Shown one piece after another: positions 1 to 64,000 of a stretch of DNA of 64,000 nucleotides. Position 1 is the first letter of the stretch. Every line of letters begins with the position of its first letter. Made by a program: the position numbers and the translations under genes. The notes under the pieces are model-generated. The model did not search any database. It had not been told where the DNA came from and was given only the letters and a program-made list of their open reading frames with translations. Source of the stretch: a candidate division FCPU426 bacterium (lineage in GTDB: Bacteria > Oederibacteriota > Muellerivitia > Muellerivitales > DAHXKG01); contig DAHXKG010000005.1 of NCBI GenBank assembly GCA_027366525.1, forward strand, positions 128,575-192,574, in the 5' to 3' direction.

Positions 1-461
1 TCTCCCACAAGGATTGGGGCACAACCCGTAAGTGGGCCTGCATCATGCTCATTAATCCAGCAATTAAAAAGCTTTTTCCCGTCATGATCCCAGAACAAAA
101 CCGACCAGCCAATTCCACGTAAAGCACAGGTGCCTTTGAAATCTTTTTCCCAGTTTTCAAATGAACCAAAATCAAGAATTATTTGTTTGCCTAGCTTGGA
201 ATTAAGATCAAAAGCTTGAGAGTTTTTGGATAAATTACTAAAGTATAGTTCATGCAAGCGCATTCCATTAAATTCCCATCCAAATCGTCTTTTTAGTTCA
301 GCATAGGCTGGTGATCCAATTTCAGAATTTTTAAGCATATCGAGAACTTTATTGGTATTGGCAACATAGCCTTCATAAAGCTTGAAATGGTTTTTTAAAA
401 GCGTTTCACTTAAGCCAGTAATGCCTATAAGCGTTGAAAAGTTTTTTGCCTCATAAGCCAT
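1..461 (-). CDS. Fe/Mn-type superoxide dismutase, N-terminal part (cut by window edge)
   Basis: An open frame begins at ATG 461 (minus strand) and runs off the window start after 153 codons, so the C-terminal part is missing. The start has a good ribosome site, AGGAGC, 7 bases upstream. The protein opens MAYEAKNFSTLIG and contains NHFKLYEGYV (first metal-ligand His and the active-site Tyr region of Fe/Mn SODs) and MRLHELYFSNL (second ligand His). It then has a Trp-rich stretch, RGIGWSVLFWDHDG. The last two ligands (DxWEH) would lie just beyond the edge; the visible end, CAPILVG, is what normally precedes them. Family role: dismutation of superoxide to H2O2 and O2 in the cytoplasm. Whether Fe or Mn is bound cannot be told. 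Confidence 0.85.
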   Translation of the reverse strand, partial: MAYEAKNFSTLIGITGLSETLLKNHFKLYEGYVANTNKVLDMLKNSEIGSPAYAELKRRFGWEFNGMRLHELYFSNLSKNSQAFDLNSKLGKQIILDFGSFENWEKDFKGTCALRGIGWSVLFWDHDGKKLFNCWINEHDAGPLTGCAPILVG

Positions 462-500
462 AAGATAGCTCCTTGAATTTTATTTTGAAAATACCCCTGT

Positions 501-530
501 ATAGTAATGTAAGATCTCTACCAATAGCAA
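501..530 (-). promoter_or_regulatory. Candidate promoter for the superoxide dismutase gene
   Basis: Read on the minus strand: TTGCTA (-35, 525-530), 18-base spacer, TACTAT (-10, 501-506). It lies about 40 bases upstream of the SOD start. The match to the sigma-70 consensus is moderate. Confidence 0.4.
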
Positions 531-675
531 GATTGAATATGATATTATCTTTGTTGAAAGTCCCAATTTTATTGAGAAATTAGGGTATTAAAGTAAGGTC
601 AATCCTCTAAGTGGAACATGTGATTTTTATTGTTAAATACATAACACTTTTAAAAAATTTCAAGACGAGTTAGAG

Positions 676-3666
676 GTGAGCGTGCTAAAAAAAAATTCTT
701 GGTTGGGAATATTTATCATTGCCATGTTGACATTAATTCCGGAAGGAGTTTTGGCTCAAATGGCAGTGACAGTTACCAATAATAGTGGAAGTGTAAGTGT
801 TGCGGGAAGTCTTGGTGAAGCGGTGTCGGAAATTAACGGATATAGCGGAGGTGGTAATATTGTTTTAGCTATTTCACCCAATGCCCCAATTACGTTGAAT
901 CAACCGCTACCTGCTTCAGAAAGTGTTACATTTTTAGGAACCAGTACAGATTCTACACTAACAATGATTGGTGAAAATGAGTCAACGGCTACCAGTAATT
1001 TTTCAAACAATTTAAGATTAGATTCAGGAATGACTTTTAATTTTGAAAATGATGGTAGCGGAGGGGTGGGGCAATTGGATTGTATGGTTACAGTAGGCAC
1101 CAACTTAAGTGTGGAAGCGAATACCGCGTTAACCATTCTTGCCGCGGATGGGACAACCGGAAGCGCGGCGGGTAGTGCAGTATTAGGCGTAAATGATTCA
1201 AGCATATTGAATAATTCAAATTCAATGTTTTTAAAAGGTGGTACTGGCGGTGAAAATACGTCTGGAACTGGAGGCGCAGGAGGGGATGCAAGTATACAAA
1301 CTGTTATCTTGAATTTTTCTGGAAGTGATTCTCAAGTTAATTTAATGGGTGGAAACGGTGGTATTGGGGCCACGACAGGAATAGGTGGCAATGCATCGAT
1401 CGTGGGCGCTCAATTAACATTTTTAGGAAGTTCAAATGAAGTCACCCTTTCTGCGGGCAATGGTGAACTGGGTGGTAGTGCCGGGATAACATTGGATTTA
1501 TTTTCTACTTCTGAAAATTCAAATAATTTAAGCATTCTAAGTGGATCCGGCATACAAAATTCTGGTAATGCCACTGGATCGATTTCTGCAATTTTTCTAA
1601 CTGGAAATTTAAATAAAATTCTTATTCAAGGAGCCATCGGCGGCAATGGTGGTAATGCTGCGTTGACTAGTAATTCTGCGATTTTATCGAATAGTTCAAA
1701 TGGAATTCTTATTCTTGGTGGAAATACCAATAGTAATGGAATTGGCGGAAGTGCTTGGGTTTCCATAGGAACCGTTGAACTATCAGGATCATCAAATTTA
1801 ATAGATTCAATGGGTGGCTCAGGAACTACAGGTGGAAGTGTATCTATGATGCTTGGGAAGCTTACATTGGAGAACTCTCAGGATGACCTAAATATATTAG
1901 GGGGGACAGGCACCTCCCAAGAGGGAAATGCATATGTTACCGTTGGTACGTTTCAAGGCGATGGCGTTGTAACTATTTTAGGAGCGAATCCAGAATTTCA
2001 AATTAGCTCTGGAAATTTTTCAGGAACGATCAATGGAAATTGCAATTTGATAAAAGTGGGAAATGGAATACTCGATTTAAATGGGATTAATACTTATTCG
2101 GGAGGTACAACAGTTAGTGATGGGACGTTAGTAATCGGCACCTCCGGAAACATCGATTCGAAAATTACGAGCAATTTGACACTGGCGGCGGCAGGCGAAG
2201 TACAAGGTGTGGGGACAATTGCGGGCTCAGTGGTAAATAATGGTTTGGTGGTTCCAGGCAATGGCATATCCGGAACCCTTACAACGGAAAGTTATAATCA
2301 AAACACCAGCGGAGTTCTTGGCATCAATATTACTCCAAGCCAAGAGACGGAGTTAAGTGTTACCAATACGGCACAATTAAATGGAACGCTGGCGGCAACG
2401 ATTATTGGTAATTTTGGAATTCGGTATAATTTTACGTTATTATCGGCTAAATCAGTAACCGGCGAATTCACGAATCTTCAAATCGAAAATCCAATTGGAT
2501 TTAGCACTTCATTAATTTATGATTCCAATTCGGTTGTTTTAATGATGGATCGTTTAAATGCAAATTTTGATCAGTTTGCTCAAACACCCAATGAGTTATC
2601 GGTTGCCCAAGTTTTAAATCAACAAATACCCACGGCGAGTGGTAATTTACTGTCGGAAATGAATCAAATTTATGTACTCAATGGACAATCAACCATTTTA
2701 AGTCAACTTTCTGGATCAATTTATACGGTAGTACCAGAGGTTGAAATGGAGAATATTCAATCACAAATCGATACCTTGCTGCAACATTTAAGCAATAGAC
2801 TGTCTCAAAATTTGGCTGGCTCAAATTTTCAACATCAGAGTGGTTTAGATGGATACTGGGTGAGTAATTTAGATAATTTTGGAACGATATTGGGTAATGC
2901 TAATGTTTCGAAATATGAAACATTTCAATATAGTCTGATGGCAGGTTATGATTGGCGGTTTCATGAAAATTTATTGGGAACGGCGTTGGGATACCAACAT
3001 GCAATCATGAACTCATCAGACCTGTCTGGTGGATCAGCTAACATGGAGGCCTGGATCAATGATTTTTATGGAAGTCATACATTCGGATGGTTTTCTTTAA
3101 ACGGAATAGTTGGATATGGATTCAATCACTATCAGATCGTGCGGAGCATTTCAATCGGTAATTTAATAAATGGAAATTTAGATGGCTATCAATTAGTTAC
3201 CAATTGGAATATTTTAACTCAATTCAAAATTAACCAACTCAATTTTGAACCAATATTGGGTGTTCAATACAGCTATATTTCAACATCACCCACGGAAGAA
3301 ACAGGGGGGCAAAGTTTTGATTTAATTGTTCCGAGTGAGCACGTTAATTCATTGCGTCCATTTTTAGGGATTTTGATTAAATCGAGTTTCAAAATATTAG
3401 CCACTGAGTTTATTCCCTCGATCAAAATTACAGCATATAAAGAAGCGATTCCTCAAGGGAATCAAGAATTAATGGCGTTTGCTGCGGCGCCGAACGAGAT
3501 GTTTGGGGTTTATGGCATTAATCCCCCTACGCTTATTGCGAGCATAGAGGCTGGTATGAACATCATCGTCACCCCATCCAGTCAAATTCAATTAAGTTAT
3601 GAAGGAATATTAAGTGCAACTGAAAACCTCAACGGGATTTTGGGATCATTTGAATTAAAATTCTAA
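676..3666 (+). CDS. Autotransporter (type V secretion) protein with beta-helical passenger
   Basis: About 996 residues. An N-terminal signal peptide (charged start, hydrophobic IFIIAMLTLIP, cleavage near VLAQ) is followed by a Gly/Ser/Asn-rich passenger up to about residue 650. The passenger has many GGxG turns and beta-strand repeats typical of a right-handed beta-helix. Near residues 460-495 there is a passenger-associated repeat, GNGILDLNGINTYSGGTT. The last ~290 residues look like an autotransporter beta-barrel (DGYWVSNLDNFG, MAGYDWRFHENL) and end in phenylalanine (FELKF), as expected for BamA-dependent outer-membrane insertion. GTG 676 or GTG 682 may be the start; 682 sits 5 bases after AGAGG and looks better placed. 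No protease or adhesin motif was recognised. A degenerate insertion sequence begins 3 bases after the stop and has not damaged the gene. Confidence 0.85.
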   Translation: MSVLKKNSWLGIFIIAMLTLIPEGVLAQMAVTVTNNSGSVSVAGSLGEAVSEINGYSGGGNIVLAISPNAPITLNQPLPASESVTFLGTSTDSTLTMIGENESTATSNFSNNLRLDSGMTFNFENDGSGGVGQLDCMVTVGTNLSVEANTALTILAADGTTGSAAGSAVLGVNDSSILNNSNSMFLKGGTGGENTSGTGGAGGDASIQTVILNFSGSDSQVNLMGGNGGIGATTGIGGNASIVGAQLTFLGSSNEVTLSAGNGELGGSAGITLDLFSTSENSNNLSILSGSGIQNSGNATGSISAIFLTGNLNKILIQGAIGGNGGNAALTSNSAILSNSSNGILILGGNTNSNGIGGSAWVSIGTVELSGSSNLIDSMGGSGTTGGSVSMMLGKLTLENSQDDLNILGGTGTSQEGNAYVTVGTFQGDGVVTILGANPEFQISSGNFSGTINGNCNLIKVGNGILDLNGINTYSGGTTVSDGTLVIGTSGNIDSKITSNLTLAAAGEVQGVGTIAGSVVNNGLVVPGNGISGTLTTESYNQNTSGVLGINITPSQETELSVTNTAQLNGTLAATIIGNFGIRYNFTLLSAKSVTGEFTNLQIENPIGFSTSLIYDSNSVVLMMDRLNANFDQFAQTPNELSVAQVLNQQIPTASGNLLSEMNQIYVLNGQSTILSQLSGSIYTVVPEVEMENIQSQIDTLLQHLSNRLSQNLAGSNFQHQSGLDGYWVSNLDNFGTILGNANVSKYETFQYSLMAGYDWRFHENLLGTALGYQHAIMNSSDLSGGSANMEAWINDFYGSHTFGWFSLNGIVGYGFNHYQIVRSISIGNLINGNLDGYQLVTNWNILTQFKINQLNFEPILGVQYSYISTSPTEETGGQSFDLIVPSEHVNSLRPFLGILIKSSFKILATEFIPSIKITAYKEAIPQGNQELMAFAAAPNEMFGVYGINPPTLIASIEAGMNIIVTPSSQIQLSYEGILSATENLNGILGSFELKF

Positions 3667-3669
3667 TTT

Positions 3670-3694
3670 CTAGGTGACAAACGTCAGATCATCG
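3670..3694 (+). repeat. Left terminal inverted repeat of the decayed IS
   Basis: 25 bases beginning CTAGGTGACAAACG. It matches the reverse complement of 4826-4850 with 3 mismatches. Confidence 0.75.
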
Positions 3695-3744
3695 GTAACA
3701 CCATAATACACCAGATCATCGTGCATAGCAGAAGGCTAAAACTA

Positions 3745-4803
3745 CCTGCTGTGCGAGGCTCCCCTTAGTGTATCTGTAGTCATATTCTTCAACTTTGATA
3801 CCATCATGAATGATTTCTAGTTTCTGCCTGTGGACATTCGTCGTTCCAACCACATACTCATGTGTCAGTCCTTGCAGCGGTGTTCTTCCATGGATCTTGC
3901 TAAACGGTATCGACTATTTTGTTGGCTCTCCCATTTCAAGGATCCCTTGAACAAGGTGTTTTCGGTGCGATTGGTTTTATTCAGGAATTTTTGTTGGTAA
4001 TGGTCATTGAATTTCTCCACTACACCATTGTGCCAGGGTTCCCTCATTGGAATAAACCACAGATCAATCTTTTGATGCAAACACAGCCGGATCAAAGATC
4101 CCATTCCGCGGATAGGTGGGATTTCCACAAAACTCCTGAGCATTATCTATCTGCAGATTTTGTGATACCCTAAACGTTTCCAAATGCCCCAAAAGGCATC
4201 AAAAACACTTTGTCCTTCACGTCTGGACGAGGCTTGGACCAAAACGCCCGGTAGCCAAATCCACTACGTTTAAACTGTAAAACCGTGGTCTTCCCAACAA
4301 GAAATTAGGTCCAATCCAATCGGTTTGCTGGGCTTCATTGACACTGTGGCCTAAAAGTTTCGGATAAGGTGTTCCTTTGGCCTGATACGTCCAGTACGAC
4401 GATTAGGTTAACTCGTTTCGCCTGAGGATCCGGTCAACTGTACTTGCTGACGGTAAGAATTCAATACCTAAATCAGCCAACTCTCCCAGAATGGCTTGGG
4501 TTTCACAGAACAATATTTGGTTGTAGAGCTGGAGGTGAACCAGTTTAACGATTCTTTCAATTTCGTCCGAAGTCCGATCCGGATAATTTTTTCGAGCCCT
4601 CAGTTTTTAGACATACCAATATTCTTTATTGATTTGATAACGTTTAAGCCATTTATAAAACCACTGACGGGATCGCCCGAGCGACTGATAAATCACTACT
4701 GGAGTTTCTTCTTCCAAATACCTTTGAAGGGCTTATTTTTGAATATTTTCTTTGTTTTCCCTTCTGAATATCTCCTTTCAAGAGATATCAGAAGTATATT
4801 CAT
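3745..4803 (-). pseudogene. Transposase pseudogene, DDE integrase-core type (IS481/ISNCY-like)
   Basis: Joining minus-strand frames gives a recognisable integrase-type transposase broken by stops and frameshifts. From about 4735 downward one frame reads a helix-turn-helix part (IYQSLGRSRQWFYKWLKRY), then QAKGTPYPKLLGHSVNEA and the first catalytic Asp in QQTDWIGP, interrupted by three in-frame stops. A shift near 4190-4220 leads to LQIDNAQEFCGNPTYP (second Asp). A further shift near 4090 leads to WFIPMREPWHNGVVEKFN (catalytic Glu). Another near 3870 leads to TPLQGLTHEYVVGTTNVH. All three DDE residues remain, but at least three frame breaks plus stops make it non-functional. It was probably about 340 residues with a start near 4803. 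Confidence 0.85.
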
Positions 4804-4825
4804 CCGGTGTCTACAACCGAGTGCA

Positions 4826-4850
4826 CGATGATGTGACGTTTATCATCTAG
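4826..4850 (-). repeat. Right terminal inverted repeat of the decayed IS
   Basis: Reverse complement begins CTAGATGATAAACGTCAC, matching the left end at 22 of 25 bases. The bases just outside (to 4858) recur at 5881-5893. Confidence 0.75.
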
Positions 4851-4925
4851 GAGTATTTAAAAACGCAAGGTCATTTTAAAAAAATTGGATGAAATGGGTT
4901 GTGTTTAAGATTCCAAAACTCGAAT

Positions 4926-5600
4926 TTAATGCATAAAGTTTAAATCGTCTAATTGTTTTAAAATCTCTGTTCCCTCTACTGGATCAATTACATGAAAGGT
5001 ATTGGTTTTTTTGTGCCAATAATGGACGGTGGAATCTTTAATATTAAACCACATTCCATGAAGCATGAGGTTGCCAGCAGTGATTGCTTGGTTGACGATA
5101 TCATAACTTTGCAGATGATTTAATTGTAAAATGATATTTTGGCGCGAAAGTTCGTCAATTTGTTCGGATTCAGAAAGGTGTTTTTGAGTCGATGTTAAGT
5201 AGTTGTGAAGCGAATCCGCATATTGTAACCAGTTACGCAAGTAGGGGTATTGAAGAGATTGTCTCCCATGAAAGATTGCTTTCATAGCTCCGCAATCGGA
5301 ATGGCCACAAATGATGATATGTGAAACTTTTAGAGTATGAAGGGCAAATTCTATTGCAGCAAGGACAGACTCATTCAGGGATGCCAAATTAGAGGGAGGG
5401 ACAAGATTGCCCACATTGCGTATAACAAATAGATCGCCTGGATCGGTTGAAGCAAAAACATTAACGGCTACGCGAGAATCAGAGCAAGCAATAAATAAAG
5501 CATCGGGTTTTTGTCCAAGAGCTAATTGAGCAAAGGTGTCTTTTATTTGCTCTCGGACGTTTTGATGAAAATTAATGATTCCTTTAATAAGCTTGCGCAT
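4926..5600 (-). CDS. Beta-class carbonic anhydrase
   Basis: 224 residues. It interconverts CO2 and bicarbonate in the cytoplasm. The zinc ligands of the beta class are present: Cys39 in ACSDSR, His100 and Cys103 in CGHSDCGAMKAI. The Asp41/Arg43 catalytic dyad (SDSR) is also present, as are the conserved RNVGNLVPP and family-typical spacing. The length matches the family. It is transcribed toward the IS remnant and stands alone. Its start lies about 130 bases from the divergently oriented tRNA-Leu. Bicarbonate is a substrate for fatty-acid and purine synthesis, both encoded elsewhere in the window, but no physical link is seen. Confidence 0.93.
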   Translation of the reverse strand: MRKLIKGIINFHQNVREQIKDTFAQLALGQKPDALFIACSDSRVAVNVFASTDPGDLFVIRNVGNLVPPSNLASLNESVLAAIEFALHTLKVSHIIICGHSDCGAMKAIFHGRQSLQYPYLRNWLQYADSLHNYLTSTQKHLSESEQIDELSRQNIILQLNHLQSYDIVNQAITAGNLMLHGMWFNIKDSTVHYWHKKTNTFHVIDPVEGTEILKQLDDLNFMH

Positions 5601-5671
5601 TTAAGTTGTCTTTTTTTAATTTACTTAGTTTATTTTGAAATTTCAAGCAATTACTTTCGAAATTAAACATA

Positions 5672-5699
5672 TTGACATTCTTGGTCTTTTTTTTAGAAT
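5672..5699 (+). promoter_or_regulatory. Promoter of tRNA-Leu
   Basis: Exact TTGACA (5672-5677), 16-base spacer, TAGAAT (5694-5699), ending 33 bases before the tRNA. It is a strong sigma-70-type match in the right place. Confidence 0.7.
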
Positions 5700-5732
5700 G
5701 AAGCTCCTTCCAAATTAATTGGCTATTTATAA

Positions 5733-5818
5733 GCCGGAGTGGCGAAATGGCAGACGCAGTAGACTCAAAATCTACCGGTGGCAACACCATGTCGGTTCAA
5801 GTCCGACCTCCGGCACCA
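5733..5818 (+). tRNA. tRNA-Leu (anticodon CAA)
   Basis: The acceptor stem GCCGGAG pairs with CTCCGGC. Anticodon stem GTAGA/TCTAC encloses loop CTCAAAA, giving anticodon CAA (reads UUG). There is a long class II variable arm (CGGTGGCAACACCATG), T-loop GGTTCAAGTCC and an encoded 3' CCA. A good promoter lies just upstream. Confidence 0.95.
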
Positions 5819-5880
5819 TAGTTGGGTTTTTAAGTAAAAAACGCTTCGAATTAACTGTATATTTGTTTTTTATCATACTA

Positions 5881-5904
5881 AAATACTCCTAGAAGATGAG
5901 TATT
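5881..5904. repeat. Short inverted repeat upstream of the TPR gene, with similarity to the IS flank
   Basis: AATACTC (5882-5888) and GAGTATT (5898-5904) form a dyad around a 9-base centre. The left part, AAATACTCCTAGA (5881-5893), is identical to the reverse complement of 4846-4858 at the right IS junction. It could be a protein-binding site or a relic of IS activity; function unknown. Confidence 0.35.
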
Positions 5905-5954
5905 CTTAGTCTTGATGTTTATAAAGTTTTAAGTGAAAAGTGTGATCAATATTT

Positions 5955-8609
5955 ATGGATGGGTTTGCGGCACAAGATAAAAAAATAGTTGTAAAGATGG
6001 CACATATCTATTCCCAAGAAGAAAAATGGGATAAAGCGATAGAGGAATATAAAAAGCTTTTAATTTTAGATCCAAACGACCTCAACATTCAAAGTATGCT
6101 TGGGGATATGTATTTGAAGAATGGATCGATTTCTGAAGCATATACAATTTATGTAAAGTTGAGAAATGTTTATAATGCTATGGGAGACCAAGATAAGATT
6201 AGTAATATAAATAAAAAAATTTCATTGTTGGAGTCATCTGAATTGAGCATGGACGCACAAAATTTACAATCAACGATTCGGCTTACCCAAAAAGCTGATC
6301 AAGAAATAGAAAATGGCCAATGGGGTTCTGCAGCAGAGATTTTAAATCAGATTTTAAAAATTGAACCAGATAATTTAAGCGCTTTACAAAAACTTGCTAT
6401 TGTTATGGAATCCAAGGGTGAGAAGCAAGAGGCGGCAAAGCAATATGTAGCATTGGGTTCTGAATTTTCTAAAAATCGCCTTTATAAGAAAGCTCAGGAA
6501 GTATTTCAAAAAGCTTTAGAATTGAATTCGGAGCAATTGCAAGCTCGAATTGAACTTGCACAAATTTATAGTAAGCAAGGCATGGAAAGTGATGCCAAAA
6601 AAGAATTTTTAAATTTAGCTGAAACCTACTTAAAATTGGATGATTTTGAAAAAGCTCAACAATTTGCGAATAAAGCAATCGAATTTAAAAGTATTGAAGC
6701 CCACTATGTTCTAGGTGTTATTTATTATTTTCGACAAATGTATGCGGAAGCTAAAATCGAATTGGAAGAACTTCTTCGATTTAAGATTAATCACATTGGA
6801 GCTCTTGCACATTTAGCAAGAATTTTTTTACAACAAAAACAATTTGATAAGGCATGGGAGCAAATTCAAAAAGCTCAAAAAAATGAAAAAAATAATGTTT
6901 ATGTTTTAGAGGCTCTGGTGGATTATTATTTTCATAAAGGGATGACGAAAGAAACCACAGATGCCTTCGAAGAATTTATTCAACAAGCATTTGATAAAAA
7001 GGAATTTAAAGAGATTAGTCGAAATATTAAAATGTTTAATATGATTGAATTAACGAACCCGTCTTCGTATGAAAAAATAGCTCAAGCGTTTGAGCAATTG
7101 GGGAAAATGCAAGAAACGGAACAGTATTATTTAAAGGCCAAGCAATTACTGGGAGATACAAGCAATAAAATAGAATCGCTTGCACAGGGAAAAATATCGG
7201 GAACCAATGCGGAATCCAAAACAAATACAGTACAGAAAGAAATCATTCCACCCGAGACTAAAAAAGCCGCTATTGAATCTAATTCCTTAAACAAGAATTT
7301 GGAGACGTTAGTAGTGGATTTAGAAGTCGACTCGGAGATAAAGGAGAGATCGGCAAGTCCCAAAGCCGAAGTTACTCCTGCCCCAGAAGTGGTTTTTAAG
7401 GAGTCAAGCTCTAAAAATAGTGAAGTAGATGCCGAGATAACCATTCAAATGGGTATTGCGGATAATTATCTTAAACAAGAGCTGATTGAAGAAGCCATCG
7501 ACATGTATCAACAAATTTTAGAGAAATTTCCACATCGAGAAGACGTCCGTTTAAAATTAAATTCGGCATATACACTTTATGTCAAAAGTGGCGAACGTAT
7601 TCTAGACGCGTTAGAATCTGAAAAACGGAAAAAAGAATTGGAGGAACAACGCGTAAAAGCCGAAATTGAAAAGAAGGCCAAAGAAGAAGTTGAACGAAAA
7701 ATCAGAGCCGATGTAGAAAGAAAGGCTCGCGAAGAAGCCGTAAAAACCGCTGAAAATGAATTGCGTCAACGTCGAGAGCTTGAGGCAATGACCAAGCGTG
7801 CTCAGGAAGAAGCAGATCGACGAATCAAAGAAGAAACGGAAAAACGAGCTCGGGCTGAATTCGAAAAAAAACGTGGAGAAGACGAACAAAGAGTAAAAAT
7901 CGAACTTGAAAAACGTGTTCAAGCTGAATTGGAAAAAAAACGCAAAGAAGAGGAACAGCGGGCAAAAATCGAACTCGAACAACGCGTTCAAGTTGAATTG
8001 GAAAAAAAACGCAAAGAGGAAGAACAGAGAGCAAAAATCGAACTTGAAAAGCGTGTTCAAGCTGAATTGGAAAAAAAACGTAAAGAGGACGAACAAAAGG
8101 CAAAATTGGAACTTGAAAAACGCGTTCAAGAAGAAACAGAAAAAAGACTTCGCGAAGAATTAGAAAAGAAAAAACGATCCGACAATATGGGAACTAGTTT
8201 GAAAGAATTAGGCGCTAAGAAAAAAACAGATTCAAATCTGAATGTTTCGAGCAAAACCAGTTCACCTAAATCCAAAGAACTTGCGGAAGAACCGAAAGAT
8301 GAGTTTATGACAATTGCAGTAGCAGATATCTATTTGCGTCAAGGGCTCTATTCAGAAGCAATGAAAATTTGCAAAAGCATTATGATTACAGAGCCGGATA
8401 ACTTTGAGGCCAAGAAGAAGCTTGAGGAAATCGAAATGTTGATGAAGTCTAAGGGTTTGGAACCCCTAGAAAAAAAATCGGTTATGCAGGCGATTAATGT
8501 ATCGGCCGAAAAACAAACGGTGGTATCTCCAGCTAAAGCAGATTCTGTAAAATCGGCGGAAAAAGAAAACTACACTAAAAAGAAGTCAGGAAAAGTCGGA
8601 TATGTCTGA
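5955..8609 (+). CDS. TPR / long coiled-coil protein
   Basis: 884 residues with no signal peptide or membrane segment, so probably cytoplasmic. Residues 1-400 are tandem tetratricopeptide repeats (for example WDKAIEEYKKLLILDPND). Residues 490-545 form another TPR block. Residues ~550-745 are a highly charged Lys/Glu/Arg coiled coil built partly from 23-residue repeats. The C-terminal ~60 residues hold a final TPR-like unit (TIAVADIYLRQGLYSEA), a motif I have seen in TPR proteins of deltaproteobacteria and related groups. It is followed after 24 bases by an ExeA-like ATPase, so the two are likely cotranscribed. Such a scaffold suggests assembly or positioning of a complex; the partner is unknown. 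The start ATG has only a weak ribosome site. Confidence 0.8.
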   Translation: MDGFAAQDKKIVVKMAHIYSQEEKWDKAIEEYKKLLILDPNDLNIQSMLGDMYLKNGSISEAYTIYVKLRNVYNAMGDQDKISNINKKISLLESSELSMDAQNLQSTIRLTQKADQEIENGQWGSAAEILNQILKIEPDNLSALQKLAIVMESKGEKQEAAKQYVALGSEFSKNRLYKKAQEVFQKALELNSEQLQARIELAQIYSKQGMESDAKKEFLNLAETYLKLDDFEKAQQFANKAIEFKSIEAHYVLGVIYYFRQMYAEAKIELEELLRFKINHIGALAHLARIFLQQKQFDKAWEQIQKAQKNEKNNVYVLEALVDYYFHKGMTKETTDAFEEFIQQAFDKKEFKEISRNIKMFNMIELTNPSSYEKIAQAFEQLGKMQETEQYYLKAKQLLGDTSNKIESLAQGKISGTNAESKTNTVQKEIIPPETKKAAIESNSLNKNLETLVVDLEVDSEIKERSASPKAEVTPAPEVVFKESSSKNSEVDAEITIQMGIADNYLKQELIEEAIDMYQQILEKFPHREDVRLKLNSAYTLYVKSGERILDALESEKRKKELEEQRVKAEIEKKAKEEVERKIRADVERKAREEAVKTAENELRQRRELEAMTKRAQEEADRRIKEETEKRARAEFEKKRGEDEQRVKIELEKRVQAELEKKRKEEEQRAKIELEQRVQVELEKKRKEEEQRAKIELEKRVQAELEKKRKEDEQKAKLELEKRVQEETEKRLREELEKKKRSDNMGTSLKELGAKKKTDSNLNVSSKTSSPKSKELAEEPKDEFMTIAVADIYLRQGLYSEAMKICKSIMITEPDNFEAKKKLEEIEMLMKSKGLEPLEKKSVMQAINVSAEKQTVVSPAKADSVKSAEKENYTKKKSGKVGYV
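7862..8137 (+). repeat. Four 69-base tandem repeats encoding a 23-residue coiled-coil unit
   Basis: Units begin near 7862, 7931, 8000 and 8069, exactly 69 bases apart. Each encodes a variant of KKRKEEEQRAKIELEKRVQA plus three residues. The copies differ mostly by single-base changes. They lie inside the TPR/coiled-coil gene and preserve its frame, so copy number can change by recombination without breaking the protein. Confidence 0.85.
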
Positions 8610-8633
8610 TATTGGTTTCCATAGGAGCGGTGA

Positions 8634-9458
8634 ATGAGTTATGAAAGTTTTTATGGGTTAAAAGAGCAAGCTTTTTCTAATGCCCCAGATGGGAGATTTT
8701 ATTTTGAAAGCAGCCAACATTCCGAAGCCATGGTGCGAATGCTGCATGCTTTAGATGGGATGAAGGGCTTAATCGTAATGGTTGGCGATATTGGTGCAGG
8801 TAAAACGCTTCTTGCGCGCAAAGCGCTGGAAAAATTGGAAGAAGATTCACAATATGAGGCGACCTTACTGGTTATTATTCATTCTGAAATTTCTGCGGAG
8901 TGGATTTTAAGAAAAGTTGCTCAGCAATTCGGAGTTGAAAATATTGGGTCAACCAAAGCGGAAATTATTTCACAACTTTATGAGCGATTGATGCAATTAT
9001 ATGAGAATGGGAAAAAAGCAGTGGTTTTAATTGATGAAGCTAACATGTTGCAAAAAAAAGAAATTTTTGAAGAATTTCGCGGGTTACTAAACTTGGAGGT
9101 CCCAGGTCGTAAATTAATTTCTATTGTACTCTTGGGATTACCAGAACTCGATCAATTTCTAGTATTAGATCCCGCATTGCAACAACGTGTGGCGGTCAAA
9201 TTTGCGCTCAAATCATTAACGCGGGAAACGACAGAACAATATATCAAACATCGACTCTTAATTGCCGGATGCATCAAGGAAATTTTTACGCAAGCGGCTT
9301 TTCAGGCTATTTTTGAGTATACTACAGGAACTCCACGATTGATTAATACGATTTGTGATAATGCAATGTTAGAATCATATTTGTTAAAACGTGAACTTAT
9401 TGATTCAGATATTATCAATCAAGTGGCCGGAGATTTAGGATTACATAAAGAAAGTTGA
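8634..9458 (+). CDS. ExeA/GspA-like AAA ATPase
   Basis: 274 residues. Walker A GDIGAGKT at residues 51-58; Walker B VVLIDEA at about 130-136. There is a GLPELDQ segment typical of ExeA/MshM-type ATPases and a C-terminal lid with TTGTPRLINTICDNA. The opening SYESFYGLKEQAFSNAPDGRF is the classic ExeA start. It lacks the C-terminal membrane and peptidoglycan-binding part of true GspA/ExeA. Relatives energise assembly of type II secretion or pilus machinery, or act near exopolysaccharide systems. Here the only partner visible is the TPR/coiled-coil protein 24 bases upstream, so the substrate cannot be named. Confidence 0.85.
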   Translation: MSYESFYGLKEQAFSNAPDGRFYFESSQHSEAMVRMLHALDGMKGLIVMVGDIGAGKTLLARKALEKLEEDSQYEATLLVIIHSEISAEWILRKVAQQFGVENIGSTKAEIISQLYERLMQLYENGKKAVVLIDEANMLQKKEIFEEFRGLLNLEVPGRKLISIVLLGLPELDQFLVLDPALQQRVAVKFALKSLTRETTEQYIKHRLLIAGCIKEIFTQAAFQAIFEYTTGTPRLINTICDNAMLESYLLKRELIDSDIINQVAGDLGLHKES

Positions 9459-9561
9459 TTTGTTTTATACCAATAGTTAACGTATTTATTTCTTGCAATC
9501 ATAAATATAGTTCTGATAAAACTATAGCCTGGATTGAAGAATTAATAGTTTAAAATTAATT

Positions 9562-9636
<75 letters not shown>

Positions 9637-9649
9637 AAGTTTAACCAAC

Positions 9650-9725
9650 GGCGGCATACCCAAGTGGCTAAGGGAGCGGTCTGCAAAACCGCGATTCGGC
9701 GGTTCAAATCCGCCTGCCGCCTCCA
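9650..9725 (+). tRNA. tRNA-Cys (anticodon GCA)
   Basis: Acceptor GGCGGCA pairs with TGCCGCC. Anticodon stem GCGGT/ACCGC encloses CTGCAAA, giving GCA. T-loop GGTTCAAATCC; 3' CCA encoded. The next gene starts 12 bases downstream, so the tRNA transcript may continue into the sugar operon. Confidence 0.95.
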
Positions 9726-9737
9726 TGATAAGGATGG

Positions 9738-11270
9738 ATGAAATTAGCGTTGTCAAATAGCCGTAATAAATTATCACCACGAATTCGCGTTCAATATCGA
9801 TATCTTCAAAATGATTCGAAAGTAATTAAGTTATTATATCCAGCAACACTCGATAACGGCATCTTAAAACTGAGATCGCAGCAAGAACGTGAATCGATTG
9901 TTGCATTTGATCAAGCGGCACAACAAGGTCGCTTTTTGAAATTTGTGCCGGCATCCGGTGCGGCCACGAGAATGTTTCAAGATATTCTCGATTTTATTCA
10001 ATCAAGAATTCATAACGAGAAAATAGACCAATTCAGAATGCGGCGAATGCGTCAATTGATAAAATGGATGCCGAAGCTGGCATTTTATGATTTATTAAAG
10101 CGAGAAATGGATTATTATCCCATTGAAGTGAACCGTGGTGTGGAAAATCACAATGACATATCGCAATTCACTTTCCTCATGTTTACTCCAGGACTTAATT
10201 ACGCCAAAAAATCCAAAGGCCTGATTCTTTTCCATAAATATGGCGAGGAAAGCCATACAGCTTTTGAAGAACAAGTTTTAGAAGGACTAAAATATATTCA
10301 AGATGGTCAAAAAAAAAGTAAATTTCATTTTACAATTGCACCCGATGAATATGATGAATATCAAGCCATGTCCAAATTAATAAAACAAAAATGGTTTTTG
10401 AAAAATCAATGTCGAATTGATATTTCATTTTCCGTACAGGATGTAGCAAGCAATACGATTGCCATCGATCTTCAGAAAAATATTATTAAGGATCAAAAAG
10501 GTCACATCGTAATGAGACCTGGTGGGCATGGCTCACTGTTATCCAATTTAAATAAATTAAAAGCGGATATTGTTTTTATTCGGAATATTGATAATATTGC
10601 ATCGGAGTCAGCATGGAAAAAAACGGTTTATTGGAAAAAAGTTTTAGGAGGATATTTAGTTGGAATTCAGAAGCAGGTACATGTCTTATTGAAAGAGTTG
10701 CACAAGCGCCCTGCGAAATCAAGTGTGATCCATGTGTGTGAAAGATTTATTTTAAAAGAGCTAAAGGGATCATTTATAACTTCATATCATTTAAAAACGA
10801 ATTCAGAGAAAATTAGTATACTGAAGCAATTTTTAAATCGTCCAATTCGTGTTTGTGGAATGGTGAAGAATAAAAAAGAACCCGGTGGAGGTCCATTTTG
10901 GATTTATGATGAAAAATATGGTAAATCTTTACAAATCGTTGAATCAGCCGAGGTGGATTTTTCGCAAAAAAAACAACGTGCAATTTTTCAATCGGCTACA
11001 CATTTTAATCCCGTGGATATTGTGTGTGGCTTGAAAAAATGGGATGGTAATTCGTTTGATCTTCGACAATATATGAATCCTAAGGCGGTGATTATTACTC
11101 AAAAAAATGTTAATGGGATTCCGGCCAAGGTTTTAGAGCATCCCGGCCTTTGGAATGGATCGATGGCAGATTGGATTACGGTTTTTATTGAAGTGCCTTT
11201 GGAAACATTTACACCAGTTAAGACCATTTTTGATTTGATGCGTAAAAGTCATTTGCAATCACATTTTTGA
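9738..11270 (+). CDS. DUF4301 family protein
   Basis: 510 residues. The segment KFVPASGAATRMF (residues 68-80) and RPGGHGSLLSNLNK (near 259) identify the DUF4301 family, known to me mainly from Bacteroidota and other diderms. The SGAATR stretch recalls the nucleotide-binding loop (GxGTR) of sugar nucleotidyltransferases, and the gene heads an operon of dTDP-sugar enzymes with rmlB 18 bases downstream. I therefore infer a nucleotide-sugar or phosphosugar-related role; no reaction is established. No signal or membrane segment is visible. The start is ATG 9738 with a weak AAGG site; ATG 9734 is out of frame. Confidence 0.8.
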   Translation: MKLALSNSRNKLSPRIRVQYRYLQNDSKVIKLLYPATLDNGILKLRSQQERESIVAFDQAAQQGRFLKFVPASGAATRMFQDILDFIQSRIHNEKIDQFRMRRMRQLIKWMPKLAFYDLLKREMDYYPIEVNRGVENHNDISQFTFLMFTPGLNYAKKSKGLILFHKYGEESHTAFEEQVLEGLKYIQDGQKKSKFHFTIAPDEYDEYQAMSKLIKQKWFLKNQCRIDISFSVQDVASNTIAIDLQKNIIKDQKGHIVMRPGGHGSLLSNLNKLKADIVFIRNIDNIASESAWKKTVYWKKVLGGYLVGIQKQVHVLLKELHKRPAKSSVIHVCERFILKELKGSFITSYHLKTNSEKISILKQFLNRPIRVCGMVKNKKEPGGGPFWIYDEKYGKSLQIVESAEVDFSQKKQRAIFQSATHFNPVDIVCGLKKWDGNSFDLRQYMNPKAVIITQKNVNGIPAKVLEHPGLWNGSMADWITVFIEVPLETFTPVKTIFDLMRKSHLQSHF

Positions 11271-11288
11271 TTTTGAGGATATAAAAAT

Positions 11289-12389
11289 ATGGAAACTTGG
11301 TTAGTAACAGGAGGAGCTGGGTTTATAGGTTCTAATTTTGTCCAGTTAATAGTCCATCAGGATAAGCAAATTAAGGTGGTTGTTCTGGATAAGCTAACAT
11401 ATGCGGGGAATTTTTCGAATTTAAAGTCAATAACCCGATATGCACGATTCCATTTTATTAAGGGTGATATCAGTGATCGGCAATTGCTATCAAAGATTTT
11501 TAAAAAATATAAGCCGACTAACGTTATTCATTTTGCCGCTGAAAGTCATGTCGACCGATCGATTGATAGTCCAGAAGTATTTATTCACACTAATATTATT
11601 GGAACGTTTGAGCTCTTGGAAGCGACTCGCATTTATCTGAAAACACAATTGCCATTAGTTCAAAATCATTTTCGCTTTTTGCATATTTCAACCGATGAAG
11701 TTTACGGGAGTTTAGGCCAACGGGGCCTTTTCTCAGAAAATAGCCGGTATTGTCCTCGTTCGCCCTACTCGGCAACTAAAGCCGCCTCCGATCATTTAGT
11801 TCATGCCTATTTTGAAACATACCGATTACCAATTTTGATGGTTCACTGTTCCAATAATTTTGGTCCCATGCAATTCCCAGAAAAATTTGTACCGCTTACG
11901 ATCCTGAATGCAATTGAAGGTATGGAAATTCCAGTTTACGGTGATGGGCGCAATGTCCGCGATTGGGTTTTTGTCGAAGACTTTTGTAAAGCGATCATAG
12001 TAGTCTTGCAAAAAGGGCAGGTAGGCGATACATATAATGTGGGCGGCAAAAGTGAAAAAATGAATATAGAAGTTGTTCAGGAAATTTGCGCTCAGTTAAA
12101 TCACCTTTATCCGGCCTCCAAAAATGAAAAATTAAAAAAACAAAGGGTTTTTAATTATGAAGAGTTGATTCGTTTTGTAAAAGATCGTCCAGGGCATGAT
12201 CGACGTTATGCGATGAATATTCAAAAGATCGAAAAAAAATTAGGATGGACTCCCAAATATTCTTTCTCTCAAGGATTGAATCGCACGATTCGTTGGTATT
12301 TACATAATAAAAAATGGTGTGCGGAAATTAAAAATAAGTATGCTAGACAACGACTCGGCTTATTAAATGAGAAATCCGCAAAGGAGTGA
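11289..12389 (+). CDS. rfbB: dTDP-glucose 4,6-dehydratase
   Basis: 366 residues; extended short-chain dehydrogenase. NAD-binding TGGAGFIGSNF at residues 7-17; catalytic STDEVYG near 134; active-site YSATK near 159; substrate-side FGPMQFPEKFVP and DWVFVEDFC. It converts dTDP-glucose to dTDP-4-keto-6-deoxyglucose in the cytoplasm. It lies between DUF4301 and rfbA, whose ribosome site overlaps its end. It is about ten residues longer than typical RmlB at the C-terminus. Function is confident from motifs. Confidence 0.96.
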   Translation: METWLVTGGAGFIGSNFVQLIVHQDKQIKVVVLDKLTYAGNFSNLKSITRYARFHFIKGDISDRQLLSKIFKKYKPTNVIHFAAESHVDRSIDSPEVFIHTNIIGTFELLEATRIYLKTQLPLVQNHFRFLHISTDEVYGSLGQRGLFSENSRYCPRSPYSATKAASDHLVHAYFETYRLPILMVHCSNNFGPMQFPEKFVPLTILNAIEGMEIPVYGDGRNVRDWVFVEDFCKAIIVVLQKGQVGDTYNVGGKSEKMNIEVVQEICAQLNHLYPASKNEKLKKQRVFNYEELIRFVKDRPGHDRRYAMNIQKIEKKLGWTPKYSFSQGLNRTIRWYLHNKKWCAEIKNKYARQRLGLLNEKSAKE

Positions 12390-12394
12390 CTGGA

Positions 12395-13276
12395 ATGAAA
12401 GGGATTATTCTTGCAGGCGGGACGGGATCTAGGCTGTATCCAATGACCAAGGTCATTAGTAAACAACTGATGCCTATTTATGATAAGCCGATGATCTATT
12501 ATTCGTTAGCCATTTTGATGTTAGCAAAGGTTCGAGAAATTTTGGTTATTACAACGGCTCAAGATCAAAATGCTTTTCAAGATCTTTTAAAAGATGGAAG
12601 TCAGTGGGGCATCCATATCCAATATATGGTTCAAATGCGGCCTGAAGGCATTGCTCAGGCTTTAATTTTAGGTCAAGATTTTATTAAGAATGATTCGGTG
12701 GCACTGATTTTGGGGGACAATATTTTTTATGGACATTCAATGTCTGCGATATTAAGTCAGGCAGCATCCATCGCCGATAAGGGGGCTGTTGTTTTTGGGT
12801 ATTGGGTTAAAGATCCAGAGCAATATGGCGTAATTAAATTTAATAATGAAGGCGATGTAGTGGACATTATTGAAAAGCCAGTTAATCCGCCTTCCTCTTA
12901 TGCGGTTACTGGTTTATATTTTTACGATTCAACAGCTTCTGAGAAATCCAAGCAACTCAAACCATCAGCTCGAGGTGAACTGGAAATCACGGATTTAAAT
13001 AAACTCTATTTAAACCAAAAGAAGCTTTTTGTACATAAACTGGGACGTGGAGTTGCTTGGTTAGATACCGGCACACCGGAGTCATTATTAAAAGCCTCAA
13101 ATTTTATTCAAGTAATCGAGGAAAGACAGGGCCTTAAAATTGCCTGTTTGGAAGAAATTGCGTACAAATTAAACTATATTTCATATGCTCAGTTTGAGAA
13201 TTTGGCAGTACACTACTCTAAAAGTTCGTATGGCAATTATCTTTGTTCCTTATTGAAAGTAAATATGAATCAATGA
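12395..13276 (+). CDS. rfbA: Glucose-1-phosphate thymidylyltransferase
   Basis: 293 residues from ATG 12395. I prefer this to the upstream in-frame GTG 12386 because AAGGAG (12381-12386) lies 8 bases before it and the protein then starts MKGIILAGGTGSRLYP, as RmlA proteins do. It makes dTDP-glucose from glucose-1-phosphate and dTTP. Visible motifs: the GGTGSRLYP nucleotide loop, KQLMPIYDKPMI, LGDNIFYGH (metal-binding Asp) and RGVAWLDTGT. Its stop overlaps the rfbC start as ATGA, so the two are translationally coupled. Confidence 0.96.
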   Translation: MKGIILAGGTGSRLYPMTKVISKQLMPIYDKPMIYYSLAILMLAKVREILVITTAQDQNAFQDLLKDGSQWGIHIQYMVQMRPEGIAQALILGQDFIKNDSVALILGDNIFYGHSMSAILSQAASIADKGAVVFGYWVKDPEQYGVIKFNNEGDVVDIIEKPVNPPSSYAVTGLYFYDSTASEKSKQLKPSARGELEITDLNKLYLNQKKLFVHKLGRGVAWLDTGTPESLLKASNFIQVIEERQGLKIACLEEIAYKLNYISYAQFENLAVHYSKSSYGNYLCSLLKVNMNQ

Positions 13277-13818
13277 AAGTTACACCCAAAAAAATTTCAG
13301 GCATGGTGACTATTGAGCCAACTATTTTTCGGGATGAACGCGGCTTTTTTTTAGAAGCGTTTCAAGCGAAACGATATGAACAATGTGGGGTTAATCTTAA
13401 TTTTGTCCAAATCAATCATTCAAAATCGATTCAAAATACAATTCGTGGATTACATTCCCAATTCAAATTCCCACAGGGAAAACTTGTACGTGTTTTAAAA
13501 GGCGAAATTTTTGATGTCGGGGTCGATGCTCGAAGGACATCCCCGACATATGGACAGTGGGATTTTGAAATTTTATCATCTGAAACGTTTAAACAACTTT
13601 ATATTCCTCCGGGTTGCTTTCATGGATTTGCAGTTTTAAGTCCTGAAGCAGAAGTTGAATATTTAACATCGGATTTTTATGTACCTGACGACGAAATTGG
13701 GATTATTTGGAACGATACCAAACTTTCCATTAATTGGCCAGTTCAAGCTCCGATTCTTTCAAAAAAGGATAAAAATTTTTATTCGTGGGAAATTATTCGT
13801 GATAAATTAAGTTTTTAA
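13273..13818 (+). CDS. rfbC: dTDP-4-dehydrorhamnose 3,5-epimerase
   Basis: 181 residues from ATG 13273, which overlaps the rfbA stop (ATGA). The in-frame ATG at 13243 would add 10 residues unlike the family and lie within rfbA. Cupin fold with the RmlC signature: FRDERGFFLEAFQ, RGLHSQ (catalytic His, near 60), GEIFDVGVDAR, YIPPGCFHGF. It epimerises the RmlB product on the way to dTDP-L-rhamnose. RmlD, the last step, is not in this operon or elsewhere in the window. Confidence 0.95.
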   Translation: MKVTPKKISGMVTIEPTIFRDERGFFLEAFQAKRYEQCGVNLNFVQINHSKSIQNTIRGLHSQFKFPQGKLVRVLKGEIFDVGVDARRTSPTYGQWDFEILSSETFKQLYIPPGCFHGFAVLSPEAEVEYLTSDFYVPDDEIGIIWNDTKLSINWPVQAPILSKKDKNFYSWEIIRDKLSF

Positions 13819-13837
13819 TTTTAGAAGGGGAGGCGCT

Positions 13838-13851
13838 GTGCAACGTTGCAC
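13838..13851. promoter_or_regulatory. Perfect 14-base palindrome after rfbC
   Basis: GTGCAACGTTGCAC is its own reverse complement, flanked by GAGG (13829-13833 region) and CCTC-like bases. It lies 20 bases after the rfbC stop. It may be an operator or a hairpin. There is no T-run directly behind it, so an intrinsic terminator is unlikely. Confidence 0.4.
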
Positions 13852-14054
13852 CTCAAAATTATTATTTTGCTAACGATTGAGGTGGTGCTGCGAAAAGAAT
13901 CAAATGCGTAAGCAGAGTGTTTAAAAAATGGATCAAGCCTATGGCGCCGCCAATCGCCATGGAGCCTCGTATAATGACAGAGCTAAAAAGATTGGTTGGG
14001 TATCGAATTAGGGTATACGTTTAAATTTTATTTTATGCAATAAATGTTGACAAT

Positions 14055-14084
14055 TTAACATTTATATTTTTTTTATAATATAAT
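14055..14084 (+). promoter_or_regulatory. Candidate promoter for the 600-residue unknown gene
   Basis: TTAACA (14055-14060), 18-base spacer, TATAAT (14079-14084), in a very AT-rich stretch about 115 bases before the start codon. A second -35-like TTGACA lies at 14047-14052 and another TATAAT at 14074-14079, so the exact pairing is uncertain. Confidence 0.5.
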
Positions 14085-14200
14085 TTTGTTATAGTTTTAA
14101 GATCATTGAGGATGGGCTACTACCGATGTTTATTGTTATAAAGAAATATTTTTCCAACTTTGACTAATATCAATTTTAGGTTTGAGCAGAAAGGATTTCA

Positions 14201-16003
14201 ATGAATACTTCTACTGTTGCAGTTCAAGGAATGATTTTTAATGAGGTCATGAAAGAGGTGGATTTAGAAATAAGAAAACAAGTAGAAGATGCGCTAATAT
14301 TTTTTGCAAATGATGCGGATCAATCGGCTGCCGCAGAAAAAACGCGATCCGATAAATTAAAAACAGCCTATACGGCTTTAGCCATGTTTTTAATTTCTAA
14401 CAAGTTAAATCAATTAAACAAATATCAAGTAACATTTTTATGTACAGGTGCAATTGGAGATTCGGTTGAAATAAGTGGGTCGAATGGTTCTCAAGAAATT
14501 AATCTTTTGCCTAAACCTTTTTATGAGTACTTGTTTAATGCTTCAAATGAATTGGCTCCAGAAAAATTAGAATTTCCAATTTATACCGTTTTAGAGCGTT
14601 TTGAAGCAATAGCTAAAGGAGATATGCTTGCATTTGAAATTGGCGATGAACGCAAAAGAGCACTTCGAAATTCTCCACAAGATCAAAAACGATTTCGAGA
14701 AGATGTAAAACGAAAATTAAATTTGGCTCGAATGGAAGTGATTACCGCGATTAATCAACTCGACATTTTTATTGGTAAGGCCTTAGATGCTTTTAGTGAA
14801 AATAAGACCAAGACACTTAAAACTAATTTGGAATTGATGAAAAAAGTCGGAGCTGCTTGGGGACATGGAGATGATGCCTCACCACAAGAAAAAGCCATTT
14901 TAAAAGCCTTTGAATTTAAATTGGGTGATGCTGCTACGGGCATAGCTAAATGGAGTGATGAGTCGAAGGAATATTTACGGCAAATCGCTGAGAATGCCGT
15001 TAACACGTCAGAAAAATTTCAAGTAGTTATGAAAGCTACATCAGACCTTTCAAAAATCATGGGGATGATGACGGCGGGAACAAGTATTAAAAAAGAAATC
15101 CTTTTTGATGCGGAGTCAATCTCCAACATTAAAAAAGATGTAGATACGTGTGCCAGTGTCAGTATTCGTGTTTCTGAAAATTCTCCTTTAAAAGTTGCAT
15201 TTAGTACTTCTAGGATATTAGTACGAAAACAATTTCTAGATGGGGTAGCTCCGGTTCAGGCGGTATGTACTCGACAAGCCGTAATGACCTCCCTTAAAAA
15301 AGCTCTTTCGATTCATACCAATCTTTTTCCAAAAGGGGAAGATGGTCTTTACATTATTCCGTTTATTTTAATTGAGCCGTTGAGAAATTTCGTGGATTTT
15401 TTTGAAGACCGATTTATAGTGTCCTTTGTTTCGGGTGAAGCAGAGCGCAAAGGGCCGATTATGACGTTTACGCCAGTGGATATGCAAGTATTAAAATTGT
15501 GCGCCTTATACCTAACGAAAGATCCTATTTATGATTACCGTGGAAATATTAAGGCTGGAACATTTATGGGAGATTATGTTGGGCGGGTTGAAAAACAAAC
15601 AAAAGTAAAATGGACAGGGCAAGATAAAAAATTCACGCTGGCAGCGACTCAAAGCCTTGAAGATGAAGCCAGCCGCGATGATGCCATTTCAGATTATTTG
15701 GATTTTATTGTCTCGGTTTCTAATAATATCGCTCCATCCCCTAAATTAAGTAAACGGCGCATTAGTACTTTATTGAAATATGTACTGTTTGATAAAATCG
15801 AAAAGAATATTGCTAGTGTTCTTAAATTAGTCTCACAGCAAGAACCAGCCGAAGCGAAGGAAACCATTATGTTTTTTGCAAAAGAAAAACCAGAAGTGGC
15901 TAAAGACATGATAAAATCCGCCATGGCGTTTGATCCGTTAGCTTCCAAATTATTCAGTGATAATCCCGAATTTGCCTATGCACGTATTTTAGGCCGCGGA
16001 TAA
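14201..16003 (+). CDS. Uncharacterised 600-residue protein
   Basis: I do not recognise this protein. The start ATG is well supported by AAAGGA, 6 bases upstream. There is no signal peptide, transmembrane segment, nucleotide-binding loop or cysteine cluster. It is rich in Lys, Ala and Glu and looks largely alpha-helical (for example KKVGAAWGHGDDASPQEKA near 220), with one more beta-rich, hydrophobic patch (DGLYIIPFILIEPLRNFVDF near 385-405). It ends ...YARILGRG. It stands alone between the rml operon and tRNA-Val with its own AT-rich promoter, and codon usage resembles its neighbours. A soluble cytoplasmic protein is the safest description. Confidence 0.75.
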   Translation: MNTSTVAVQGMIFNEVMKEVDLEIRKQVEDALIFFANDADQSAAAEKTRSDKLKTAYTALAMFLISNKLNQLNKYQVTFLCTGAIGDSVEISGSNGSQEINLLPKPFYEYLFNASNELAPEKLEFPIYTVLERFEAIAKGDMLAFEIGDERKRALRNSPQDQKRFREDVKRKLNLARMEVITAINQLDIFIGKALDAFSENKTKTLKTNLELMKKVGAAWGHGDDASPQEKAILKAFEFKLGDAATGIAKWSDESKEYLRQIAENAVNTSEKFQVVMKATSDLSKIMGMMTAGTSIKKEILFDAESISNIKKDVDTCASVSIRVSENSPLKVAFSTSRILVRKQFLDGVAPVQAVCTRQAVMTSLKKALSIHTNLFPKGEDGLYIIPFILIEPLRNFVDFFEDRFIVSFVSGEAERKGPIMTFTPVDMQVLKLCALYLTKDPIYDYRGNIKAGTFMGDYVGRVEKQTKVKWTGQDKKFTLAATQSLEDEASRDDAISDYLDFIVSVSNNIAPSPKLSKRRISTLLKYVLFDKIEKNIASVLKLVSQQEPAEAKETIMFFAKEKPEVAKDMIKSAMAFDPLASKLFSDNPEFAYARILGRG

Positions 16004-16019
16004 TAAAATTCATCAGCAC

Positions 16020-16048
16020 TTGACAGCTTTTTCTTGGGCTCTTACAAT
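16020..16048 (+). promoter_or_regulatory. Promoter of tRNA-Val
   Basis: TTGACA (16020-16025), 17-base spacer, TACAAT (16043-16048), ending 38 bases before the tRNA. It is close to ideal sigma-70 and may also serve thrS downstream. Confidence 0.7.
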
Positions 16049-16086
16049 TCATCGTAGTATCGATAATTGAATTAATGAAAATTATG

Positions 16087-16163
16087 GGGCGTATAGCTCA
16101 GCTGGTTAGAGTACTTCCTTGACATGGAAGGGGTCACTGGTTCGAGTCCAGTTACGCCCACCA
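16087..16163 (+). tRNA. tRNA-Val (anticodon GAC)
   Basis: Acceptor GGGCGTA pairs with TACGCCC. Anticodon stem CTTCC/GGAAG encloses TTGACAT, giving GAC. D-arm AGCTCAGCTGGTTAGAGT, T-loop GGTTCGAGTCC; 3' CCA encoded. It lies 69 bases before thrS. Confidence 0.95.
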
Positions 16164-16232
16164 TATTGTATGTTATTTTAGATAGATTGAATAATCACGT
16201 AGGTAATATCTTGAATCAGGGCTTAAAACGCA

Positions 16233-18017
16233 ATGGATGAGACCTTATATAAAATCCGTCATTCTTTAGCACATGTTTTAGCACAAGCAGTATTAGAAAT
16301 CCGACCTAATGCGCAACTAGGATTTGGCCCCCCCGTTCGAAATGGCTTCTATTATGATTTTCTAGTTCAGGATCCCATTACTGAAAAAGAACTGCCGGAT
16401 TTAGAAAGCCGCATGAGACGTATTCTTCGAACCAATGAAGTTTTTAAAAAAGAAGATTTGAATTTTGAAGAAACACTTGAAAAACTTGAAAAAATGAATC
16501 AGGCATTAAAAATCGAGTATGCAAAAGAATTATTGCAAAAATATTCATCGATTAGCTTTTTTTCTAGTGGGCCATTCACGGATATGTGTGAAGGGCCCCA
16601 TATTGAAAGCACGGATAAAATTCCGGAAAACTGTTTTAAGCTAGATTCAGTTGCCGGGAGTTATTGGCGCGGGAATTCTAAAAATCCAATGCTAACTCGC
16701 ATTTACGGACTTTGTTTTCTAAATGCGCAAGAACTCAAGGAATATATTCATAATCGGGAGTTGGCTAAAAAGCGTGATCATCGAAAACTTGGGCAGGAAT
16801 TAGAGATATTTACTATCCAAGACGATATTGGGCGGGGATTACCGCTGTGGCTGCCGAATGGAACGGTTATTCGTGATGAATTGGAAAAATATGCAAAGGA
16901 ATTGGAATTTAAAGATGGTTATCAACGTGTGGTAACTCCTCATATTGCACGAGAAGAAGTATATCAACGTTCAGGTCATCTTCCGCTTTACAAGGAATCT
17001 ATGTTTCCCGAAATGAAGGGGGAGGATAAAGAAGTTTTTTATTTAAAACCGATGAATTGTCCACATCACCACATGATTTATATGTGTCAGCCAAGAAGCT
17101 ATCGCGATTTGCCATTGCGCCTTGCGGAATATGGAACGGTTTATCGTTATGAAAAATCAGGACAATTATCAGGACTTTTGCGGGTGCGTGGACTTGCAAT
17201 GAATGATGCTCATATTTATTGTACGATGGATCAGGTCGAAAGTGAATTAAAGAAAGTAGCTGAGCTTCATCGCGTTTACTATGATATGTTTCGGCTTGAT
17301 AAAATATGGCTTCGTTTATCCCTTCATGAACAAAATAAAGAAAAATTTGTTGAAAATGAAGACAATTGGCGAATAACGGAAAATATACTTCGATCAATTT
17401 TAAAAGATTTAAAATTGGAATATGTTGAAGAGATGGGCGAGGCAGCTTTTTATGGTCCCAAATTGGATTATCAAACGGAAAATGTTGTTGGAAGAGAAGA
17501 GACAATATCTACAATTCAATTGGATTTTGCAATGCCAGCTCGGTTTCAATTGGAGTATACGGATAAGCATGGTTCGAAACAACGCCCCATCATTATTCAT
17601 CGTGCTCCGTTAGGAACCCATGAACGATTTATTGCGTTCTTAATAGAACGTTGGGGCGGGGCTTTCCCAACATGGCTTGCTCCTATTCAAGTGCAGATGA
17701 TTCCAGTATCAATGGAATTTTCAAATCAAGCCAATCAATGGAAAGAGGTTCTGAGAAACGAATTGATTCGCGCAGAAGTGAATGATTCAACAGACTCATT
17801 TTCAAAAAAAATCAGGTTAGCGATCACACATAAAATCCCCAATATTTGGATTGTTGGATCCCAGGAAGTTCAAAAGCAAAGTATTACTTGGAGGCGATAT
17901 GTGTCAGAACAGCAACAACTTATTAAATTTGAAGAGGCTAAAAATATTTTAAATTATATGATTAAACATCGAATTATGGATAATTTTTCAGATATAGAAT
18001 TACCTAAAGTGATTTGA
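16233..18017 (+). CDS. thrS: Threonyl-tRNA synthetase lacking the N-terminal TGS domain
   Basis: 594 residues. It charges tRNA-Thr. The protein begins directly with the editing (N2) domain: HSLAHVLAQAV (His10, His14 of the HxxxH editing motif) and GPFTDMCEGPHIEST. It continues with the class II core: MNCPHHH (zinc Cys/His), motif 2 RYEKSGQLSGLLRVRG, and RAPLGTHERF with the last zinc His and motif 3. The anticodon-binding domain fills the final ~120 residues. E. coli ThrRS (642 residues) has an extra TGS domain of about 60 residues. Here an in-frame TAA only 9 bases before the ATG shows it is absent. No strong ribosome site is visible. It heads the thrS-infC-rpmI-rplT cluster. Confidence 0.95.
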   Translation: MDETLYKIRHSLAHVLAQAVLEIRPNAQLGFGPPVRNGFYYDFLVQDPITEKELPDLESRMRRILRTNEVFKKEDLNFEETLEKLEKMNQALKIEYAKELLQKYSSISFFSSGPFTDMCEGPHIESTDKIPENCFKLDSVAGSYWRGNSKNPMLTRIYGLCFLNAQELKEYIHNRELAKKRDHRKLGQELEIFTIQDDIGRGLPLWLPNGTVIRDELEKYAKELEFKDGYQRVVTPHIAREEVYQRSGHLPLYKESMFPEMKGEDKEVFYLKPMNCPHHHMIYMCQPRSYRDLPLRLAEYGTVYRYEKSGQLSGLLRVRGLAMNDAHIYCTMDQVESELKKVAELHRVYYDMFRLDKIWLRLSLHEQNKEKFVENEDNWRITENILRSILKDLKLEYVEEMGEAAFYGPKLDYQTENVVGREETISTIQLDFAMPARFQLEYTDKHGSKQRPIIIHRAPLGTHERFIAFLIERWGGAFPTWLAPIQVQMIPVSMEFSNQANQWKEVLRNELIRAEVNDSTDSFSKKIRLAITHKIPNIWIVGSQEVQKQSITWRRYVSEQQQLIKFEEAKNILNYMIKHRIMDNFSDIELPKVI

Positions 18018-18042
18018 AATGCATCATATCGTAAGAAAAGCT

Positions 18043-18071
18043 TTGACAAAAAAAAGTAGTAAAGCTAATAT
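18043..18071 (+). promoter_or_regulatory. Candidate promoter for infC-rpmI-rplT
   Basis: TTGACA (18043-18048), exactly 17 bases, TAATAT (18066-18071), in the thrS-infC gap. It predicts a leader of about 60 bases before infC. Confidence 0.55.
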
Positions 18072-18137
18072 TCAACATTATTTATAGTTAATGAAAACGT
18101 GGGTTGTATAAAATCAAGTTAGAAGGAGAAACAGTAT

Positions 18138-18716
18138 ATTTCATCAAAAGAATTAAGAATTAATCAACAAATTCGTTCCAAGCAGGTCCGAGTTATTGGC
18201 GACATGGGCGAGCAATTTGGAATAATGGATATTGCAGCAGCGCTTTTAATGGCTCAACAACGAAATCTGGATTTAGTTGAAGTGGCTCCCGAGGGCGCTC
18301 CACCAGTTTGTCGTATTTTAAATTATGGGAAATTTAGATATGCCCAACGGAAAAAAGAGAAGGATGCTTTAAAAAAACAAAAAGTTATCAAAGTTAAAGA
18401 AATTAAGATACGACCTAAAATTGATGAGCATGATTATCAGACTAAAATGCGGATGGCATACGGTTTTTTTAATCACGGTGACAAAGTAAAATTTACTTTA
18501 ATGTTTCGTGGAAGAGAAATTAGCCATAAAGAATTAGGAAAGCAACTGATTGATCGAGTAATTATGGAACTGTCTGAAATCGCTGAGCTCGAAACCCCTC
18601 CCAAAGATGAGGGATTACAAATTGTAGCTATTTTTGGACCGAGGTCTTTGAAAAGTGGACCAACAAAAGAAATTATTCATGAAAAGGTAGAAAATAATGC
18701 CGAAACAAAAACTTAA
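18138..18716 (+). CDS. infC: Translation initiation factor IF-3 with an AUU start codon
   Basis: 192 residues from ATT 18138. AAGGAG (18123-18128) lies 9 bases upstream, and the frame then reads [20 protein letters not shown], the normal IF-3 N-terminus. The first in-frame ATG (18204) would delete 22 conserved residues and has no ribosome site. Motifs: [34 protein letters not shown] (linker), and the C-domain with [14 protein letters not shown]-3 discriminates against non-canonical start codons, so its own AUU start gives the known negative autoregulation of infC. The 3' end overlaps rpmI by 20 bases. Confidence 0.95.
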
Positions 18717-18900
18717 GACGAAGAAAAATGTTATTAAACGGTTTAAGGTTACCGGAACAGGTAAAATAAAAATAAAACGGCTTTCAGGACGTGGTCATCT
18801 CCTCGCTCATAAATCAAGCAAACGAAAGCGACAGTTGAAACGACAACCTTTAATTCAAAAATCCGGTGTTCAATTAATAAAAAAACAAATTGGAATTTAA
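18697..18900 (+). CDS. rpmI: 50S ribosomal protein L35
   Basis: 67 residues, very basic: [47 protein letters not shown]. It matches L35 in length and layout. It overlaps the end of infC in another frame, consistent with coupled translation in the conserved infC-rpmI-rplT order. Confidence 0.94.
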
Positions 18901-18931
18901 TTGCTTTAAGAATCAGAAATGGAGTTAATTA

Positions 18932-19291
18932 ATGGCAAGAGTTAAAAGAGCGGTTGCAAAACGTAAACGCAAGAAAAAATTTTTTAAGTTGGCGGAAGGG
19001 TATTGGGGCGCCAAGAGTCGCCAATATAGGACGGTTCGTGAATCAACGAAACGTGCAGGCAATTATGCTTTCCGTGATCGAAAAGCTCGTAAGCGTGACT
19101 TTCGAAGCCTTTGGATTGCAAGAATTAATGCAGCGGTACGGTCACAGGGCATTTCTTACAGCCAATTTATTAATGCTTTGAAAAAATCAAAGGTTAATTT
19201 GAATCGAAAAATGTTATCAGAAATCGCAGTTACGGATTCCAACTCATTTCAACAATTGGTGGAGATAGCCAAAAAATCAAAAGCATCCTGA
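18932..19291 (+). CDS. rplT: 50S ribosomal protein L20
   Basis: 119 residues. MARVKRAVAKRKRKKKFFK, AEGYWGAKSRQYRTVRE and RDRKARKRDFRSLWIARIN are the L20 signatures. It binds 23S rRNA early in 50S assembly and is a known translational repressor of this operon in other bacteria. The ribosome site GGAG lies 9-10 bases upstream. It lies 31 bases after rpmI. Confidence 0.96.
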   Translation: MARVKRAVAKRKRKKKFFKLAEGYWGAKSRQYRTVRESTKRAGNYAFRDRKARKRDFRSLWIARINAAVRSQGISYSQFINALKKSKVNLNRKMLSEIAVTDSNSFQQLVEIAKKSKAS

Positions 19292-19321
19292 GTTTTTCAA
19301 TTTGCATTTTAAAATGGAATT

Positions 19322-20149
19322 ATGGCGAGTAATCCTCTTATCCAGAGTGTAAGTAATTCGATGGTCAAGTATGCCCATTCCTTGACCTCGGCTCGGAAAA
19401 TTAAAGAATCAAGCGATTTTTTATGTGAAGGCTTTCACTTGGTAGAAGAAGCCATAGTGAGTCAACAAAAAATAAGATTCATATTTTCTACATCCCGCAT
19501 TTTGAAATCCAAAGAGGGTCTGCGACTATTTGAGCAAGCTCGAAGAGAAAAAATAAAGTGGTTTTTAGTTACAGATCAAATTGTTATTTATTTATCTTCT
19601 ACCGTAACGCCTCAAGAAATTATCGCTGTAGTTAAAAAACCCGAATGGCAATGGCCACTTAAACCACTATCCTCAATTCTTGGACTTTATCAAATTCAAG
19701 ATGCTGGAAATCTTGGGACGATTTTACGTTCATCGGAGGCTTTAGGCGGTCAAGGTGTGCTTTTGACTTCATCTTCCTGTGATCCGTTTAATTCAAAAGT
19801 TGTAAGGGCATCCATGGGTTCAATTTTTCGAGTTCCCATAATGAGCAACGGCTCGTGGGAATCTTACCACGAATGGTTTGTTCAAAATAAATTAATGACT
19901 GTAGCCTTAGATGCGCATGCATCAAAAAGTTTATTCCAATTAAAAACTGATATTCCAATAGCCTTTTGGTTAGGATCAGAGGGTTCGGGTTTGCCAGAAG
20001 AGCTTATGCATAAATGCCAAGAGCGAGTCTTTATTCCTATGGCAAAGCCAGTTGAATCGTTAAATATTGCAGTGGCCGCAAGCTTGGCATTGTTTTTCAT
20101 AAATCTTCAGAATGGCTATACTGATTTTTCGAAGGAGATATTAGTATAA
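19322..20149 (+). CDS. TrmH/SpoU-family RNA 2'-O-methyltransferase
   Basis: 275 residues. The N-terminal ~100 residues are a substrate-binding domain (SDFLCEGFHLVEEAI). The C-terminal part is a SPOUT knot with the three family motifs: DAGNLGTILRSSEALG (motif 1, N and R), WLGSEGSGLP (motif 2) and VESLNIAVAASLALF (motif 3). It methylates a ribose in tRNA or rRNA using S-adenosylmethionine; the target cannot be assigned. It lies 30 bases after rplT, where many bacteria have such a gene before pheS. Confidence 0.9.
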   Translation: MASNPLIQSVSNSMVKYAHSLTSARKIKESSDFLCEGFHLVEEAIVSQQKIRFIFSTSRILKSKEGLRLFEQARREKIKWFLVTDQIVIYLSSTVTPQEIIAVVKKPEWQWPLKPLSSILGLYQIQDAGNLGTILRSSEALGGQGVLLTSSSCDPFNSKVVRASMGSIFRVPIMSNGSWESYHEWFVQNKLMTVALDAHASKSLFQLKTDIPIAFWLGSEGSGLPEELMHKCQERVFIPMAKPVESLNIAVAASLALFFINLQNGYTDFSKEILV

Positions 20150-20795
20150 AGATAAAAAACAGAACCAAGTTAAGGTTCATATAAATAAAGTATTGAATTG
20201 CACTTTGTTTTTTGATGGTAGACAGTGTGGTTGTGTTTTTTCTATATTCAATTTAATTTGAATGCGGCTTGTATTTTCAAAGAATAGCTTAAAAATTTTA
20301 ACAGGCTTTGAAATTTTCATTGCTAAATATTTAATGTTTGAAAAATTTGGTTTAAGTTAGATAAATTGAAACTTCTGAAACACTCTTTCGTCTAAAGGCA
20401 AGAAGAAGGTCAACCCATACAAATGAGCGTTGGGATATTGTCAGACAGCATTAGCTGTAGAAAAGATTCTGTGGGAGGAGGTGGAGAAGGCCGAATTCCA
20501 CGAGGATCGAGAAGTTGTTGATGACGAGGGACAGAGGCCAGATAAATACTTCCTCATTTCGTCCTTAAAGTTGTTTAAGGCTTTTAACGGGCCTTTGGAT
20601 ATGACCAATTGTGTGTAGAGGTGGAGTTCAGGAAATACGTGACAAATTATTCAAAAATAAGTCCCTTGACTTAAATTTTATATATGTGAAAAATTATTTT
20701 TAATAATTTTTTCTTTAATTTATGAGATATTGTGGATCAATGAGTTCCTTGACACCCCAAAAATATAATGATAAGCTTTCAAAAGTGAGTTTTAT
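20150..20795. other. Long non-coding stretch between trmH and the microprotein gene
   Basis: 646 bases. AT-rich flanks enclose an island at about 20395-20640 that is visibly richer in G and C and purine-biased on the + strand. A 62-codon frame at 20430-20618 runs through it, but it lacks a ribosome site and resembles no family I know. I saw no tRNA, riboswitch or repeat. The island could be a decayed gene or foreign fragment, or a structured RNA. An exact TTGACA at 20749 lies only 9 bases from an exact TATAAT at 20764. Confidence 0.4.
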
Positions 20796-20951
20796 ATGAA
20801 AATCAAACTTCGACAATCGACGACTGTTCGCCACCGCAAAAAATCATTGAAAACTAAAAATGAATTGTTGTGGGATAAATTTGAGAAAACCGGCGCCATT
20901 GAAGCGTATATTCGCTACGCTAGAGAAACTTATAAAATTCAAAAAAAGTAA
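20796..20951 (+). CDS. 51-residue microprotein, YqzL-like
   Basis: The frame reads MKIKLRQSTTVRHRKK..., a basic N-terminus, then LLWDKFEKTGAIEAYIRYA and a basic tail. The W-x3-F-x2-TG-x-IEAYI-x-Y pattern recalls the small YqzL-type proteins of Firmicutes (W..F..TGSIEAYLLY), whose function is unknown to me. The coding case rests on this motif and on a promoter-like region upstream; the ribosome site (AGTGAG) is weak. Basic charge suggests nucleic-acid or membrane contact. It sits alone 83 bases before pheS. Confidence 0.6.
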   Translation: MKIKLRQSTTVRHRKKSLKTKNELLWDKFEKTGAIEAYIRYARETYKIQKK

Positions 20952-21034
20952 TTGAAATTCCTTCAATTTATTTGGTAAATTTCTACAAGCCTAAAGTTGG
21001 TTCTCTAGTTTAATTCAATTTGAGGGTATTTTAA

Positions 21035-22048
21035 TTGGAAAAAAAGCTTGAGCAATTATTAAATAGTGCAAAATTGGAAATTGAAGGTGTTCAAACAACC
21101 AAGGAACTCGAAGATATTCGATTGAAATTTTTAAAAAAGAATGGACCGCTGGCAGAGATATTGGGATCCTTAAGCCAACTTCCGGTCGAATTACGCCCCA
21201 CCGTTGGAAAAATTGCCAATCAGGTTAAAATTGAAATTTTAGAACTTTTGGAAGTGAAAAAAAGTGAACTTGAAAAAGTAAATGAATCAAAAAAACTTAA
21301 TGATTGGGATCCGACTAGGCCTGGACGCAAACTTCCACTAGGGCATAGGCATCCATTAACCCAAGTTTTAGACCATATTTATGAGATTTTCAAAAATTTT
21401 GGATTTCATAGATCCGATGGACCTGAAATTGAAAGTGATTATTATAATTTTTTGGCTTTGAATTTTTCGATTGACCATCCTGCTCGGGATGCTCATGATA
21501 CTTTTTATGTTTCAGATGACTTACTGATGCGAACACATACCTCGCCCATTCAAATTAGAGTGATGCAATCGGCTCAGCCACCATTTAAAATTATAGCTCC
21601 GGGAAGGGTATATCGTCATGAAGCCATTGATGCGACGCACCATCATGTTTTTCACCAAGTGGAAGGTTTTTTGGTTGACGAAGGGGTTCATTTTGGACAT
21701 TTAAAAGGAATATTAGATGTTTTTGTTAAGGAATTTTTTGGTCAAGATGTTGAAACCAGATTTCGACCTAGTTTTTTCCCGTTTACAGAACCTAGTGCAG
21801 AAGTGGATATTTCATGTATTTTTTGTGGTGGAAACGGATGTAAAATTTGCAAAAATACAGGTTGGGTAGAAATGATGGGGTGTGGGATGATTCATCCAGT
21901 GGTATTAAAAAATTGTAAGATTGATACTGAAAAATGGAGTGGCTTTGCTTTTGGAATGGGTGTAGAACGTATAGCAATGTTTAAATACCGTATTGATGAT
22001 ATAAGAATGTTTTATCAGAATGATTTGAGATTTTTACATCAATTTTAA
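21035..22048 (+). CDS. pheS: Phenylalanyl-tRNA synthetase alpha subunit
   Basis: 337 residues, TTG start (GAGGGT about 9 bases upstream). The N-terminal coiled coil (1-90) is followed by the class II core: GPEIESDYYNFLALN, GRVYRHEAIDATHHHVFHQ (motif 2) and GFAFGMGVERIAMFKY (motif 3). Between them is a four-cysteine insert, CIFCGGNGCKICKNTGW, seen in PheS of several phyla. PheS acts as an alpha2-beta2 enzyme with PheT to charge tRNA-Phe. pheT, normally next, is not downstream here, so it must be elsewhere. Confidence 0.95.
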   Translation: MEKKLEQLLNSAKLEIEGVQTTKELEDIRLKFLKKNGPLAEILGSLSQLPVELRPTVGKIANQVKIEILELLEVKKSELEKVNESKKLNDWDPTRPGRKLPLGHRHPLTQVLDHIYEIFKNFGFHRSDGPEIESDYYNFLALNFSIDHPARDAHDTFYVSDDLLMRTHTSPIQIRVMQSAQPPFKIIAPGRVYRHEAIDATHHHVFHQVEGFLVDEGVHFGHLKGILDVFVKEFFGQDVETRFRPSFFPFTEPSAEVDISCIFCGGNGCKICKNTGWVEMMGCGMIHPVVLKNCKIDTEKWSGFAFGMGVERIAMFKYRIDDIRMFYQNDLRFLHQF

Positions 22049-22065
22049 TTTAGGGACGATCAAGG

Positions 22066-22503
22066 TTGAGGGCTATGGGAAATTTTAAAAAAATATTTGA
22101 ATTGAAGGGATTTAAAATTTTTTTATTAATCATCAGTTGTATTTTAATCGCATATGGGATGGCCAACTGGGAAATTATTTATCGTGCGTCTGCTTGCTAT
22201 TCAAGAGGCCAAATGTGGTTTGAGCGCGACAACTATCAGCGAGCCATGTGGAATTATCAAGAAGTGACGAATTTTTATTATCAGCCTAAAAGCCAGTGGT
22301 TGAAAAAAGCACAAAAAAAAATCTGGATGTGTAGAGCATATTTAAGCGATTGGGCACCACAAGCAGGGCCTTTATCAGCCGATGTTCGTAAAATGCATCC
22401 CCATCAGTACGCACAATATAAAGATATTCTTTTGAAAATTACTCCAGTACCCAATATAAACTATGTTCCAGCACCTTCAACAAAATTAAAAATCAAACAA
22501 TAA
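22066..22503 (+). CDS. Single-pass membrane protein with a TPR-like segment
   Basis: About 145 residues; TTG 22066, or ATG 22075 with CAAGG 9 bases upstream (142 residues). One hydrophobic helix (KIFLLIISCILIAYGMANW, about 17-36) is followed by a TPR-like piece, YSRGQMWFERDNYQRAMWNY, and a Pro-rich basic tail. It is probably anchored in the inner membrane with the rest in the periplasm. It starts 17 bases after pheS, in the place where pheT usually lies, and has no resemblance to PheT. Family not recognised. Confidence 0.65.
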   Translation: MRAMGNFKKIFELKGFKIFLLIISCILIAYGMANWEIIYRASACYSRGQMWFERDNYQRAMWNYQEVTNFYYQPKSQWLKKAQKKIWMCRAYLSDWAPQAGPLSADVRKMHPHQYAQYKDILLKITPVPNINYVPAPSTKLKIKQ

Positions 22504-22525
22504 GCTTAATTAAATAGTATTTGGC

Positions 22526-22867
22526 TTAACGTTCATTCCAAATGGCGACTTCCCAAAATCCTTTACCCTTAACATTCTCATGATATGTTGCGACGCGTAT
22601 AATGCCTTTCTTATCTTGAAATACAAATTGAAATACAGTGTCTGGCGATGGATTGTTGGGGGTATTGGGCAGCAATTTTGAATACTGAATTAAAGTGCCC
22701 CAGTGGTGTGGAATAAACGGGCGGTATAAGAAAATAGCCTTAAAGGATTGAGACGGTCGGTTAATTTGTATATTTGAAGCATTGGGCGTTGACTGAGCAT
22801 GCAATGCCTGAGACAAGCACGTTAAAATAAGAAGTATAAAGATAAAATTAATCCATTTATAAATCAT
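22526..22867 (-). CDS. Small exported protein of unknown function
   Basis: 113 residues with a signal peptide (MIYKWINFIFILLILTCLSQ, cleavage near LHAQ). The mature part is about 88 residues with beta-rich stretches (DTVFQFVFQDKKGIIRVATY). It is encoded 15 bases after the larger exported TPR protein on the same strand, so likely cotranscribed. No family recognised; periplasmic or surface location inferred from the signal. Confidence 0.65.
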   Translation of the reverse strand: MIYKWINFIFILLILTCLSQALHAQSTPNASNIQINRPSQSFKAIFLYRPFIPHHWGTLIQYSKLLPNTPNNPSPDTVFQFVFQDKKGIIRVATYHENVKGKGFWEVAIWNER

Positions 22868-22882
22868 AGGTATGTACTTTGC

Positions 22883-23809
22883 TTAAAAAGAAAAATTATT
22901 TTTTTTAAGTGCGGACTTATCGACCGCATCTTTGAAACGATTTGTAAATGGATTGTATCCTGAAACTTGAAATAATTGGTGTAAAGTAAAAGTTCCATGA
23001 TAGGCACCACGTGCAGTAAAATTTCCGTGTCGATCACGGACATCATCAAACATAACTAAAACTTGATACATTTGATTTGTCTTCCAATGATAAAACATCC
23101 TTTTGGAAATAAGCATTGAGAAATGTTTTTCTTCAGGTACAGTTAGCTCGGAGAAAAAATCGTTTGGATGGCCATATTTACTAGTTCCAGCTTTCTGATC
23201 CATCCAAATGATAGTGATAGGTGTATTGAGCATTGAAATGAGTTCTTGATGTGCTTCTTGAAAAGCAGGACTAGATGGATCAATAAGTTGAAGTACATGA
23301 TAGAGTCCAAAAGCTAACTTGAAATTAATGCGTTCAATTTGATGGTTGATGGGAACACTTTCAACATAAATAGGTTGTTTATGATTGTTTGTACCGTTTT
23401 GCATACGTTCATAATTCCAATAAGTGGTCATTGCGGTAATTCTCTTTATAACAATAGCGGCAAAACGTGTTACATATCCTTGATGAACAACGGTTGAGGA
23501 AGGATAATTTTGAGCTAATTGTTTAAGAGTCTTATAACATCGCTCGTAATGCCCTAAGCGAATTTGACAGTTGGCAATTAAATAAAGTGAATTTGCAATA
23601 AGCTGTGGATTGGATGAAACCGCGATAGCAGCTCTGAAATATTTTTCAGAGGCGACAAAATTATTTCTAGAAAATAATTGATAGGCAACAGTATAATATT
23701 GTCTATCGGAATAGGTTGGAGTCGCTAAGGTTACTCGGGGAGTCAAGAGAACAAAGACAGCGAACAGCGAAAAAATGCCAGCGATTAGTGAGAGACGGAC
23801 CGAAGTCAT
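22883..23809 (-). CDS. Exported TPR-containing protein
   Basis: 308 residues. Signal peptide with hydrophobic core SLIAGIFSLFAVFVLL and cleavage near TLAT. Residues 35-130 are TPR-like (YYTVAYQLFSRNNFVASEKY, IANCQIRLGHYERCYKTL). The rest shows no catalytic motif; DDVRDRHGNFTARGAYHG is a notable polar loop. It heads a two-gene unit with the 113-residue exported protein. It is transcribed divergently from the DUF192 gene. Periplasmic function unknown. Confidence 0.7.
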   Translation of the reverse strand: MTSVRLSLIAGIFSLFAVFVLLTPRVTLATPTYSDRQYYTVAYQLFSRNNFVASEKYFRAAIAVSSNPQLIANSLYLIANCQIRLGHYERCYKTLKQLAQNYPSSTVVHQGYVTRFAAIVIKRITAMTTYWNYERMQNGTNNHKQPIYVESVPINHQIERINFKLAFGLYHVLQLIDPSSPAFQEAHQELISMLNTPITIIWMDQKAGTSKYGHPNDFFSELTVPEEKHFSMLISKRMFYHWKTNQMYQVLVMFDDVRDRHGNFTARGAYHGTFTLHQLFQVSGYNPFTNRFKDAVDKSALKKNNFSF

Positions 23810-23920
23810 GCTGTGCCTCCGCTCAGTGGAATGGTTAGCTTAATCTCTATTATGAACTATTCTACGTAAAATTGATTTGAAAACAAGGTAAAACTAAAAA
23901 TTCAAGGATTTAGGTGTCAT

Positions 23921-24397
23921 TTGAAAAAACAAATCAGATTTGGATATTATTTAACGGTCTTGAATATTTTGATTTTTTCCACATTGGCATGTCAAGCAAG
24001 GCCGCGCCATCATGCCCCCACGGTAATATTGCAAATTAAGAGACAAAAAATAAAAGTGGAAATAGCACGCACGGTTGTTGATCGTGCAATTGGTTTAATG
24101 TTTCGGAATCACTTGAAGTGGAATCATGGGATGATTTTTATTTTTCATCATTCACAAATTTTGCAATTTTGGATGAAGAATACGGAGATTCCATTGAGCG
24201 TGGCTTTTCTAAATAAAAAGGGGCGAATTATTAACATTGATCGTATGTTTCCAGAGACCGAAACCATTCATGATTCGATCGAACCCGCATTGTATGCACT
24301 AGAAATGAATTTGAATTGGTTTTCAAAGCATCATATTCATCCGGGAGAGCGGGTTAAAGGATTGACGATATTGAAGAAAATTAAAAAAAATAATTAA
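23921..24397 (+). CDS. DUF192 family lipoprotein-like protein
   Basis: 158 residues, TTG start (AGGTG 4-5 bases upstream). The N-terminal signal ends in STLAC, a plausible lipobox with Cys24. The rest is a DUF192 domain: EIARTVVDRAIGLMFRN, GMIFIFHHSQILQFWMKNT, IPLSVAFLNKKGRIINI. DUF192 proteins are small exported beta-barrels of unknown role. It is divergent from the exported TPR gene. Confidence 0.85.
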   Translation: MKKQIRFGYYLTVLNILIFSTLACQARPRHHAPTVILQIKRQKIKVEIARTVVDRAIGLMFRNHLKWNHGMIFIFHHSQILQFWMKNTEIPLSVAFLNKKGRIINIDRMFPETETIHDSIEPALYALEMNLNWFSKHHIHPGERVKGLTILKKIKKNN

Positions 24398-24521
24398 TTG
24401 TTTTAATGTTAAACATGTACGTTTAAAGATAGTGCTTTTGAAAGATCGAATAAATTATTTGCAACAACTTTGAAGTTTGTTAAACTAGATTACTTTTAAA
24501 ACCACTCAAAGGATGCTGCAG

Positions 24522-25574
24522 ATGAAAAAAAACATATGTCAGTGGGGATGGTTAATAGTTTTTATTGTTGTGTCAAAAGTATGGGCAGGACCAACATATG
24601 TTACGAATACAAATATTACTGCTAATACTACTTGGACAGCTTCGGGAAGTCCATACGTTGTTCAGAATACAATTTTTATAAGTAAGGGTGCGGTTTTAAC
24701 TATTGATCCAGGCGTTCAAGTAAGATTTGCTACCACCAATTCAGGACAAGCTTCTGGAGAAACCACTCCGAATACGGATTTAAGTATTGAAGGTGGGTTG
24801 CGAGCGATAGGTACGGCAACTGATCCTATTTCATTTTATCCACTCACGCCAGGACAATTGTGGGGAGCAATTTATTTTTCAAATTCGGATCCAGCTAATT
24901 CGATATTGCAAGATTGTATCGTAAAGGGTGGGAAAATAGTTTGCAACGCGTCATCTCCCGTTATTCAAGATTGTGATATTTTTGGAGCCCAAAGTGGAAT
25001 TGAAGTGGCCTACAATGCCGATCCTCAGGTAATCAATAATCGAATTGCTGCAAATGATACGGGAATTTTATTGCTGTCCGATACTTCAGAAATTATGGCC
25101 ACGCATAATCAAATTTATGGCAACAATTATGGTATTTATATTGAAGGCATTTTTAGTCAATATGCGATCAATCAAAATGAAATTTATTCCAACTTGAAAT
25201 ATAATGTAGTTAATACCTCGCCTGTTTCTATAGATATTTCTAATAACGATTTTAAATTGTCGAATGCTTCTAAAATTGCAGCAACAATTTATGATCAATC
25301 TGTTAATCCCAAGGTTGGGCCAATAAACTTTGAGCCTTATATTGGCGTCGGGACAGGGCAAAATTCATCAATGGTGGTTTCAACAAAATCCGCCAAAAAC
25401 AATCCAAAACAAGAGCCCCATTTGAGTTATCAACAAGAGCTATGGAATTATGGAAAACCCTTTAATGCAATGGAAATCGGCAAGATGGAAAACGGTAAAA
25501 AATCATCAACCACCGTCAAAATTTTAGCTATCGGTGCTACTGCAGTTTTAACAGTTGGTTTTTTATTCCTGTAA
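24522..25574 (+). CDS. Exported right-handed beta-helix protein with a hydrophobic C-terminal tail
   Basis: 350 residues from ATG 24522, which AAAGGA precedes by 8 bases; the in-frame ATG 24513 lies inside that ribosome site. A signal peptide (ends near VWAG) is followed by GAVLTIDPGVQVRFATTN and parallel beta-helix repeats (SPVIQDCDIFGAQSGIEV, THNQIYGNNYGIYIEG) like NosD/pectate-lyase folds. The last 20 residues, TVKILAIGATAVLTVGFLFL, form a hydrophobic helix with no charged residue after it, so it may be C-terminally anchored or processed. No catalytic residues were identified. It lies 115 bases after the DUF192 gene. Confidence 0.75.
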   Translation: MKKNICQWGWLIVFIVVSKVWAGPTYVTNTNITANTTWTASGSPYVVQNTIFISKGAVLTIDPGVQVRFATTNSGQASGETTPNTDLSIEGGLRAIGTATDPISFYPLTPGQLWGAIYFSNSDPANSILQDCIVKGGKIVCNASSPVIQDCDIFGAQSGIEVAYNADPQVINNRIAANDTGILLLSDTSEIMATHNQIYGNNYGIYIEGIFSQYAINQNEIYSNLKYNVVNTSPVSIDISNNDFKLSNASKIAATIYDQSVNPKVGPINFEPYIGVGTGQNSSMVVSTKSAKNNPKQEPHLSYQQELWNYGKPFNAMEIGKMENGKKSSTTVKILAIGATAVLTVGFLFL

Positions 25575-25598
25575 TAGAGCTAATTTAAAAACGCTTTA

Positions 25599-25627
25599 TT
25601 TACACTAAAAAAAAATTCAGTTAAAAT
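25599..25627 (+). promoter_or_regulatory. Candidate promoter of the envelope operon (skp onward)
   Basis: TTTACA (25599-25604), 17-base spacer, TAAAAT (25622-25627): 5 of 6 matches in each box. It lies 75 bases before the skp start and upstream of the tightly packed lipid A genes. Confidence 0.6.
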
Positions 25628-25702
25628 ACCGCATCTTTAATTTCAGTAAATATTTTAAATGAAATTGAATTTCAAGCAAAAATTTTAAGGAGCAAAACAA
25701 AA

Positions 25703-26218
25703 ATGAAAAAAATTTTAATCATGGTTGGAGTTATGATACTGTCGAGTCAACTTCTCTGGGCAGGTAATCTAAAAATTGCTACAGTAAATTTAGCAAAATT
25801 ATTTAATGCTTATCCGGGCACCACGATCGCCAAGCAAAAACTTAAAGCCATTACGCATGAAAAAGAAAAAGAGCTTTCAGGTTTACAAGCTAAGCTATTA
25901 CAGATGATGCAAAGTTTAAAATCCAAAGAGTCAGTATTACCTGCCAGTGAAGTAAAAAAACGCGAAGCTGCGATTGAAGCTAAACGGGAAGAGTACTTGA
26001 CCGATCAAAGCACGATTGAAAATGAACTAACTCAAGAAGAAAATGTGATGACTCAAAATGTTATAAAACAAATTTCGAAAATTGTTTCAAAAGTTGCAGT
26101 GGCACATCACGTTGATTTAGTGTTGGATTCTGCAAAAGTTCTTTATTTAAAAAATCCAATAAATTTAACACAAGATGTCTTAAATGAGTTTGCGAATCTT
26201 TCGGTCCTAGGACAATAA
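25703..26218 (+). CDS. skp: OmpH/Skp-family periplasmic chaperone
   Basis: 171 residues, with AAGGAGC about 9 bases before ATG. Signal peptide MKKILIMVGVMILSSQLLWA, then LKIATVNLAKLFNAYPGT (the Skp start of the mature protein), a long charged helix pair (residues 45-125) and a C-terminal strand region. Skp binds unfolded outer-membrane proteins in the periplasm. It sits directly before lpxD, a common arrangement (often bamA-skp-lpxD), but bamA is not in the window. Confidence 0.88.
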   Translation: MKKILIMVGVMILSSQLLWAGNLKIATVNLAKLFNAYPGTTIAKQKLKAITHEKEKELSGLQAKLLQMMQSLKSKESVLPASEVKKREAAIEAKREEYLTDQSTIENELTQEENVMTQNVIKQISKIVSKVAVAHHVDLVLDSAKVLYLKNPINLTQDVLNEFANLSVLGQ

Positions 26219-26229
26219 GAAGATTTTGA

Positions 26230-27267
26230 ATGTGGCAAGCAATTAAGAAATCCGTTGATTTAAAACAATTAGCGGAATTTTTAAATGGAAAAATAATTGG
26301 ATCAAATCAAAAAATCATTACAGGCATATCAACGATTGATTTGGCAGATGAAAATCAAATTACTTTTTTTTCCAGTGAAAAATACAAATCTAGTTTATTA
26401 AAAACAAAAGCTGGAGCGCTTCTTTGTGAGGTTCAGCAGAAGGAATTTGAAAACCCACAAATAATTGTTCCAAATGTTCCGCTGGCTCTGGCTAAAACAA
26501 TAGCGGTGTTTTTTCATGAAGAAGAATACCAACCATCAATAGCCTCTACTGCCAAAATTGATCCGGAGGCTAAAATAGATGCGACGGTTTGTATTATGGA
26601 TTATGTTGTTGTGGAAAAAGGAGCCCAAATAGGCGCGGGCAGTGTTTTATATCCGGGAGTTTATATAGGAGCGAGAGCGCAAATTGGGAACCATTGTCGA
26701 CTATATTCGAAGGTTTCTGTTTTAAATGATTGTGTTCTTGAAAATCGTATTATTTTACATCCAGGCGTTGTGATTGGGGCAGATGGTTTTGGATATGCTT
26801 CGGAATCCAAAGAACATTTTAAAATACCGCAAGTCGGTAATGTGATTCTGGAAGATGATGTGGAAATCGGCGCAAATACGTGTGTAGATCGTGCTTTACT
26901 GGGGGCAACACGAATTGGCCATGGGACAAAGATTGATAATTTGGTTCAAATTGGACATAATGTTCAAATTGGTAGTGATTGTATTTTAGTTGCTCAAGTG
27001 GGTGTGGCAGGATCAACACATTTAGGGAATGAAGTTATTCTTGGTGGTCAAGTGGGCATTGCAGGACATGTAAAGATAGCGAGTAAAGTAATAATTGCAG
27101 CCCAGTCCGGCGTAATGACCGATATTGATACACCTGGAATTTATTGGGGGTCGCCCATTCAACCAATACAAAACCAAAGAAAATGTGAAGCAATTTTTAG
27201 AGAACTGCCAGGCTGGGTAAAACGGATACGTAATTTAGAAAAACAATTTGAAGAAAATCAAAAATAA
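26230..27267 (+). CDS. lpxD: UDP-3-O-acylglucosamine N-acyltransferase
   Basis: 345 residues. It transfers a 3-hydroxyacyl chain from ACP to the amine of UDP-3-O-acyl-GlcN, step 3 of lipid A synthesis. The N-terminal LpxD uridine-binding domain (ITFFSSEKYKSSLLKTKAGA) is followed by left-handed beta-helix hexapeptides. The hallmark HPGVVIGADGFGYA, VGNVILEDDVEIGANTCVDR and DNLVQIGHNVQIG (catalytic His) are present. It starts 11 bases after skp and ends 2 bases before lpxC/fabZ. Confidence 0.96.
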   Translation: MWQAIKKSVDLKQLAEFLNGKIIGSNQKIITGISTIDLADENQITFFSSEKYKSSLLKTKAGALLCEVQQKEFENPQIIVPNVPLALAKTIAVFFHEEEYQPSIASTAKIDPEAKIDATVCIMDYVVVEKGAQIGAGSVLYPGVYIGARAQIGNHCRLYSKVSVLNDCVLENRIILHPGVVIGADGFGYASESKEHFKIPQVGNVILEDDVEIGANTCVDRALLGATRIGHGTKIDNLVQIGHNVQIGSDCILVAQVGVAGSTHLGNEVILGGQVGIAGHVKIASKVIIAAQSGVMTDIDTPGIYWGSPIQPIQNQRKCEAIFRELPGWVKRIRNLEKQFEENQK

Positions 27268-27269
27268 CT

Positions 27270-28616
27270 ATGCCGCCATTTCGAAATCAAAAGACAATTA
27301 AAGCTCCGGTAGAATTTGACGGGGTTGGATTGCATACGGGAACCCAAGCCAAGATGGTTGTACAACCAGCTGATGCAAACTATGGGATCCGTTTTTTCAA
27401 ACGCGAAACACAAGAAGAAATTTTTCTTTCGCCACAAAATATCAGTAGTACAAATCGGGGCACTACGCTCAAAGGAGCCAAAGGATCATTAGTTCATACC
27501 GTGGAGCATTTTTTGGCAAGTGTTGGTGGATTAGAATTAGACAATCTCCGAGTTGAAATTCAAGGCGATGAAATACCGATTTTAGATGGAAGTGCATGGC
27601 CATTTTTAAAAAAATTAAAAGATGTAGGTTTTCAGGAACAATCGGAAATCATTTCGCCGGTTATTATTCAGGAAACTAAGGAATGGAAATTCGATAATAC
27701 GCTCTTGAAAGTTGAACCGGCTGACCAACTGATCTTGGATGTTAAAGTTTCATTTCCATATCCAGGAATGGAAAATCAATCATATTTATTTACCTTAAAA
27801 AATGGAAATTTTGAGACGGAATTAGCCCGTGCACGAACTTTTTGTTTTGAAGATGAAATCGAAATATTGAAATCGCAAGGCCTTATTAAAGGTGGGAGTT
27901 TGGACTGTGCACTTGTTATTGGAAAACAAGGCGTTTTAAATGGTCCTTTGCGTTATTCAGATGAACTGGTTCGTCACAAGACACTTGATTTATTAGGTGA
28001 TTTGATGATTTTAAATCGCCCAATACTTGGGAAAATATCAATTGTTCGAGGAGGTCATAAATATCATTTTGAGCTAGTAAAAAAAATAGAGGAAATGTCA
28101 ATGAACCATGAAGAAATGTCAGTGAACCATAATGATACAATCCAAATTGATTTTCAAAAAAGTGAGCGTCTTTTGAACATAAATGAAATTCAAAAACTTA
28201 TTCCACATCGATATCCATTTTTGTTGGTTGATCGAATACTAGAGTTGGTTCCTTATGAACGAGCTGTTGGAATCAAAAATGTATCCATAAATGAACCATT
28301 TTTTCAAGGCCATTTCCCGCAACATGCGGTTATGCCGGGTGTTTTAATTATTGAAGCATTAGCTCAAGTTGCCGGAGTGGCATTTTTCCCTACGCCACAA
28401 AGTACGGTAGGGCAAATGATGTATCTTGCAGGCATTGATAGTGCAAGATTTCGTAAACCAGTTTTTCCAGGAGATCAAATTCGCCTTGTAACAGAAATTG
28501 TACTAAAAAGAGGGAAAATGATGAAGGCCTCAGGAAAGGCGTATGTTGACGGGCAACTGGTAACAGAGGCAGAGTTTAGATGCATTTTAGTTGATGTTCT
28601 TAATGAAAGGGCTTAA
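27270..28616 (+). CDS. lpxC-fabZ: LpxC-FabZ bifunctional fusion: UDP-3-O-acyl-GlcNAc deacetylase / 3-hydroxyacyl-ACP dehydratase
   Basis: 448 residues. Residues 1-272 are LpxC: zinc ligands His80 (HTVEH), His236 and Asp240 (VRHKTLDLLGD), and His263 (GGHKYH). Residues ~300-448 are FabZ: LIPHRYPFLLVDRI, GHFPQHAVMPGVLIIEALAQ with catalytic His348 and Glu362. LpxC commits to lipid A; FabZ dehydrates 3-hydroxyacyl-ACP toward saturated fatty acids. Both use the same acyl-ACP pool, so the fusion couples the two fates. Such fusions are known in Bacteroidota and some other diderm phyla. The linker (274-287) holds two copies of EEMSxNH. No separate fabZ is seen with the fab genes at 52-58 kb. Confidence 0.96.
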   Translation: MPPFRNQKTIKAPVEFDGVGLHTGTQAKMVVQPADANYGIRFFKRETQEEIFLSPQNISSTNRGTTLKGAKGSLVHTVEHFLASVGGLELDNLRVEIQGDEIPILDGSAWPFLKKLKDVGFQEQSEIISPVIIQETKEWKFDNTLLKVEPADQLILDVKVSFPYPGMENQSYLFTLKNGNFETELARARTFCFEDEIEILKSQGLIKGGSLDCALVIGKQGVLNGPLRYSDELVRHKTLDLLGDLMILNRPILGKISIVRGGHKYHFELVKKIEEMSMNHEEMSVNHNDTIQIDFQKSERLLNINEIQKLIPHRYPFLLVDRILELVPYERAVGIKNVSINEPFFQGHFPQHAVMPGVLIIEALAQVAGVAFFPTPQSTVGQMMYLAGIDSARFRKPVFPGDQIRLVTEIVLKRGKMMKASGKAYVDGQLVTEAEFRCILVDVLNERA

Positions 28617-29396
28617 ATGTCAGGTATTAAAGTTCATCCATCGGCAATTGTAGACCCGCATGCCGAGTTGGGAAATAATGTCGAAATAGGACCATTCTCA
28701 ATTATTGAAAGAAATGTTAAATTGGGTGATGGAACTATTGTTGGAATGCACTGTTTGATTACAGGGCATACATCGATTGGAAAAAAAAATCAATTTTTTT
28801 CTGGAGCGATTATTGGGAGCGATCCACAAGACTTGAAATTTCGTGGTGAAACAACCTATACAGAAATTGGCGATGAAAATATTTTTCGAGAATATGTCAC
28901 AGTAAACTCTGGAACCGGAGAAGGAACTAAAACGATTATTGGGAATCACAACCTAATCATGACACAATGCCATATTGCCCATAATTGTATTTTAGGGGAT
29001 CATGTTAAATTAGCTAATGTGGCTACGCTTGCTGGCCATGTGCAAATCCAAGATTACGCAACAGTGGGCGGACTGACGCCCATTCATCAGTATGTTCGAT
29101 TGGGGAGCTACTCTATGGTTGGAGGCGGGTTTCGTGTGACGCAAGATATTGCCCCTTATGTATTGACAGGTGGAGAGCCGCTGGCCAATTATGGCTTGAA
29201 TCAAGTTGGATTAGCAAGAGCAGGTTTTACTAAAGAAACTATTCAGCTTTTAAAAAAAGCTTACCGGATTATTTTTAGAAGTAAGCTATCGTTACAAGAA
29301 GCTGTTCTATCTGTTCAACAAAATCTTGAACAAACCACAGAGATTAAAAATTTAATTGATTTTTTAACAACGTCAACTCGTGGATTTATTCGATAG
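28617..29396 (+). CDS. lpxA: UDP-GlcNAc O-acyltransferase
   Basis: 259 residues; the ATG follows the lpxC/fabZ stop directly. It adds the first 3-hydroxyacyl chain to UDP-GlcNAc. Hexapeptide beta-helix (VHPSAIVDPHAELGNNVEIG, QCHIAHNCILGDH with the catalytic His region), IGSDPQDLKFRGETTY, and a C-terminal helical part (GFTKETIQLLKKAYRIIFRS). Length is normal. Whether it acylates oxygen or a 3-amino group cannot be judged from sequence alone; see the aminotransferase two genes downstream. Confidence 0.95.
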   Translation: MSGIKVHPSAIVDPHAELGNNVEIGPFSIIERNVKLGDGTIVGMHCLITGHTSIGKKNQFFSGAIIGSDPQDLKFRGETTYTEIGDENIFREYVTVNSGTGEGTKTIIGNHNLIMTQCHIAHNCILGDHVKLANVATLAGHVQIQDYATVGGLTPIHQYVRLGSYSMVGGGFRVTQDIAPYVLTGGEPLANYGLNQVGLARAGFTKETIQLLKKAYRIIFRSKLSLQEAVLSVQQNLEQTTEIKNLIDFLTTSTRGFIR

Positions 29397-30215
29397 ATGA
29401 ATGAGCAATTCAAAGAATCAAGTATAGGCCTAATTGCTGGTTCTGGTGAATTACCGATACAATTTGCTCAGATGGCTCAAAAAAAGAAAATCAAAGTTTA
29501 TACGGTTGCTATTCAAGGCGAAACGTCTGAGAAAATCAAAAACTTGAGTGAGTCTTTTGTTCAGCTTTCAGTAGGACAATTGGGGAGCATGCTGAAATTT
29601 TTTAAATCAAAGCATGTCTCTTCTGTTGTGATGGAAGGGCAAGTGCACCATGCGCATATTTTTAAAAATATTAAGCTGGATTTAAAAGCCTTGCTTTTAT
29701 TGGCGACTACGAGAGACAAATCGGGAGAGTCTCTAATGAAAGCAGTGGCCAATGAAATGGAAAAAAACCAATTAAGGGTATTGGATTGTAGGTTTTTATT
29801 AGATGAATTAATCCCCAATAAAGGTTGTTTAACGAAAGTTAAACCGACTCGCGAGGATCAAGAATCTATTCAATATGGAATTCAAAGAGCAAAAGTCCTT
29901 GCACAGTGGTCGATTGGTCAAACGCTGGTTATTAAAAAAGTGGCGGTTGTAGCAGTTGAAGCTTTGGAAGGAACCAATCAAACAATATTGCGGGCATATC
30001 AACATGCAGGTCCAAAATCAATTATAATTAAAGTATCTAGTCCTTCTCACGATTGGCGATTTGATGTTCCAACGATTGGGATGTCGACAATTCGTGCAAT
30101 GATTAAGGCAAAGGCTCGAGGGATTGTAATTGAATCAAAACGTTCGTTTATTTTACAAAAGGATAAAGTAATGCGGTTAGCTCAAAAACATAGTATCTTT
30201 ATAGAGGCTGTCTAG
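29397..30215 (+). CDS. lpxI: UDP-2,3-diacylglucosamine pyrophosphatase (LpxI type, DUF1009)
   Basis: 272 residues; ATG immediately after the lpxA stop. It cleaves UDP-2,3-diacyl-GlcN to lipid X and UMP, replacing LpxH. Family marks: SSIGLIAGSGELPIQFAQ, SVVMEGQVHH, GQTLVIKKVAVVAVEALEGT and PTIGMSTIRAMIKAKARGIVIE. Its place straight after lpxA supports LpxI rather than an unrelated role. Confidence 0.92.
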   Translation: MNEQFKESSIGLIAGSGELPIQFAQMAQKKKIKVYTVAIQGETSEKIKNLSESFVQLSVGQLGSMLKFFKSKHVSSVVMEGQVHHAHIFKNIKLDLKALLLLATTRDKSGESLMKAVANEMEKNQLRVLDCRFLLDELIPNKGCLTKVKPTREDQESIQYGIQRAKVLAQWSIGQTLVIKKVAVVAVEALEGTNQTILRAYQHAGPKSIIIKVSSPSHDWRFDVPTIGMSTIRAMIKAKARGIVIESKRSFILQKDKVMRLAQKHSIFIEAV

Positions 30216-31325
30216 ATGATACATATTTCAGAACCAAGCGTTGGAGTTCCAGAGATAAAAGCTATTTCAAAAGTAATACGAACAAAAATTTTAGCTTCTG
30301 GAAAAACGGTTGAACAATTTGAAAAATCGTTTGATGGTTTTTTAGAGAAAAAAACGAATCATTCAATAGCGGTCGCGAACGGAACCGTTGCATTGCAATC
30401 CGCATTATGGGCGCTTAATTTAAAGCCCACGGATCAAGTATTAACAACAGCGTTTTCATTTATTGCAACGGCTAATAGTATTTTTCATGCCGGATTAAAA
30501 CCCTGTTTTGCGGATATTGAATCACAAACTTTTAATTTATCGCCTGCGGAAGTTAAGAAAATTTTAAATAAATCAAGTTCTAAAAATATTAAAGCCATTT
30601 TAGTAGTGCATTTGTACGGCCATCCCGCATTGATGGATGAATTGATGGATATTAGCCGTAAGAAAGGTATTCCATTAATCGAAGATTGTGCGCAAGCGCA
30701 TGGTGCAACTTATGATGGAAGAAAAGTTGGAACATTTGGGTTGGTATCAACATTTTCTTTCTATGCGACCAAAAATTTGTCAATGGGTGAAGGTGGGATG
30801 ATTTGTACGGCGAATTCAAGAATTGAGGCATTAATTCGATCCTATATTAATCATGGGCGTGGTACTCATGGCCATGAGTTACTGGGCTACAATTTTCGGA
30901 CAACAAATTTATTAGCTTCTATTGGGCTAGTGCAGTTAAAATATCTAGAAGAGCGCAATGCAAGCCGTCGAAAATTTGCCAAAATATATAATGCAATACT
31001 AGGGGGAATCAAATATTTAACATTGCCTCAGGAATTGATAGAATGCAAGCATGTTTATCACCAGTATACAATACAAACACCATATCGCATGGGGTTAATG
31101 AAATATTTGAAAAATTCAGGAATAGAAAGTAAAATTTTTTATCCTAGAATTATTCCCGAGGAAATTTTTTATAAGAACATGGGATATGGAAAAGAACGAT
31201 ATCCAATTGCTGAATCGATTTCTCGTTCTTGCTTGTCAATACCCGTACACCCAGGGCTTTCAGAGACACAGATTGAGATGATCGCAAAAAAAATCCGATC
31301 ATTTTTTAAAAAACAAATTAATTGA
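30216..31325 (+). CDS. DegT/DnrJ/EryC1-family sugar aminotransferase
   Basis: 369 residues; ATG directly after the lpxI stop. PLP-dependent fold: NGTVALQSALWAL, IEDCAQAHGATYDG (Asp157, Gln160) and the Schiff-base lysine Lys186 in FYATKNLSMGEGG. These enzymes aminate keto-sugar nucleotides. As the last gene of a lipid A operon it could act like GnnB, which with the dehydrogenase GnnA makes UDP-GlcNAc3N for N-acylated lipid A in Leptospira and Acidithiobacillus. No GnnA-like gene is in the window. Alternatively it makes an O-antigen aminosugar from the dTDP-keto sugar of RmlB. The family is certain; the substrate is inference. Confidence 0.88.
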   Translation: MIHISEPSVGVPEIKAISKVIRTKILASGKTVEQFEKSFDGFLEKKTNHSIAVANGTVALQSALWALNLKPTDQVLTTAFSFIATANSIFHAGLKPCFADIESQTFNLSPAEVKKILNKSSSKNIKAILVVHLYGHPALMDELMDISRKKGIPLIEDCAQAHGATYDGRKVGTFGLVSTFSFYATKNLSMGEGGMICTANSRIEALIRSYINHGRGTHGHELLGYNFRTTNLLASIGLVQLKYLEERNASRRKFAKIYNAILGGIKYLTLPQELIECKHVYHQYTIQTPYRMGLMKYLKNSGIESKIFYPRIIPEEIFYKNMGYGKERYPIAESISRSCLSIPVHPGLSETQIEMIAKKIRSFFKKQIN

Positions 31326-31442
31326 AAGATCATTAGGTAGTTTTTAAAAATAAAAAATCGACGTTTGATTCTACATTAATATTTAATAATCTTTGAATGG
31401 AATAAATGCGTGGTTTAGTTTAAAAATTTTAGGAGGCATTTT

Positions 31443-32738
31443 TTGATTTCACGTTATACCTGCAAGGAAATGGAAAAAATCTGGTCGGATGAATTTAAAT
31501 TTGAAACTTGGCTTAAGGTGGAATTGGCAGTATGCGAAGCTTGGGCAAAATTGGGGAAAATTCCAAAAAAAGATTTACTTACTATTCAAAAAAAAGCCCA
31601 ATTTAATTTAGATCGTATTTATGTTTTGGAGTCTAAATTGAATCATGATCTCATTGCATTTCTGACATGTGTCGCAGAATTTATCGGACCCTCGTCACGA
31701 TATGTACATTTGGGTTTAACCTCGACGGATGTTGTTGATACCGCACAAGCGCTGCAAATAAAGGCTTCGGTTAAGTTAATCGAAGAGCAATTAATTCGTT
31801 TATTAAAAATATTAAAATTATTAGCTAAAAAACATAAAAATGATGTCATGATTGGGCGAACCCATGGTGTTCATGCAGAACCAATCACGTTTGGATTAAA
31901 AATGGCTGTTTGGCATGAAGAAATTAAAAGACATATTAAACGATTGAAAATAGCTGAAGAGGAAATGAATGTTGGAAAAATTTCTGGTGCGGTTGGAACT
32001 TATGCGAATATTACTCCTCAAATCGAAATTATGGCCTGTAAAAAGCTAGGATTAAAACCGGCACCAATCGCCACGCAAACGCTGCAAAGAGACCGACATG
32101 CTTTTTTTCTGTCGGTTCTAGCGGGTATTGGAAATTCACTGGAAAAATTCTCAACTGAAATTCGTAATCTTCAACGAACAGAGGTATTAGAAGTGGAAGA
32201 GTTTTTCCAAGCGGGACAAAAGGGATCCTCGGCAATGCCGCACAAAAAAAATCCACTAACGTGCGAAAGAATTGTAGGACTATCACGCGTTTTAAGAGGC
32301 TATGCGCTTGCAGCTCAAGAAAATGTAGCACTTTGGCATGAACGTGACATTACGCATTCGTCGGCGGAGCGAGTCATTTTCCCAGACTCAACTAGTTGTG
32401 TACATTATATGTTGGTTAAATTTGTAAATGTGATTCAAAATTTAAATATTTATAGTAAAAAAATGCTCAAAAACATTTATCTTACACATGGCTTGATTTT
32501 TTCTCAGAGAGTTCTTCTTAGTCTGGTTGACAAAGGTTTGACCAGAGAAAAAGCCTATTTATTGGTTCAACGTAATGCTTTAAAAGCTTGGGAAAGCGAA
32601 GTCGAATTTAAAACATTGCTTTTGGAAGATGAGGAGATCAAAAAAATATTATCCGTGGATGAAATTAATGAAATATTTGATTTGAACTATCATCTGAAGC
32701 ATGTTGATTATATTTTAAAGCGGCTTCAAATTATTTAA
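31443..32738 (+). CDS. purB: Adenylosuccinate lyase
   Basis: 431 residues, TTG start with a strong AGGAGG 8 bases upstream. It catalyses two fumarate eliminations in purine synthesis (SAICAR to AICAR, adenylosuccinate to AMP). Signature GSSAMPHKKNP near residue 261; LGLTSTDVVDTA; GRTHGVHAEPITFG; RDITHSSAERVIFPDS. It heads the purine cluster after a 117-base gap from the lipid A operon, where I see no purine riboswitch. Confidence 0.96.
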   Translation: MISRYTCKEMEKIWSDEFKFETWLKVELAVCEAWAKLGKIPKKDLLTIQKKAQFNLDRIYVLESKLNHDLIAFLTCVAEFIGPSSRYVHLGLTSTDVVDTAQALQIKASVKLIEEQLIRLLKILKLLAKKHKNDVMIGRTHGVHAEPITFGLKMAVWHEEIKRHIKRLKIAEEEMNVGKISGAVGTYANITPQIEIMACKKLGLKPAPIATQTLQRDRHAFFLSVLAGIGNSLEKFSTEIRNLQRTEVLEVEEFFQAGQKGSSAMPHKKNPLTCERIVGLSRVLRGYALAAQENVALWHERDITHSSAERVIFPDSTSCVHYMLVKFVNVIQNLNIYSKKMLKNIYLTHGLIFSQRVLLSLVDKGLTREKAYLLVQRNALKAWESEVEFKTLLLEDEEIKKILSVDEINEIFDLNYHLKHVDYILKRLQII

Positions 32739-32757
32739 GAATGTATGAGGAGTAATT

Positions 32758-33012
32758 ATGTCTTGGCATGCTAAAGTATATGTGGTTTTAAAACCTTCGG
32801 TTATGGATCCACAAGGTTCAACAGTTCAACGTGCATTACATCAAATGGGGTATTCAGCAATTGAAAATCTTCGCATTGGAAAATTTATTGAAGTAAACTT
32901 TGATCAAGCATTACAGGAACAAGAAGTTCATAAGCAATTAAATGAAATATGTGATAAATTGCTGGCTAACCCCAATATTGAAACCTATCAATTCCAAATT
33001 GAAAGGGTTTAG
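32758..33012 (+). CDS. purS: FGAM synthase subunit PurS
   Basis: 84 residues: AKVYVVLKPSVMDPQGSTVQ, ALHQMGYSAIENLRIGKFIE. PurS bridges PurL and PurQ in the three-part FGAM synthase used by Gram-positives, cyanobacteria and many other phyla. AGGAG lies 7 bases before ATG. It is 19 bases after purB and 11 before purQ. Confidence 0.95.
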   Translation: MSWHAKVYVVLKPSVMDPQGSTVQRALHQMGYSAIENLRIGKFIEVNFDQALQEQEVHKQLNEICDKLLANPNIETYQFQIERV

Positions 33013-33023
33013 GAAATTAAATT

Positions 33024-33707
33024 ATGCGATTTTCTATAATTGTTTTTCCGGGTTCTAATTGTGATCATGATTGTGAATATGCAATTCGTCAAGTATTGAA
33101 AAATCCCGTTGAAATGATTTGGCATAAAAATACCGATTTAAAAAACCCGGATTGTGTAGTTATTCCGGGTGGATTTTCTTATGGCGATTATTTGAGAACC
33201 GGAGCTATTGCGCGATTTAGTCCAATCATGGAATCAATATTTAATTTCGCCAATAAAGGAGGTTTGGTTATTGGCATATGCAACGGATTTCAAATTTTAT
33301 GTGAAGCGCAATTTTTACCCGGAGTGCTTCTGAAAAATAAAAATTTGAGGTTTGTCTGTAGAAACACGTATGTTCGTGTAGATGAAGTTGACACCCCATT
33401 TACAAATCAATGTAAAAATTCTTCAGTTTTAAGTATGCCTATTGCTCATGGCGAAGGCAATTTTTTTATTGATGAAGAAGGATTAAAAAAATTAGAAGAT
33501 CAACATCAAATTATAATGCGGTATTGCAATTCAAAAGGACAGATAACAGATGAATCCAATCCAAATGGCTCATTGAAAAATATTGCTGGAATTTGTAATC
33601 AAGCTAGAAATATATTTGGATTAATGCCGCACCCTGAGCGTGTGTGTGAAAAGGAACTTGGGGGAATTGATGGGCAGCTAATTTGGCAATCGATTAGTAA
33701 TAGCTGA
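33024..33707 (+). CDS. purQ: FGAM synthase glutaminase subunit PurQ
   Basis: 227 residues, class I glutamine amidotransferase. Catalytic Cys in GICNGFQILCEA, and His/Glu in GLMPHPERVCE; GGFSYGDYLRTGAIA is the PurQ-specific motif. It supplies ammonia to PurL. It is encoded between purS and purL. Confidence 0.96.
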   Translation: MRFSIIVFPGSNCDHDCEYAIRQVLKNPVEMIWHKNTDLKNPDCVVIPGGFSYGDYLRTGAIARFSPIMESIFNFANKGGLVIGICNGFQILCEAQFLPGVLLKNKNLRFVCRNTYVRVDEVDTPFTNQCKNSSVLSMPIAHGEGNFFIDEEGLKKLEDQHQIIMRYCNSKGQITDESNPNGSLKNIAGICNQARNIFGLMPHPERVCEKELGGIDGQLIWQSISNS

Positions 33708-33731
33708 TTTTAATTAGGATAAAAAACAACC

Positions 33732-35954
33732 ATGAAAATTACGCCTCAATTAATTCAAGACCATGGGTTGAAACCCGATGAATATGAACGAATTGTTCAA
33801 ATATTAGGTCGAGAACCTAATTTAACTGAATTGGGGGTGTATTCCGTAATGTGGTCAGAGCATTGTGGATATAAACATTCACGTGCATTACTGAAAAAAT
33901 TACCAACTCAGGGGAAAAAAGTTTTACAAGGCCCGGGAGAAAACGCAGGCATTCTTGATGTTGGAAATGGGTGGGCTGTTGTTTTTAAAATTGAAAGTCA
34001 TAATCATCCTTCAGCAGTTGAGCCTTATCAAGGTGCTGCGACAGGCGTTGGAGGAATTTTAAGGGACATTTTTACGATGGGAGCTCGCCCGATTGCTATT
34101 TTAAACGCATTACGATTTGGCCCATTATCCAACTTGAAATCACGCCAATTACTAACAGGTGTCATCCGAGGTATAGCTGATTATGGGAATTGTATGGGAA
34201 TTCCAACCGTTGCCGGTGAAGTTTCATTTGATGATTCTTATCTTGATAATTGCTTGGTGAATGCAATGTGTGTGGGTGTGATTCGGCACGATAAGATTAT
34301 TAAAGGGGTGGCTAGTGGTGTTGAAAATTCAGTGATTTATATTGGAGCGACGACAGGGCGAGATGGAATTCATGGAGCAACATTTGCATCGACCGAAATC
34401 AGTGAAAAATCGCAAGAGAAGCGCAGTGCAGTTCAAGTTGCCGATCCGTTTATGGAAAAACTATTGATGGAAGCTACGCTGGAATTAATTGAAAAAAATT
34501 TATTAATAGGTATTCAAGACATGGGGGCAGCCGGATTAACATGTTCAACGTGTGAAATGGCTAGTCGGGGTAATATGGGTATAGAAATTGATGTTTCAAA
34601 AGTACCACTTCGTGAATTAAAAATGAATCCCTATGAAATTTTGCTTTCTGAATCGCAGGAGCGAATGTTATTAGTAGCTAAACCAGGGTGTGAAGCAGAA
34701 ATTCATTCCATTCTAAAAAAATGGGATTTAAATGCAGCAACAATTGGAAAAGTTACAGAAACCGGTTTAATGGTTGTGAAACATGAAGGGGAAAAGGTTG
34801 TTGAAGTACCTGCACAATCGCTGACTGATCCACCCATGTATCATCCCCAAAAATTAGAGCCAGCGTTTTTAGCCGAATATCGGAGTTTTAGAGAATCAAG
34901 TATTCCTGTACCGACAAATTTCAATCAAATTCTTTTGAGGCTGCTTGCGGATCCAACAATAGCCAGTAAGCAATTTATTTATCAACAATATGATCACATG
35001 GTTCAAACAAACACAATTGTTTTGCCAGGATCAGATGCAGCAGTCTTGCGAATTAAAGAAACGAATCAGGGATTGGCAATGTCAGTCGATGGTAATGGCA
35101 TTTATTGTTTATTAAATCCCTATGAAGGTGGAAAAATTGCAGTAGCCGAAGCCGCTAGAAACGTTGCTTGTTCAGGTGCGGTTCCCATCGGATTAACGAA
35201 TTGCTTGAACTTTGGCAATCCAGAAAAGCCAGAAGTATTTTATATGTTTGAAAAAGTGGTTGAAGGAATGTCGGATGCTTCTGTGGCTTTGGAAATTCCA
35301 ATTACTGGAGGAAATGTTTCGTTTTATAATGAAAGTCAACTTGGCCCAATTGACCCAACTCCAATAATTGGAGTCATTGGTGTTTTAGACGATGTTTCGA
35401 AACATGTAACTCAATGGTTTAAAAAGAGTGGTGACTTAATTTATTTGATTGGGGAAGTAAATGATTTAATTGGTGGGAGTCGGTATCTTCAAGTTGTTCA
35501 TGGGAAAAAGACAGGGATATGTCCTACAATCGATTTAAAAAATGCAAAATTACTTTATCAATGTTTAAATGAATTGGCAAACAAGCGATTAATCCAGAGT
35601 GCCCATGATTGTTCAGAGGGTGGTTTGGCAGTTGCGATTAGTGAATGTTGCTTTACTGGGATTGCATGCGGAAAGCCTTTAATAGGTGCGAAAATTAATA
35701 TGGCTTGGCATGGGCGTATGGATGGAATTTTATTTGGCGAAAGTCAATCTCGAGTACTTATTTCGTTCTCGCCACAAGAAAAAAAACTCGTGGACCAAAT
35801 TTTATCAACCTATGGAATGACATTTCAACAAATAGGTGTAGTTGGCGGTTCTCAACTTTTAATTGAACAGGCGGTTCAAATAGATGTAGAGTATATTGCA
35901 GAACAGTTTTTCTCTAGTTTGGAACATCAAGTTAACTCAGGAGGTAAGGCGTGA
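33732..35954 (+). CDS. purL: FGAM synthase subunit PurL (small type)
   Basis: 740 residues, the PurS/PurQ-dependent form lacking the fused glutaminase of proteobacterial PurL (about 1,300 residues). Motifs: [67 protein letters not shown] and [16 protein letters not shown]. It uses ATP and ammonia to convert FGAR to FGAM. Its stop overlaps the purF start (GTGA). Confidence 0.97.
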
Positions 35955-37363
35955 CTCAATATTGGAGCGAGGATAAGCCGCATGATCAATGTGGAATTTT
36001 TGGCGTGTTTGGACATTCTGAGGCAGCCAAAATTACTTACCTAGGATTGCATGCACTCCAACATCGAGGGCAAGAAAGTGCGGGCATTTGTACATTGGAT
36101 CGGGGGAAACTCCTTTTAAAAAAAGGGATGGGATTAGTTGCAGATATTTTTGATAAAGGCGAACTTAATCAACTAAGCGGCGAAGTGGCAATTGGTCATG
36201 TACGGTATTCCACGACCGGTTCTAGTGAATTGCGAAATGCACAACCTATTTCTGTTGAATACGCCCGTGGAAATTTATCGATTGCGCACAATGGTAATTT
36301 AGTAAATGTAAGACGTATTCGAGATGAACTTGAGGCTCGTGGTTCCATTTTTTCATCAACCGTGGACTCAGAAATCATTATTCACCTAATGGCTCAATCG
36401 GCCGAATCGACTTTAATTGAATCAGTGATTGAATCATTGAAGAGTGTCCAGGGTGCATTTTCGCTATTAATTTTATCAGATGAAGGATTGATAGCAGTTC
36501 GCGACCCAAATGGATTCAGACCGTTGTGCTTGGGCAAGTTAGACCAAGCGTGGGTCGTGTCTAGTGAAACTTGTGCCTTTGATATTATTGATGCGAAATA
36601 TGTGCGGGATATTGAACCAGGGGAAATCCTTTTTATCAATGAAAAGGGATTGGTTTCAATGAAACCATTCTCTCATGTTTCATCATCCATGTGCATTTTT
36701 GAGTATATATATTTTTCAAGACCCGATTCTAAAATTTTTAATACAAGTGTTCAAAAAGTTAGAAAAAAGCTTGGACGTTTATTAGCACAAGAAACTCCCG
36801 TTGAAGCGGATATAGTAGTCCCAGTTCCCGATTCAGCTAATATGGCTGCCACAGGCTATGCGGAGGAATCTAAAATTCCATATGAAACAGGACTAATTCG
36901 GAATCATTATATTGGTAGAACGTTTATTGAACCTGATCAAGCTATTAGAGATTTTGGGGCACGACTAAAATATAATCCGGTTAGAGAATCTTTAGAAGGC
37001 AAGCGCATTGTTCTAATTGATGACTCGATTGTTCGCGGTACAACAATGCGAAAAATTGTTAAAATGATTCGTGGAGTTGGAGCTAAAGCAATTCACTTGA
37101 GAATTGCATCTCCTCCTATTATTTCTCCTTGCTTTTATGGTATGGATTTTCCAAATCGGAATGAGTTAATAGCATCGTCTCATACATTAATCGAAATTCA
37201 AAAATATTTAAAAGTCGATAGTTTTGCCTATCTATCTATAGAAGGAATGATGAAGGCGGTTGAGGGAACGCCACCCGGCCATTGTACAGCTTGTTTTACA
37301 TCTAAGTATCCTATCCCATTTGATGAACAAGTTGAAAAACATATTCTTGGAACAAAATGCTAA
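35951..37363 (+). CDS. purF: Amidophosphoribosyltransferase
   Basis: 470 residues, GTG start overlapping the purL stop, with GGAGG upstream. It makes phosphoribosylamine from PRPP and glutamine, the first purine step. A short propeptide precedes the nucleophile Cys14 ([12 protein letters not shown]), so N-terminal processing is expected. PRPP loop [12 protein letters not shown]. Cysteines in [22 protein letters not shown] and [12 protein letters not shown] match the [4Fe-4S] type of B. subtilis, unlike E. coli PurF. Confidence 0.96.
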
Positions 37364-37461
37364 TCAATTGTTCTGGTATGACGATGTGGCAATTAGGTAT
37401 TTTTATAAGTTGTTGGATAGCTGAATTCGAATTGAATATTACAAATTAAAATTTTAGAACT

Positions 37462-38226
37462 ATGGAATCATTTGCCGCTGTTTTGTTGATTGGTCATGGA
37501 AGTAGAGATCTAGCTGCAAATCATGAATTTGAGTCTTTTGTTAAATTGTATGCATTGATTCATCCGAAATGGAATATTAAACATGCATATGTTAGTTTTG
37601 GGAATCCTAAGTTTAAAGAAATAGTCAAAATTTTTTCATTAAAGCATAATAAACTTTTAATAATTCCCGTTTTTTTATTTCCGGCATATCATGTTAAACA
37701 AGACATTCTGAAGGTTTTGCGCCAGCTTAAAAAAGAAGTACCTGAATTCGAATTTGAAATTACGTTACCAATAGGTATTATGTCGGGATGGATGCCTATA
37801 ATAATTAGGAATATTCAAGAAGCTCCCTATGACATTTTTAAAAAAAACAGAAGCCAAATCCTTTTTGTAGGCATTTCTGGAAGAGTAAATGATTTAAAAT
37901 CAAAAGCGTATTTTGAAACTTTATGTCAGCAAATTACCGATCATTTCCACTTGGAAAAATATCAAGCATGCTTTTTTGATAAGACCAAGCCATTGTTCCC
38001 CGATCAATTGGGAAAAAATATTTTTTTAAATATCAAAAATGTTCTTATCATGCCTTATTTATTATGGGACGGGAAACTGTTTCAGCAAATCCAGAGTGAA
38101 ATTCAAGGTTTTATCAAGGAGCAACCGCATATCACCGTTTATACACTCCCTTGCCTCAGCAAGTATTCTGGATTATTTCAAATGATGGATAATTATCTTC
38201 ATCAAGATATAAACGAAATAAATTGA
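37462..38226 (+). CDS. CbiX/SirB-like sirohydrochlorin chelatase
   Basis: 254 residues. The N-terminal half has LLIGHGSRD with the metal-binding His, and VFLFPAYHVKQDI with the second His. The C-terminal half looks like a degenerate second chelatase domain (ILFVGISGRVND, IMPYLLWDGKLFQQI). CbiX-type enzymes insert Co or Fe into sirohydrochlorin for cobalamin or siroheme. No other tetrapyrrole gene is in the window, so the metal and pathway are unknown. It sits 98 bases after purF in the middle of the purine genes. Confidence 0.8.
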   Translation: MESFAAVLLIGHGSRDLAANHEFESFVKLYALIHPKWNIKHAYVSFGNPKFKEIVKIFSLKHNKLLIIPVFLFPAYHVKQDILKVLRQLKKEVPEFEFEITLPIGIMSGWMPIIIRNIQEAPYDIFKKNRSQILFVGISGRVNDLKSKAYFETLCQQITDHFHLEKYQACFFDKTKPLFPDQLGKNIFLNIKNVLIMPYLLWDGKLFQQIQSEIQGFIKEQPHITVYTLPCLSKYSGLFQMMDNYLHQDINEIN

Positions 38227-38488
38227 GCATATTCTAGAACTTAAGACATCGAGGATGGTATTTGGGCGAAAGGGTTTTATGAAGAGTGTAAAGTCATCCG
38301 AAAAATTCGTTCGGGGTAACTACGTTTAAGAATTTTTATGCTGAGGAAGTAATTTTTTCAAAAAAATGAAATTTTTAATTGTTCTCAACTTGGTTTAAAG
38401 CGTCCACGATTGTTTTAAAAATGTAAATACTTAAAAAAGTTAATGTACAATGTATTAATTTAATAAATCCAGAATTGAGCGGAATAAA

Positions 38489-39439
38489 ATGTTCAAAAAA
38501 AATAAAATTTTAGTTTTTTTTATTATTTTGGGATTTGCTCATATAAGTTTGTTAAAAGCAAACGAACTCTCGGATTTTAATTACTTATATAAACAGGGAG
38601 CTCGCTATTTTCACAAACAAAAGTGGACCCGTTCGAAAAAATATTTTTTAGCAGCAAATCAATTAATGGGAAATCAAAAAAGTGTTTTTCAATCGCTGGG
38701 GGCTTGCGAGTATCATTTGGGGAATTTTAAAAAAGCGATTCAATTTTATGAAAAAGCGTATGAGATCCATCCGGATCTATATTTAAAAAGAGTTATTGAG
38801 ATATTAAAACAGAAGGTAGCTAGAATGATTTATTCTATTCACCGCTGGCAATTTCCCATATATGTTGGCGTTTTTTTGGAAAATCAATCAGTGAATTTCA
38901 ATCAAAAGTATGGCAGTGTTTTAGGAATTCCAAATAGTCCAATCAATTTTAGTATTCCCAATATTAGTTCTGCAATCGGTTGGGGAATTTCATTAACTGC
39001 GTGTAATCTTAGTAAGGGCTTGAGAAATGCTTCATTAGAGATTAGTTATCAAGAAGAAGAACATTCAGACAAATACTTGAATTTAAGTGGGACCTCATTC
39101 AATCAAATGATCCAATTGAATTTTGAATATATTTTTTATCGCTGGAGGGTTTTATCACCATATTTTTTAATTGGCATGGCTTACAATAATAACCTTGTGC
39201 GTGGAGCATCTGAACAAGGCACTCAGAATGTTAATGAGGTATTCCAAGGAATGGGGGGGGAATTAGGTGCAGGTTTTAAGAAGCATCTTTTTAATCGATT
39301 TGATTTAAATTTGGAAATTATGTATGAAATAATTAATGCTTTTCAAGTCAGTACTGCACCCACTGGTTCAGTTGGAATTAGTCCAACATTGCTTGAAGCC
39401 GGTTTGGAAATTAAAGCAGGAATTTTAGTTGGAATTTAA
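38489..39439 (+). CDS. Exported TPR plus beta-barrel protein
   Basis: 316 residues. Signal peptide (KNKILVFFIILGFAHISLL, cleavage near LKAN). Residues 28-105 hold TPR units (GARYFHKQKWTRSKKYFLAA, GNFKKAIQFYEKAYEIHPDL). Residues ~125-316 alternate polar and hydrophobic residues in outer-membrane-barrel style (NLSKGLRNASLEISYQEEE, RWRVLSPYFLIGMAYNNN). It is probably a periplasmic TPR attached to a small outer-membrane barrel. It lies 47 bases before purM, inside the purine cluster. The family is not recognised. Confidence 0.7.
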   Translation: MFKKNKILVFFIILGFAHISLLKANELSDFNYLYKQGARYFHKQKWTRSKKYFLAANQLMGNQKSVFQSLGACEYHLGNFKKAIQFYEKAYEIHPDLYLKRVIEILKQKVARMIYSIHRWQFPIYVGVFLENQSVNFNQKYGSVLGIPNSPINFSIPNISSAIGWGISLTACNLSKGLRNASLEISYQEEEHSDKYLNLSGTSFNQMIQLNFEYIFYRWRVLSPYFLIGMAYNNNLVRGASEQGTQNVNEVFQGMGGELGAGFKKHLFNRFDLNLEIMYEIINAFQVSTAPTGSVGISPTLLEAGLEIKAGILVGI

Positions 39440-39486
39440 GATTCAAATAAAAGTAAAATAAGTTTCATTATTGAAGGGAGAAATAA

Positions 39487-40521
39487 TTGAAAACCTATTC
39501 ATATGACGATGCAGGTGTGAATATTGACGCTGGCAATGAAGCCGTACAGCGGATAAAAAAAGTAGTTAAAGAGACATTTAATCCTTGTGTTTTAAGTGAT
39601 ATCGGATTATTTGGAGGATTATTTGAATTAAACTCACATGAATATCAACATCCAGTTTTAGTAAGTTCAACCGATGGCGTTGGAACTAAAACAAAAATTG
39701 CGCATGAAATGAAAAAATATTTTTCACTGGGACAAGATATTGTTGGACATTCAATTAATGACATCTTAGTTCAAGGTGCAAAGCCCTTGTTTTTTTTAGA
39801 TTATATTGGTTCCTCACATATTCAACCTCAAATTGTCGAAGAGATTGTTTTAGGAATGGTTAAAACGTGCAAAAGTGTTAATTTAGCTTTAATCGGGGGT
39901 GAAACCGCTGAAATGCCATCAATTTATGTGGAAGGCGATTATGATATTGTTGGAACCATTATTGGTGTTGTTGATAAATCAAAAATTATACGCGGTGAAA
40001 AAGTAATTCCAAGTGATATTTGTATAGGACTTCCATCTGTTTCGTTGCACACGAATGGCTATTCATTAGCTCGAAAATTAGTTAAAGAAGTAGCTGGGTT
40101 GGAGTATACCGATTATGTGGAGGAGATAAAAGGAATCATCGGAGAAAATCTTTTAATTCCACATAAACATTATTTTAACGAAATTTTTCCTATTCTTAAT
40201 CAAGTAGAAGTAAAGGCAATGGCACATATTACCGGGGGTGGAATTTTGGAAAACCCGCCACGCGTTTTGCCTGACAATTGCCGCATTCGTTTGAGAAAGA
40301 ATTCGTGGGTAGTTCCTCCAATATTTTCCTGGTTGGTCAAATTGGGAAAGTTATCGGAGTATGAAGCATATCGAACGTTGAATATGGGTATTGGGATGCT
40401 GCTGATTGTGTCAAAGGATAGTTTTTTGCAAGCCGTTGAACTGTTAAAACAAAATCAAGCAGAGCCTTACGTAATTGGGGAAGTGATTCAAGGAGAGAAG
40501 GGCGTTGAACTTATAAATTAA
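39487..40521 (+). CDS. purM: Phosphoribosylformylglycinamidine cyclo-ligase
   Basis: 344 residues, TTG start with GAAGGGAG 6-7 bases upstream. It closes the imidazole ring, making AIR from FGAM. Motifs: YDDAGVNIDAGNEAV, LVSSTDGVGTKTKIA, HSINDILVQGAKPLFFLDYI, LIGGETAEMPSIY and AHITGGGILENPPRVLP. Separated from purF by two non-purine genes. Confidence 0.96.
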   Translation: MKTYSYDDAGVNIDAGNEAVQRIKKVVKETFNPCVLSDIGLFGGLFELNSHEYQHPVLVSSTDGVGTKTKIAHEMKKYFSLGQDIVGHSINDILVQGAKPLFFLDYIGSSHIQPQIVEEIVLGMVKTCKSVNLALIGGETAEMPSIYVEGDYDIVGTIIGVVDKSKIIRGEKVIPSDICIGLPSVSLHTNGYSLARKLVKEVAGLEYTDYVEEIKGIIGENLLIPHKHYFNEIFPILNQVEVKAMAHITGGGILENPPRVLPDNCRIRLRKNSWVVPPIFSWLVKLGKLSEYEAYRTLNMGIGMLLIVSKDSFLQAVELLKQNQAEPYVIGEVIQGEKGVELIN

Positions 40522-40616
40522 AATTTTAAAGTTGTTGTTTTAAATAGAATTAAACCTGCAATTTATTTTTTTAAAAATGAAGAACCAATAGAAAATATTG
40601 GAAGGATGCTCTAATC

Positions 40617-42698
40617 GTGAATGAACAGAACGCTTCAATATCAGGCTGGAAGTTGGCTATTGAGCGAGCACCATTGTTTTTATCGGTTATATTGCTATTT
40701 GCTTTACCGATAATGACTCAATTAAAAGATGCCAATCCAATATACATAAAAAATATTTTAACAAATATTTTAATTCCATTGATCATTGAATTTTGGATTA
40801 TCAATATAGCAATTTCTAAAAAGCTGATTTTTATTCGAACTCCGACGTTAATATGGATAGGACTTTGGCTGGGATGGAGTATTTTGAGTAATACGGTTTC
40901 GCCTTATCCACAGGTGGCATGGCATAATTTTATTGAATTTTTAAATCAGCCATTATGGTATTTAGGTTTAATTGCAACGTGTTTGGAATTATGGAAATAT
41001 GAAAATTTATTAATAACTTTTTTAGTTTCGTCAATATGGACGGCAGTTTGGGCCATAGTCCAATTCATGGGCATTTTGAAGGATCCATGGACAGTTATTG
41101 TAAAAAATGAATTTAATGGAAGAGTGGTTGCTGGATTAGGAAATCCTGATTTTTTGGCAGCTTATTTATTATTATCGTGGCCATTTCTCATGCACTTTTT
41201 TTTCCGCGAGTCCAATAAGATTTTAAAGATGCTTCTTTTTTTGCTTATTATTATTTTTTTTATGGCGGAAATAGACACGCAAAGCAAGGCGGGATATTTA
41301 GGTGTATGGTGTGAATTAATTGTCTATTTTTTGTTTATGATTTTCAAAGATCGAAGTCATTTTAAAAAAATAAAGTGGATATTAATGATTGCCGCAATAC
41401 TCGGATTGATGACTTTTATATCCCCTATTCGCCGTCGATTGTTGAGATTAGATAATGGCTCTAGTTCATCAGTGTCATTTCGTAAGTTAGTGTGGACTGG
41501 AACAGTAAAAATGATTTCGAAGAGACCAATATTGGGATGGGGGAGCGGCACATTCAAAACAGGCTTCCCTCAATTTTGTCCACAGGCACTTATGATGCAT
41601 CAAACACAATACAGTTATGAAGTTAATCATGCTCATAATTTTATACTCGAATGGGTTGCAGAAACAGGATGGATCGGGTTGCTTTTCCTTATCGGTATTA
41701 TTAGTACCATTTTCTATCAGTGGTGGAAGTTATATTCAGGTAATTATATACCTGTTAGTTTTGCTGCAGCGGCATTCGCCGTATTAATCGGTATTGGTGT
41801 AGATAATCTGTTTGATATGAATAGTTTTTTGCCTTCAACATATGTTCCAATAATTTTCATATCTGCTCTTCCGGTAGGGCTGTCGCAACGATTTTATTCT
41901 TTACCAAAATTTTGGATAAAAAAAACAGAAATAAATCTATCCAAGGTAAAGGTTTTACTTTGGGTTATTGTAATTGTTGGAGGAATATGGATTCTTAAGA
42001 ATACTCAAGCGGGATTTCAAAAAATGGAAGCCAACCGCTTTTTGAAACGGGCCATAATTTTTTCTAGAAAATGTGAATGGAATCATGCCATTCAGGAATA
42101 TCATGAGGCAATTAAACTAAACCCTCACAATTTGGAAGACATGTATTTTTTAGGCTCGGCTTATTATGATCGAAATAAATTGGGTGATAATCATAAAGCA
42201 TATTTTTGGTTTGAAAACGTGATTAAAATTAATCCAAATTATCTTTTAATCCATTATAAGCTTTCTCGGCTTTTCCATCGATTAAACCAAAAAAATGCAG
42301 CATTGATTCAGATGCAAAAAGCAGTTGCCTTAAATCCTAAAATAGTTTTTAAATTAAAAAAATTCAAATTGGCGAATTTATATGCGGAAAAAGATCATTT
42401 TAAAAAATCATTTGCTTTATTTCAAAATTTACAGAAAGATTACCCAAATTGTTTTCCAATATTATTGAATTATGGAAATGTTCTTTTCCGATTGGGCGAT
42501 TTAGTTCATGCATTACATGATTATCGCCAAGCTTTAAAGGTCGATTCGAATTCATTGTCGGCGAGTCTTGATTTTGGGTATGCGGCATATCGGTTACATG
42601 ATCATGCAGCGTTAAGTTGGATTGAACAAAAAATTAAACTTCAATTTAATAATCAAAATGAGGTTAAAGTGTTTTTAAATTATGTCCAAAAAAAATAA
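40617..42698 (+). CDS. O-antigen ligase/Wzy-like membrane protein with C-terminal TPR domain
   Basis: 693 residues, GTG start. Residues 1-465 carry about 11 membrane helices with the Wzy_C pattern: RKLVWTGTVKMISKRP, LGWGSGTFKTGFP and NHAHNFILEWVAETGWIG. Residues ~475-690 are periplasmic TPR repeats (HAIQEYHEAIKLNPHNLED, DLVHALHDYRQALKVDSNS). This layout occurs in O-antigen ligase family proteins of several uncultured phyla. The role would be polymerising or ligating a surface glycan; pilin-glycosylating ligases have the same fold. It overlaps purN by 17 bases. Confidence 0.85.
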   Translation: MNEQNASISGWKLAIERAPLFLSVILLFALPIMTQLKDANPIYIKNILTNILIPLIIEFWIINIAISKKLIFIRTPTLIWIGLWLGWSILSNTVSPYPQVAWHNFIEFLNQPLWYLGLIATCLELWKYENLLITFLVSSIWTAVWAIVQFMGILKDPWTVIVKNEFNGRVVAGLGNPDFLAAYLLLSWPFLMHFFFRESNKILKMLLFLLIIIFFMAEIDTQSKAGYLGVWCELIVYFLFMIFKDRSHFKKIKWILMIAAILGLMTFISPIRRRLLRLDNGSSSSVSFRKLVWTGTVKMISKRPILGWGSGTFKTGFPQFCPQALMMHQTQYSYEVNHAHNFILEWVAETGWIGLLFLIGIISTIFYQWWKLYSGNYIPVSFAAAAFAVLIGIGVDNLFDMNSFLPSTYVPIIFISALPVGLSQRFYSLPKFWIKKTEINLSKVKVLLWVIVIVGGIWILKNTQAGFQKMEANRFLKRAIIFSRKCEWNHAIQEYHEAIKLNPHNLEDMYFLGSAYYDRNKLGDNHKAYFWFENVIKINPNYLLIHYKLSRLFHRLNQKNAALIQMQKAVALNPKIVFKLKKFKLANLYAEKDHFKKSFALFQNLQKDYPNCFPILLNYGNVLFRLGDLVHALHDYRQALKVDSNSLSASLDFGYAAYRLHDHAALSWIEQKIKLQFNNQNEVKVFLNYVQKK

Positions 42699-43284
42699 AA
42701 ATATTGCGGTTTTTGCATCAGGCAATGGATCCAATCTTCAAGCATTAATTGATGCGGAAAAAAGGGAAATCTTCTCTGGAAAAATTCAATTGATATTCTC
42801 AAATATTGCAACCGCTTATGCCTTAGAACGTGCTAAGCTTCACCATATCAAATCGTTTTGTTTGGAATCGAAGACTTTTCAGGGGACGCCAAATCAATTT
42901 GATGCTGAAATTTTAGCTGTTTGTGTGAAAGAAAAAATCGACTTAATTTGCTTAGCTGGATATCTTAAAATTTTAAGCTCGGTATTAATTAATCAGTATT
43001 TTAAAAGAATTATTAATATTCATCCGTCTTTGTTGCCTAAGTATGGGGGCAAAGGTTTTTATGGACATTTTGTACATGAAGCTGTTATAAAAAATCACGA
43101 AAAAGAATCAGGCGCAACAGTGCATTTTGTGACACTTGAACCAGATCAAGGTTCAATTATTCTTCAAAAAAAAATTGCGGTAGATGTTAATGATACGCCG
43201 GAAATATTAGCTCAAAGAGTGTTAAAGATCGAACATGAAATTTATCCTGAGGCCGTTAGACTTTTTTGTGATGATGAGGTGTAG
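42682..43284 (+). CDS. purN: Phosphoribosylglycinamide formyltransferase
   Basis: 200 residues. It transfers formyl from 10-formyl-THF to GAR. ASGNGSNLQALIDAEK, catalytic Asn/His in INIHPSLLPKYGGKG, and Asp in EPDQGSIIL. The KYGGKGFYG variant resembles Bacteroidota-type PurN. The start overlaps the upstream Wzy-like gene. Confidence 0.95.
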   Translation: MSKKNKNIAVFASGNGSNLQALIDAEKREIFSGKIQLIFSNIATAYALERAKLHHIKSFCLESKTFQGTPNQFDAEILAVCVKEKIDLICLAGYLKILSSVLINQYFKRIINIHPSLLPKYGGKGFYGHFVHEAVIKNHEKESGATVHFVTLEPDQGSIILQKKIAVDVNDTPEILAQRVLKIEHEIYPEAVRLFCDDEV

Positions 43285-43316
43285 AAAATTTGTCGTAATT
43301 TGAAAAGAGGAAAAAT

Positions 43317-44888
43317 TTGGAAAGTAAAAATATTCGAATCAAGCGTGCGCTATTAAGTGTTTCAGATAAAACAGGATTAATTGAACTGGCTAAAGGATTA
43401 ATTCGATGGAATGTTGAGTTGATTTCAACAGGTGGAACAGAGCAACATTTGGTTCAAGCTGGCATAAAACCTAGAAATATTTCTGAAGTAACAGATTTCC
43501 CTGAAATTTTAGATGGACGTGTAAAAACACTACATCCCATGATTCATGGCGGAATTTTGGCCATACGTGATTCAAACAAACACATGGAAACAATTCAAAA
43601 AGAAGGGATACCACTGATTGATTTGGTGTGCATTAATCTTTATCCTTTTGGTGATATTATTCAAAATCCGCAATGTTCTCTTAATGAGGCCATTGAAAAT
43701 ATTGATATCGGTGGGCCTTCATTGTTGCGATCAGCATCAAAAAATTTTCGTGATGTTGTGGTTTTAAGTTCTCCCCAAGATTATGCTGCCCTTTTAAAAG
43801 AAATGGATGAAAATCAAGGAGCAGTTTCATTATCATTACGTGAAAAATTTGCAGTTAAATCGTTTAGTTATACCGCGCAATATGATTCAACAATATTTAA
43901 TTTTTTTAATCAAAAATTTCAAAATGAGATTACTCCAACATATTTTGTTTTTTCTGGTAAAAAAATTCAAGAAATGCGATATGGCGAAAATCCACATCAA
44001 AAAGCTGCATTTTATGCAGAGCCGGCATCACAAGAACCAAGTTTAACTCATATGATTCAACACCAAGGCAAGGAATTGTCATATAACAATATTGTTGATT
44101 CGGATTCAGCACTTAATTTGATTTCTGAATTTACTTCTCCTGCTTTATGTATTGTTAAACATACGAACCCATGTGGAGTTGCAATAGATGCCAATATCCA
44201 CGATGCTTTTCTTAAAGCATGGTCAACGGATCCTATTTCTGCTTTTGGTGGAATTATTGCCGTAAATCAATTGGTTTCTGCAAATCTGGCAGAGTTAATA
44301 TTGGAAAAATTAAAGTTCTTTGAAATTATTTTGGCACCTGCCTATGAAAAAGAAGCTTTGATTTTTTTTTCAAAACGACCTCAGTTAAGAGTGCTAGAAA
44401 TTCCCTCCTCCAAACAGTCAATTAATGGTTTCGTGTATGATTTTAAAAAAGTCAATGGGGGATTTTTAGTTCAAACCAAAGATAGTTTAAATGAATCAAT
44501 AGAAAGTTATCAAGTAGTAACTAAGACAGTTCCCACTAAAATTATTTTTGAACAAATGATTTTTGGATGGAAAGTAGTTAAACATATTAAATCAAATGGA
44601 ATTATTTTAGTTAAAGACGGCAAAAGTGTTGGAATTGGCGTGGGTCAAACTAGTCGAGTAGGCTCTTTAGAAATTGCAATACGGCAGGCTGAAATGCGAG
44701 CAAATGAATCTGTAATGGCGTCAGATGCTTTATTACCATTTAGTGATAGCGTGGAACTTTGTAAAAAGCACGGCATTTGCGGTATTATTCAAACAGGTGG
44801 GAGTGTCAGAGATAAAGAGGTCATTGAATCTGCAGATGAAGCAGGTATTCCGATGGTGTTTACTGGGATTAGACATTTTAAGCATTAA
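43317..44888 (+). CDS. purH: Bifunctional AICAR formyltransferase / IMP cyclohydrolase
   Basis: 523 residues, TTG start. It performs the last two steps to IMP. N-terminal cyclohydrolase domain: ALLSVSDKTGLIELAK, ISTGGTEQHLVQAG, DGRVKTLHPMIHGGILA. C-terminal formyltransferase: RYGENPHQKAAFYA, CIVKHTNPCGVAI (catalytic Lys-His) and AFGGIIAVN. Full length, 32 bases after purN. Confidence 0.97.
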   Translation: MESKNIRIKRALLSVSDKTGLIELAKGLIRWNVELISTGGTEQHLVQAGIKPRNISEVTDFPEILDGRVKTLHPMIHGGILAIRDSNKHMETIQKEGIPLIDLVCINLYPFGDIIQNPQCSLNEAIENIDIGGPSLLRSASKNFRDVVVLSSPQDYAALLKEMDENQGAVSLSLREKFAVKSFSYTAQYDSTIFNFFNQKFQNEITPTYFVFSGKKIQEMRYGENPHQKAAFYAEPASQEPSLTHMIQHQGKELSYNNIVDSDSALNLISEFTSPALCIVKHTNPCGVAIDANIHDAFLKAWSTDPISAFGGIIAVNQLVSANLAELILEKLKFFEIILAPAYEKEALIFFSKRPQLRVLEIPSSKQSINGFVYDFKKVNGGFLVQTKDSLNESIESYQVVTKTVPTKIIFEQMIFGWKVVKHIKSNGIILVKDGKSVGIGVGQTSRVGSLEIAIRQAEMRANESVMASDALLPFSDSVELCKKHGICGIIQTGGSVRDKEVIESADEAGIPMVFTGIRHFKH

Positions 44889-44934
44889 TGGATAAAATTC
44901 GATAAAGTCTTTAATTCAAATCAGGGAAATTTCA

Positions 44935-46485
44935 ATGGAAATACTAGGTGCAATCATCGGAAGTATTATTGTTGTTGCTGTAATCAGTTTTGGATTATAT
45001 AAAATTTTTTTAAAAAATAGAAAATTCATGATTATGGCCATGGTACTTGAGTGTATTTTATCCATAATTCTCATATTTAATTGGAGTATGATTTTTCCGC
45101 TTCAACTTTTAATGATTTTAATAATATTTACAATTATGATATCTTTCTTGTGTATTTTTATTTTCCCGGTTAAATCGCGAGTAAGTCAAAACCTCAATAA
45201 AGCTAATTTCCCATTGAAAATTTTAATAATTGGAAATGGTGGGAGAGAGCATGCCATTGCTCATGGTTTGTTGCAAACAAGAAAAAATTTGCAATTGATT
45301 TTTGCACCTGGAAATGGAGGACTGGAAAGAATTTCTACTAAATGTATTCCCGTAGAATTAACGGATGTCTCGAAGATGGTTCAAATTGCAACAAGTGTTA
45401 ATCCAGATTTAGTTATTGTTGGGCCTGAAATACCATTATCTTTAGGGTTGGTCGATGAATTAAATAAAAAAGGCATTAACGCGTTTGGCCCTAATCAAAA
45501 GGCGGCACAGCTGGAATCGAGTAAAAAATTTACAAAACAGTTATTATTAGAAAACAATATACCGACAGCGTTTGCGGAATCCTTTAGTGCAACGACCAAG
45601 GCCCTCGATTATGTCAAGATTCAAAGATTTCCGATTGTTGTTAAAGCAGATGGATTGGCAGCTGGAAAAGGTGTCACAATCTGTCTGAATTTTGAAGAGG
45701 CCTACCAAGCGATAAAGATGGCCTTGGATGAGAATATTTTTCATCAACCGCAACCAACTGTTTTAATAGAAGAATATTTGACAGGAGAAGAAGCATCATT
45801 GTTACTGTTTTGTTCCAATGATCAAGTTATTCCCATGGTATCGGCAAAAGATCACAAAAGAATTTTTGATGGCGATCAAGGGCCGAATACTGGTGGAATG
45901 GGGGCTTATTCTCCAAGTACGGCAATGTCAGAGGCGATGGTCTTGAAAGTTATCCAGGAAATTATTCAACCCACAATTCAAGCTTTACAAAAGCGTGATA
46001 TTGTTTTTAAAGGTGTTTTATATGCTGGATTAATGATTACAGAGCAAGGTCCTAAGTTGATTGAATATAATTGTCGGTTTGGAGATCCAGAGACCCAGGT
46101 GATTTTGCCCCGATTGGAAACAGACTTATTAGAAGTACTTTATTCAGTAACCAACGAAACATTGAAAAATCAGGTATTAACTTGGAATCCAAAAGCTTCG
46201 GCATGTGTTGTTCTAGCCTCAAAAGGTTATCCCGGGGCTTATCAAATTGGGAAACAAATTCAAGGGATTGAAAAATTAAGCACTTTAGAAGATATTTATA
46301 CCTTTCATGCCGGAACTCAATTTCGGAATGGCGAGTTTTGGACTTCCGGTGGTAGGGTTTTAAACATAGTAGGACTTGCTGATAATTTGCCATCTGCTTT
46401 GAAAAAAACTTATGATGCAGTTAATCAAATCCATTTTGATGGAATGCAATATAGAAAAGATATTGGTCAAACAGGAAGGATTTAA
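44935..46485 (+). CDS. purD: Phosphoribosylamine-glycine ligase with N-terminal membrane extension
   Basis: 516 residues. Residues 94-516 are a complete PurD (GAR synthetase, ATP-grasp): LIIGNGGREHAIAHGL, FGPNQKAAQLESSKKFTKQ, VKADGLAAGKGVT, NTGGMGAYSP, EYNCRFGDPETQ. Residues 1-93 are extra: three hydrophobic helices (about 4-25, 32-50, 54-79) and a polar linker ending NLNKANFP. The long start has AGGGA 7 bases upstream. The alternative is TTG 45214 (KILIIGNGG), which gives a normal-length 423-residue PurD but has no ribosome site; no stop separates the two parts. As read, this places a soluble purine enzyme at the inner membrane. Confidence 0.88.
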   Translation: MEILGAIIGSIIVVAVISFGLYKIFLKNRKFMIMAMVLECILSIILIFNWSMIFPLQLLMILIIFTIMISFLCIFIFPVKSRVSQNLNKANFPLKILIIGNGGREHAIAHGLLQTRKNLQLIFAPGNGGLERISTKCIPVELTDVSKMVQIATSVNPDLVIVGPEIPLSLGLVDELNKKGINAFGPNQKAAQLESSKKFTKQLLLENNIPTAFAESFSATTKALDYVKIQRFPIVVKADGLAAGKGVTICLNFEEAYQAIKMALDENIFHQPQPTVLIEEYLTGEEASLLLFCSNDQVIPMVSAKDHKRIFDGDQGPNTGGMGAYSPSTAMSEAMVLKVIQEIIQPTIQALQKRDIVFKGVLYAGLMITEQGPKLIEYNCRFGDPETQVILPRLETDLLEVLYSVTNETLKNQVLTWNPKASACVVLASKGYPGAYQIGKQIQGIEKLSTLEDIYTFHAGTQFRNGEFWTSGGRVLNIVGLADNLPSALKKTYDAVNQIHFDGMQYRKDIGQTGRI

Positions 46486-46570
46486 TAAAATTTTATCCTA
46501 TAATATTTTCAGTAATTAGTTACAATATTTGATAGATAGTTTATTATTTTATTTATAGAAGAGATGCATA

Positions 46571-47203
46571 ATGAACTCTAAAACGGTAACAAATTCGAAC
46601 TTATTGGAAATAATATCTGTTTTAAAAAAAGGTGGAGTTGCTATTTTCCCAACAGATACAGTGTATACAATCGGAGCGTCAATTAAACAACCGGAAGCGT
46701 TAAAAAAAATATTTAAAATTAAGGAACGTAATATAACGCAGTCATTGCCACTTTTAATTTCACGACCTGAAGTTGCGCTGGAAATTGCGGATATTCAAGA
46801 GTCCGCGATGTCTTTTTTCAAAAAAATATGGCCGAGTTGTTGGACATTTATTTTAAAAGCTAAAGTCCAATTAAATCCTGGCTTAGTAGGTCCAGATGGA
46901 ACAGTTGCGTTGAGATGCCCCAATCATAGTGAAGCCTTAGAAATTTTGCGCAGTACAGGTGAAACTTTAGCAGTCAGCAGCGCCAATATTTCCGGAGAAA
47001 AAAGTCCAATACGATTTGAAGAGGTTGCAGAAGAATTGATTGATCAAGTGGATATTGTTTTAGATGCAGGACCTACTTCACTAGGTGGGCAATCAGCTAT
47101 TGCACGATTAACGGATCAAAAATTCGAGCTAATTCGATCGGGTTGTGTTTCAGAAGATGAGATTCAGCGTGTTCAACTTCTTTTTGAGAATCAGATAAAG
47201 TAG
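46571..47203 (+). CDS. tsaC: Sua5/YciO/YrdC (TsaC)-family L-threonylcarbamoyladenylate synthase
   Basis: 210 residues. It makes threonylcarbamoyl-AMP for the t6A37 modification of ANN-decoding tRNAs. Motifs: GGVAIFPTDTVYTIGASIKQ, KIKERNITQSLPLLI (KxR...P.. signature), GTVALRCPNH and AVSSANISGEKSP. The YciO paralogue cannot be fully excluded. An 85-base AT-rich gap precedes it. Confidence 0.88.
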   Translation: MNSKTVTNSNLLEIISVLKKGGVAIFPTDTVYTIGASIKQPEALKKIFKIKERNITQSLPLLISRPEVALEIADIQESAMSFFKKIWPSCWTFILKAKVQLNPGLVGPDGTVALRCPNHSEALEILRSTGETLAVSSANISGEKSPIRFEEVAEELIDQVDIVLDAGPTSLGGQSAIARLTDQKFELIRSGCVSEDEIQRVQLLFENQIK

Positions 47204-47225
47204 TTTTTATTTTAAGGAAAGTTTT

Positions 47226-47672
47226 GTGTCAACAAATGTGTTGTTTGTTTGTACGGGCAATATTTGCAGAAGCCCCATTGCCGAAGGAATATTAAAAAAG
47301 TTGATATTTGATAAAAATAGATCGATGCAAATTTCTTCATCGGGTATTTTGGCAATAGACGGAATGCCAGCTTCGTTAGAAGCTCAAAAAGTATGTCAAG
47401 AAATTCAAGTAGATATCTCCAAACATAAGAGTCAGACTTTAACGCGAGAGTTAATTTTAAAAAGTGATTGTATTTTAACAATGACCCAAAATCAGTACTG
47501 GACGATTTTAGATAGATTACCGCATCTTCAGTCCAAGGTGCATTTATTGTCGAATTTTTCATACAACACAAATGAGAATATTCTTGATCCGATGGGGAAG
47601 GATCTGGATTATTATCGAGAAGTTCGAGATCAAATTTTTAAATATGTTTATCGATTAATAGATCAATTTTGA
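47226..47672 (+). CDS. Low-molecular-weight protein tyrosine phosphatase
   Basis: 148 residues, GTG start. P-loop CTGNICRS with nucleophile Cys9 and Arg15; general acid Asp121 in LDPMGKDLDYY. Enzymes of this size dephosphorylate protein tyrosines, often opposing BY-kinases in capsule export, or act on phosphoarginine. No kinase is nearby. It lies 22 bases after tsaC and 31 before rpiB, a neighbourhood (tsaC-LMWP-rpiB) also found in Firmicutes. Confidence 0.92.
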   Translation: MSTNVLFVCTGNICRSPIAEGILKKLIFDKNRSMQISSSGILAIDGMPASLEAQKVCQEIQVDISKHKSQTLTRELILKSDCILTMTQNQYWTILDRLPHLQSKVHLLSNFSYNTNENILDPMGKDLDYYREVRDQIFKYVYRLIDQF

Positions 47673-47703
47673 TTTTATTATTTTAGATTCATGAAGGAAG
47701 ATT

Positions 47704-48177
47704 ATGAAAATTGCAATTGGTGCGGATCATGCTGGGTTTGTAACCAAAGCTGAATTAATTAAAAATTTGAAATCATGGCAACATGAAATTACAGATGTTG
47801 GAACGTTTACTTTAGAGGCCACTGATTATCCACTTTTTGCTCTTAAAGTTGGTGAGGCCGTTGCGTCCAATAAAGTTGAACGAGGCATTTTAATTTGTGG
47901 CAATGGTATTGGCATGTCCATTGTTGCAAATAAAATTCCCGGTATTCGTGCGGCCCTTGTATTAAATGAAAAAATAGCAGTTCAGACGCGTGAACATAAT
48001 GACTCCAATATTTTAGTTTTGGCTGGAAGAGAAATTGAGGTTGCTGAAAATATTAAAATTACTCAAATCTGGTTGACAACCCAATTTTCATTTGCAGAGA
48101 GGCATGTTCGTAGAATTAAATTAATTAATCGTATTGAAAAGCATATCACGGATCATGACGATAATATTTTTGATTGA
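47704..48177 (+). CDS. rpiB: Ribose-5-phosphate isomerase B
   Basis: 157 residues. It interconverts ribose-5-P and ribulose-5-P; the ribose-5-P feeds PRPP for the purine genes upstream. IGADHAGFVTKAELIKNL, ICGNGIGMSIVANKIPGIRA (catalytic Cys) and REHNDSNILVLAGREI. AAGGAAG upstream. Length slightly above E. coli RpiB. Confidence 0.95.
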   Translation: MKIAIGADHAGFVTKAELIKNLKSWQHEITDVGTFTLEATDYPLFALKVGEAVASNKVERGILICGNGIGMSIVANKIPGIRAALVLNEKIAVQTREHNDSNILVLAGREIEVAENIKITQIWLTTQFSFAERHVRRIKLINRIEKHITDHDDNIFD

Positions 48178-48290
48178 GTGATACTAACTAAATAAAAGAC
48201 CGGTAATTGAGATTGAAATTTGGTTAAATCAGTTCAAGAAAATAAGTGATTATTGAGCAATCTTGAAAAGCGCTTCAAACTTATTAGCAA

Positions 48291-48551
48291 TTATGATACT
48301 TTGGAAACCGTTGAGGGTAGCGTTAATCGTTTTTTCACTAATCCAGAACGCAAACAACGTGTACATACACGTAAACGTTGTGAAGTTCCATTAATTATAG
48401 CACGAACTATTTGAAGATTTGGCATTTGCCGCCGTGTAGCTGCACCCGTAATGTTTAGTCCAATGCCGCCTTCTTTTTTAGGCTTGCCTCGTCGGGTGAT
48501 TTTCCGAGCATGAATAGGTTTCTTTTGGCAAATGTCACAAACTTTTGACAT
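48291..48551 (-). CDS. rpmB: 50S ribosomal protein L28 (zinc-type)
   Basis: 86 residues. SKVCDICQKKPIHARKIT, RRQMPNLQIVRA and RLRVCTRCLRSGLVKK. Two CxxC pairs make it the zinc-binding (C+) form. AGGAG lies 7-8 bases before ATG on the minus strand. It converges with rpiB and diverges from recG. Confidence 0.92.
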   Translation of the reverse strand: MSKVCDICQKKPIHARKITRRGKPKKEGGIGLNITGAATRRQMPNLQIVRAIINGTSQRLRVCTRCLRSGLVKKRLTLPSTVSKVS

Positions 48552-48582
48552 GGGTTACTCCTAGAGATTTTTTGAAGTCGCT

Positions 48583-48612
48583 ATTATACTCAAGTTGATT
48601 TAAAATATTCAA
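48583..48612 (-). promoter_or_regulatory. Candidate promoter for rpmB
   Basis: On the minus strand: TTGAAT (48607-48612), 18-base spacer, exact TATAAT (48583-48588), 31 bases before the rpmB start codon. Confidence 0.55.
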
Positions 48613-48637
48613 GAAAATTTTACTATAAAAAAAAACC

Positions 48638-50983
48638 ATGTTTGAAAATTACTTTTCAATAATTAAGGCAGAAATTGCACATGATTTAGATAATAGATCT
48701 TCTGTAGGTGGGTTTGATGCCCACCTGATGAAGTTAATTCAGGAACAATTGAATCAGATTGCATCTGATTCAAAGTGGCTGGAACTTTTCATCCAAAAAA
48801 AGTTTGAATTTTCACAATATTTGACCTTATCAAAAAATGATCGAAAAAAATTGATTTTGGATTTTCGAAAACTATTAGTTCAATATGAAAATGAGATGAC
48901 TCAAGATTCAGTAATATCAAAACGATTAAATTTATTTGATCCAGCCTTTCCGAAAGTTCCCAAAATAAAACAAAACGCATTTGCTAGATTGGGATTGAAC
49001 TCTGTTGAGGACTGTTTGCGGTTTATTCCTAAGTGGGTTTTAAATCGATCAGTGATAACGCCTATTGTCAATGCTTCTAAAGAATTAAAACCTTCTTTCA
49101 TGCTTTTGCAAGTAAATTCAATTCAGAATTTTCATCGGGCGAAGAAAACTATTTTAAAAATAACATTAAAAGATGAATCGGGATGGGTAACGTGGATTTG
49201 GTTTAATCGAATGTATCTGATGCGCGAGTTCGTGGTGGGACAGTGGATTATTTTGCATGATCAGATTGAAAATACGAGTTGGGGAATGCAAATTATTGGT
49301 CAAAATGGAAGTTATGCGATTTTGGATCAGAACGAGATCACTAAATTAAAAAACAACCATACAATAGTTATTTATTCAACTACTCCCACATTAACCCAAA
49401 ATTTTTGGAAGGAACAGATCGATACGTTTTTGAAAACAACAGATATCAAAGATCGGTTTAATCATTTATTGAATGCAAAATTCATGCATCTTTCAGAAGC
49501 TTTTAATCAAATACACTGCCCAGAAGATCAAAAAAAATTCGAGTTGGCTCGAAGACGATTAGCTTTAGATGAATTAGTGGCTTTGCGATTTTATTTTTTA
49601 AAAAATAAAAAACGATTAGAACAATGTCATAAATTGAGAAAATATGTATTTAATGGAGAAAAGATAAAAAAATTCAGAGAAATTATAGCGTTTGAATTGA
49701 CGAAGGCCCAGCAGCGGGTATTAAGGGAAATTCGCGAAGACTTGGCAAATCCGTTCCCAATGAATCGATTACTACAGGGGGATGTGGGAAGTGGAAAAAC
49801 AATTGTGGCACTAATTAGTATTTTATATGCCATTGATTCCGGTGTTCAATGTGCTTTCATGGTTCCGACAGAAATCTTAGCCCAACAGCATTATAAAACA
49901 TTAAAAAATTTATTAGGACCTTTGAAATTGGAATTATCGCTGTTAACGTCCGAAAGTTCAGGATATGATCAAAAAAAAACATTAAATGATTTATCAAATG
50001 GGAAAATTGAATTGGTGATAGGAACGCATGCATTAATTTCTTCAAACGTAAAGTTCAAAAATTTGGGCTTATTAATCATTGATGAGCGACACAAATTTGG
50101 AGTGGATCAAAGAGCTCGATTGGAAAAAAAAGGTAATTTTCCTGATTCATTGATGATGACGGCAACCCCATTCCCACGCGCAATTACGTTAACGGAGTAT
50201 GGTGATACCAATCTTTCTGTTTTGGATGAAAGACCTCGTGGGCGCAAGACGATTCAAACCGTTTGGAAATTGGATATTCAAAAACAAGAAGTGTATAATT
50301 TTATCAAACAGCAAGTTGCAAAGGGGGAACAAGCTTATTTTGTTTTTCCAGTTTTAGATGAGTCGACTATGAATTTGAAATCCGCAGTGCAGATGTTCAA
50401 AACAATGAAACAAGAAGTTTTTCATGAATTCCATTTAGGACTTTTGCATGGAAAATTATCCAAAGAAGAAAAAGACTTTATCATGCAAAGTTTTTTAAAG
50501 CATGAAATTCAAATTTTAATTTGTACAACGGTCATCGAAGTGGGAATCGATGTTAAAAATGCCACAGTGATGGTCATTCAAAATGCAGAAAGATTTGGGC
50601 TGGCCCAACTTCATCAATTGCGCGGCCGGGTAGGACGCGGAGAGGCTCAATCGTATTGTTTCCTTTTAACTCCGCCGAGAATTAGTGCGGATGCTAAAAT
50701 AAGAATGCAGGCTATGGAAACAATAGCAGATGGTTTTAAATTATCCGAGTTGGATCTTCAGTTGCGGGGTCCGGGAGATATTTTTGGAATTCATCAATCT
50801 GGTAAAAATGAAGGAGGGATTTTGGATTTATTTTCCGATATAGATTTGATTTCAAAAGCAGATGATATTTCGCGAACGCTTTTCAATCAAGATCCTAATT
50901 TAAGCAATGTAGAGAATTTTGAGTTTGAAAAATTTTTTAATAATAAATTTAAGAATAAATTTGAATTGGCTTCATTTTCATAA
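48638..50983 (+). CDS. recG: ATP-dependent DNA helicase RecG
   Basis: 781 residues. It remodels stalled forks and Holliday junctions. An N-terminal extension and wedge (OB) domain (residues ~100-260) are followed by the superfamily 2 motor: Walker A LQGDVGSGKT near 380, LIIDERHKFGVDQR (the DExH box reads DERH), MTATPFPRAI, and helicase C VIEVGIDVKNATVMVI and QLRGRVGRGEAQS. Length and order are normal for RecG with a ~100-residue N-terminal helical segment. It ends 3 bases before rsmD. Confidence 0.95.
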   Translation: MFENYFSIIKAEIAHDLDNRSSVGGFDAHLMKLIQEQLNQIASDSKWLELFIQKKFEFSQYLTLSKNDRKKLILDFRKLLVQYENEMTQDSVISKRLNLFDPAFPKVPKIKQNAFARLGLNSVEDCLRFIPKWVLNRSVITPIVNASKELKPSFMLLQVNSIQNFHRAKKTILKITLKDESGWVTWIWFNRMYLMREFVVGQWIILHDQIENTSWGMQIIGQNGSYAILDQNEITKLKNNHTIVIYSTTPTLTQNFWKEQIDTFLKTTDIKDRFNHLLNAKFMHLSEAFNQIHCPEDQKKFELARRRLALDELVALRFYFLKNKKRLEQCHKLRKYVFNGEKIKKFREIIAFELTKAQQRVLREIREDLANPFPMNRLLQGDVGSGKTIVALISILYAIDSGVQCAFMVPTEILAQQHYKTLKNLLGPLKLELSLLTSESSGYDQKKTLNDLSNGKIELVIGTHALISSNVKFKNLGLLIIDERHKFGVDQRARLEKKGNFPDSLMMTATPFPRAITLTEYGDTNLSVLDERPRGRKTIQTVWKLDIQKQEVYNFIKQQVAKGEQAYFVFPVLDESTMNLKSAVQMFKTMKQEVFHEFHLGLLHGKLSKEEKDFIMQSFLKHEIQILICTTVIEVGIDVKNATVMVIQNAERFGLAQLHQLRGRVGRGEAQSYCFLLTPPRISADAKIRMQAMETIADGFKLSELDLQLRGPGDIFGIHQSGKNEGGILDLFSDIDLISKADDISRTLFNQDPNLSNVENFEFEKFFNNKFKNKFELASFS

Positions 50984-50986
50984 CTT

Positions 50987-51556
50987 ATGCGAATTATATC
51001 TGGATTTTTTAAAAGTCGGAAAATTTCTATTCCACCGGGTACTTCAATACGACCCACTGCAGATAAAGTAAAGGGAGCCATTTTTAATATCATTGGCTCA
51101 ATTACTGATTTTTCTGTTTTGGATTTATATGCGGGAAGCGGTAATCTCGGATTGGAAGCCTTGAGCCGTGGCGCTAAAACAGTAACCTGGGTTGATCATT
51201 CCTTTAAAAGCATTTCCACGATTAAAGCAAATATTAAGGCATTGGCGCCGACGACAGTGATCCCAAATTGTGAATTAAATATTGTTTTGAATACAGTGGA
51301 GCGATCATTTGAATTTTTTTTTAAAAAAAAAATAATATTTGATCTAATTCTAGCTGATCCTCCTTATAATCAAGGAGCATTAAAGAGTATCCAAAAACTT
51401 TTAATTCAATCACCAATTTTAAATAATAATGGAATTTTAATAATTGAACATGGAGCCAAAGATACGGAACAGATAGAAGAATTCCAAAAGGCTTTACTAA
51501 GGCAGAATAGATATGGACAAACGATAGTATCGATTTTTAAAAATCCAAGTGTCTAA
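50987..51556 (+). CDS. rsmD: 16S rRNA guanine-966 N2-methyltransferase
   Basis: 189 residues. MRIISGFFKSRKISIPPG, IRPTADKVKGAIFNII, SAM-binding LDLYAGSGNLGLEALSRGA and catalytic LADPPYNQGA. Directly downstream of recG and upstream of coaD; the rsmD-coaD pair is widely conserved. Confidence 0.94.
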   Translation: MRIISGFFKSRKISIPPGTSIRPTADKVKGAIFNIIGSITDFSVLDLYAGSGNLGLEALSRGAKTVTWVDHSFKSISTIKANIKALAPTTVIPNCELNIVLNTVERSFEFFFKKKIIFDLILADPPYNQGALKSIQKLLIQSPILNNNGILIIEHGAKDTEQIEEFQKALLRQNRYGQTIVSIFKNPSV

Positions 51557-51582
51557 ATTTTAAGCAATGAAGGAGCCAAAGT

Positions 51583-52101
51583 ATGCGAAAGAAAATTATT
51601 GGTCTATATCCTGGATCATTTGATCCAGTAACAAATGGTCATTTAGACATTTCTTTTCGGGCGAGTAAACTGTGTGACATATTATATGTTGCGGTAGTAA
51701 CGAACCCCAAAAAACAATCTTTTTTTAGTTTAGAAGATCGCATTGAATTTTTAAAAAGAAATTTTCAAGGCAAATCTCATATCCGAGTTTCTTCTTTTAA
51801 TGGTCTTTTAGTTAATTATGCTAAAAAAATTAAAGCCTCTATTATTTTTAGAGGGTTGAGAGCGGTTTCCGACTTTGAATATGAGTTTCAAATGGCATTG
51901 ATCAATCGAACGCTTTTTCAGAAAATTGAAACTGTATTTTTAGTTCCAAGTGAAAAATACGTTTTTTTATCTTCTAGTGCGGTAAAAGAAGTGGCGCAAT
52001 TAGGAGGGAATATAAAGAATTTTGTTCCACCCAAAATCGTTCAATATATAAAAAAGAAAACAAAAAATACGGTTTCTGTTACAAAACCATTGCATTTTTA
52101 A
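51583..52101 (+). CDS. coaD: Phosphopantetheine adenylyltransferase
   Basis: 172 residues. It makes dephospho-CoA from phosphopantetheine and ATP. GLYPGSFDPVTNGHLDI (TxGH-type nucleotide site), IIFRGLRAVSDFEYEFQMA, and LSSSAVKEVAQLGG near the C-terminus. GAAGGAG lies 6-7 bases before ATG. It supplies the cofactor used by acpP downstream. Confidence 0.95.
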   Translation: MRKKIIGLYPGSFDPVTNGHLDISFRASKLCDILYVAVVTNPKKQSFFSLEDRIEFLKRNFQGKSHIRVSSFNGLLVNYAKKIKASIIFRGLRAVSDFEYEFQMALINRTLFQKIETVFLVPSEKYVFLSSSAVKEVAQLGGNIKNFVPPKIVQYIKKKTKNTVSVTKPLHF

Positions 52102-52156
52102 CAGAGGCAAAGTGTTTACTTGTTTGGATTTTATTGTAAAATGACACTGTATTAAC

Positions 52157-52185
52157 TTGACACTACTTTTTTCTATCAATATAAT
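52157..52185 (+). promoter_or_regulatory. Perfect consensus sigma-70 promoter of the fatty-acid operon
   Basis: Exact TTGACA (52157-52162), exactly 17 bases, exact TATAAT (52180-52185). Transcription should begin near 52192, about 27 bases before the DUF177 gene. No other promoter was noticed until after maf. Confidence 0.8.
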
Positions 52186-52218
52186 CCAACCCTGTTTATT
52201 AATTGGGTTTAAGGTCAA

Positions 52219-52737
52219 ATGATAAAAATAGGGCTATCTGAACTAAGTGAAAATGAAGTAATTATTGAAAAAATTATACAGATTGCTACATTAGATGACA
52301 AAAATATACTAGCGATCTTTAGAGATCCTATAGAAATTTATTTGAAGTTTAAGAAAAACAGTGAGGATGTTGTTTTCTTATGTGGGTGGGTTAAAGGGCA
52401 AATGAATTTGATTTGTGATAGATGTTTAGCTTCATATTCTTATTCATTTAAGTCGTTTATTGAAGTGCAGTACCAACGACCTGATAAGGAAAATGTACCT
52501 TACGAGGAAACATTATTTGAGATAGATACTGAATATTTTACGGGTGATTTTTTAGATGTGTCGGACGTGATACGTCAAACGCTGATATTATCAATCCCAA
52601 TTCATGCCTTATGTAATGAAAATTGTTTGGGTTTATGTAATAGCTGTGGAAAAAGCTTAAAAGAGGGGCTGTGTCAATGCCAAGAGCTCAAGAGGGATTC
52701 AAGATGGGATGCATTGAAAAAATGGAAATTAGATTAA
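52219..52737 (+). CDS. DUF177/YceD-family protein
   Basis: 172 residues. YceD proteins precede rpmF in most bacteria and are linked to 23S rRNA maturation or ribosome biogenesis. Seen here: LICDRCLASYSYSFKSFIEV, ILSIPIHALCNENCLGLCNS and a C-terminal cysteine cluster (CLGLCNSCG...CQC) that could bind zinc. It is the first gene of the operon and 20 bases before rpmF. Confidence 0.88.
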   Translation: MIKIGLSELSENEVIIEKIIQIATLDDKNILAIFRDPIEIYLKFKKNSEDVVFLCGWVKGQMNLICDRCLASYSYSFKSFIEVQYQRPDKENVPYEETLFEIDTEYFTGDFLDVSDVIRQTLILSIPIHALCNENCLGLCNSCGKSLKEGLCQCQELKRDSRWDALKKWKLD

Positions 52738-52757
52738 ATTGGGGAAGGAGATAACAA

Positions 52758-52940
52758 ATGGCTAATCCCAAAAGGCGGCATTCCCGTCAACGTCGGGATA
52801 AACGACGAACGAATTGGAAAATTAATGTACAATCACTTTCAATCTGTCCTCAGTGTAAAAGTGCCAAGCTCCCGCATCGAGTTTGTCCAGTTTGTGGATT
52901 TTATAAAGGTAATGAAGTTGTTCACGTTGATGTGGTTTGA
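52758..52940 (+). CDS. rpmF: 50S ribosomal protein L32
   Basis: 60 residues: MANPKRRHSRQRRDKRRTNW, then the zinc ribbon CPQCKSAKLPHRVCPVCGFY. AAGGAG lies 8 bases before ATG. The DUF177-rpmF-plsX order is highly conserved. Confidence 0.95.
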   Translation: MANPKRRHSRQRRDKRRTNWKINVQSLSICPQCKSAKLPHRVCPVCGFYKGNEVVHVDVV

Positions 52941-52951
52941 ATAAGTGATTT

Positions 52952-53980
52952 ATGAAAATTGCAATTGATGCTATGGGTGGAGATTTTGCACCAAGGGAAA
53001 TCGTTCAAGGAAGTATTTTGGCTTTGCACGATTCAGAAATCAAAAGTTTGTCCCAAAATGCTTTGGAAATTATTTTAGTGGGACAAAAAGATAAAATTCA
53101 ACACGAATTATCATTAATTCATAAGGTCCCATTTGAAAGATTGTCAATCTTAAATGCCTCTGAAATTGTTGAAATGGACGAATCGCCAGCTCAAGCTTGT
53201 AAGCAAAAAAAAGATTCATCAATCATTCGCTGCTGTGAATTAGTAGGCCAACACACTGCCGATGCCTGTATCTCAGCTGGAAATTCTGGCGCAACGATGG
53301 CCGCCTCATTAATAACTTGCGGCCGATTAGAGGGAGTTTTACGTCCAGCTATTGTTACCATCGTTCCAACGACAAACGGCGTTTCAGTTTTAGTTGATGC
53401 AGGAGCCAATGTTGATTGTAAACCCAAGCACCTATTACAATTTGCTATTATGGGTGATGTTTTTGCACAAACGGCTTTGAATTTTAAAAATCCTCGAATC
53501 GGTCTTCTTTCGATTGGAGAAGAAGAAAGTAAGGGCAATGATTTGATTTTTAAAACTCAAGAGCTTCTAAAAAAAGCCTCCATTAATTATATTGGGAATG
53601 TTGAAGGTCGTGATATTGTGAACGGTCAATGCGATGTAATTGTTTGTGATGGTTTTGTGGGTAACGTCGCATTAAAAGCAATTGAAGGGGTTGGAGAACT
53701 TGTGTTTAAGTTACTCTCGAAAGAATTGCACTCAAACCTAATTACACTTATTGGCACTTTTCTGGCCGCTCCAGCTTTTCGCCGATTTAAACGGACGATT
53801 GACTACCGAGAATACGGTGGGGCTCCATTATTAGGCATTAATGGGTTGAGTATGATTACACATGGGAAGTCTAATGCTTTTGCAATTAAAAATGCAGTAC
53901 GGGCAACGTTAAGATCGTTGAATAAAAACATAACGCATGTTTTAGGGGAACGTATTTTGGCGTATGGCCAAGAATTTTAG
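52952..53980 (+). CDS. plsX: Phosphate acyltransferase PlsX
   Basis: 342 residues. It converts acyl-ACP to acyl-phosphate for phospholipid synthesis. IAIDAMGGDFAPREIVQGS, SAGNSGATMAASLI, VDAGANVDCKPKHLLQFA and CDGFVGNVALKAIEG. It lies 11 bases after rpmF. PlsY is not in the window. Confidence 0.95.
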   Translation: MKIAIDAMGGDFAPREIVQGSILALHDSEIKSLSQNALEIILVGQKDKIQHELSLIHKVPFERLSILNASEIVEMDESPAQACKQKKDSSIIRCCELVGQHTADACISAGNSGATMAASLITCGRLEGVLRPAIVTIVPTTNGVSVLVDAGANVDCKPKHLLQFAIMGDVFAQTALNFKNPRIGLLSIGEEESKGNDLIFKTQELLKKASINYIGNVEGRDIVNGQCDVIVCDGFVGNVALKAIEGVGELVFKLLSKELHSNLITLIGTFLAAPAFRRFKRTIDYREYGGAPLLGINGLSMITHGKSNAFAIKNAVRATLRSLNKNITHVLGERILAYGQEF

Positions 53981-54007
53981 AATGTTAATTCAAGTTAAGG
54001 ATTACGC

Positions 54008-54991
54008 ATGAATGGCTTAAATACAGGGATCATGGGGTCAGGCTCATATCTTCCTTCGAAAATTTTGACGAATGCGGATCTTGAAAATATGGTAGAAACG
54101 TCAAATGAATGGATTATTGAACGAACAGGTATCCGTGAGAGACGAATTAGTGAAAAAAATGAATTGAATTCTGACATGGCAGTTCAAGCTGCCAAAATGG
54201 CACTTAAAAATTCAAACGTAAACCCAGAAGAATTAGATTTAATCATTGTTTCTACCATCACGCCAGATCGATTAACGCCTTCCACATCCTGTATTGTGCA
54301 AGGTAAATTAAAAGCCATTAATGCCGCAGCATTTGATTTATCGGCAGCATGCTCAGGATTTATTTATGCTTTAACTACCGCCAAAGCTTTTATTGAAAGT
54401 GGAAACTTCAATAAAGTTCTCGTTATTGGGACAGAAAAATTATCATCATTTGTAGATTGGAAGGATAGAAGTTCGTGTATTTTATTTGGAGATGGGGCAG
54501 GTGCTGTTGTCTTGAGTAAAAATTCAGAGCATTCAATCCTTAATACCTATATCCGCGCGGATGGTTCAGAGTCAAATTTATTGAGAATACCAGCTGGAGG
54601 ATCAGAACTTCCAATAGATGAGAAGCAACTTTTACTTCGAACAAACTTTTTAAAAATGGAAGGCAAAGAAACCTTTAAGTTGGGTGTTAAATCCATGACC
54701 GAGGCTGTTTTGGAAGTGATTCATCAAGCAAAATTAAGTCTATCAGATATTGCATTAATTATTCCCCATCAAGCAAATTTAAGAATTATTCAAGCTATCT
54801 CAGATCGGTTGAAATTTCCTAGCGAAAAAGTTTTTACAAATATCGAACGTTGTGGAAATACTTCGGCGGCTTCAGTAGCCATCGCATTCGATGAGGTCTT
54901 AAAAAAACAAATAATTAAAAAAAATGATTATATCGTGTTAGTGGCATTCGGGGCGGGGACGACAGTAGCTTCACTTTTACTGAGGTGGTGA
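54008..54991 (+). CDS. fabH: 3-oxoacyl-ACP synthase III
   Basis: 327 residues. It starts fatty-acid chains from acyl-CoA and malonyl-ACP. Catalytic triad Cys115 (LSAACSGFIYAL), His254 (IIPHQANLRI) and Asn284 (ERCGNTSAAS). EWIIERTGIRERR is the FabH signature. Its stop overlaps the fabD start (TGATG). Confidence 0.96.
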   Translation: MNGLNTGIMGSGSYLPSKILTNADLENMVETSNEWIIERTGIRERRISEKNELNSDMAVQAAKMALKNSNVNPEELDLIIVSTITPDRLTPSTSCIVQGKLKAINAAAFDLSAACSGFIYALTTAKAFIESGNFNKVLVIGTEKLSSFVDWKDRSSCILFGDGAGAVVLSKNSEHSILNTYIRADGSESNLLRIPAGGSELPIDEKQLLLRTNFLKMEGKETFKLGVKSMTEAVLEVIHQAKLSLSDIALIIPHQANLRIIQAISDRLKFPSEKVFTNIERCGNTSAASVAIAFDEVLKKQIIKKNDYIVLVAFGAGTTVASLLLRW

Positions 54992-55890
54992 TGAACTCAA
55001 CAGCACTAGTTTTCCCTGGTCAAGGTTCTCAATTTGTGGGAATGGGGAAAAATATTTATCAGCAATTTCCAGAAATCCATTCTTGGTTTAAATTGGCGGA
55101 TGATGTACTTGGGTTTAAAATTTCTGATATTTGTTTTGATGGGCCTGAATTAGAACTAAACAAAACATCAATAACACAACCGGCCATTTTATTGATTTCA
55201 AAAGTTTTTTTTGAAATTTTCAAGAAACATCAGTGGAATTTCGAGGCTGTTTCTGGCCATAGTTTGGGAATTTACAGTGCATTGGTAGTTGCAGAAGCAA
55301 TCAAGTTTGAGGACGCACTTTTATTGGTTCAGTTCCGTGGACAACTCATGCAAGAAGCAGGTGGCCAAGGGAAAATGGCAGTAATACTTCAGTTGGACAT
55401 TGAAAAGATTAAAGCGGTATGTCAAATTGCAAGTTCTGTGGGTGTTGTTGAACCAGCGAATGTCAATTGTCCTGGACAAATCGTGATTGCGGGCGAATCT
55501 AAAGCTTTGGAAATGGCTTGCCAAGAAGCTAAAAAAATGGGAGCGAAACGAGTTTTGGAATTACCAGTAAGTGGGCCATTTCACAGTTCTTTAATGAAAT
55601 CAGCCGTTTTGCCCTTTTGGGACCGATTGAAAAAAGTTTCGTTTTCCACGCCGATAAAAAAAGTATATTCTGACACAACGGGGTTAATTCTCTCATCATC
55701 GGATAAAATTGTTGAAAATTTAGCACAACAGTTAACGACGCCAGTACAGTGGATCAATGTAATTCAAGAAATGGTTCAGGATGGGTATACTAAATTTGTT
55801 GAAGTTGGGCCAGGCAAAGTCCTGACAGGCCTCATTAAAAAAATAAATGCACAGGTCGAGACAATAAATTTCAATGATATGAATTCTTAG
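54991..55890 (+). CDS. fabD: Malonyl-CoA:ACP transacylase
   Basis: 299 residues from ATG 54991 (GAGGTGG just upstream; stop of fabH overlaps). An in-frame GTG at 54985 would only add two residues. ALVFPGQGSQFVGMGK; nucleophile Ser91 in SGHSLGIYSAL; catalytic His in VSGPFHSSLM; VEVGPGKVLTGLI. It loads malonate onto ACP for FabH and FabF. Confidence 0.96.
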   Translation: MNSTALVFPGQGSQFVGMGKNIYQQFPEIHSWFKLADDVLGFKISDICFDGPELELNKTSITQPAILLISKVFFEIFKKHQWNFEAVSGHSLGIYSALVVAEAIKFEDALLLVQFRGQLMQEAGGQGKMAVILQLDIEKIKAVCQIASSVGVVEPANVNCPGQIVIAGESKALEMACQEAKKMGAKRVLELPVSGPFHSSLMKSAVLPFWDRLKKVSFSTPIKKVYSDTTGLILSSSDKIVENLAQQLTTPVQWINVIQEMVQDGYTKFVEVGPGKVLTGLIKKINAQVETINFNDMNS

Positions 55891-55899
55891 GTGGAAACG

Positions 55900-56646
55900 A
55901 TGAACCGATTGTTTGAAAATCAAAGTATAGTGATTACGGGTGGAGGTCGTGGGATTGGAAAAGCTATCGCTTTTTCCTTTGCGGAGCAAGGTGCATCAAT
56001 CGCTATTTGTGGAACTAATGAATCAATTTTGAAAGAAACGGCTTCTGAGTTGGAATCAAAGGGCTGTGTTGTAATGTGGAAGAAAGCAGATGTTTCAATA
56101 AAGGAGGATGTGGAAAATTTTTCGGATGAAGTTTTAAAAAAATTTGATAAGGTAGACATCTTAGTTAATAATGCAGGAATTGCTCGTGATAATTTACTAA
56201 TTCGTATGAGCGAAGAAGAATGGAATTCGGTGCTGAATATAAATTTAAAAGGAGCATTTTTAGTTACAAAATCATTAATTCGCCCTATGATGAAAGCACA
56301 TTATGGAAGAATTATTAATATTGCTTCGGTAATTGGAATTCGTGGTAATATGGGCCAGGCAAATTATGCTGCATCTAAATCGGGGTTAATTGGATTTTCT
56401 AAAACGATAGCGCGTGAGTTCGCGACTCGAAATATTACATGTAATGTGATTGCTCCAGGATATATTCAAACAGAGATGACGCATAATTTAGATGAAAAAT
56501 TAAAAACGAAAATTCTAGAACAAATTCCTTTGGGTTTTTTAGGCGAGTCATGTGATGTGTCGGAAGCAGTTTTGTTTTTGGCTTCAAAATCTGCTCGATA
56601 TATTACTGGACAAGTTTTGTGTGTAGATGGAGGAATGGTGATTTGA
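55900..56646 (+). CDS. fabG: 3-oxoacyl-ACP reductase
   Basis: 248 residues from ATG 55900 (AGGTGG 5 bases upstream), preferred to GTG 55891, which lies inside that site. NADPH loop TGGGRGIG at 13-20; NNAGIARDNLLIRM; catalytic Ser (IASVIGIRG) and YAASK; VIAPGYIQTEM. It reduces 3-ketoacyl-ACP. Confidence 0.95.
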   Translation: MNRLFENQSIVITGGGRGIGKAIAFSFAEQGASIAICGTNESILKETASELESKGCVVMWKKADVSIKEDVENFSDEVLKKFDKVDILVNNAGIARDNLLIRMSEEEWNSVLNINLKGAFLVTKSLIRPMMKAHYGRIINIASVIGIRGNMGQANYAASKSGLIGFSKTIAREFATRNITCNVIAPGYIQTEMTHNLDEKLKTKILEQIPLGFLGESCDVSEAVLFLASKSARYITGQVLCVDGGMVI

Positions 56647-56693
56647 AGAAATTAGATAAATGAAAACTTATGTTGGTTAAAGGAGGCAGAACA

Positions 56694-56930
56694 ATGGCGT
56701 TAGAAGATAAAGTGAAGGAAATTATTGTTGATCAATTAGGAGTTGAAGCAGATCAAGTAAAGCCGGAAGCGTCATTTATTGAGGATTTAGGAGCTGATTC
56801 ACTGGATACAGTTGAATTGGTTATGGCGTTTGAAGAAGAATTTGATATTGAAATTCCAGATGAAGATGCGGAAAAAATTAAAAAAGTCAGTGATGCAATC
56901 AATTATATAAAGTCTAAGGTTTCAGAATAA
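56694..56930 (+). CDS. acpP: Acyl carrier protein
   Basis: 78 residues from ATG 56694, 8 bases after a strong AAAGGAGG; the upstream in-frame ATG 56670 would add eight unlike residues. Acidic helical protein with the phosphopantetheine Ser36 in [18 protein letters not shown]. It carries growing acyl chains and donates to LpxA, LpxD and PlsX encoded in this window. Confidence 0.97.
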
Positions 56931-56955
56931 TTTTATTTTTATATTGGAGGGATAT

Positions 56956-58197
56956 GTGAAGCGGGTTGTAATAACAGGGATAGGTGCTATTACGCCGGTT
57001 GGCAACACTCCAAGTACTTTTTTCCAAAATATTATTGATGGGAAAAGTGGTTTGGGTTTAGTAAGCCATTTTGATACCACCAATTTTAAATGTAAAGTTG
57101 GGGCTCAAGTAAAGGATTTTGAACCCGAAGAATTTGGTATAGAAAAAAAAGATGTGAAGAAGATGGATCGATTTGTGCAATTTGCTGTTGCGACAAGTCT
57201 TCAAGCTGTAAAAGATGCTAATTTGGATTTATCAAAAGAAGATGCGACTCGTGTTGGGGTTCTTATTGGATCTGGGATAGGCGGCTTGCCAATCTTGGAA
57301 AAACAACATATGCGTCTTCTTCAAGAAGGACCCGATCGCGTAAGCCCCTTTTTAATTCCGATGCTAATTATAAATATGGCTTCGGGTATGGTTGCAATTT
57401 ATTTAGGAGCCAAGGGACCTAGTACAGCCACAGTGTCTGCTTGTGCATCAGGAGCCCATGCTATTGGGGAAGCAGTTCGATGGATACAAAGAAATGATGC
57501 CGATGTGGTCATTGCAGGGGGAACGGAAGCTTGTATAACTGCACTAGGTTATGCTGGATTTGAAAATATGCATGCGCTTTGTGTCGATTCGAATGACAAC
57601 CCCACGCGGGCGAGTCGACCATTTAATAAAACTCGATCAGGGTTTGTAATGGGAGAAGGGGCTGGAATTGTCGTATTAGAATCATTGGATCATGCATCAA
57701 AAAGAAATGCAAAAATTTATGCTGAAGCAATTGGATATGGGATGTCATCCGATGCATATCATATTACGTCGCCAGCCGAAAATGGAGCGGGTGCTGTTCA
57801 GGCGATGACATTAGCTTTAAAAGATGCACAGGTTAATCCAAGCGAAATAGGATATGTCAATGCACACGGTACATCGACCATATACAATGATAAATTTGAA
57901 ACTATAGCGATTAAAACTGTTTTTGGCGATCATGCGTTTACTGTTCCGATATCATCTACCAAATCTACTACGGGACATTTATTGGGAGCTGCTGGTGGAA
58001 TCGAGTATATTGCGTGTATTTGTGCGATGATTTCTGGCGTATTGCCACCAACGATTAACCTTGATGAGCCCGACCCGGAGTGCGATTTGAATTTTATTCC
58101 AAATAATAAACGTGAACAATCTGTAAATATTTGTCTTTCAAACTCATTTGGGTTTGGGGGGCACAACGTTTCTTTAATCGTTAAAAAATTCAGTTGA
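56956..58197 (+). CDS. fabF: 3-oxoacyl-ACP synthase II
   Basis: 413 residues from GTG 56956 (GGAGG 5 bases upstream), preferred to TTG 56944, which overlaps that site. KRVVITGIGAITPVG; nucleophile Cys in TVSACASGAHAIG; catalytic His in VNAHGTSTIYND and STTGHLLGAAGG. It elongates acyl-ACP. Length is exactly typical. Confidence 0.96.
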   Translation: MKRVVITGIGAITPVGNTPSTFFQNIIDGKSGLGLVSHFDTTNFKCKVGAQVKDFEPEEFGIEKKDVKKMDRFVQFAVATSLQAVKDANLDLSKEDATRVGVLIGSGIGGLPILEKQHMRLLQEGPDRVSPFLIPMLIINMASGMVAIYLGAKGPSTATVSACASGAHAIGEAVRWIQRNDADVVIAGGTEACITALGYAGFENMHALCVDSNDNPTRASRPFNKTRSGFVMGEGAGIVVLESLDHASKRNAKIYAEAIGYGMSSDAYHITSPAENGAGAVQAMTLALKDAQVNPSEIGYVNAHGTSTIYNDKFETIAIKTVFGDHAFTVPISSTKSTTGHLLGAAGGIEYIACICAMISGVLPPTINLDEPDPECDLNFIPNNKREQSVNICLSNSFGFGGHNVSLIVKKFS

Positions 58198-58203
58198 TTT
58201 GGT

Positions 58204-58923
58204 TTGGTATTGGATAAAACTCGATTAAAAAATTTACGAGAATTTTCAAAACTCCTAAAAATTCCTTTGAAAAATGCTGCTATTTTCAATAATGCTTTAA
58301 CACATAAATCGTACGCATATGAGTTAGGCACACCCTCGCTGAACAACGAACGGCTTGAGTTTTTAGGAGATGCCGTTTTGGGATTAGTGATCAGTGAACA
58401 TCTTTTTTTTACATATCCTTCTTTAAAAGAAGGGGAAATGTCAAAAATTAAATCAATCATTGTGAGTGCAAGCATTTTAGGCGAAAAAGCTAAAGAAATT
58501 CATTTAAATGAGTTTATTCTACTGGGAAAAGGAGAAGAAAAATCAGGCGGGCGAGTTCGATCTGTCCTTTTAGCAGACACATTAGAGGCAGTTATCGGAG
58601 CAACCTACTTGATTGGAGGCTTCAAGCTGGCACAAAAACTCATATTGACTTTATTTGGTAGCGAGATTTCTAAAGCGGCGAATGGAGAAATCAAGAAAGA
58701 CTATAAAACTCAATTACAAGAATTCATTCAGAAAAGTTATGGAGAAGTTCCGAAATATCAAATTGAAGAAGCAACAGGGCCGGATCATAATCGAACGTTC
58801 AGGATAAGCTGTCAAATTAGGGGTCAAAAAATATCCTCGGGTGTAGGCAAAAGTAAAAAGGATGCAGAGCAACAAGCGGCGCAGATGGCTTATTTAAAAA
58901 TTACATCTAAGTCCATGGAATAA
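58204..58923 (+). CDS. rnc: Ribonuclease III
   Basis: 239 residues, TTG start (58204 or 58210); no clear ribosome site, so probably coupled to fabF, whose stop is 6 bases upstream. Catalytic NNERLEFLGDAVLGL and LLADTLEAVIGATYL (metal-binding Glu/Asp). C-terminal double-stranded RNA-binding domain from about 165 (KTQLQEFIQKSYGEVPKYQI). It processes rRNA precursors and other duplex RNA. The acpP-fabF-rnc order is conserved widely. Confidence 0.95.
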   Translation: MVLDKTRLKNLREFSKLLKIPLKNAAIFNNALTHKSYAYELGTPSLNNERLEFLGDAVLGLVISEHLFFTYPSLKEGEMSKIKSIIVSASILGEKAKEIHLNEFILLGKGEEKSGGRVRSVLLADTLEAVIGATYLIGGFKLAQKLILTLFGSEISKAANGEIKKDYKTQLQEFIQKSYGEVPKYQIEEATGPDHNRTFRISCQIRGQKISSGVGKSKKDAEQQAAQMAYLKITSKSME

Positions 58924-58963
58924 GGGCAATATTTAAATAAAATTGAAGGAAGGATAAGCAAAA

Positions 58964-59215
58964 ATGAAATCACTTGCTCAAACCATATTTGTGGTTTTTT
59001 TGGGTGCTATTTTAGGTGGATATCTAGGGGCGTTAATGGGCGTTTTAGTTCCGACGGGTATTCTTCACAAGATTTTTGTTATAGGGATTCCATTAGGCTT
59101 GAGCCAGCCTTTAGTGATTAATTTAAAAGTATTAGTACTTACATTTGGATTTCGTTTATTTATCAATTTAATGAGTATAGTAGGAATGTTAATTGCATAT
59201 ACCACCATGCGGTAA
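58964..59215 (+). CDS. DUF4321 family small membrane protein
   Basis: 83 residues with two to three membrane helices: FVVFLGAILGGYLGALMGVL, then a loop with LGLSQPLVINLKVLVLTFGF, and a last helix ending in TTMR. It fits DUF4321, a small protein often encoded next to maf in Firmicutes and deltaproteobacteria; function unknown. GAAGGA precedes ATG by about 9 bases. It ends 5 bases before maf. Confidence 0.82.
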   Translation: MKSLAQTIFVVFLGAILGGYLGALMGVLVPTGILHKIFVIGIPLGLSQPLVINLKVLVLTFGFRLFINLMSIVGMLIAYTTMR

Positions 59216-59220
59216 AAGTC

Positions 59221-59805
59221 ATGGAGAATTTTATTTTTTTAGCATCAACCTCGCAACGTCGAAAAGAAATTTTCGAATGGATGGGTATTCCGTTTAAATG
59301 CGTTCATCCACTTCAAAAAAAAGAAATTCAATATCCAGGTGAAACGGCCGTATCTTTAACGCAACGTTTAGCTGTCGAAAAAGGGAAGTCGGTTTTGAAA
59401 CGCTGCAAGGGGAAATGGATTTTAAGTGCCGATACAGTTGTGACAATTCAAAATGAGGTTTTTGGGAAACCTGATACATGTGAGCATGCCCAAAAAACTT
59501 TGATGAAGTTACGCGGTCAAGAACATAGGGTTGTAACAAGTGTTGCGCTATTTAGTGTTTACGGAAAACTGGTCGATTTATTTACCGAGATTAGCCGGGT
59601 TCAGTTTAAAAATTTTAGTTCTAACACATTAAAAAATTACTTGAATTCTGGAGAATCACTGGATAAAGCAGGCGCATATGGAATACAAGGCAAGGGCAAG
59701 GATTTGATTGCAGAAATTCAGGGTGATTTTTTTAATGTAATAGGACTTCCCATTAATAAAACAATGCGTTGTTTGAAAAAACGTTGTGATTTTTTAAAAA
59801 AATAA
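59221..59805 (+). CDS. maf: Maf-family nucleoside triphosphate pyrophosphatase
   Basis: 194 residues. IFLASTSQRRKEIFEWMG (substrate loop), ILSADTVVTI (catalytic Asp), TLMKLRGQEHRVVTSVAL and YGIQGKGKDLIAEIQGDF. Maf enzymes hydrolyse modified or canonical pyrimidine triphosphates to monophosphates. It is the last gene of the long operon starting at 52219. Confidence 0.93.
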   Translation: MENFIFLASTSQRRKEIFEWMGIPFKCVHPLQKKEIQYPGETAVSLTQRLAVEKGKSVLKRCKGKWILSADTVVTIQNEVFGKPDTCEHAQKTLMKLRGQEHRVVTSVALFSVYGKLVDLFTEISRVQFKNFSSNTLKNYLNSGESLDKAGAYGIQGKGKDLIAEIQGDFFNVIGLPINKTMRCLKKRCDFLKK

Positions 59806-59993
59806 ACTTATTAAAATTTCAATTCACTTAGTTCAACGTGGTATCACGCTTAAAGAAGAAATGTAACTTTATAGTACTTTTGACGGACCTTGAAAAAGTT
59901 GTGTTTCACATCCAGCCCAAATTGCGATGGGAAAACCCAACGCATGAACGTCAAAGAGATACGGGTTAATCCTTTTAAGCAATTTTAAAATAA

Positions 59994-61454
59994 TTATATT
60001 GCTAAAGAATTAATATTAATTTTTAAAATCTTTCTTTGGGTTTTTAAATACGTATGAATCCATTCCTTGGATTCATAATTCTTGAACTTTTGGCGAATTT
60101 TCATTGCATTTTTTTTAATAAAGGCAGCGGTAATAGCGTAGTTGTGAACTTGGTTGATGATAAAAAAGTAAACATTGTTATTGATGGCGATGGGGCCTTT
60201 CCAGCTGTTGGGATATAAAGTTGCAAGACGTGTGCTGGCTTGGGTTGAATTTGGAATACCTAAAATGGGATGAAGGGGTTTAAACCATGCGGTGGTTTTT
60301 AATTTTAAATGGAATTGCTTGAAAACCTTTTTGGGGTTTTCACCGGATTGCATTTTTTCTTTGATTGAAAGACTAAGTTGTTCCATCTTCTGAAGCGCTT
60401 TTTGTTTTCGATACATAGCAAGAATTAATGGATAGGCAGAATGAAAGGTGCTGTGATACGCTGCTCGGAATTTTTGCACTTGAATCAATTGATACCCATA
60501 TTGTGTAAGGATAGGTTCGGAAACTTCCATGGGTTTTAAATTGAAAATAACTTTTTTGAGCGCAGGAAGACTAATACTTTTTGAACTGACCCATCCAATT
60601 TCTCCTCCGTTTTTGGCAGTGACATCTTGTGAATAGAGTTTTGCAGCTTTTGAAAAACCAATTTTCCGTGAAACAATCAGGTTTCTATAATTAAGTAATG
60701 TTTTTTTAATAGCGATTTTTTCGGCTTGTGTAGCGCCCGGGTTAATTGGAAGAAAAATGGCCCGAATTTTAGCTTGTTCAGGATGATCAATTAACGATCT
60801 TTTTTTGGCATAAAAAACTCTTAATTTATTTTTGCTGATTGAAATGTTTTTTTCAAAGTTGGGTAATTTTAAAACAATATAATCGGCTTTGAGAGCTCGA
60901 TTGAAAAAATGTGCAAATGTTTGTAAATCCAAGGGAGAGTATATGAGACTGCTTAATAGCAACGCTTCTGTTTTCTGAACTAAAAGATCTTTGCGAACAC
61001 TGGATTCATATTCTGCTGGTGTGAGGTTGTTTTGTTCTAGAATTTGTAAATATCGCATTTTACTAAATTGGCCATCTGGATTTTGAAATATTTTGGTTTG
61101 CTGAATGTTATTGGCGAGATCAACTTTGGAAACCTTCAAATTCAATTGTTGAGCAGTGTTAATAAGTATGGCTTGATCGATTAAACGGTTAAGAATATTT
61201 TTGCGTAATGTTTTTAATTCTAAGTGAGATGGATTGATGTCTTCATTATATAACTGGTTTTCCATCCCTTGATAAACGCGATTGAATTGGTTGGTGGTGA
61301 TTGGGATTTGGCCAACTTGAGCAATCAAATTTGGGTTTTGAGTCGAGCCATGGTATTCCATCCCCCAAGCTAAAAAAATTGTTCCTATGAATAAACCAAC
61401 TAAAGACCATAGAATAAAATGCATTACTTTTTTATCACGCAATTGCCGCATCAT
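59994..61454 (-). CDS. Membrane-anchored PpiC-type peptidyl-prolyl isomerase (PpiD/SurA-like)
   Basis: 486 residues from ATG 61454, with GGAGG 8 bases upstream; the ATG at 61469 would place the ribosome site inside the gene. A short cytoplasmic start and one helix (HFILWSLVGLFIGTIFLAWG) anchor it in the inner membrane. A SurA-like N-domain (VGQIPITTNQFNRVYQGMEN, NILNRLIDQAILI) is followed by a parvulin domain near residues 230-340 (GGEIGWVSSKSISLPALKK, LTQYGYQLIQVQKF). Only one parvulin domain is seen, and helical tail sequence follows. Such foldases assist outer-membrane or exported proteins, matching the Skp and autotransporter genes. Confidence 0.88.
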   Translation of the reverse strand: MMRQLRDKKVMHFILWSLVGLFIGTIFLAWGMEYHGSTQNPNLIAQVGQIPITTNQFNRVYQGMENQLYNEDINPSHLELKTLRKNILNRLIDQAILINTAQQLNLKVSKVDLANNIQQTKIFQNPDGQFSKMRYLQILEQNNLTPAEYESSVRKDLLVQKTEALLLSSLIYSPLDLQTFAHFFNRALKADYIVLKLPNFEKNISISKNKLRVFYAKKRSLIDHPEQAKIRAIFLPINPGATQAEKIAIKKTLLNYRNLIVSRKIGFSKAAKLYSQDVTAKNGGEIGWVSSKSISLPALKKVIFNLKPMEVSEPILTQYGYQLIQVQKFRAAYHSTFHSAYPLILAMYRKQKALQKMEQLSLSIKEKMQSGENPKKVFKQFHLKLKTTAWFKPLHPILGIPNSTQASTRLATLYPNSWKGPIAINNNVYFFIINQVHNYAITAAFIKKNAMKIRQKFKNYESKEWIHTYLKTQRKILKININSLAI

Positions 61455-61689
61455 GCTGAAATCCTCCATGATTTTTGAAAATGGGTGGTGTATTTTATCA
61501 TAAAAAAAAGAATTCTAAAACAATTTGATATTAATAAAAGTATACGTTTAATAGGACATAATTAAGACATATAATTTGATAAATTAAAATAGTGGTAAAA
61601 GCGTTTAAAATAAAATCGTTAAATCTCTTGAATATCATTACTCATATGGTATATTTAAAAAAATATTGAGTTTGAAAGGCTTTTTAAAT

Positions 61690-62151
61690 ATGAAGTGTGT
61701 GCAATGTGGAACTCAAAACGAACCTCAAAATAAGTTTTGTATTGAGTGCGGAACGGCTTTGGTAGAATCTACTGCCCAAAAATATGTTATACCTTATTCG
61801 CGATTGGTTGGACAAGAAGTACCAGTGCTGTTTTTATTTGATGAATTAGGCCGAATTGCTGGAATTGTAAATCCATCACAAAAAATAATTGATGAGCATA
61901 AAATGGACGGAGTTTTACAGAAGGTGGTCATTTTAGAACCAACGGGTCAGGTGAAATCCAAGGGTAGTGAAATCGATACACTTTTAACGTTTATACAACA
62001 AAGTAAAGAGTTTTTAGGTGAGAAATATAATGCAGATGAGTTTTCTCAAATGTCGCCGGGTGATTTAAAAAAAGTCTATCTGCATTTGTTTGAACAGATT
62101 TTAGAATACAAATCTAAACGTCAAAATTCTTTAAAATCCTCGAATTCTTAA
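61690..62151 (+). CDS. Zinc-ribbon protein of unknown function
   Basis: 153 residues from ATG 61690 (AAAGG 10 bases upstream); a TTG at 61666 would add eight residues. A zinc ribbon opens the protein: KCVQCGTQNEPQNKFCIECG (two CxxC). The rest is soluble and charged, with PVLFLFDELGRIAGIVNPSQ and a helical C-terminus. No family recognised beyond the ribbon. It precedes mreB by 144 bases on the same strand. Confidence 0.72.
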   Translation: MKCVQCGTQNEPQNKFCIECGTALVESTAQKYVIPYSRLVGQEVPVLFLFDELGRIAGIVNPSQKIIDEHKMDGVLQKVVILEPTGQVKSKGSEIDTLLTFIQQSKEFLGEKYNADEFSQMSPGDLKKVYLHLFEQILEYKSKRQNSLKSSNS

Positions 62152-62295
62152 ATTCAATTTAATACTTATGTTTTACAAGTAGTTTGAATTTTATTGATTT
62201 ATTACGTTTTTGAATTATGTTAGACTTTCATGATTGATGGATGAAGTTGTGAAAAACGAACAAATTACTTAAAGATAATTAATGGAGGATTACTA

Positions 62296-63336
62296 GTGCT
62301 TAATTTCTTACTGGGGCTATTTTCATCGGATGTGGCAATTGATTTAGGAACCGCAACAACATTGGTCTATGTTAAGGGACGTGGAATCGTGTTACAAGAG
62401 CCCTCATTGGTGGTAGTGCATAAGAATACAAATCAAATTTTATCGGTAGGTAATGATGCCAAATTAATGTTGGGGAGAACACCAGGATCACTGATTGCAA
62501 TTCGACCAATGAAGGATGGGGTTATTGCCGATTTTGAAGTCACGGAACGCATGTTGAGATATTTTATTGCCAAGGTGCATAACCGACGTTCATTGATTCG
62601 ACCGAGAATCGTAGTGGCAATCCCCTCAGGGTGTACGGAAGTTGAAAAGAGAGCGGTTAGAGATTCAGCAGAGCAAGCTGGAGCTCGTGAAGTTTATCTT
62701 GTTGAAGAACCAATGGCGGCGGCTATTGGGGCTGGATTGCCCATTGGCGAGCCACAGGGCAATATGATTGTTGATATTGGGGGGGGCACAACAGAAGTGG
62801 CAGTTATTTCTTTAGGTGGAATTGTTTATGGAAAATCAATCCGAATAGCTGGCGATGAAATGGATGTAGCGATTAGTAATTATGTGAGAAAAACCTATAA
62901 TTTATTCATCGGAGAAAGAACTGCAGAAGATATCAAGATACAAATAGGTTCTGCATTTCCATTAGATCAAGAATTGCGTATGCAGATCAAAGGACGAGAT
63001 CTCGTTACGGGATTGCCTAAAACCACAGAACTGACTTCCGAAGAAATTCGTGGTGCTATCGAAGAACCACTGCGGTCGATTATTGAAACAATAAAAATGA
63101 CTTTAGAAAAAACACCGCCGGAATTATCCGCCGATATTGTGGATCGTGGAATTATTTTGGCTGGGGGATCTTCCCAGTTGAAGAATTTAGATGAACGATT
63201 GAGAGATGAGACGGGTGTTCCAGTAAATCTTTCAGATGACCCAACTACAGCGGTGGCGGCTGGCGCAGGTAAACTTTTAGATGAATCATTAGATTTTTTA
63301 AGAAATATTTCTGTTTTAGAAAAAGAGTATGATTGA
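62296..63336 (+). CDS. mreB: Rod shape-determining protein MreB
   Basis: 346 residues, GTG start with GGAGG 7-8 bases upstream. Actin fold: phosphate 1 loop [53 protein letters not shown], phosphate 2 loop [16 protein letters not shown], and adenosine loop [18 protein letters not shown]. It polymerises under the inner membrane and guides lateral wall synthesis. mreC starts 40 bases downstream, so the cell is probably rod-shaped or curved. Confidence 0.97.
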
Positions 63337-63376
63337 TCCCAACAGAAAATTTTAAATTAATGATGGGAAGCCAGAG

Positions 63377-64000
63377 GTGCTAAAGTTTTTATATAAGCAT
63401 CGGTCACATATCGTGATTATAATTGTTTTTTTGATTGGAAGTTTGTTCCTGATTTACAAACACTCAAACACAGGTTCAAAACAGAATTTTAAAAATCTAT
63501 GGATTCAAAAAAGTATTTATCGTGTATGGGAACCCTTGCAGTATTGTTTAACTTGCATCCTAAATCTTCCAAGTCAAGGTATCTATTTTATTCGCAATCT
63601 TGAAAGTTTGGAACAGCAACGTCAAGCATTGATTCGGCAGAATCAACTACTTCAATTCCATATGGAAAAATATGATGATTTAAAAAACCAGGTGATGCAA
63701 CTTGAATCAATTTTGAAGGTCAAACCAGCATTACCGAAGAATGTTCAGATTGCGCAGGTAATTTCTTATGATCCATCCGTGTGGAATAAAAGTTGTACGA
63801 TTAATCGCGGCTTCGATGATGGCGTTCAGGTTGGTGCAACGGTATTAACCACCAATGGTATCGTTGGTCAAGTAATAATGGTGCTTAAACACTGTGCCAA
63901 AGTATTAATGCTATTGGATCCACGTGCCGCTATTTCTGGATATGATACTCGATCAGAGGTTATTGGAATTGCAGTTGGAACCGGGAGTACTCAAATGCAG
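63377..64000 (+). CDS. mreC: Rod shape-determining protein MreC, N-terminal part (cut by window edge)
   Basis: 208 codons from GTG 63377 (GGAAG 7 bases upstream), open to the window end. One N-terminal membrane helix (IVIIIVFLIGSLFLIY, about 12-27), a periplasmic coiled coil (RNLESLEQQRQALIRQNQLL), then the first MreC beta-barrel: SYDPSVWNKSCTINRGFDDG, VLTTNGIVGQVIMV and VLMLLDPRAAISGY. MreC links MreB to the wall-synthesis enzymes. The C-terminus and mreD lie beyond the window. Confidence 0.93.
   Translation, partial: MLKFLYKHRSHIVIIIVFLIGSLFLIYKHSNTGSKQNFKNLWIQKSIYRVWEPLQYCLTCILNLPSQGIYFIRNLESLEQQRQALIRQNQLLQFHMEKYDDLKNQVMQLESILKVKPALPKNVQIAQVISYDPSVWNKSCTINRGFDDGVQVGATVLTTNGIVGQVIMVLKHCAKVLMLLDPRAAISGYDTRSEVIGIAVGTGSTQMQ

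Follow-up and report, generated by a model that had tools for sequence, protein, structure and literature searches.

The locus and its two genes

The window analysed here is a 64,000-nucleotide stretch of a candidate division FCPU426 genome (contig DAHXKG010000005.1), in which a TPR gene is followed on the same (+) strand, after a gap of 24 bases, by an ATPase gene. The TPR protein has many TPR matches in Pfam (TPR_19, 5.8e-31) and the ATPase matches AAA_22 (1.8e-20). The maximum 19-residue hydropathy mean is 0.87 in the former and 1.58 in the latter, with no clear membrane segment in either, in agreement with the first-pass annotation of an 884-residue cytoplasmic TPR protein beside an ExeA-like ATPase. 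The ATPase ends at residue 274 and has no peptidoglycan-binding Pfam match; this end leaves no room for the wall-binding part of ExeA, and the annotation was right that the membrane and wall-binding parts are missing. The features are summarised in Table 1.

Table 1. Features of the TPR–ATPase locus (positions in the window)
Feature	Position	Strand	Basis
TPR/coiled-coil scaffold gene, SgmX-like partner	5955..8609	+	884 aa; ORF, Pfam and NCBIfam matches
Charged coiled-coil region, residues about 550-742	7602..8180	+	Composition; 69-base tandem repeat in part
Tail KSGKVGYV and stop codon, predicted docking peptide	8583..8609	+	Tail conservation in pairs
TnsC/ExeA-like AAA+ ATPase gene, without membrane/wall-binding part	8634..9458	+	274 aa; AAA_22; fold
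Walker A GDIGAGKT, ATPase residues 51-58	8784..8807	+	G54, G56, K57 and T58 invariant in 19/19 aligned
Walker B, ending in D134-E135 of the ATPase	9021..9038	+	D134 and E135 invariant in 19/19 aligned

By composition, residues about 550-745 of the scaffold are rich in K+R (27–35%) and D+E (22–30%), matching the charged stretch of about 200 residues noted earlier, and the repeat in the underlying DNA spans 7839-8130 (4.2 copies). This putative coiled coil, stressed in the first-pass annotation, is missing from the partners in Nitrospirota and others. From this comparison of sequences it is an elaboration of the window's order of bacteria, outside the conserved core. The pair's neighbours are a carbonic anhydrase and DUF4301 (Pfam), with what we take to be sugar-nucleotide genes downstream. 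Secretion and pilus genes are absent from the ORFs of the window's first 16 kb, as had been remarked.

Fold matches for the model of an orthologue (L011), which carries a read-through N-terminus, were ShTnsC (7plh; Z 20.0) and MuB (8xvc; Z 19.6, 23% identity), and on this model the ATPase fold is of the TnsC/MuB/ORC switch type. The best NCBIfam families are TIGR03015 for the ATPase (203.6 bits against a cut-off of 324.5) and TIGR02917 for the TPR protein (72.6 against 312.2). These top scores, with the presumed sugar-nucleotide genes, would suit an exosortase/EPS-type pair of PrsT and an XrtA-associated ATPase, but both fall far short of their cut-offs; on scores and architecture we reject exosortase membership, and none of the 45 genomes of the phylum reaches the cut-off of TIGR03015. 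The relatives with EPS-like neighbours, in Planctomycetota, are fused, have no TPR partner and form a separate branch of the tree. We regard such a pair as highly improbable.

Conservation of the pair and its C-terminal tail

A TPR gene lies directly upstream of the ATPase in 13 of the 21 first relatives, in 27 of the 36 genomes that could be evaluated in the window's own phylum, and at 29/30 loci each in Nitrospirota and WOR-3 (Caldifarciminota), where the counts cover 30 of 41 and 30 of 72 ATPase-bearing genomes, respectively. Four genomes of the own phylum were left out with the ATPase at a contig edge (G021, G024, G027, G042), and five have no match to the ATPase family (G002, G012, G015, G020, G022). 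Neighbours were scored by profile, a crude TPR regular expression having matched nothing anywhere. A related ATPase lacks a TPR neighbour in nine genomes (families f4, f5). Retention of the pair across relatives excludes chance adjacency: scaffold and ATPase are a real, widespread pair, conserved together over several bacterial phyla, as the first-pass annotation had proposed checking.

The most conserved feature of the pair, on sequence comparison, is the C-terminal tail of the scaffold, which the first-pass annotation had overlooked. With identical pairs counted once, a tail of the form [I/V]-x-[Y/F]-hydrophobic-COOH ends the TPR partner in 98/102 distinct pairs and 1/1073 other ORFs, and its strict basic form is found in 83/102 and 0/1073, respectively. 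The four pairs without the loose form are L046, L167, L172 and L220. In L046 the upstream frame (367 residues) stops 389 bases before the ATPase, which is probably not its true end; the ATPase of L172 branches with ATPases next to chemosensory genes; and L220 has an unknown base within the tail. In the window the scaffold ends in KVGYV, fitting [KR]-V-x-Y-V, and among ORFs of at least 60 aa the TPR ORF alone has this kind of end, while a looser pattern gives 5 matches in the window against 3.9 by chance. A search of the window's own genome gave three matches, none at a listed ORF end, with a pattern (basic at -7) that misses the window's own tail. The conserved tail is new in this analysis, and a search of open-licence papers found no prior description of it.

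Both tail classes were found together in 24 WOR-3 genomes, and in all 24 the basic Y-tail precedes the higher-scoring ATPase and the F-tail the other; a further 60 places were fetched, the higher-scoring ones, and for some of these ATPases the tail was not found. Such a 24/24 correspondence would be predicted if every tail had an ATPase to which it is matched, and by analogy the tail probably plugs into the ATPase. Alternatively, the tail could bind a third protein (a pole landmark, PilB, PilM or a membrane site), with adjacency to the ATPase reflecting shared function only. A C-terminal peptide could suit many kinds of partner, and no docking was seen in an AlphaFold model of L011 that served as a stand-in for co-folding: in this single chain of tail, intergenic codons and ATPase (stops read as glycine, 20 relatives) the tail lay undocked at pLDDT <50 and the ATPase was mostly >90. 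Against this stand the matching of tail class to ATPase class in the tandem genomes, the near confinement of the tails to the gene before this ATPase, and the retention of both tail and ATPase in genomes without pilus ATPases, and we consider binding to a third protein unlikely. Mutual information between tail and ATPase columns was set aside, as its signal follows kinship.

Pilus genes and the proposed switch

PilT exceeds its cut-off in 44/45 genomes of the phylum, including the window's own. In Nitrospirota it is present in 40/41 genomes with the ATPase and 84/107 without (statistics that ignore kinship). Among WOR-3 genomes with a Y-tail pair, PilT is found in 36/37, and the remaining one (G129) has a PilB/GspE-type ATPase; for WOR-3 overall the difference (62/72 with the ATPase, 58/75 without) is not significant (p = 0.20, kinship ignored). 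Eight WOR-3 genomes (G117-G124) carry an ATPase of the same kind with neither PilT nor a T2SSE ATPase, and an F-tail partner was found in six of them, which weakens a strict pilus-only model. The first-pass annotation had proposed looking for linked pilus or secretion genes in relatives; among the loci seen, pilT is next to the pair at L018 alone, where it lies directly upstream.

We propose, with a probability of about 0.48, that the pair is an SgmX-like pilus scaffold whose tail is docked on its own TnsC/MuB-like AAA+ switch. The TPR domains would hold the controlled machine, which is most likely part of a type IV pilus with its genes elsewhere, either the extension ATPase or the base, and a disordered linker would end in the tail basic-[V/I]-x-Y-[V/L/I]-COOH, which may dock on the ATPase in the manner of the TnsB hook on TnsC. 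The ATPase, we infer, would assemble in an ATP-dependent way and thereby gather the scaffold into clusters or let it go, fixing the place and time of machine activity. The earlier suggestion of a motor-scaffold module acting on a complex encoded elsewhere survives as a scaffold/ATPase pair whose target is likely to be encoded elsewhere in the genome, given the spread of PilT; its motor part finds no support.

A tail docked on the ATPase would also suit a general organiser of the envelope or cell pole, with pili as only one client. The genes downstream of the pair are highly varied (patatin, PHP, sigma-54 regulators, histidine kinase, DUF4301), F-tail pairs occur in WOR-3 genomes that lack a T2SSE ATPase altogether, and MXAN_5765 and mshM/mshN, described below, are dispensable for pili. 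However, the Y-tail form in WOR-3, which is the window's class, was found only together with a PilT- or PilB-type ATPase (37/37), and PilT accompanies nearly every ATPase-bearing Nitrospirota genome, so that we think a general organiser rather unlikely. A broader form of the SgmX-like switch, which we advance tentatively and at somewhat less than even odds, is a hook code: TnsC-like ATPases in at least four phyla may each recruit their own TPR scaffold via a tail of the form [I/V]-x-[Y/F]-hydrophobic, with basic Y-tails serving type IV pilus control (SgmX included) and acidic or neutral F-tails a second machine, even without pili or type II secretion. If true, SgmX would gain its missing AAA+ partner, SgmX-like control would extend to phyla without MglA, and the paralogous F-tail module would point to a second machine besides pili. 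A tail with its matching ATPase across phyla also offers a concrete, testable link of one peptide and one receptor, open to single-residue mutants.

Comparison with known systems

SgmX (MXAN_5766), the scaffold's nearest studied relative, is an activator of type IV pili in the soil bacterium Myxococcus and is required for pili to form. The window's partner resembles it in being a cytoplasmic TPR protein without a membrane segment, with an ATPase gene directly after it and pilus genes in the genome; it differs in its long charged coiled coil and in having DUF4301 downstream, where Myxococcus has TamB/TamA. Against the SgmX model (NF052243, cut-off 1800) the window protein scores 31 bits, below several other TPR families. 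No NCBIfam family scores higher than SgmX for the partners in L015 (178 bits, the highest among relatives and still under the cut-off), L019 (171) and L018 (129), nor for those in L160, L162, L074 and L016 and the second TPR protein of L158. When ends of one relative were varied, the native end scored 79.6 bits, V at -4 gave 80.1 and a match reaching 1065 of 1065, D at -4 and D at -2 gave 78.4 and 78.6, and nine glycines gave 78.1, the match stopping at 1042. These variants suggest that the tail of the partners also closes the SgmX model.

In M. xanthus, sgmX is directly followed by an ATPase gene (MXAN_5765), which is not so in Bdellovibrio; MXAN_5765 is likened to the window ATPase by gene order only, and its loss leaves S-motility unaffected. 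SgmX truncated at its C-terminus is a gain-of-function form. MglA recruits SgmX in Myxococcus, bound by the C-terminal TPRs. MglA is absent from 42/45 genomes of the window's phylum, its own included (at E 1e-10), and we reject an MglA-driven model there. According to PMC11580455, delivery of PilB to the pilus base by SgmX in Myxococcus is an open question.

MshM and MshN of V. cholerae likewise place an ExeA-like ATPase beside a TPR protein, although there the ATPase gene comes first, within a full pilus operon, and in the window the TPR gene does; no MSHA operon context surrounds the pair. Deletion of mshM or mshN does not lower MSHA pilus production. ExeA, according to PMC4098917, contacts peptidoglycan and acts with ExeB in secretin assembly. 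The window ATPase shares the AAA_22-type domain of ExeA/GspA, but has only 274 residues and a soluble TPR partner, and scores and architecture exclude it from ExeA. An ExeA/MshM-type motor, energising secretin or pilus assembly, would draw on the common superfamily and on the ExeA-type genes within a secretin-GspE-GspF cluster in a WOR-3 genome (L169). Such cluster-bound ATPases, however, branch elsewhere in the tree, with the Planctomycetota forms, the window ATPase has no membrane or wall domain, and loss of mshM or MXAN_5765 does not stop cells from making or using pili. This motor seems quite improbable to us, and nothing bears out the earlier idea that the ATPase energises assembly, given its switch-type fold and the dispensability of MXAN_5765 and mshM/mshN. 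The XrtA/PEP-CTERM ATPase with PrsT supplies the best named families, both far under their curated cut-offs.

TnsC and MuB share the fold of the window-type ATPase (Z about 20), with the difference that a TPR scaffold, and no transposase, lies beside the latter. According to PMC9371665, the C-terminal hook of TnsB docks on TnsC; the partner is held by a short peptide at its C-terminus, borne on a flexible linker, and the scaffold's tail is proposed to act alike.

The TPR–ATPase pair and its conservation

As the first-pass annotation had described from the sequence, and as ORFs and domain matches bear out, a gene for a TPR protein with a charged coiled coil lies 24 bases before an AAA+ ATPase gene on the same strand, in a genome of 2.0 Mb that is 97.5% complete (contig G000:C29). 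The closest relatives of the ATPase are in MAGs of candidate division FCPU426 (75–79% identity over the full length).

Genes in the window at and around the TPR–ATPase pair
Feature	Coordinates	Strand	Remarks
Autotransporter, PATR repeat and beta-domain	676-3666	+	domain matches
92-aa ORF	3865-4143	-	which we take to be a putative IS transposase remnant
TPR/charged coiled-coil gene	5955-8609	+	884 aa
AAA+ ATPase gene	8634-9458	+	274 aa; Walker A and B motifs intact
DUF4301 protein gene	9738-11270	+	similar-start ORF also 3' of the pair in L009 and L011-L013

The pair is also kept together in relatives, a point which that annotation had put forward for checking. Among 21 loci found with the window ATPase, a TPR gene is directly upstream in 13 (FCPU426, two FCPU426-resembling MAGs with other labels, Nitrospirota, Deferribacterota, a Bacillota-labelled MAG, an unplaced MAG and WOR-3) and in none of the other eight, all Planctomycetota with frames of 529–689 aa. 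A TIGR03015-like ATPase occurs in 40/45 genomes of the window's phylum. The upstream DNA could be read in 36 of these, and by a count compiled by hand from locus tables 27 carry the TPR gene, the nine without it all belonging to families f4 and f5. The upstream gene is present in 29 of the 30 best-matching loci read in Nitrospirota and likewise in WOR-3 (29/30), where the units are often tandem (TPR-ATPase-TPR-ATPase; L158, L162, L170). Because the genes 3' of the pair vary between groups, the pair itself is the conserved unit. A patatin-like phospholipase gene lies directly 3' of it in many families of the phylum (L042, L048, L074 and others), and not in the window.

A shared C-terminal tail and the SgmX family

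The TPR partners span 262–942 aa with highly divergent middles, and those of L015, L018 and L019 have no coiled coil. Their ends are alike: KSGKVGYV in the window, KKDRVSYL in Nitrospirota, KKSKITYL in WOR-3 and KKKKISFL in Deferribacterota. The form [V/I]-x-[Y/F]-[LIVMF]-COOH is found in 98/102 distinct pairs vs 1/1073 other ORFs (90 aa or longer, drawn from these loci and the window), and a strict basic form in 83/102 vs 0/1073; among window ORFs of 60 aa or more, the TPR gene alone has such an end. We propose that the tail docks on the ATPase. In tandem WOR-3 units there are two tail classes, a basic Y-tail with a mean net charge of +2.8 at positions -8 to -5 and an F-tail with -0.7, and the Y-tail precedes the higher-scoring ATPase in 24/24 genomes where both classes were found. 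This fits cognate recognition, and is accounted for equally well by common ancestry of each tandem unit.

NF052243, the family of the Myxococcus type IV pilus activator SgmX, ranks first among NCBIfam families for the partners in L015, L016, L018, L019, L074, L160 and L162, for the second TPR proteins of L020 and L158, and for five of six further partner fragments, while in L136 it ties with MamA; every partner score is far below its cut-off of 1800. It does not rank first for the window protein (31 bits), L011, L021, L087 or the first TPR proteins of L020 and L158, and the L164 partner matches no NCBIfam family at 1e-8. The L160 match reaches position 1064 of 1065, and stops at 1043 without the last eight residues. 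Typed variants of this end were scanned against the model (native, 79.6 bits; V at -4, 80.1; L at -1, 79.5; D at -3, 79.3; F at -2, 78.9; D at -1, 78.9; D at -5, 78.7; D at -2, 78.6; D at -4, 78.4; nine glycines, 78.1), and the differences, though small, fall in the order that a [KR]-V-x-Y-V end of SgmX proteins would give.

Pilus genes in genomes with the pair

Excerpts of published accounts describe SgmX as required for pilus formation and polar PilB (PMC7519303, PMC7668184, PMC11580455), and the pair may likewise control pilus assembly. S-motility proceeds without MXAN_5765, the ATPase gene after sgmX (Myxococcus literature), whose kinship with the window ATPase rests on literature wording and gene order. 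MglA, which recruits SgmX in Myxococcus, is absent from 42/45 genomes of the window's phylum, and therefore the input signal must differ from that in Myxococcus.

PilT exceeds the cut-off in 44/45 genomes of the phylum and is present in 7/7 other genomes of L015–L021, and also in 7/8 Planctomycetota without the pair. In Nitrospirota it occurs in 40/41 genomes with the ATPase vs 84/107 without (p = 0.005, kinship not corrected). For WOR-3 the corresponding figures are 62/72 vs 58/75 (p = 0.20), and 36/37 genomes with a Y-tail pair vs 84/110 others (p = 0.003), the sole PilT-negative Y-tail genome (G129) having a PilB/GspE-type ATPase. Eight WOR-3 genomes (G117–G124) have an ATPase of this kind and neither PilT nor a T2SSE ATPase (E 1e-30), six of them with an F-tail partner; handles of unlisted PilT-negative WOR-3 and Nitrospirota genomes were assigned by elimination. 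As for the earlier suggestion of linked pilus genes in relatives, pilT directly adjoins the pair in L018 and in no other locus seen.

In L163–L168, from genomes without pilus ATPases, a conserved block comprises an epimerase-like and an amidohydrolase-like gene, two short TPR proteins, the ATPase, a PHP domain and DUF4159.

The ATPase and its relation to TnsC

In a tree of 77 representative ATPases the tail label takes 7 changes vs 24 when shuffled, and secretin-cluster, chemosensory-adjacent and Planctomycetota-type fused ATPases form a separate clade. In L092 and L095 a related ATPase lies beside what we take to be CheW-, CheY- and CheA-like genes, and in L095 also beside a protein that has the middle and C-terminal domains of FliG. 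At L110:4146-8807 (genome G017) the superfamily has a more distant member, flanked on one side by a roadblock gene and on the other by a presumably DUF4388-like gene; an MglA-like GTPase and another small gene lie next to them, and the locus is possibly a polarity cluster.

The L011 orthologue was modelled with AlphaFold2 as a single chain of tail, intergenic codons (stops read as glycine) and ATPase (mean pLDDT 80.8). The model resembles Drosophila ORC/Cdc6 (Z 20.4), ShTnsC (20.0) and MuB (19.6), and the ATPase may work as an ATP-driven switch. Tail docking was not reproduced in this model. In ShCAST, as excerpted from the published account, TnsB carries at the end of a flexible linker a 15-residue C-terminal hook that binds TnsC and without which transposition does not take place (PMC9371665), and this hook is the template for the docking proposed between TPR tail and ATPase.

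Follow-up and report, generated by a model that had tools for sequence, protein, structure and literature searches.

A membrane leader in frame with purD

The genome search found a single copy of purD, and in it a 93-residue leader with three hydrophobic helices runs into a complete PurD within one open frame of 516 codons without an internal stop. This frame probably arose by a lineage-specific gene fusion and, translated from ATG 44935, would give a membrane-anchored form of what is a textbook soluble enzyme. The gene lies in the 64 000-nucleotide stretch of DNA analysed here as a whole (the window), and the features discussed are listed in Table 1. The observation, first made in a sequence-only reading of the window, is confirmed; as a single-genome oddity in a well-known enzyme its interpretation is at the level of prediction and not yet established.

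Table 1. Features of the fused purD frame and its surroundings
Feature	Position	Strand	Basis or remark
purH, upstream gene	43317..44888	+	46 bases between its stop and ATG 44935
Shine-Dalgarno-like AGGGA	44923..44927	+	7 bases before ATG 44935
Fused frame, three-helix membrane leader plus PurD	44935..46485	+	516 aa, ATG to stop
Membrane leader (putative), codons 1-93	44935..45213	+	hydropathy, codon phasing, structure model
Linker, residues 77-93 (FPVKSRVSQNLNKANFP), basic	45163..45213	+	low model confidence
PurD catalytic part, residues 94-516	45214..46485	+	TIGR00877 match, alignment, structure model

The sequence-only reading had claimed that the frame passes without a stop through the three-helix leader into a complete PurD, and that a PurD of normal length begins at residue 94. 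ORF translation, profile matching and hydropathy bear out the first claim, and the second agrees with both the profile match and the starts of other PurDs. The PurD profile TIGR00877 matches residues 94–512 with 511.5 bits (cut-off 288) over profile positions 1–421 of 425, and Pfam GARS_N, GARS_A and GARS_C correspond to residues 95–194, 195–387 and 423–512. Residue 94, encoded by TTG 45214, aligns exactly with the start methionine of 26 other PurDs, and 64 of the 67 columns that are invariant in those 26 are kept; the three departures are the start methionine itself (L94), G at 273 and G at 295. At the GGREH motif the frame has already been open for 112 codons. The AlphaFold model consists of three helices, a linker and a separate PurD fold, the last with a TM-score of 0.95 (target length) to Aquifex 2yw2. 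The equivalog-domain profile, the conserved residues and the fold place the protein among the PurDs (phosphoribosylamine–glycine ligases), and residues 94–512 are a complete PurD with predicted GAR synthetase activity. The nearest named PurDs share at most 49% identity. The protein departs from the typical PurD form (usual start, soluble, 420–430 aa) by its 93-residue in-frame leader; the usual start and length are typical of PurD, not defining for activity.

Known bacterial PurDs (TIGR00877; E. coli 1gso, Aquifex 2yw2) are the same complete ATP-grasp enzyme, with the same fold and operon setting and nearly all of the invariant residues, but they are soluble and start at the equivalent of residue 94, whereas the fused frame adds the three-helix leader. 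In the eukaryotic trifunctional GART (PurD–PurM–PurN, 2qk4), PurD is likewise contained in a longer fused protein. However, GART carries its soluble partners, themselves purine enzymes, C-terminally to PurD, and the partner in the fused frame is an N-terminal membrane segment.

Predicted topology of the leader

The hydrophobic segments of the leader, at residues 3–21, 31–49 and 58–76, have mean Kyte-Doolittle values of 2.67, 2.42 and 3.15, and the helices of the structure model span residues 2–26, 31–50 and 55–76, followed by a linker with pLDDT below 50 at residues 76–90. Lysine and arginine are confined to the loop between helices 1 and 2 and to the tail after helix 3, and the N-terminus and the loop between helices 2 and 3 carry no positive charges. 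According to the positive-inside rule, positively charged loops mark the cytoplasmic side of the membrane, so that on this pattern the N-terminus would lie outside and PurD on the cytoplasmic side. Judged from hydropathy and sequence only, the transmembrane helices and the positive-inside pattern of an inner-membrane protein are both present. The proposal of the sequence-only reading that GAR synthetase is tied to the inner membrane is, together with the fusion itself and with PurD placed on the cytoplasmic side, the best-supported interpretation, as a prediction from one genome.

Searches of curated families gave the leader no assignment (best Pfam E-value 0.36; best NCBIfam score 17.2 bits, cut-off 33), no believable homologue was found among 45 genomes of the phylum, and the viral contigs searched contained no relative. 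Weak matches to the leader (E 0.003–0.6) in its own genome, order and phylum were rejected as antisense or unrelated frames. The nearby O-antigen ligase and its duplicates show no similarity to the leader and were rejected as its source.

Comparison of the leader with chance

T-rich DNA often codes for hydrophobic stretches, and a generic codon-usage model gives the leader a score indistinguishable from that of intergenic DNA. Both facts would suit a leader that is merely an untranslated, AT-rich purH–purD spacer, open by chance, with PurD translated from 45214. We compared the leader with a first-order Markov model of the 325-base gap from the purH stop to TTG 45214. Only 0.1% of the Markov copies of this gap have 93 stop-free codons in the leader's frame. 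Stop-free random sequences of matching composition attain the mean hydrophobicity of the leader in 0.07% of cases, contain three hydrophobic segments in 0.9%, and equal its codon score under a model trained on the hydrophobic gene stretches of the genome in 0.13%; each value is improbable, but these tests depend on one another and concern a single gene chosen for its odd look. The same codon score corresponds to the 20th percentile of the real hydrophobic gene stretches of the genome. We give this model more weight than the generic one in view of the almost purely hydrophobic nature of the leader; the miss of the generic model is a real caveat, explained in our view by the extreme amino-acid make-up of the leader.

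Codon phasing is pronounced, with T at 0.59 in position 2 compared with 0.25 in position 1, and A at 0.46 in position 1. It holds in each third of the leader but disappears over the final 13 codons, which correspond to the linker. Furthermore, a search for RNA elements or families in the leader gave nothing above noise, promoters or terminators in the purH–purD gap showed no clear excess over shuffled sequences, and the start that an untranslated spacer would leave to PurD has no ribosome site. A chance open stretch is therefore unlikely, and an untranslated spacer with PurD starting at 45214 is highly improbable.

Start site

The earlier remark that the long start has AGGGA at a spacing of 7 bases, and TTG 45214 nothing comparable, holds in terms of pairing energy, which is −4.9 kcal/mol at ATG 44935 against −0.2 kcal/mol at TTG 45214. 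The leader contains seven further in-frame start codons, and neither these nor TTG 45214 have a ribosome site. Shine-Dalgarno sites are common among the genes of the genome, and the median for 78 clear starts is −4.6 kcal/mol. Since 13% of noncoding ATGs in the genome have a Shine-Dalgarno energy equal to that at 44935, and 15% of clear starts have a ribosome site no better than that at 45214, the long form is favoured, not proven.

TTG 45214 coincides with the start of other PurDs, and TTG is an ordinary start codon here, as in purM and purH of the same operon. These facts would also fit two products: initiation at 44935 would give the full-length, anchored enzyme, and initiation at the internal TTG a soluble one. 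However, purM (−8.7 kcal/mol) and purH (−5.9 kcal/mol) both have good ribosome sites at their TTG starts, unlike 45214, and such dual initiation is distinctly unlikely.

PurD in related genomes

The comparison within the order covered eight genomes of one other family, with PurD in seven of the eight. These relatives have about 17–129 bases between purH and PurD, and their PurDs start at a conserved place with ATG, GTG or TTG and, in those inspected, behind a purine-rich ribosome site. The search of related PurDs for the extension, which the sequence-only reading had asked for, revealed no membrane leader in any relative examined. The leader is absent in about 40–45 genomes of the phylum (some judged by match start and open-frame length alone), in 117 PurD-bearing genomes of another phylum (judged by match start and frame length, with two long frames checked), and in 46 named contigs of several phyla. 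Five long PurD frames (in G017, G020, G035, G140 and G187) were rejected as GC-rich without hydrophobic segments, as a partial gene, or as non-PurD frames. Given this absence in relatives, it is most likely that this lineage acquired the leader, and the fused frame is likely to be a lineage-specific N-terminal membrane fusion, found in one genome. We found no description of a membrane-anchored PurD in the open-access literature searched.

A further long frame, in a genome of another phylum (G051; L120:2536-4671), encodes PurD with a C-terminal metallo-beta-lactamase/RNase Z-like domain. It was rejected as a membrane-leader case on account of this C-terminal fusion. It is also a lineage-specific bacterial PurD fusion, but its partner is soluble, C-terminal and without a membrane segment, unlike the leader–PurD frame. 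Two further families of the phylum have a small gene with a PilZ domain (c-di-GMP-binding type) between purH and purD (L089:8095-8510 and L091:7450-7850).

The chief rival to a fusion is a pair of separate genes, a three-helix membrane protein of ~80–90 aa and a PurD starting at TTG 45214, joined in this sequence by an error or by very recent loss of a stop. Towards its end the leader has homopolymer runs in which a one-base slip would mimic a fusion, and single-base length changes in these runs split the frame, mostly into a membrane protein of 79–93 aa and a separate PurD. The PilZ-domain gene shows that the purH–purD slot can hold a gene, and the fading of codon phasing over the last 13 codons is also what two genes would give. 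However, TTG 45214 lacks the ribosome site that a separate purD would use. No other pur gene in the window is broken or frameshifted, so that there is no sign of a high indel rate, and an error would be needed at precisely this place. Two genes joined in either way, by such a slip or by recent stop loss, are unlikely; even less likely are initiation at two starts and a leader that is not translated.

Proposed origin and meaning of the fusion

In the gene fusion that we favour, a membrane-protein-coding segment of ~80 codons would sit in the purH–purD gap, in frame with purD. Translation from ATG 44935 would then produce a GAR synthetase with three N-terminal transmembrane helices, its N-terminus outside and the enzyme inside. 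A flexible, basic linker of ~15 residues would suspend PurD at the cytoplasmic face of the inner membrane, where it would do its ordinary job, the conversion of phosphoribosylamine, glycine and ATP to GAR. We count in favour of the fusion the continuous frame and its improbable openness, the conserved residues, the phasing, the ribosome site, the charges, the structure model, the intact pur genes of the window and the single copy; we count against it the occurrence in one genome and in no relative, the generic codon model, the loss of phasing over the final 13 codons, the failure to find a leader homologue, the clear starts with ribosome sites as weak as that of TTG 45214, the use of TTG starts in purM and purH, and the departures at G273 and G295.

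If true, the fusion would show a soluble housekeeping enzyme gaining a membrane anchor by read-through from an upstream frame. If a sequence error has instead produced the frame, the case is a caution for annotating start sites and fusions in AT-rich assembled genomes.

Phosphoribosylamine transfer

Whether phosphoribosylamine passes directly from PurF to PurD in bacteria is a long-standing question. In E. coli, kinetics support this transfer, several methods found no stable complex, and a recent two-hybrid screen reported a network among purine enzymes (PMC10912719, section 4.2). The proposed E. coli channelling concerns the same unstable intermediate handed to PurD; it is transient and soluble, with no stable complex, and no membrane anchor is described there (PMC10912719). 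An anchored sole PurD would be a test case, because with PurD fixed the location of PurF can be asked.

The sequence-only reading had suggested that membrane placement could reflect a localised purine complex. This suggestion gained no direct support: by hydropathy, the other eight pur proteins of the operon (PurB, S, Q, L, F, M, N and H) have no membrane segment, and the anchor is missing from relatives whose operon is the same. A localised complex served by anchored PurD is speculative, since no anchor is present on PurF or any of the other enzymes. A benefit such as keeping unstable phosphoribosylamine near its maker is equally a speculation, for which PurF, itself without an anchor, would need to dock on PurD. 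It is very unlikely that the first purine steps have moved to the inner membrane in this way, with anchored PurD docking PurF and phosphoribosylamine handed over there. That the fusion is nearly neutral is no less likely than that the anchor brings a benefit.

Operon and genomic setting

The gene order purM–(O-antigen ligase/TPR)–purN–purH–purD–sua5–low-molecular-weight phosphatase–rpiB–recG–rsmD is kept in most of the same-order genomes. The gene between purM and purN (40617-42698), inside the pur operon, combines a membrane part of the O-antigen-ligase type (Wzy_C) with a TPR part, and overlaps the start of purN. Same-order relatives (L084-L087) share this arrangement, which is doubled in L085 and L086. 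The earlier statement that purine and membrane functions are mixed among the neighbouring genes is true, as this gene shows; however, the mixture is older than the fusion and is shared with same-order relatives whose PurD is soluble. Elsewhere in the window, LpxC is fused with a FabZ-type dehydratase in one protein of 448 aa (27270-28616).

The G+C content of the window (1-64000) is 36%, compared with 48–58% in the pur regions of the same-order genomes, and the genome comprises 2.0 Mb, compared with 2.4–4.1 Mb in those genomes. We note from these values a shift in base composition in this lineage, perhaps with a reduction in genome size.
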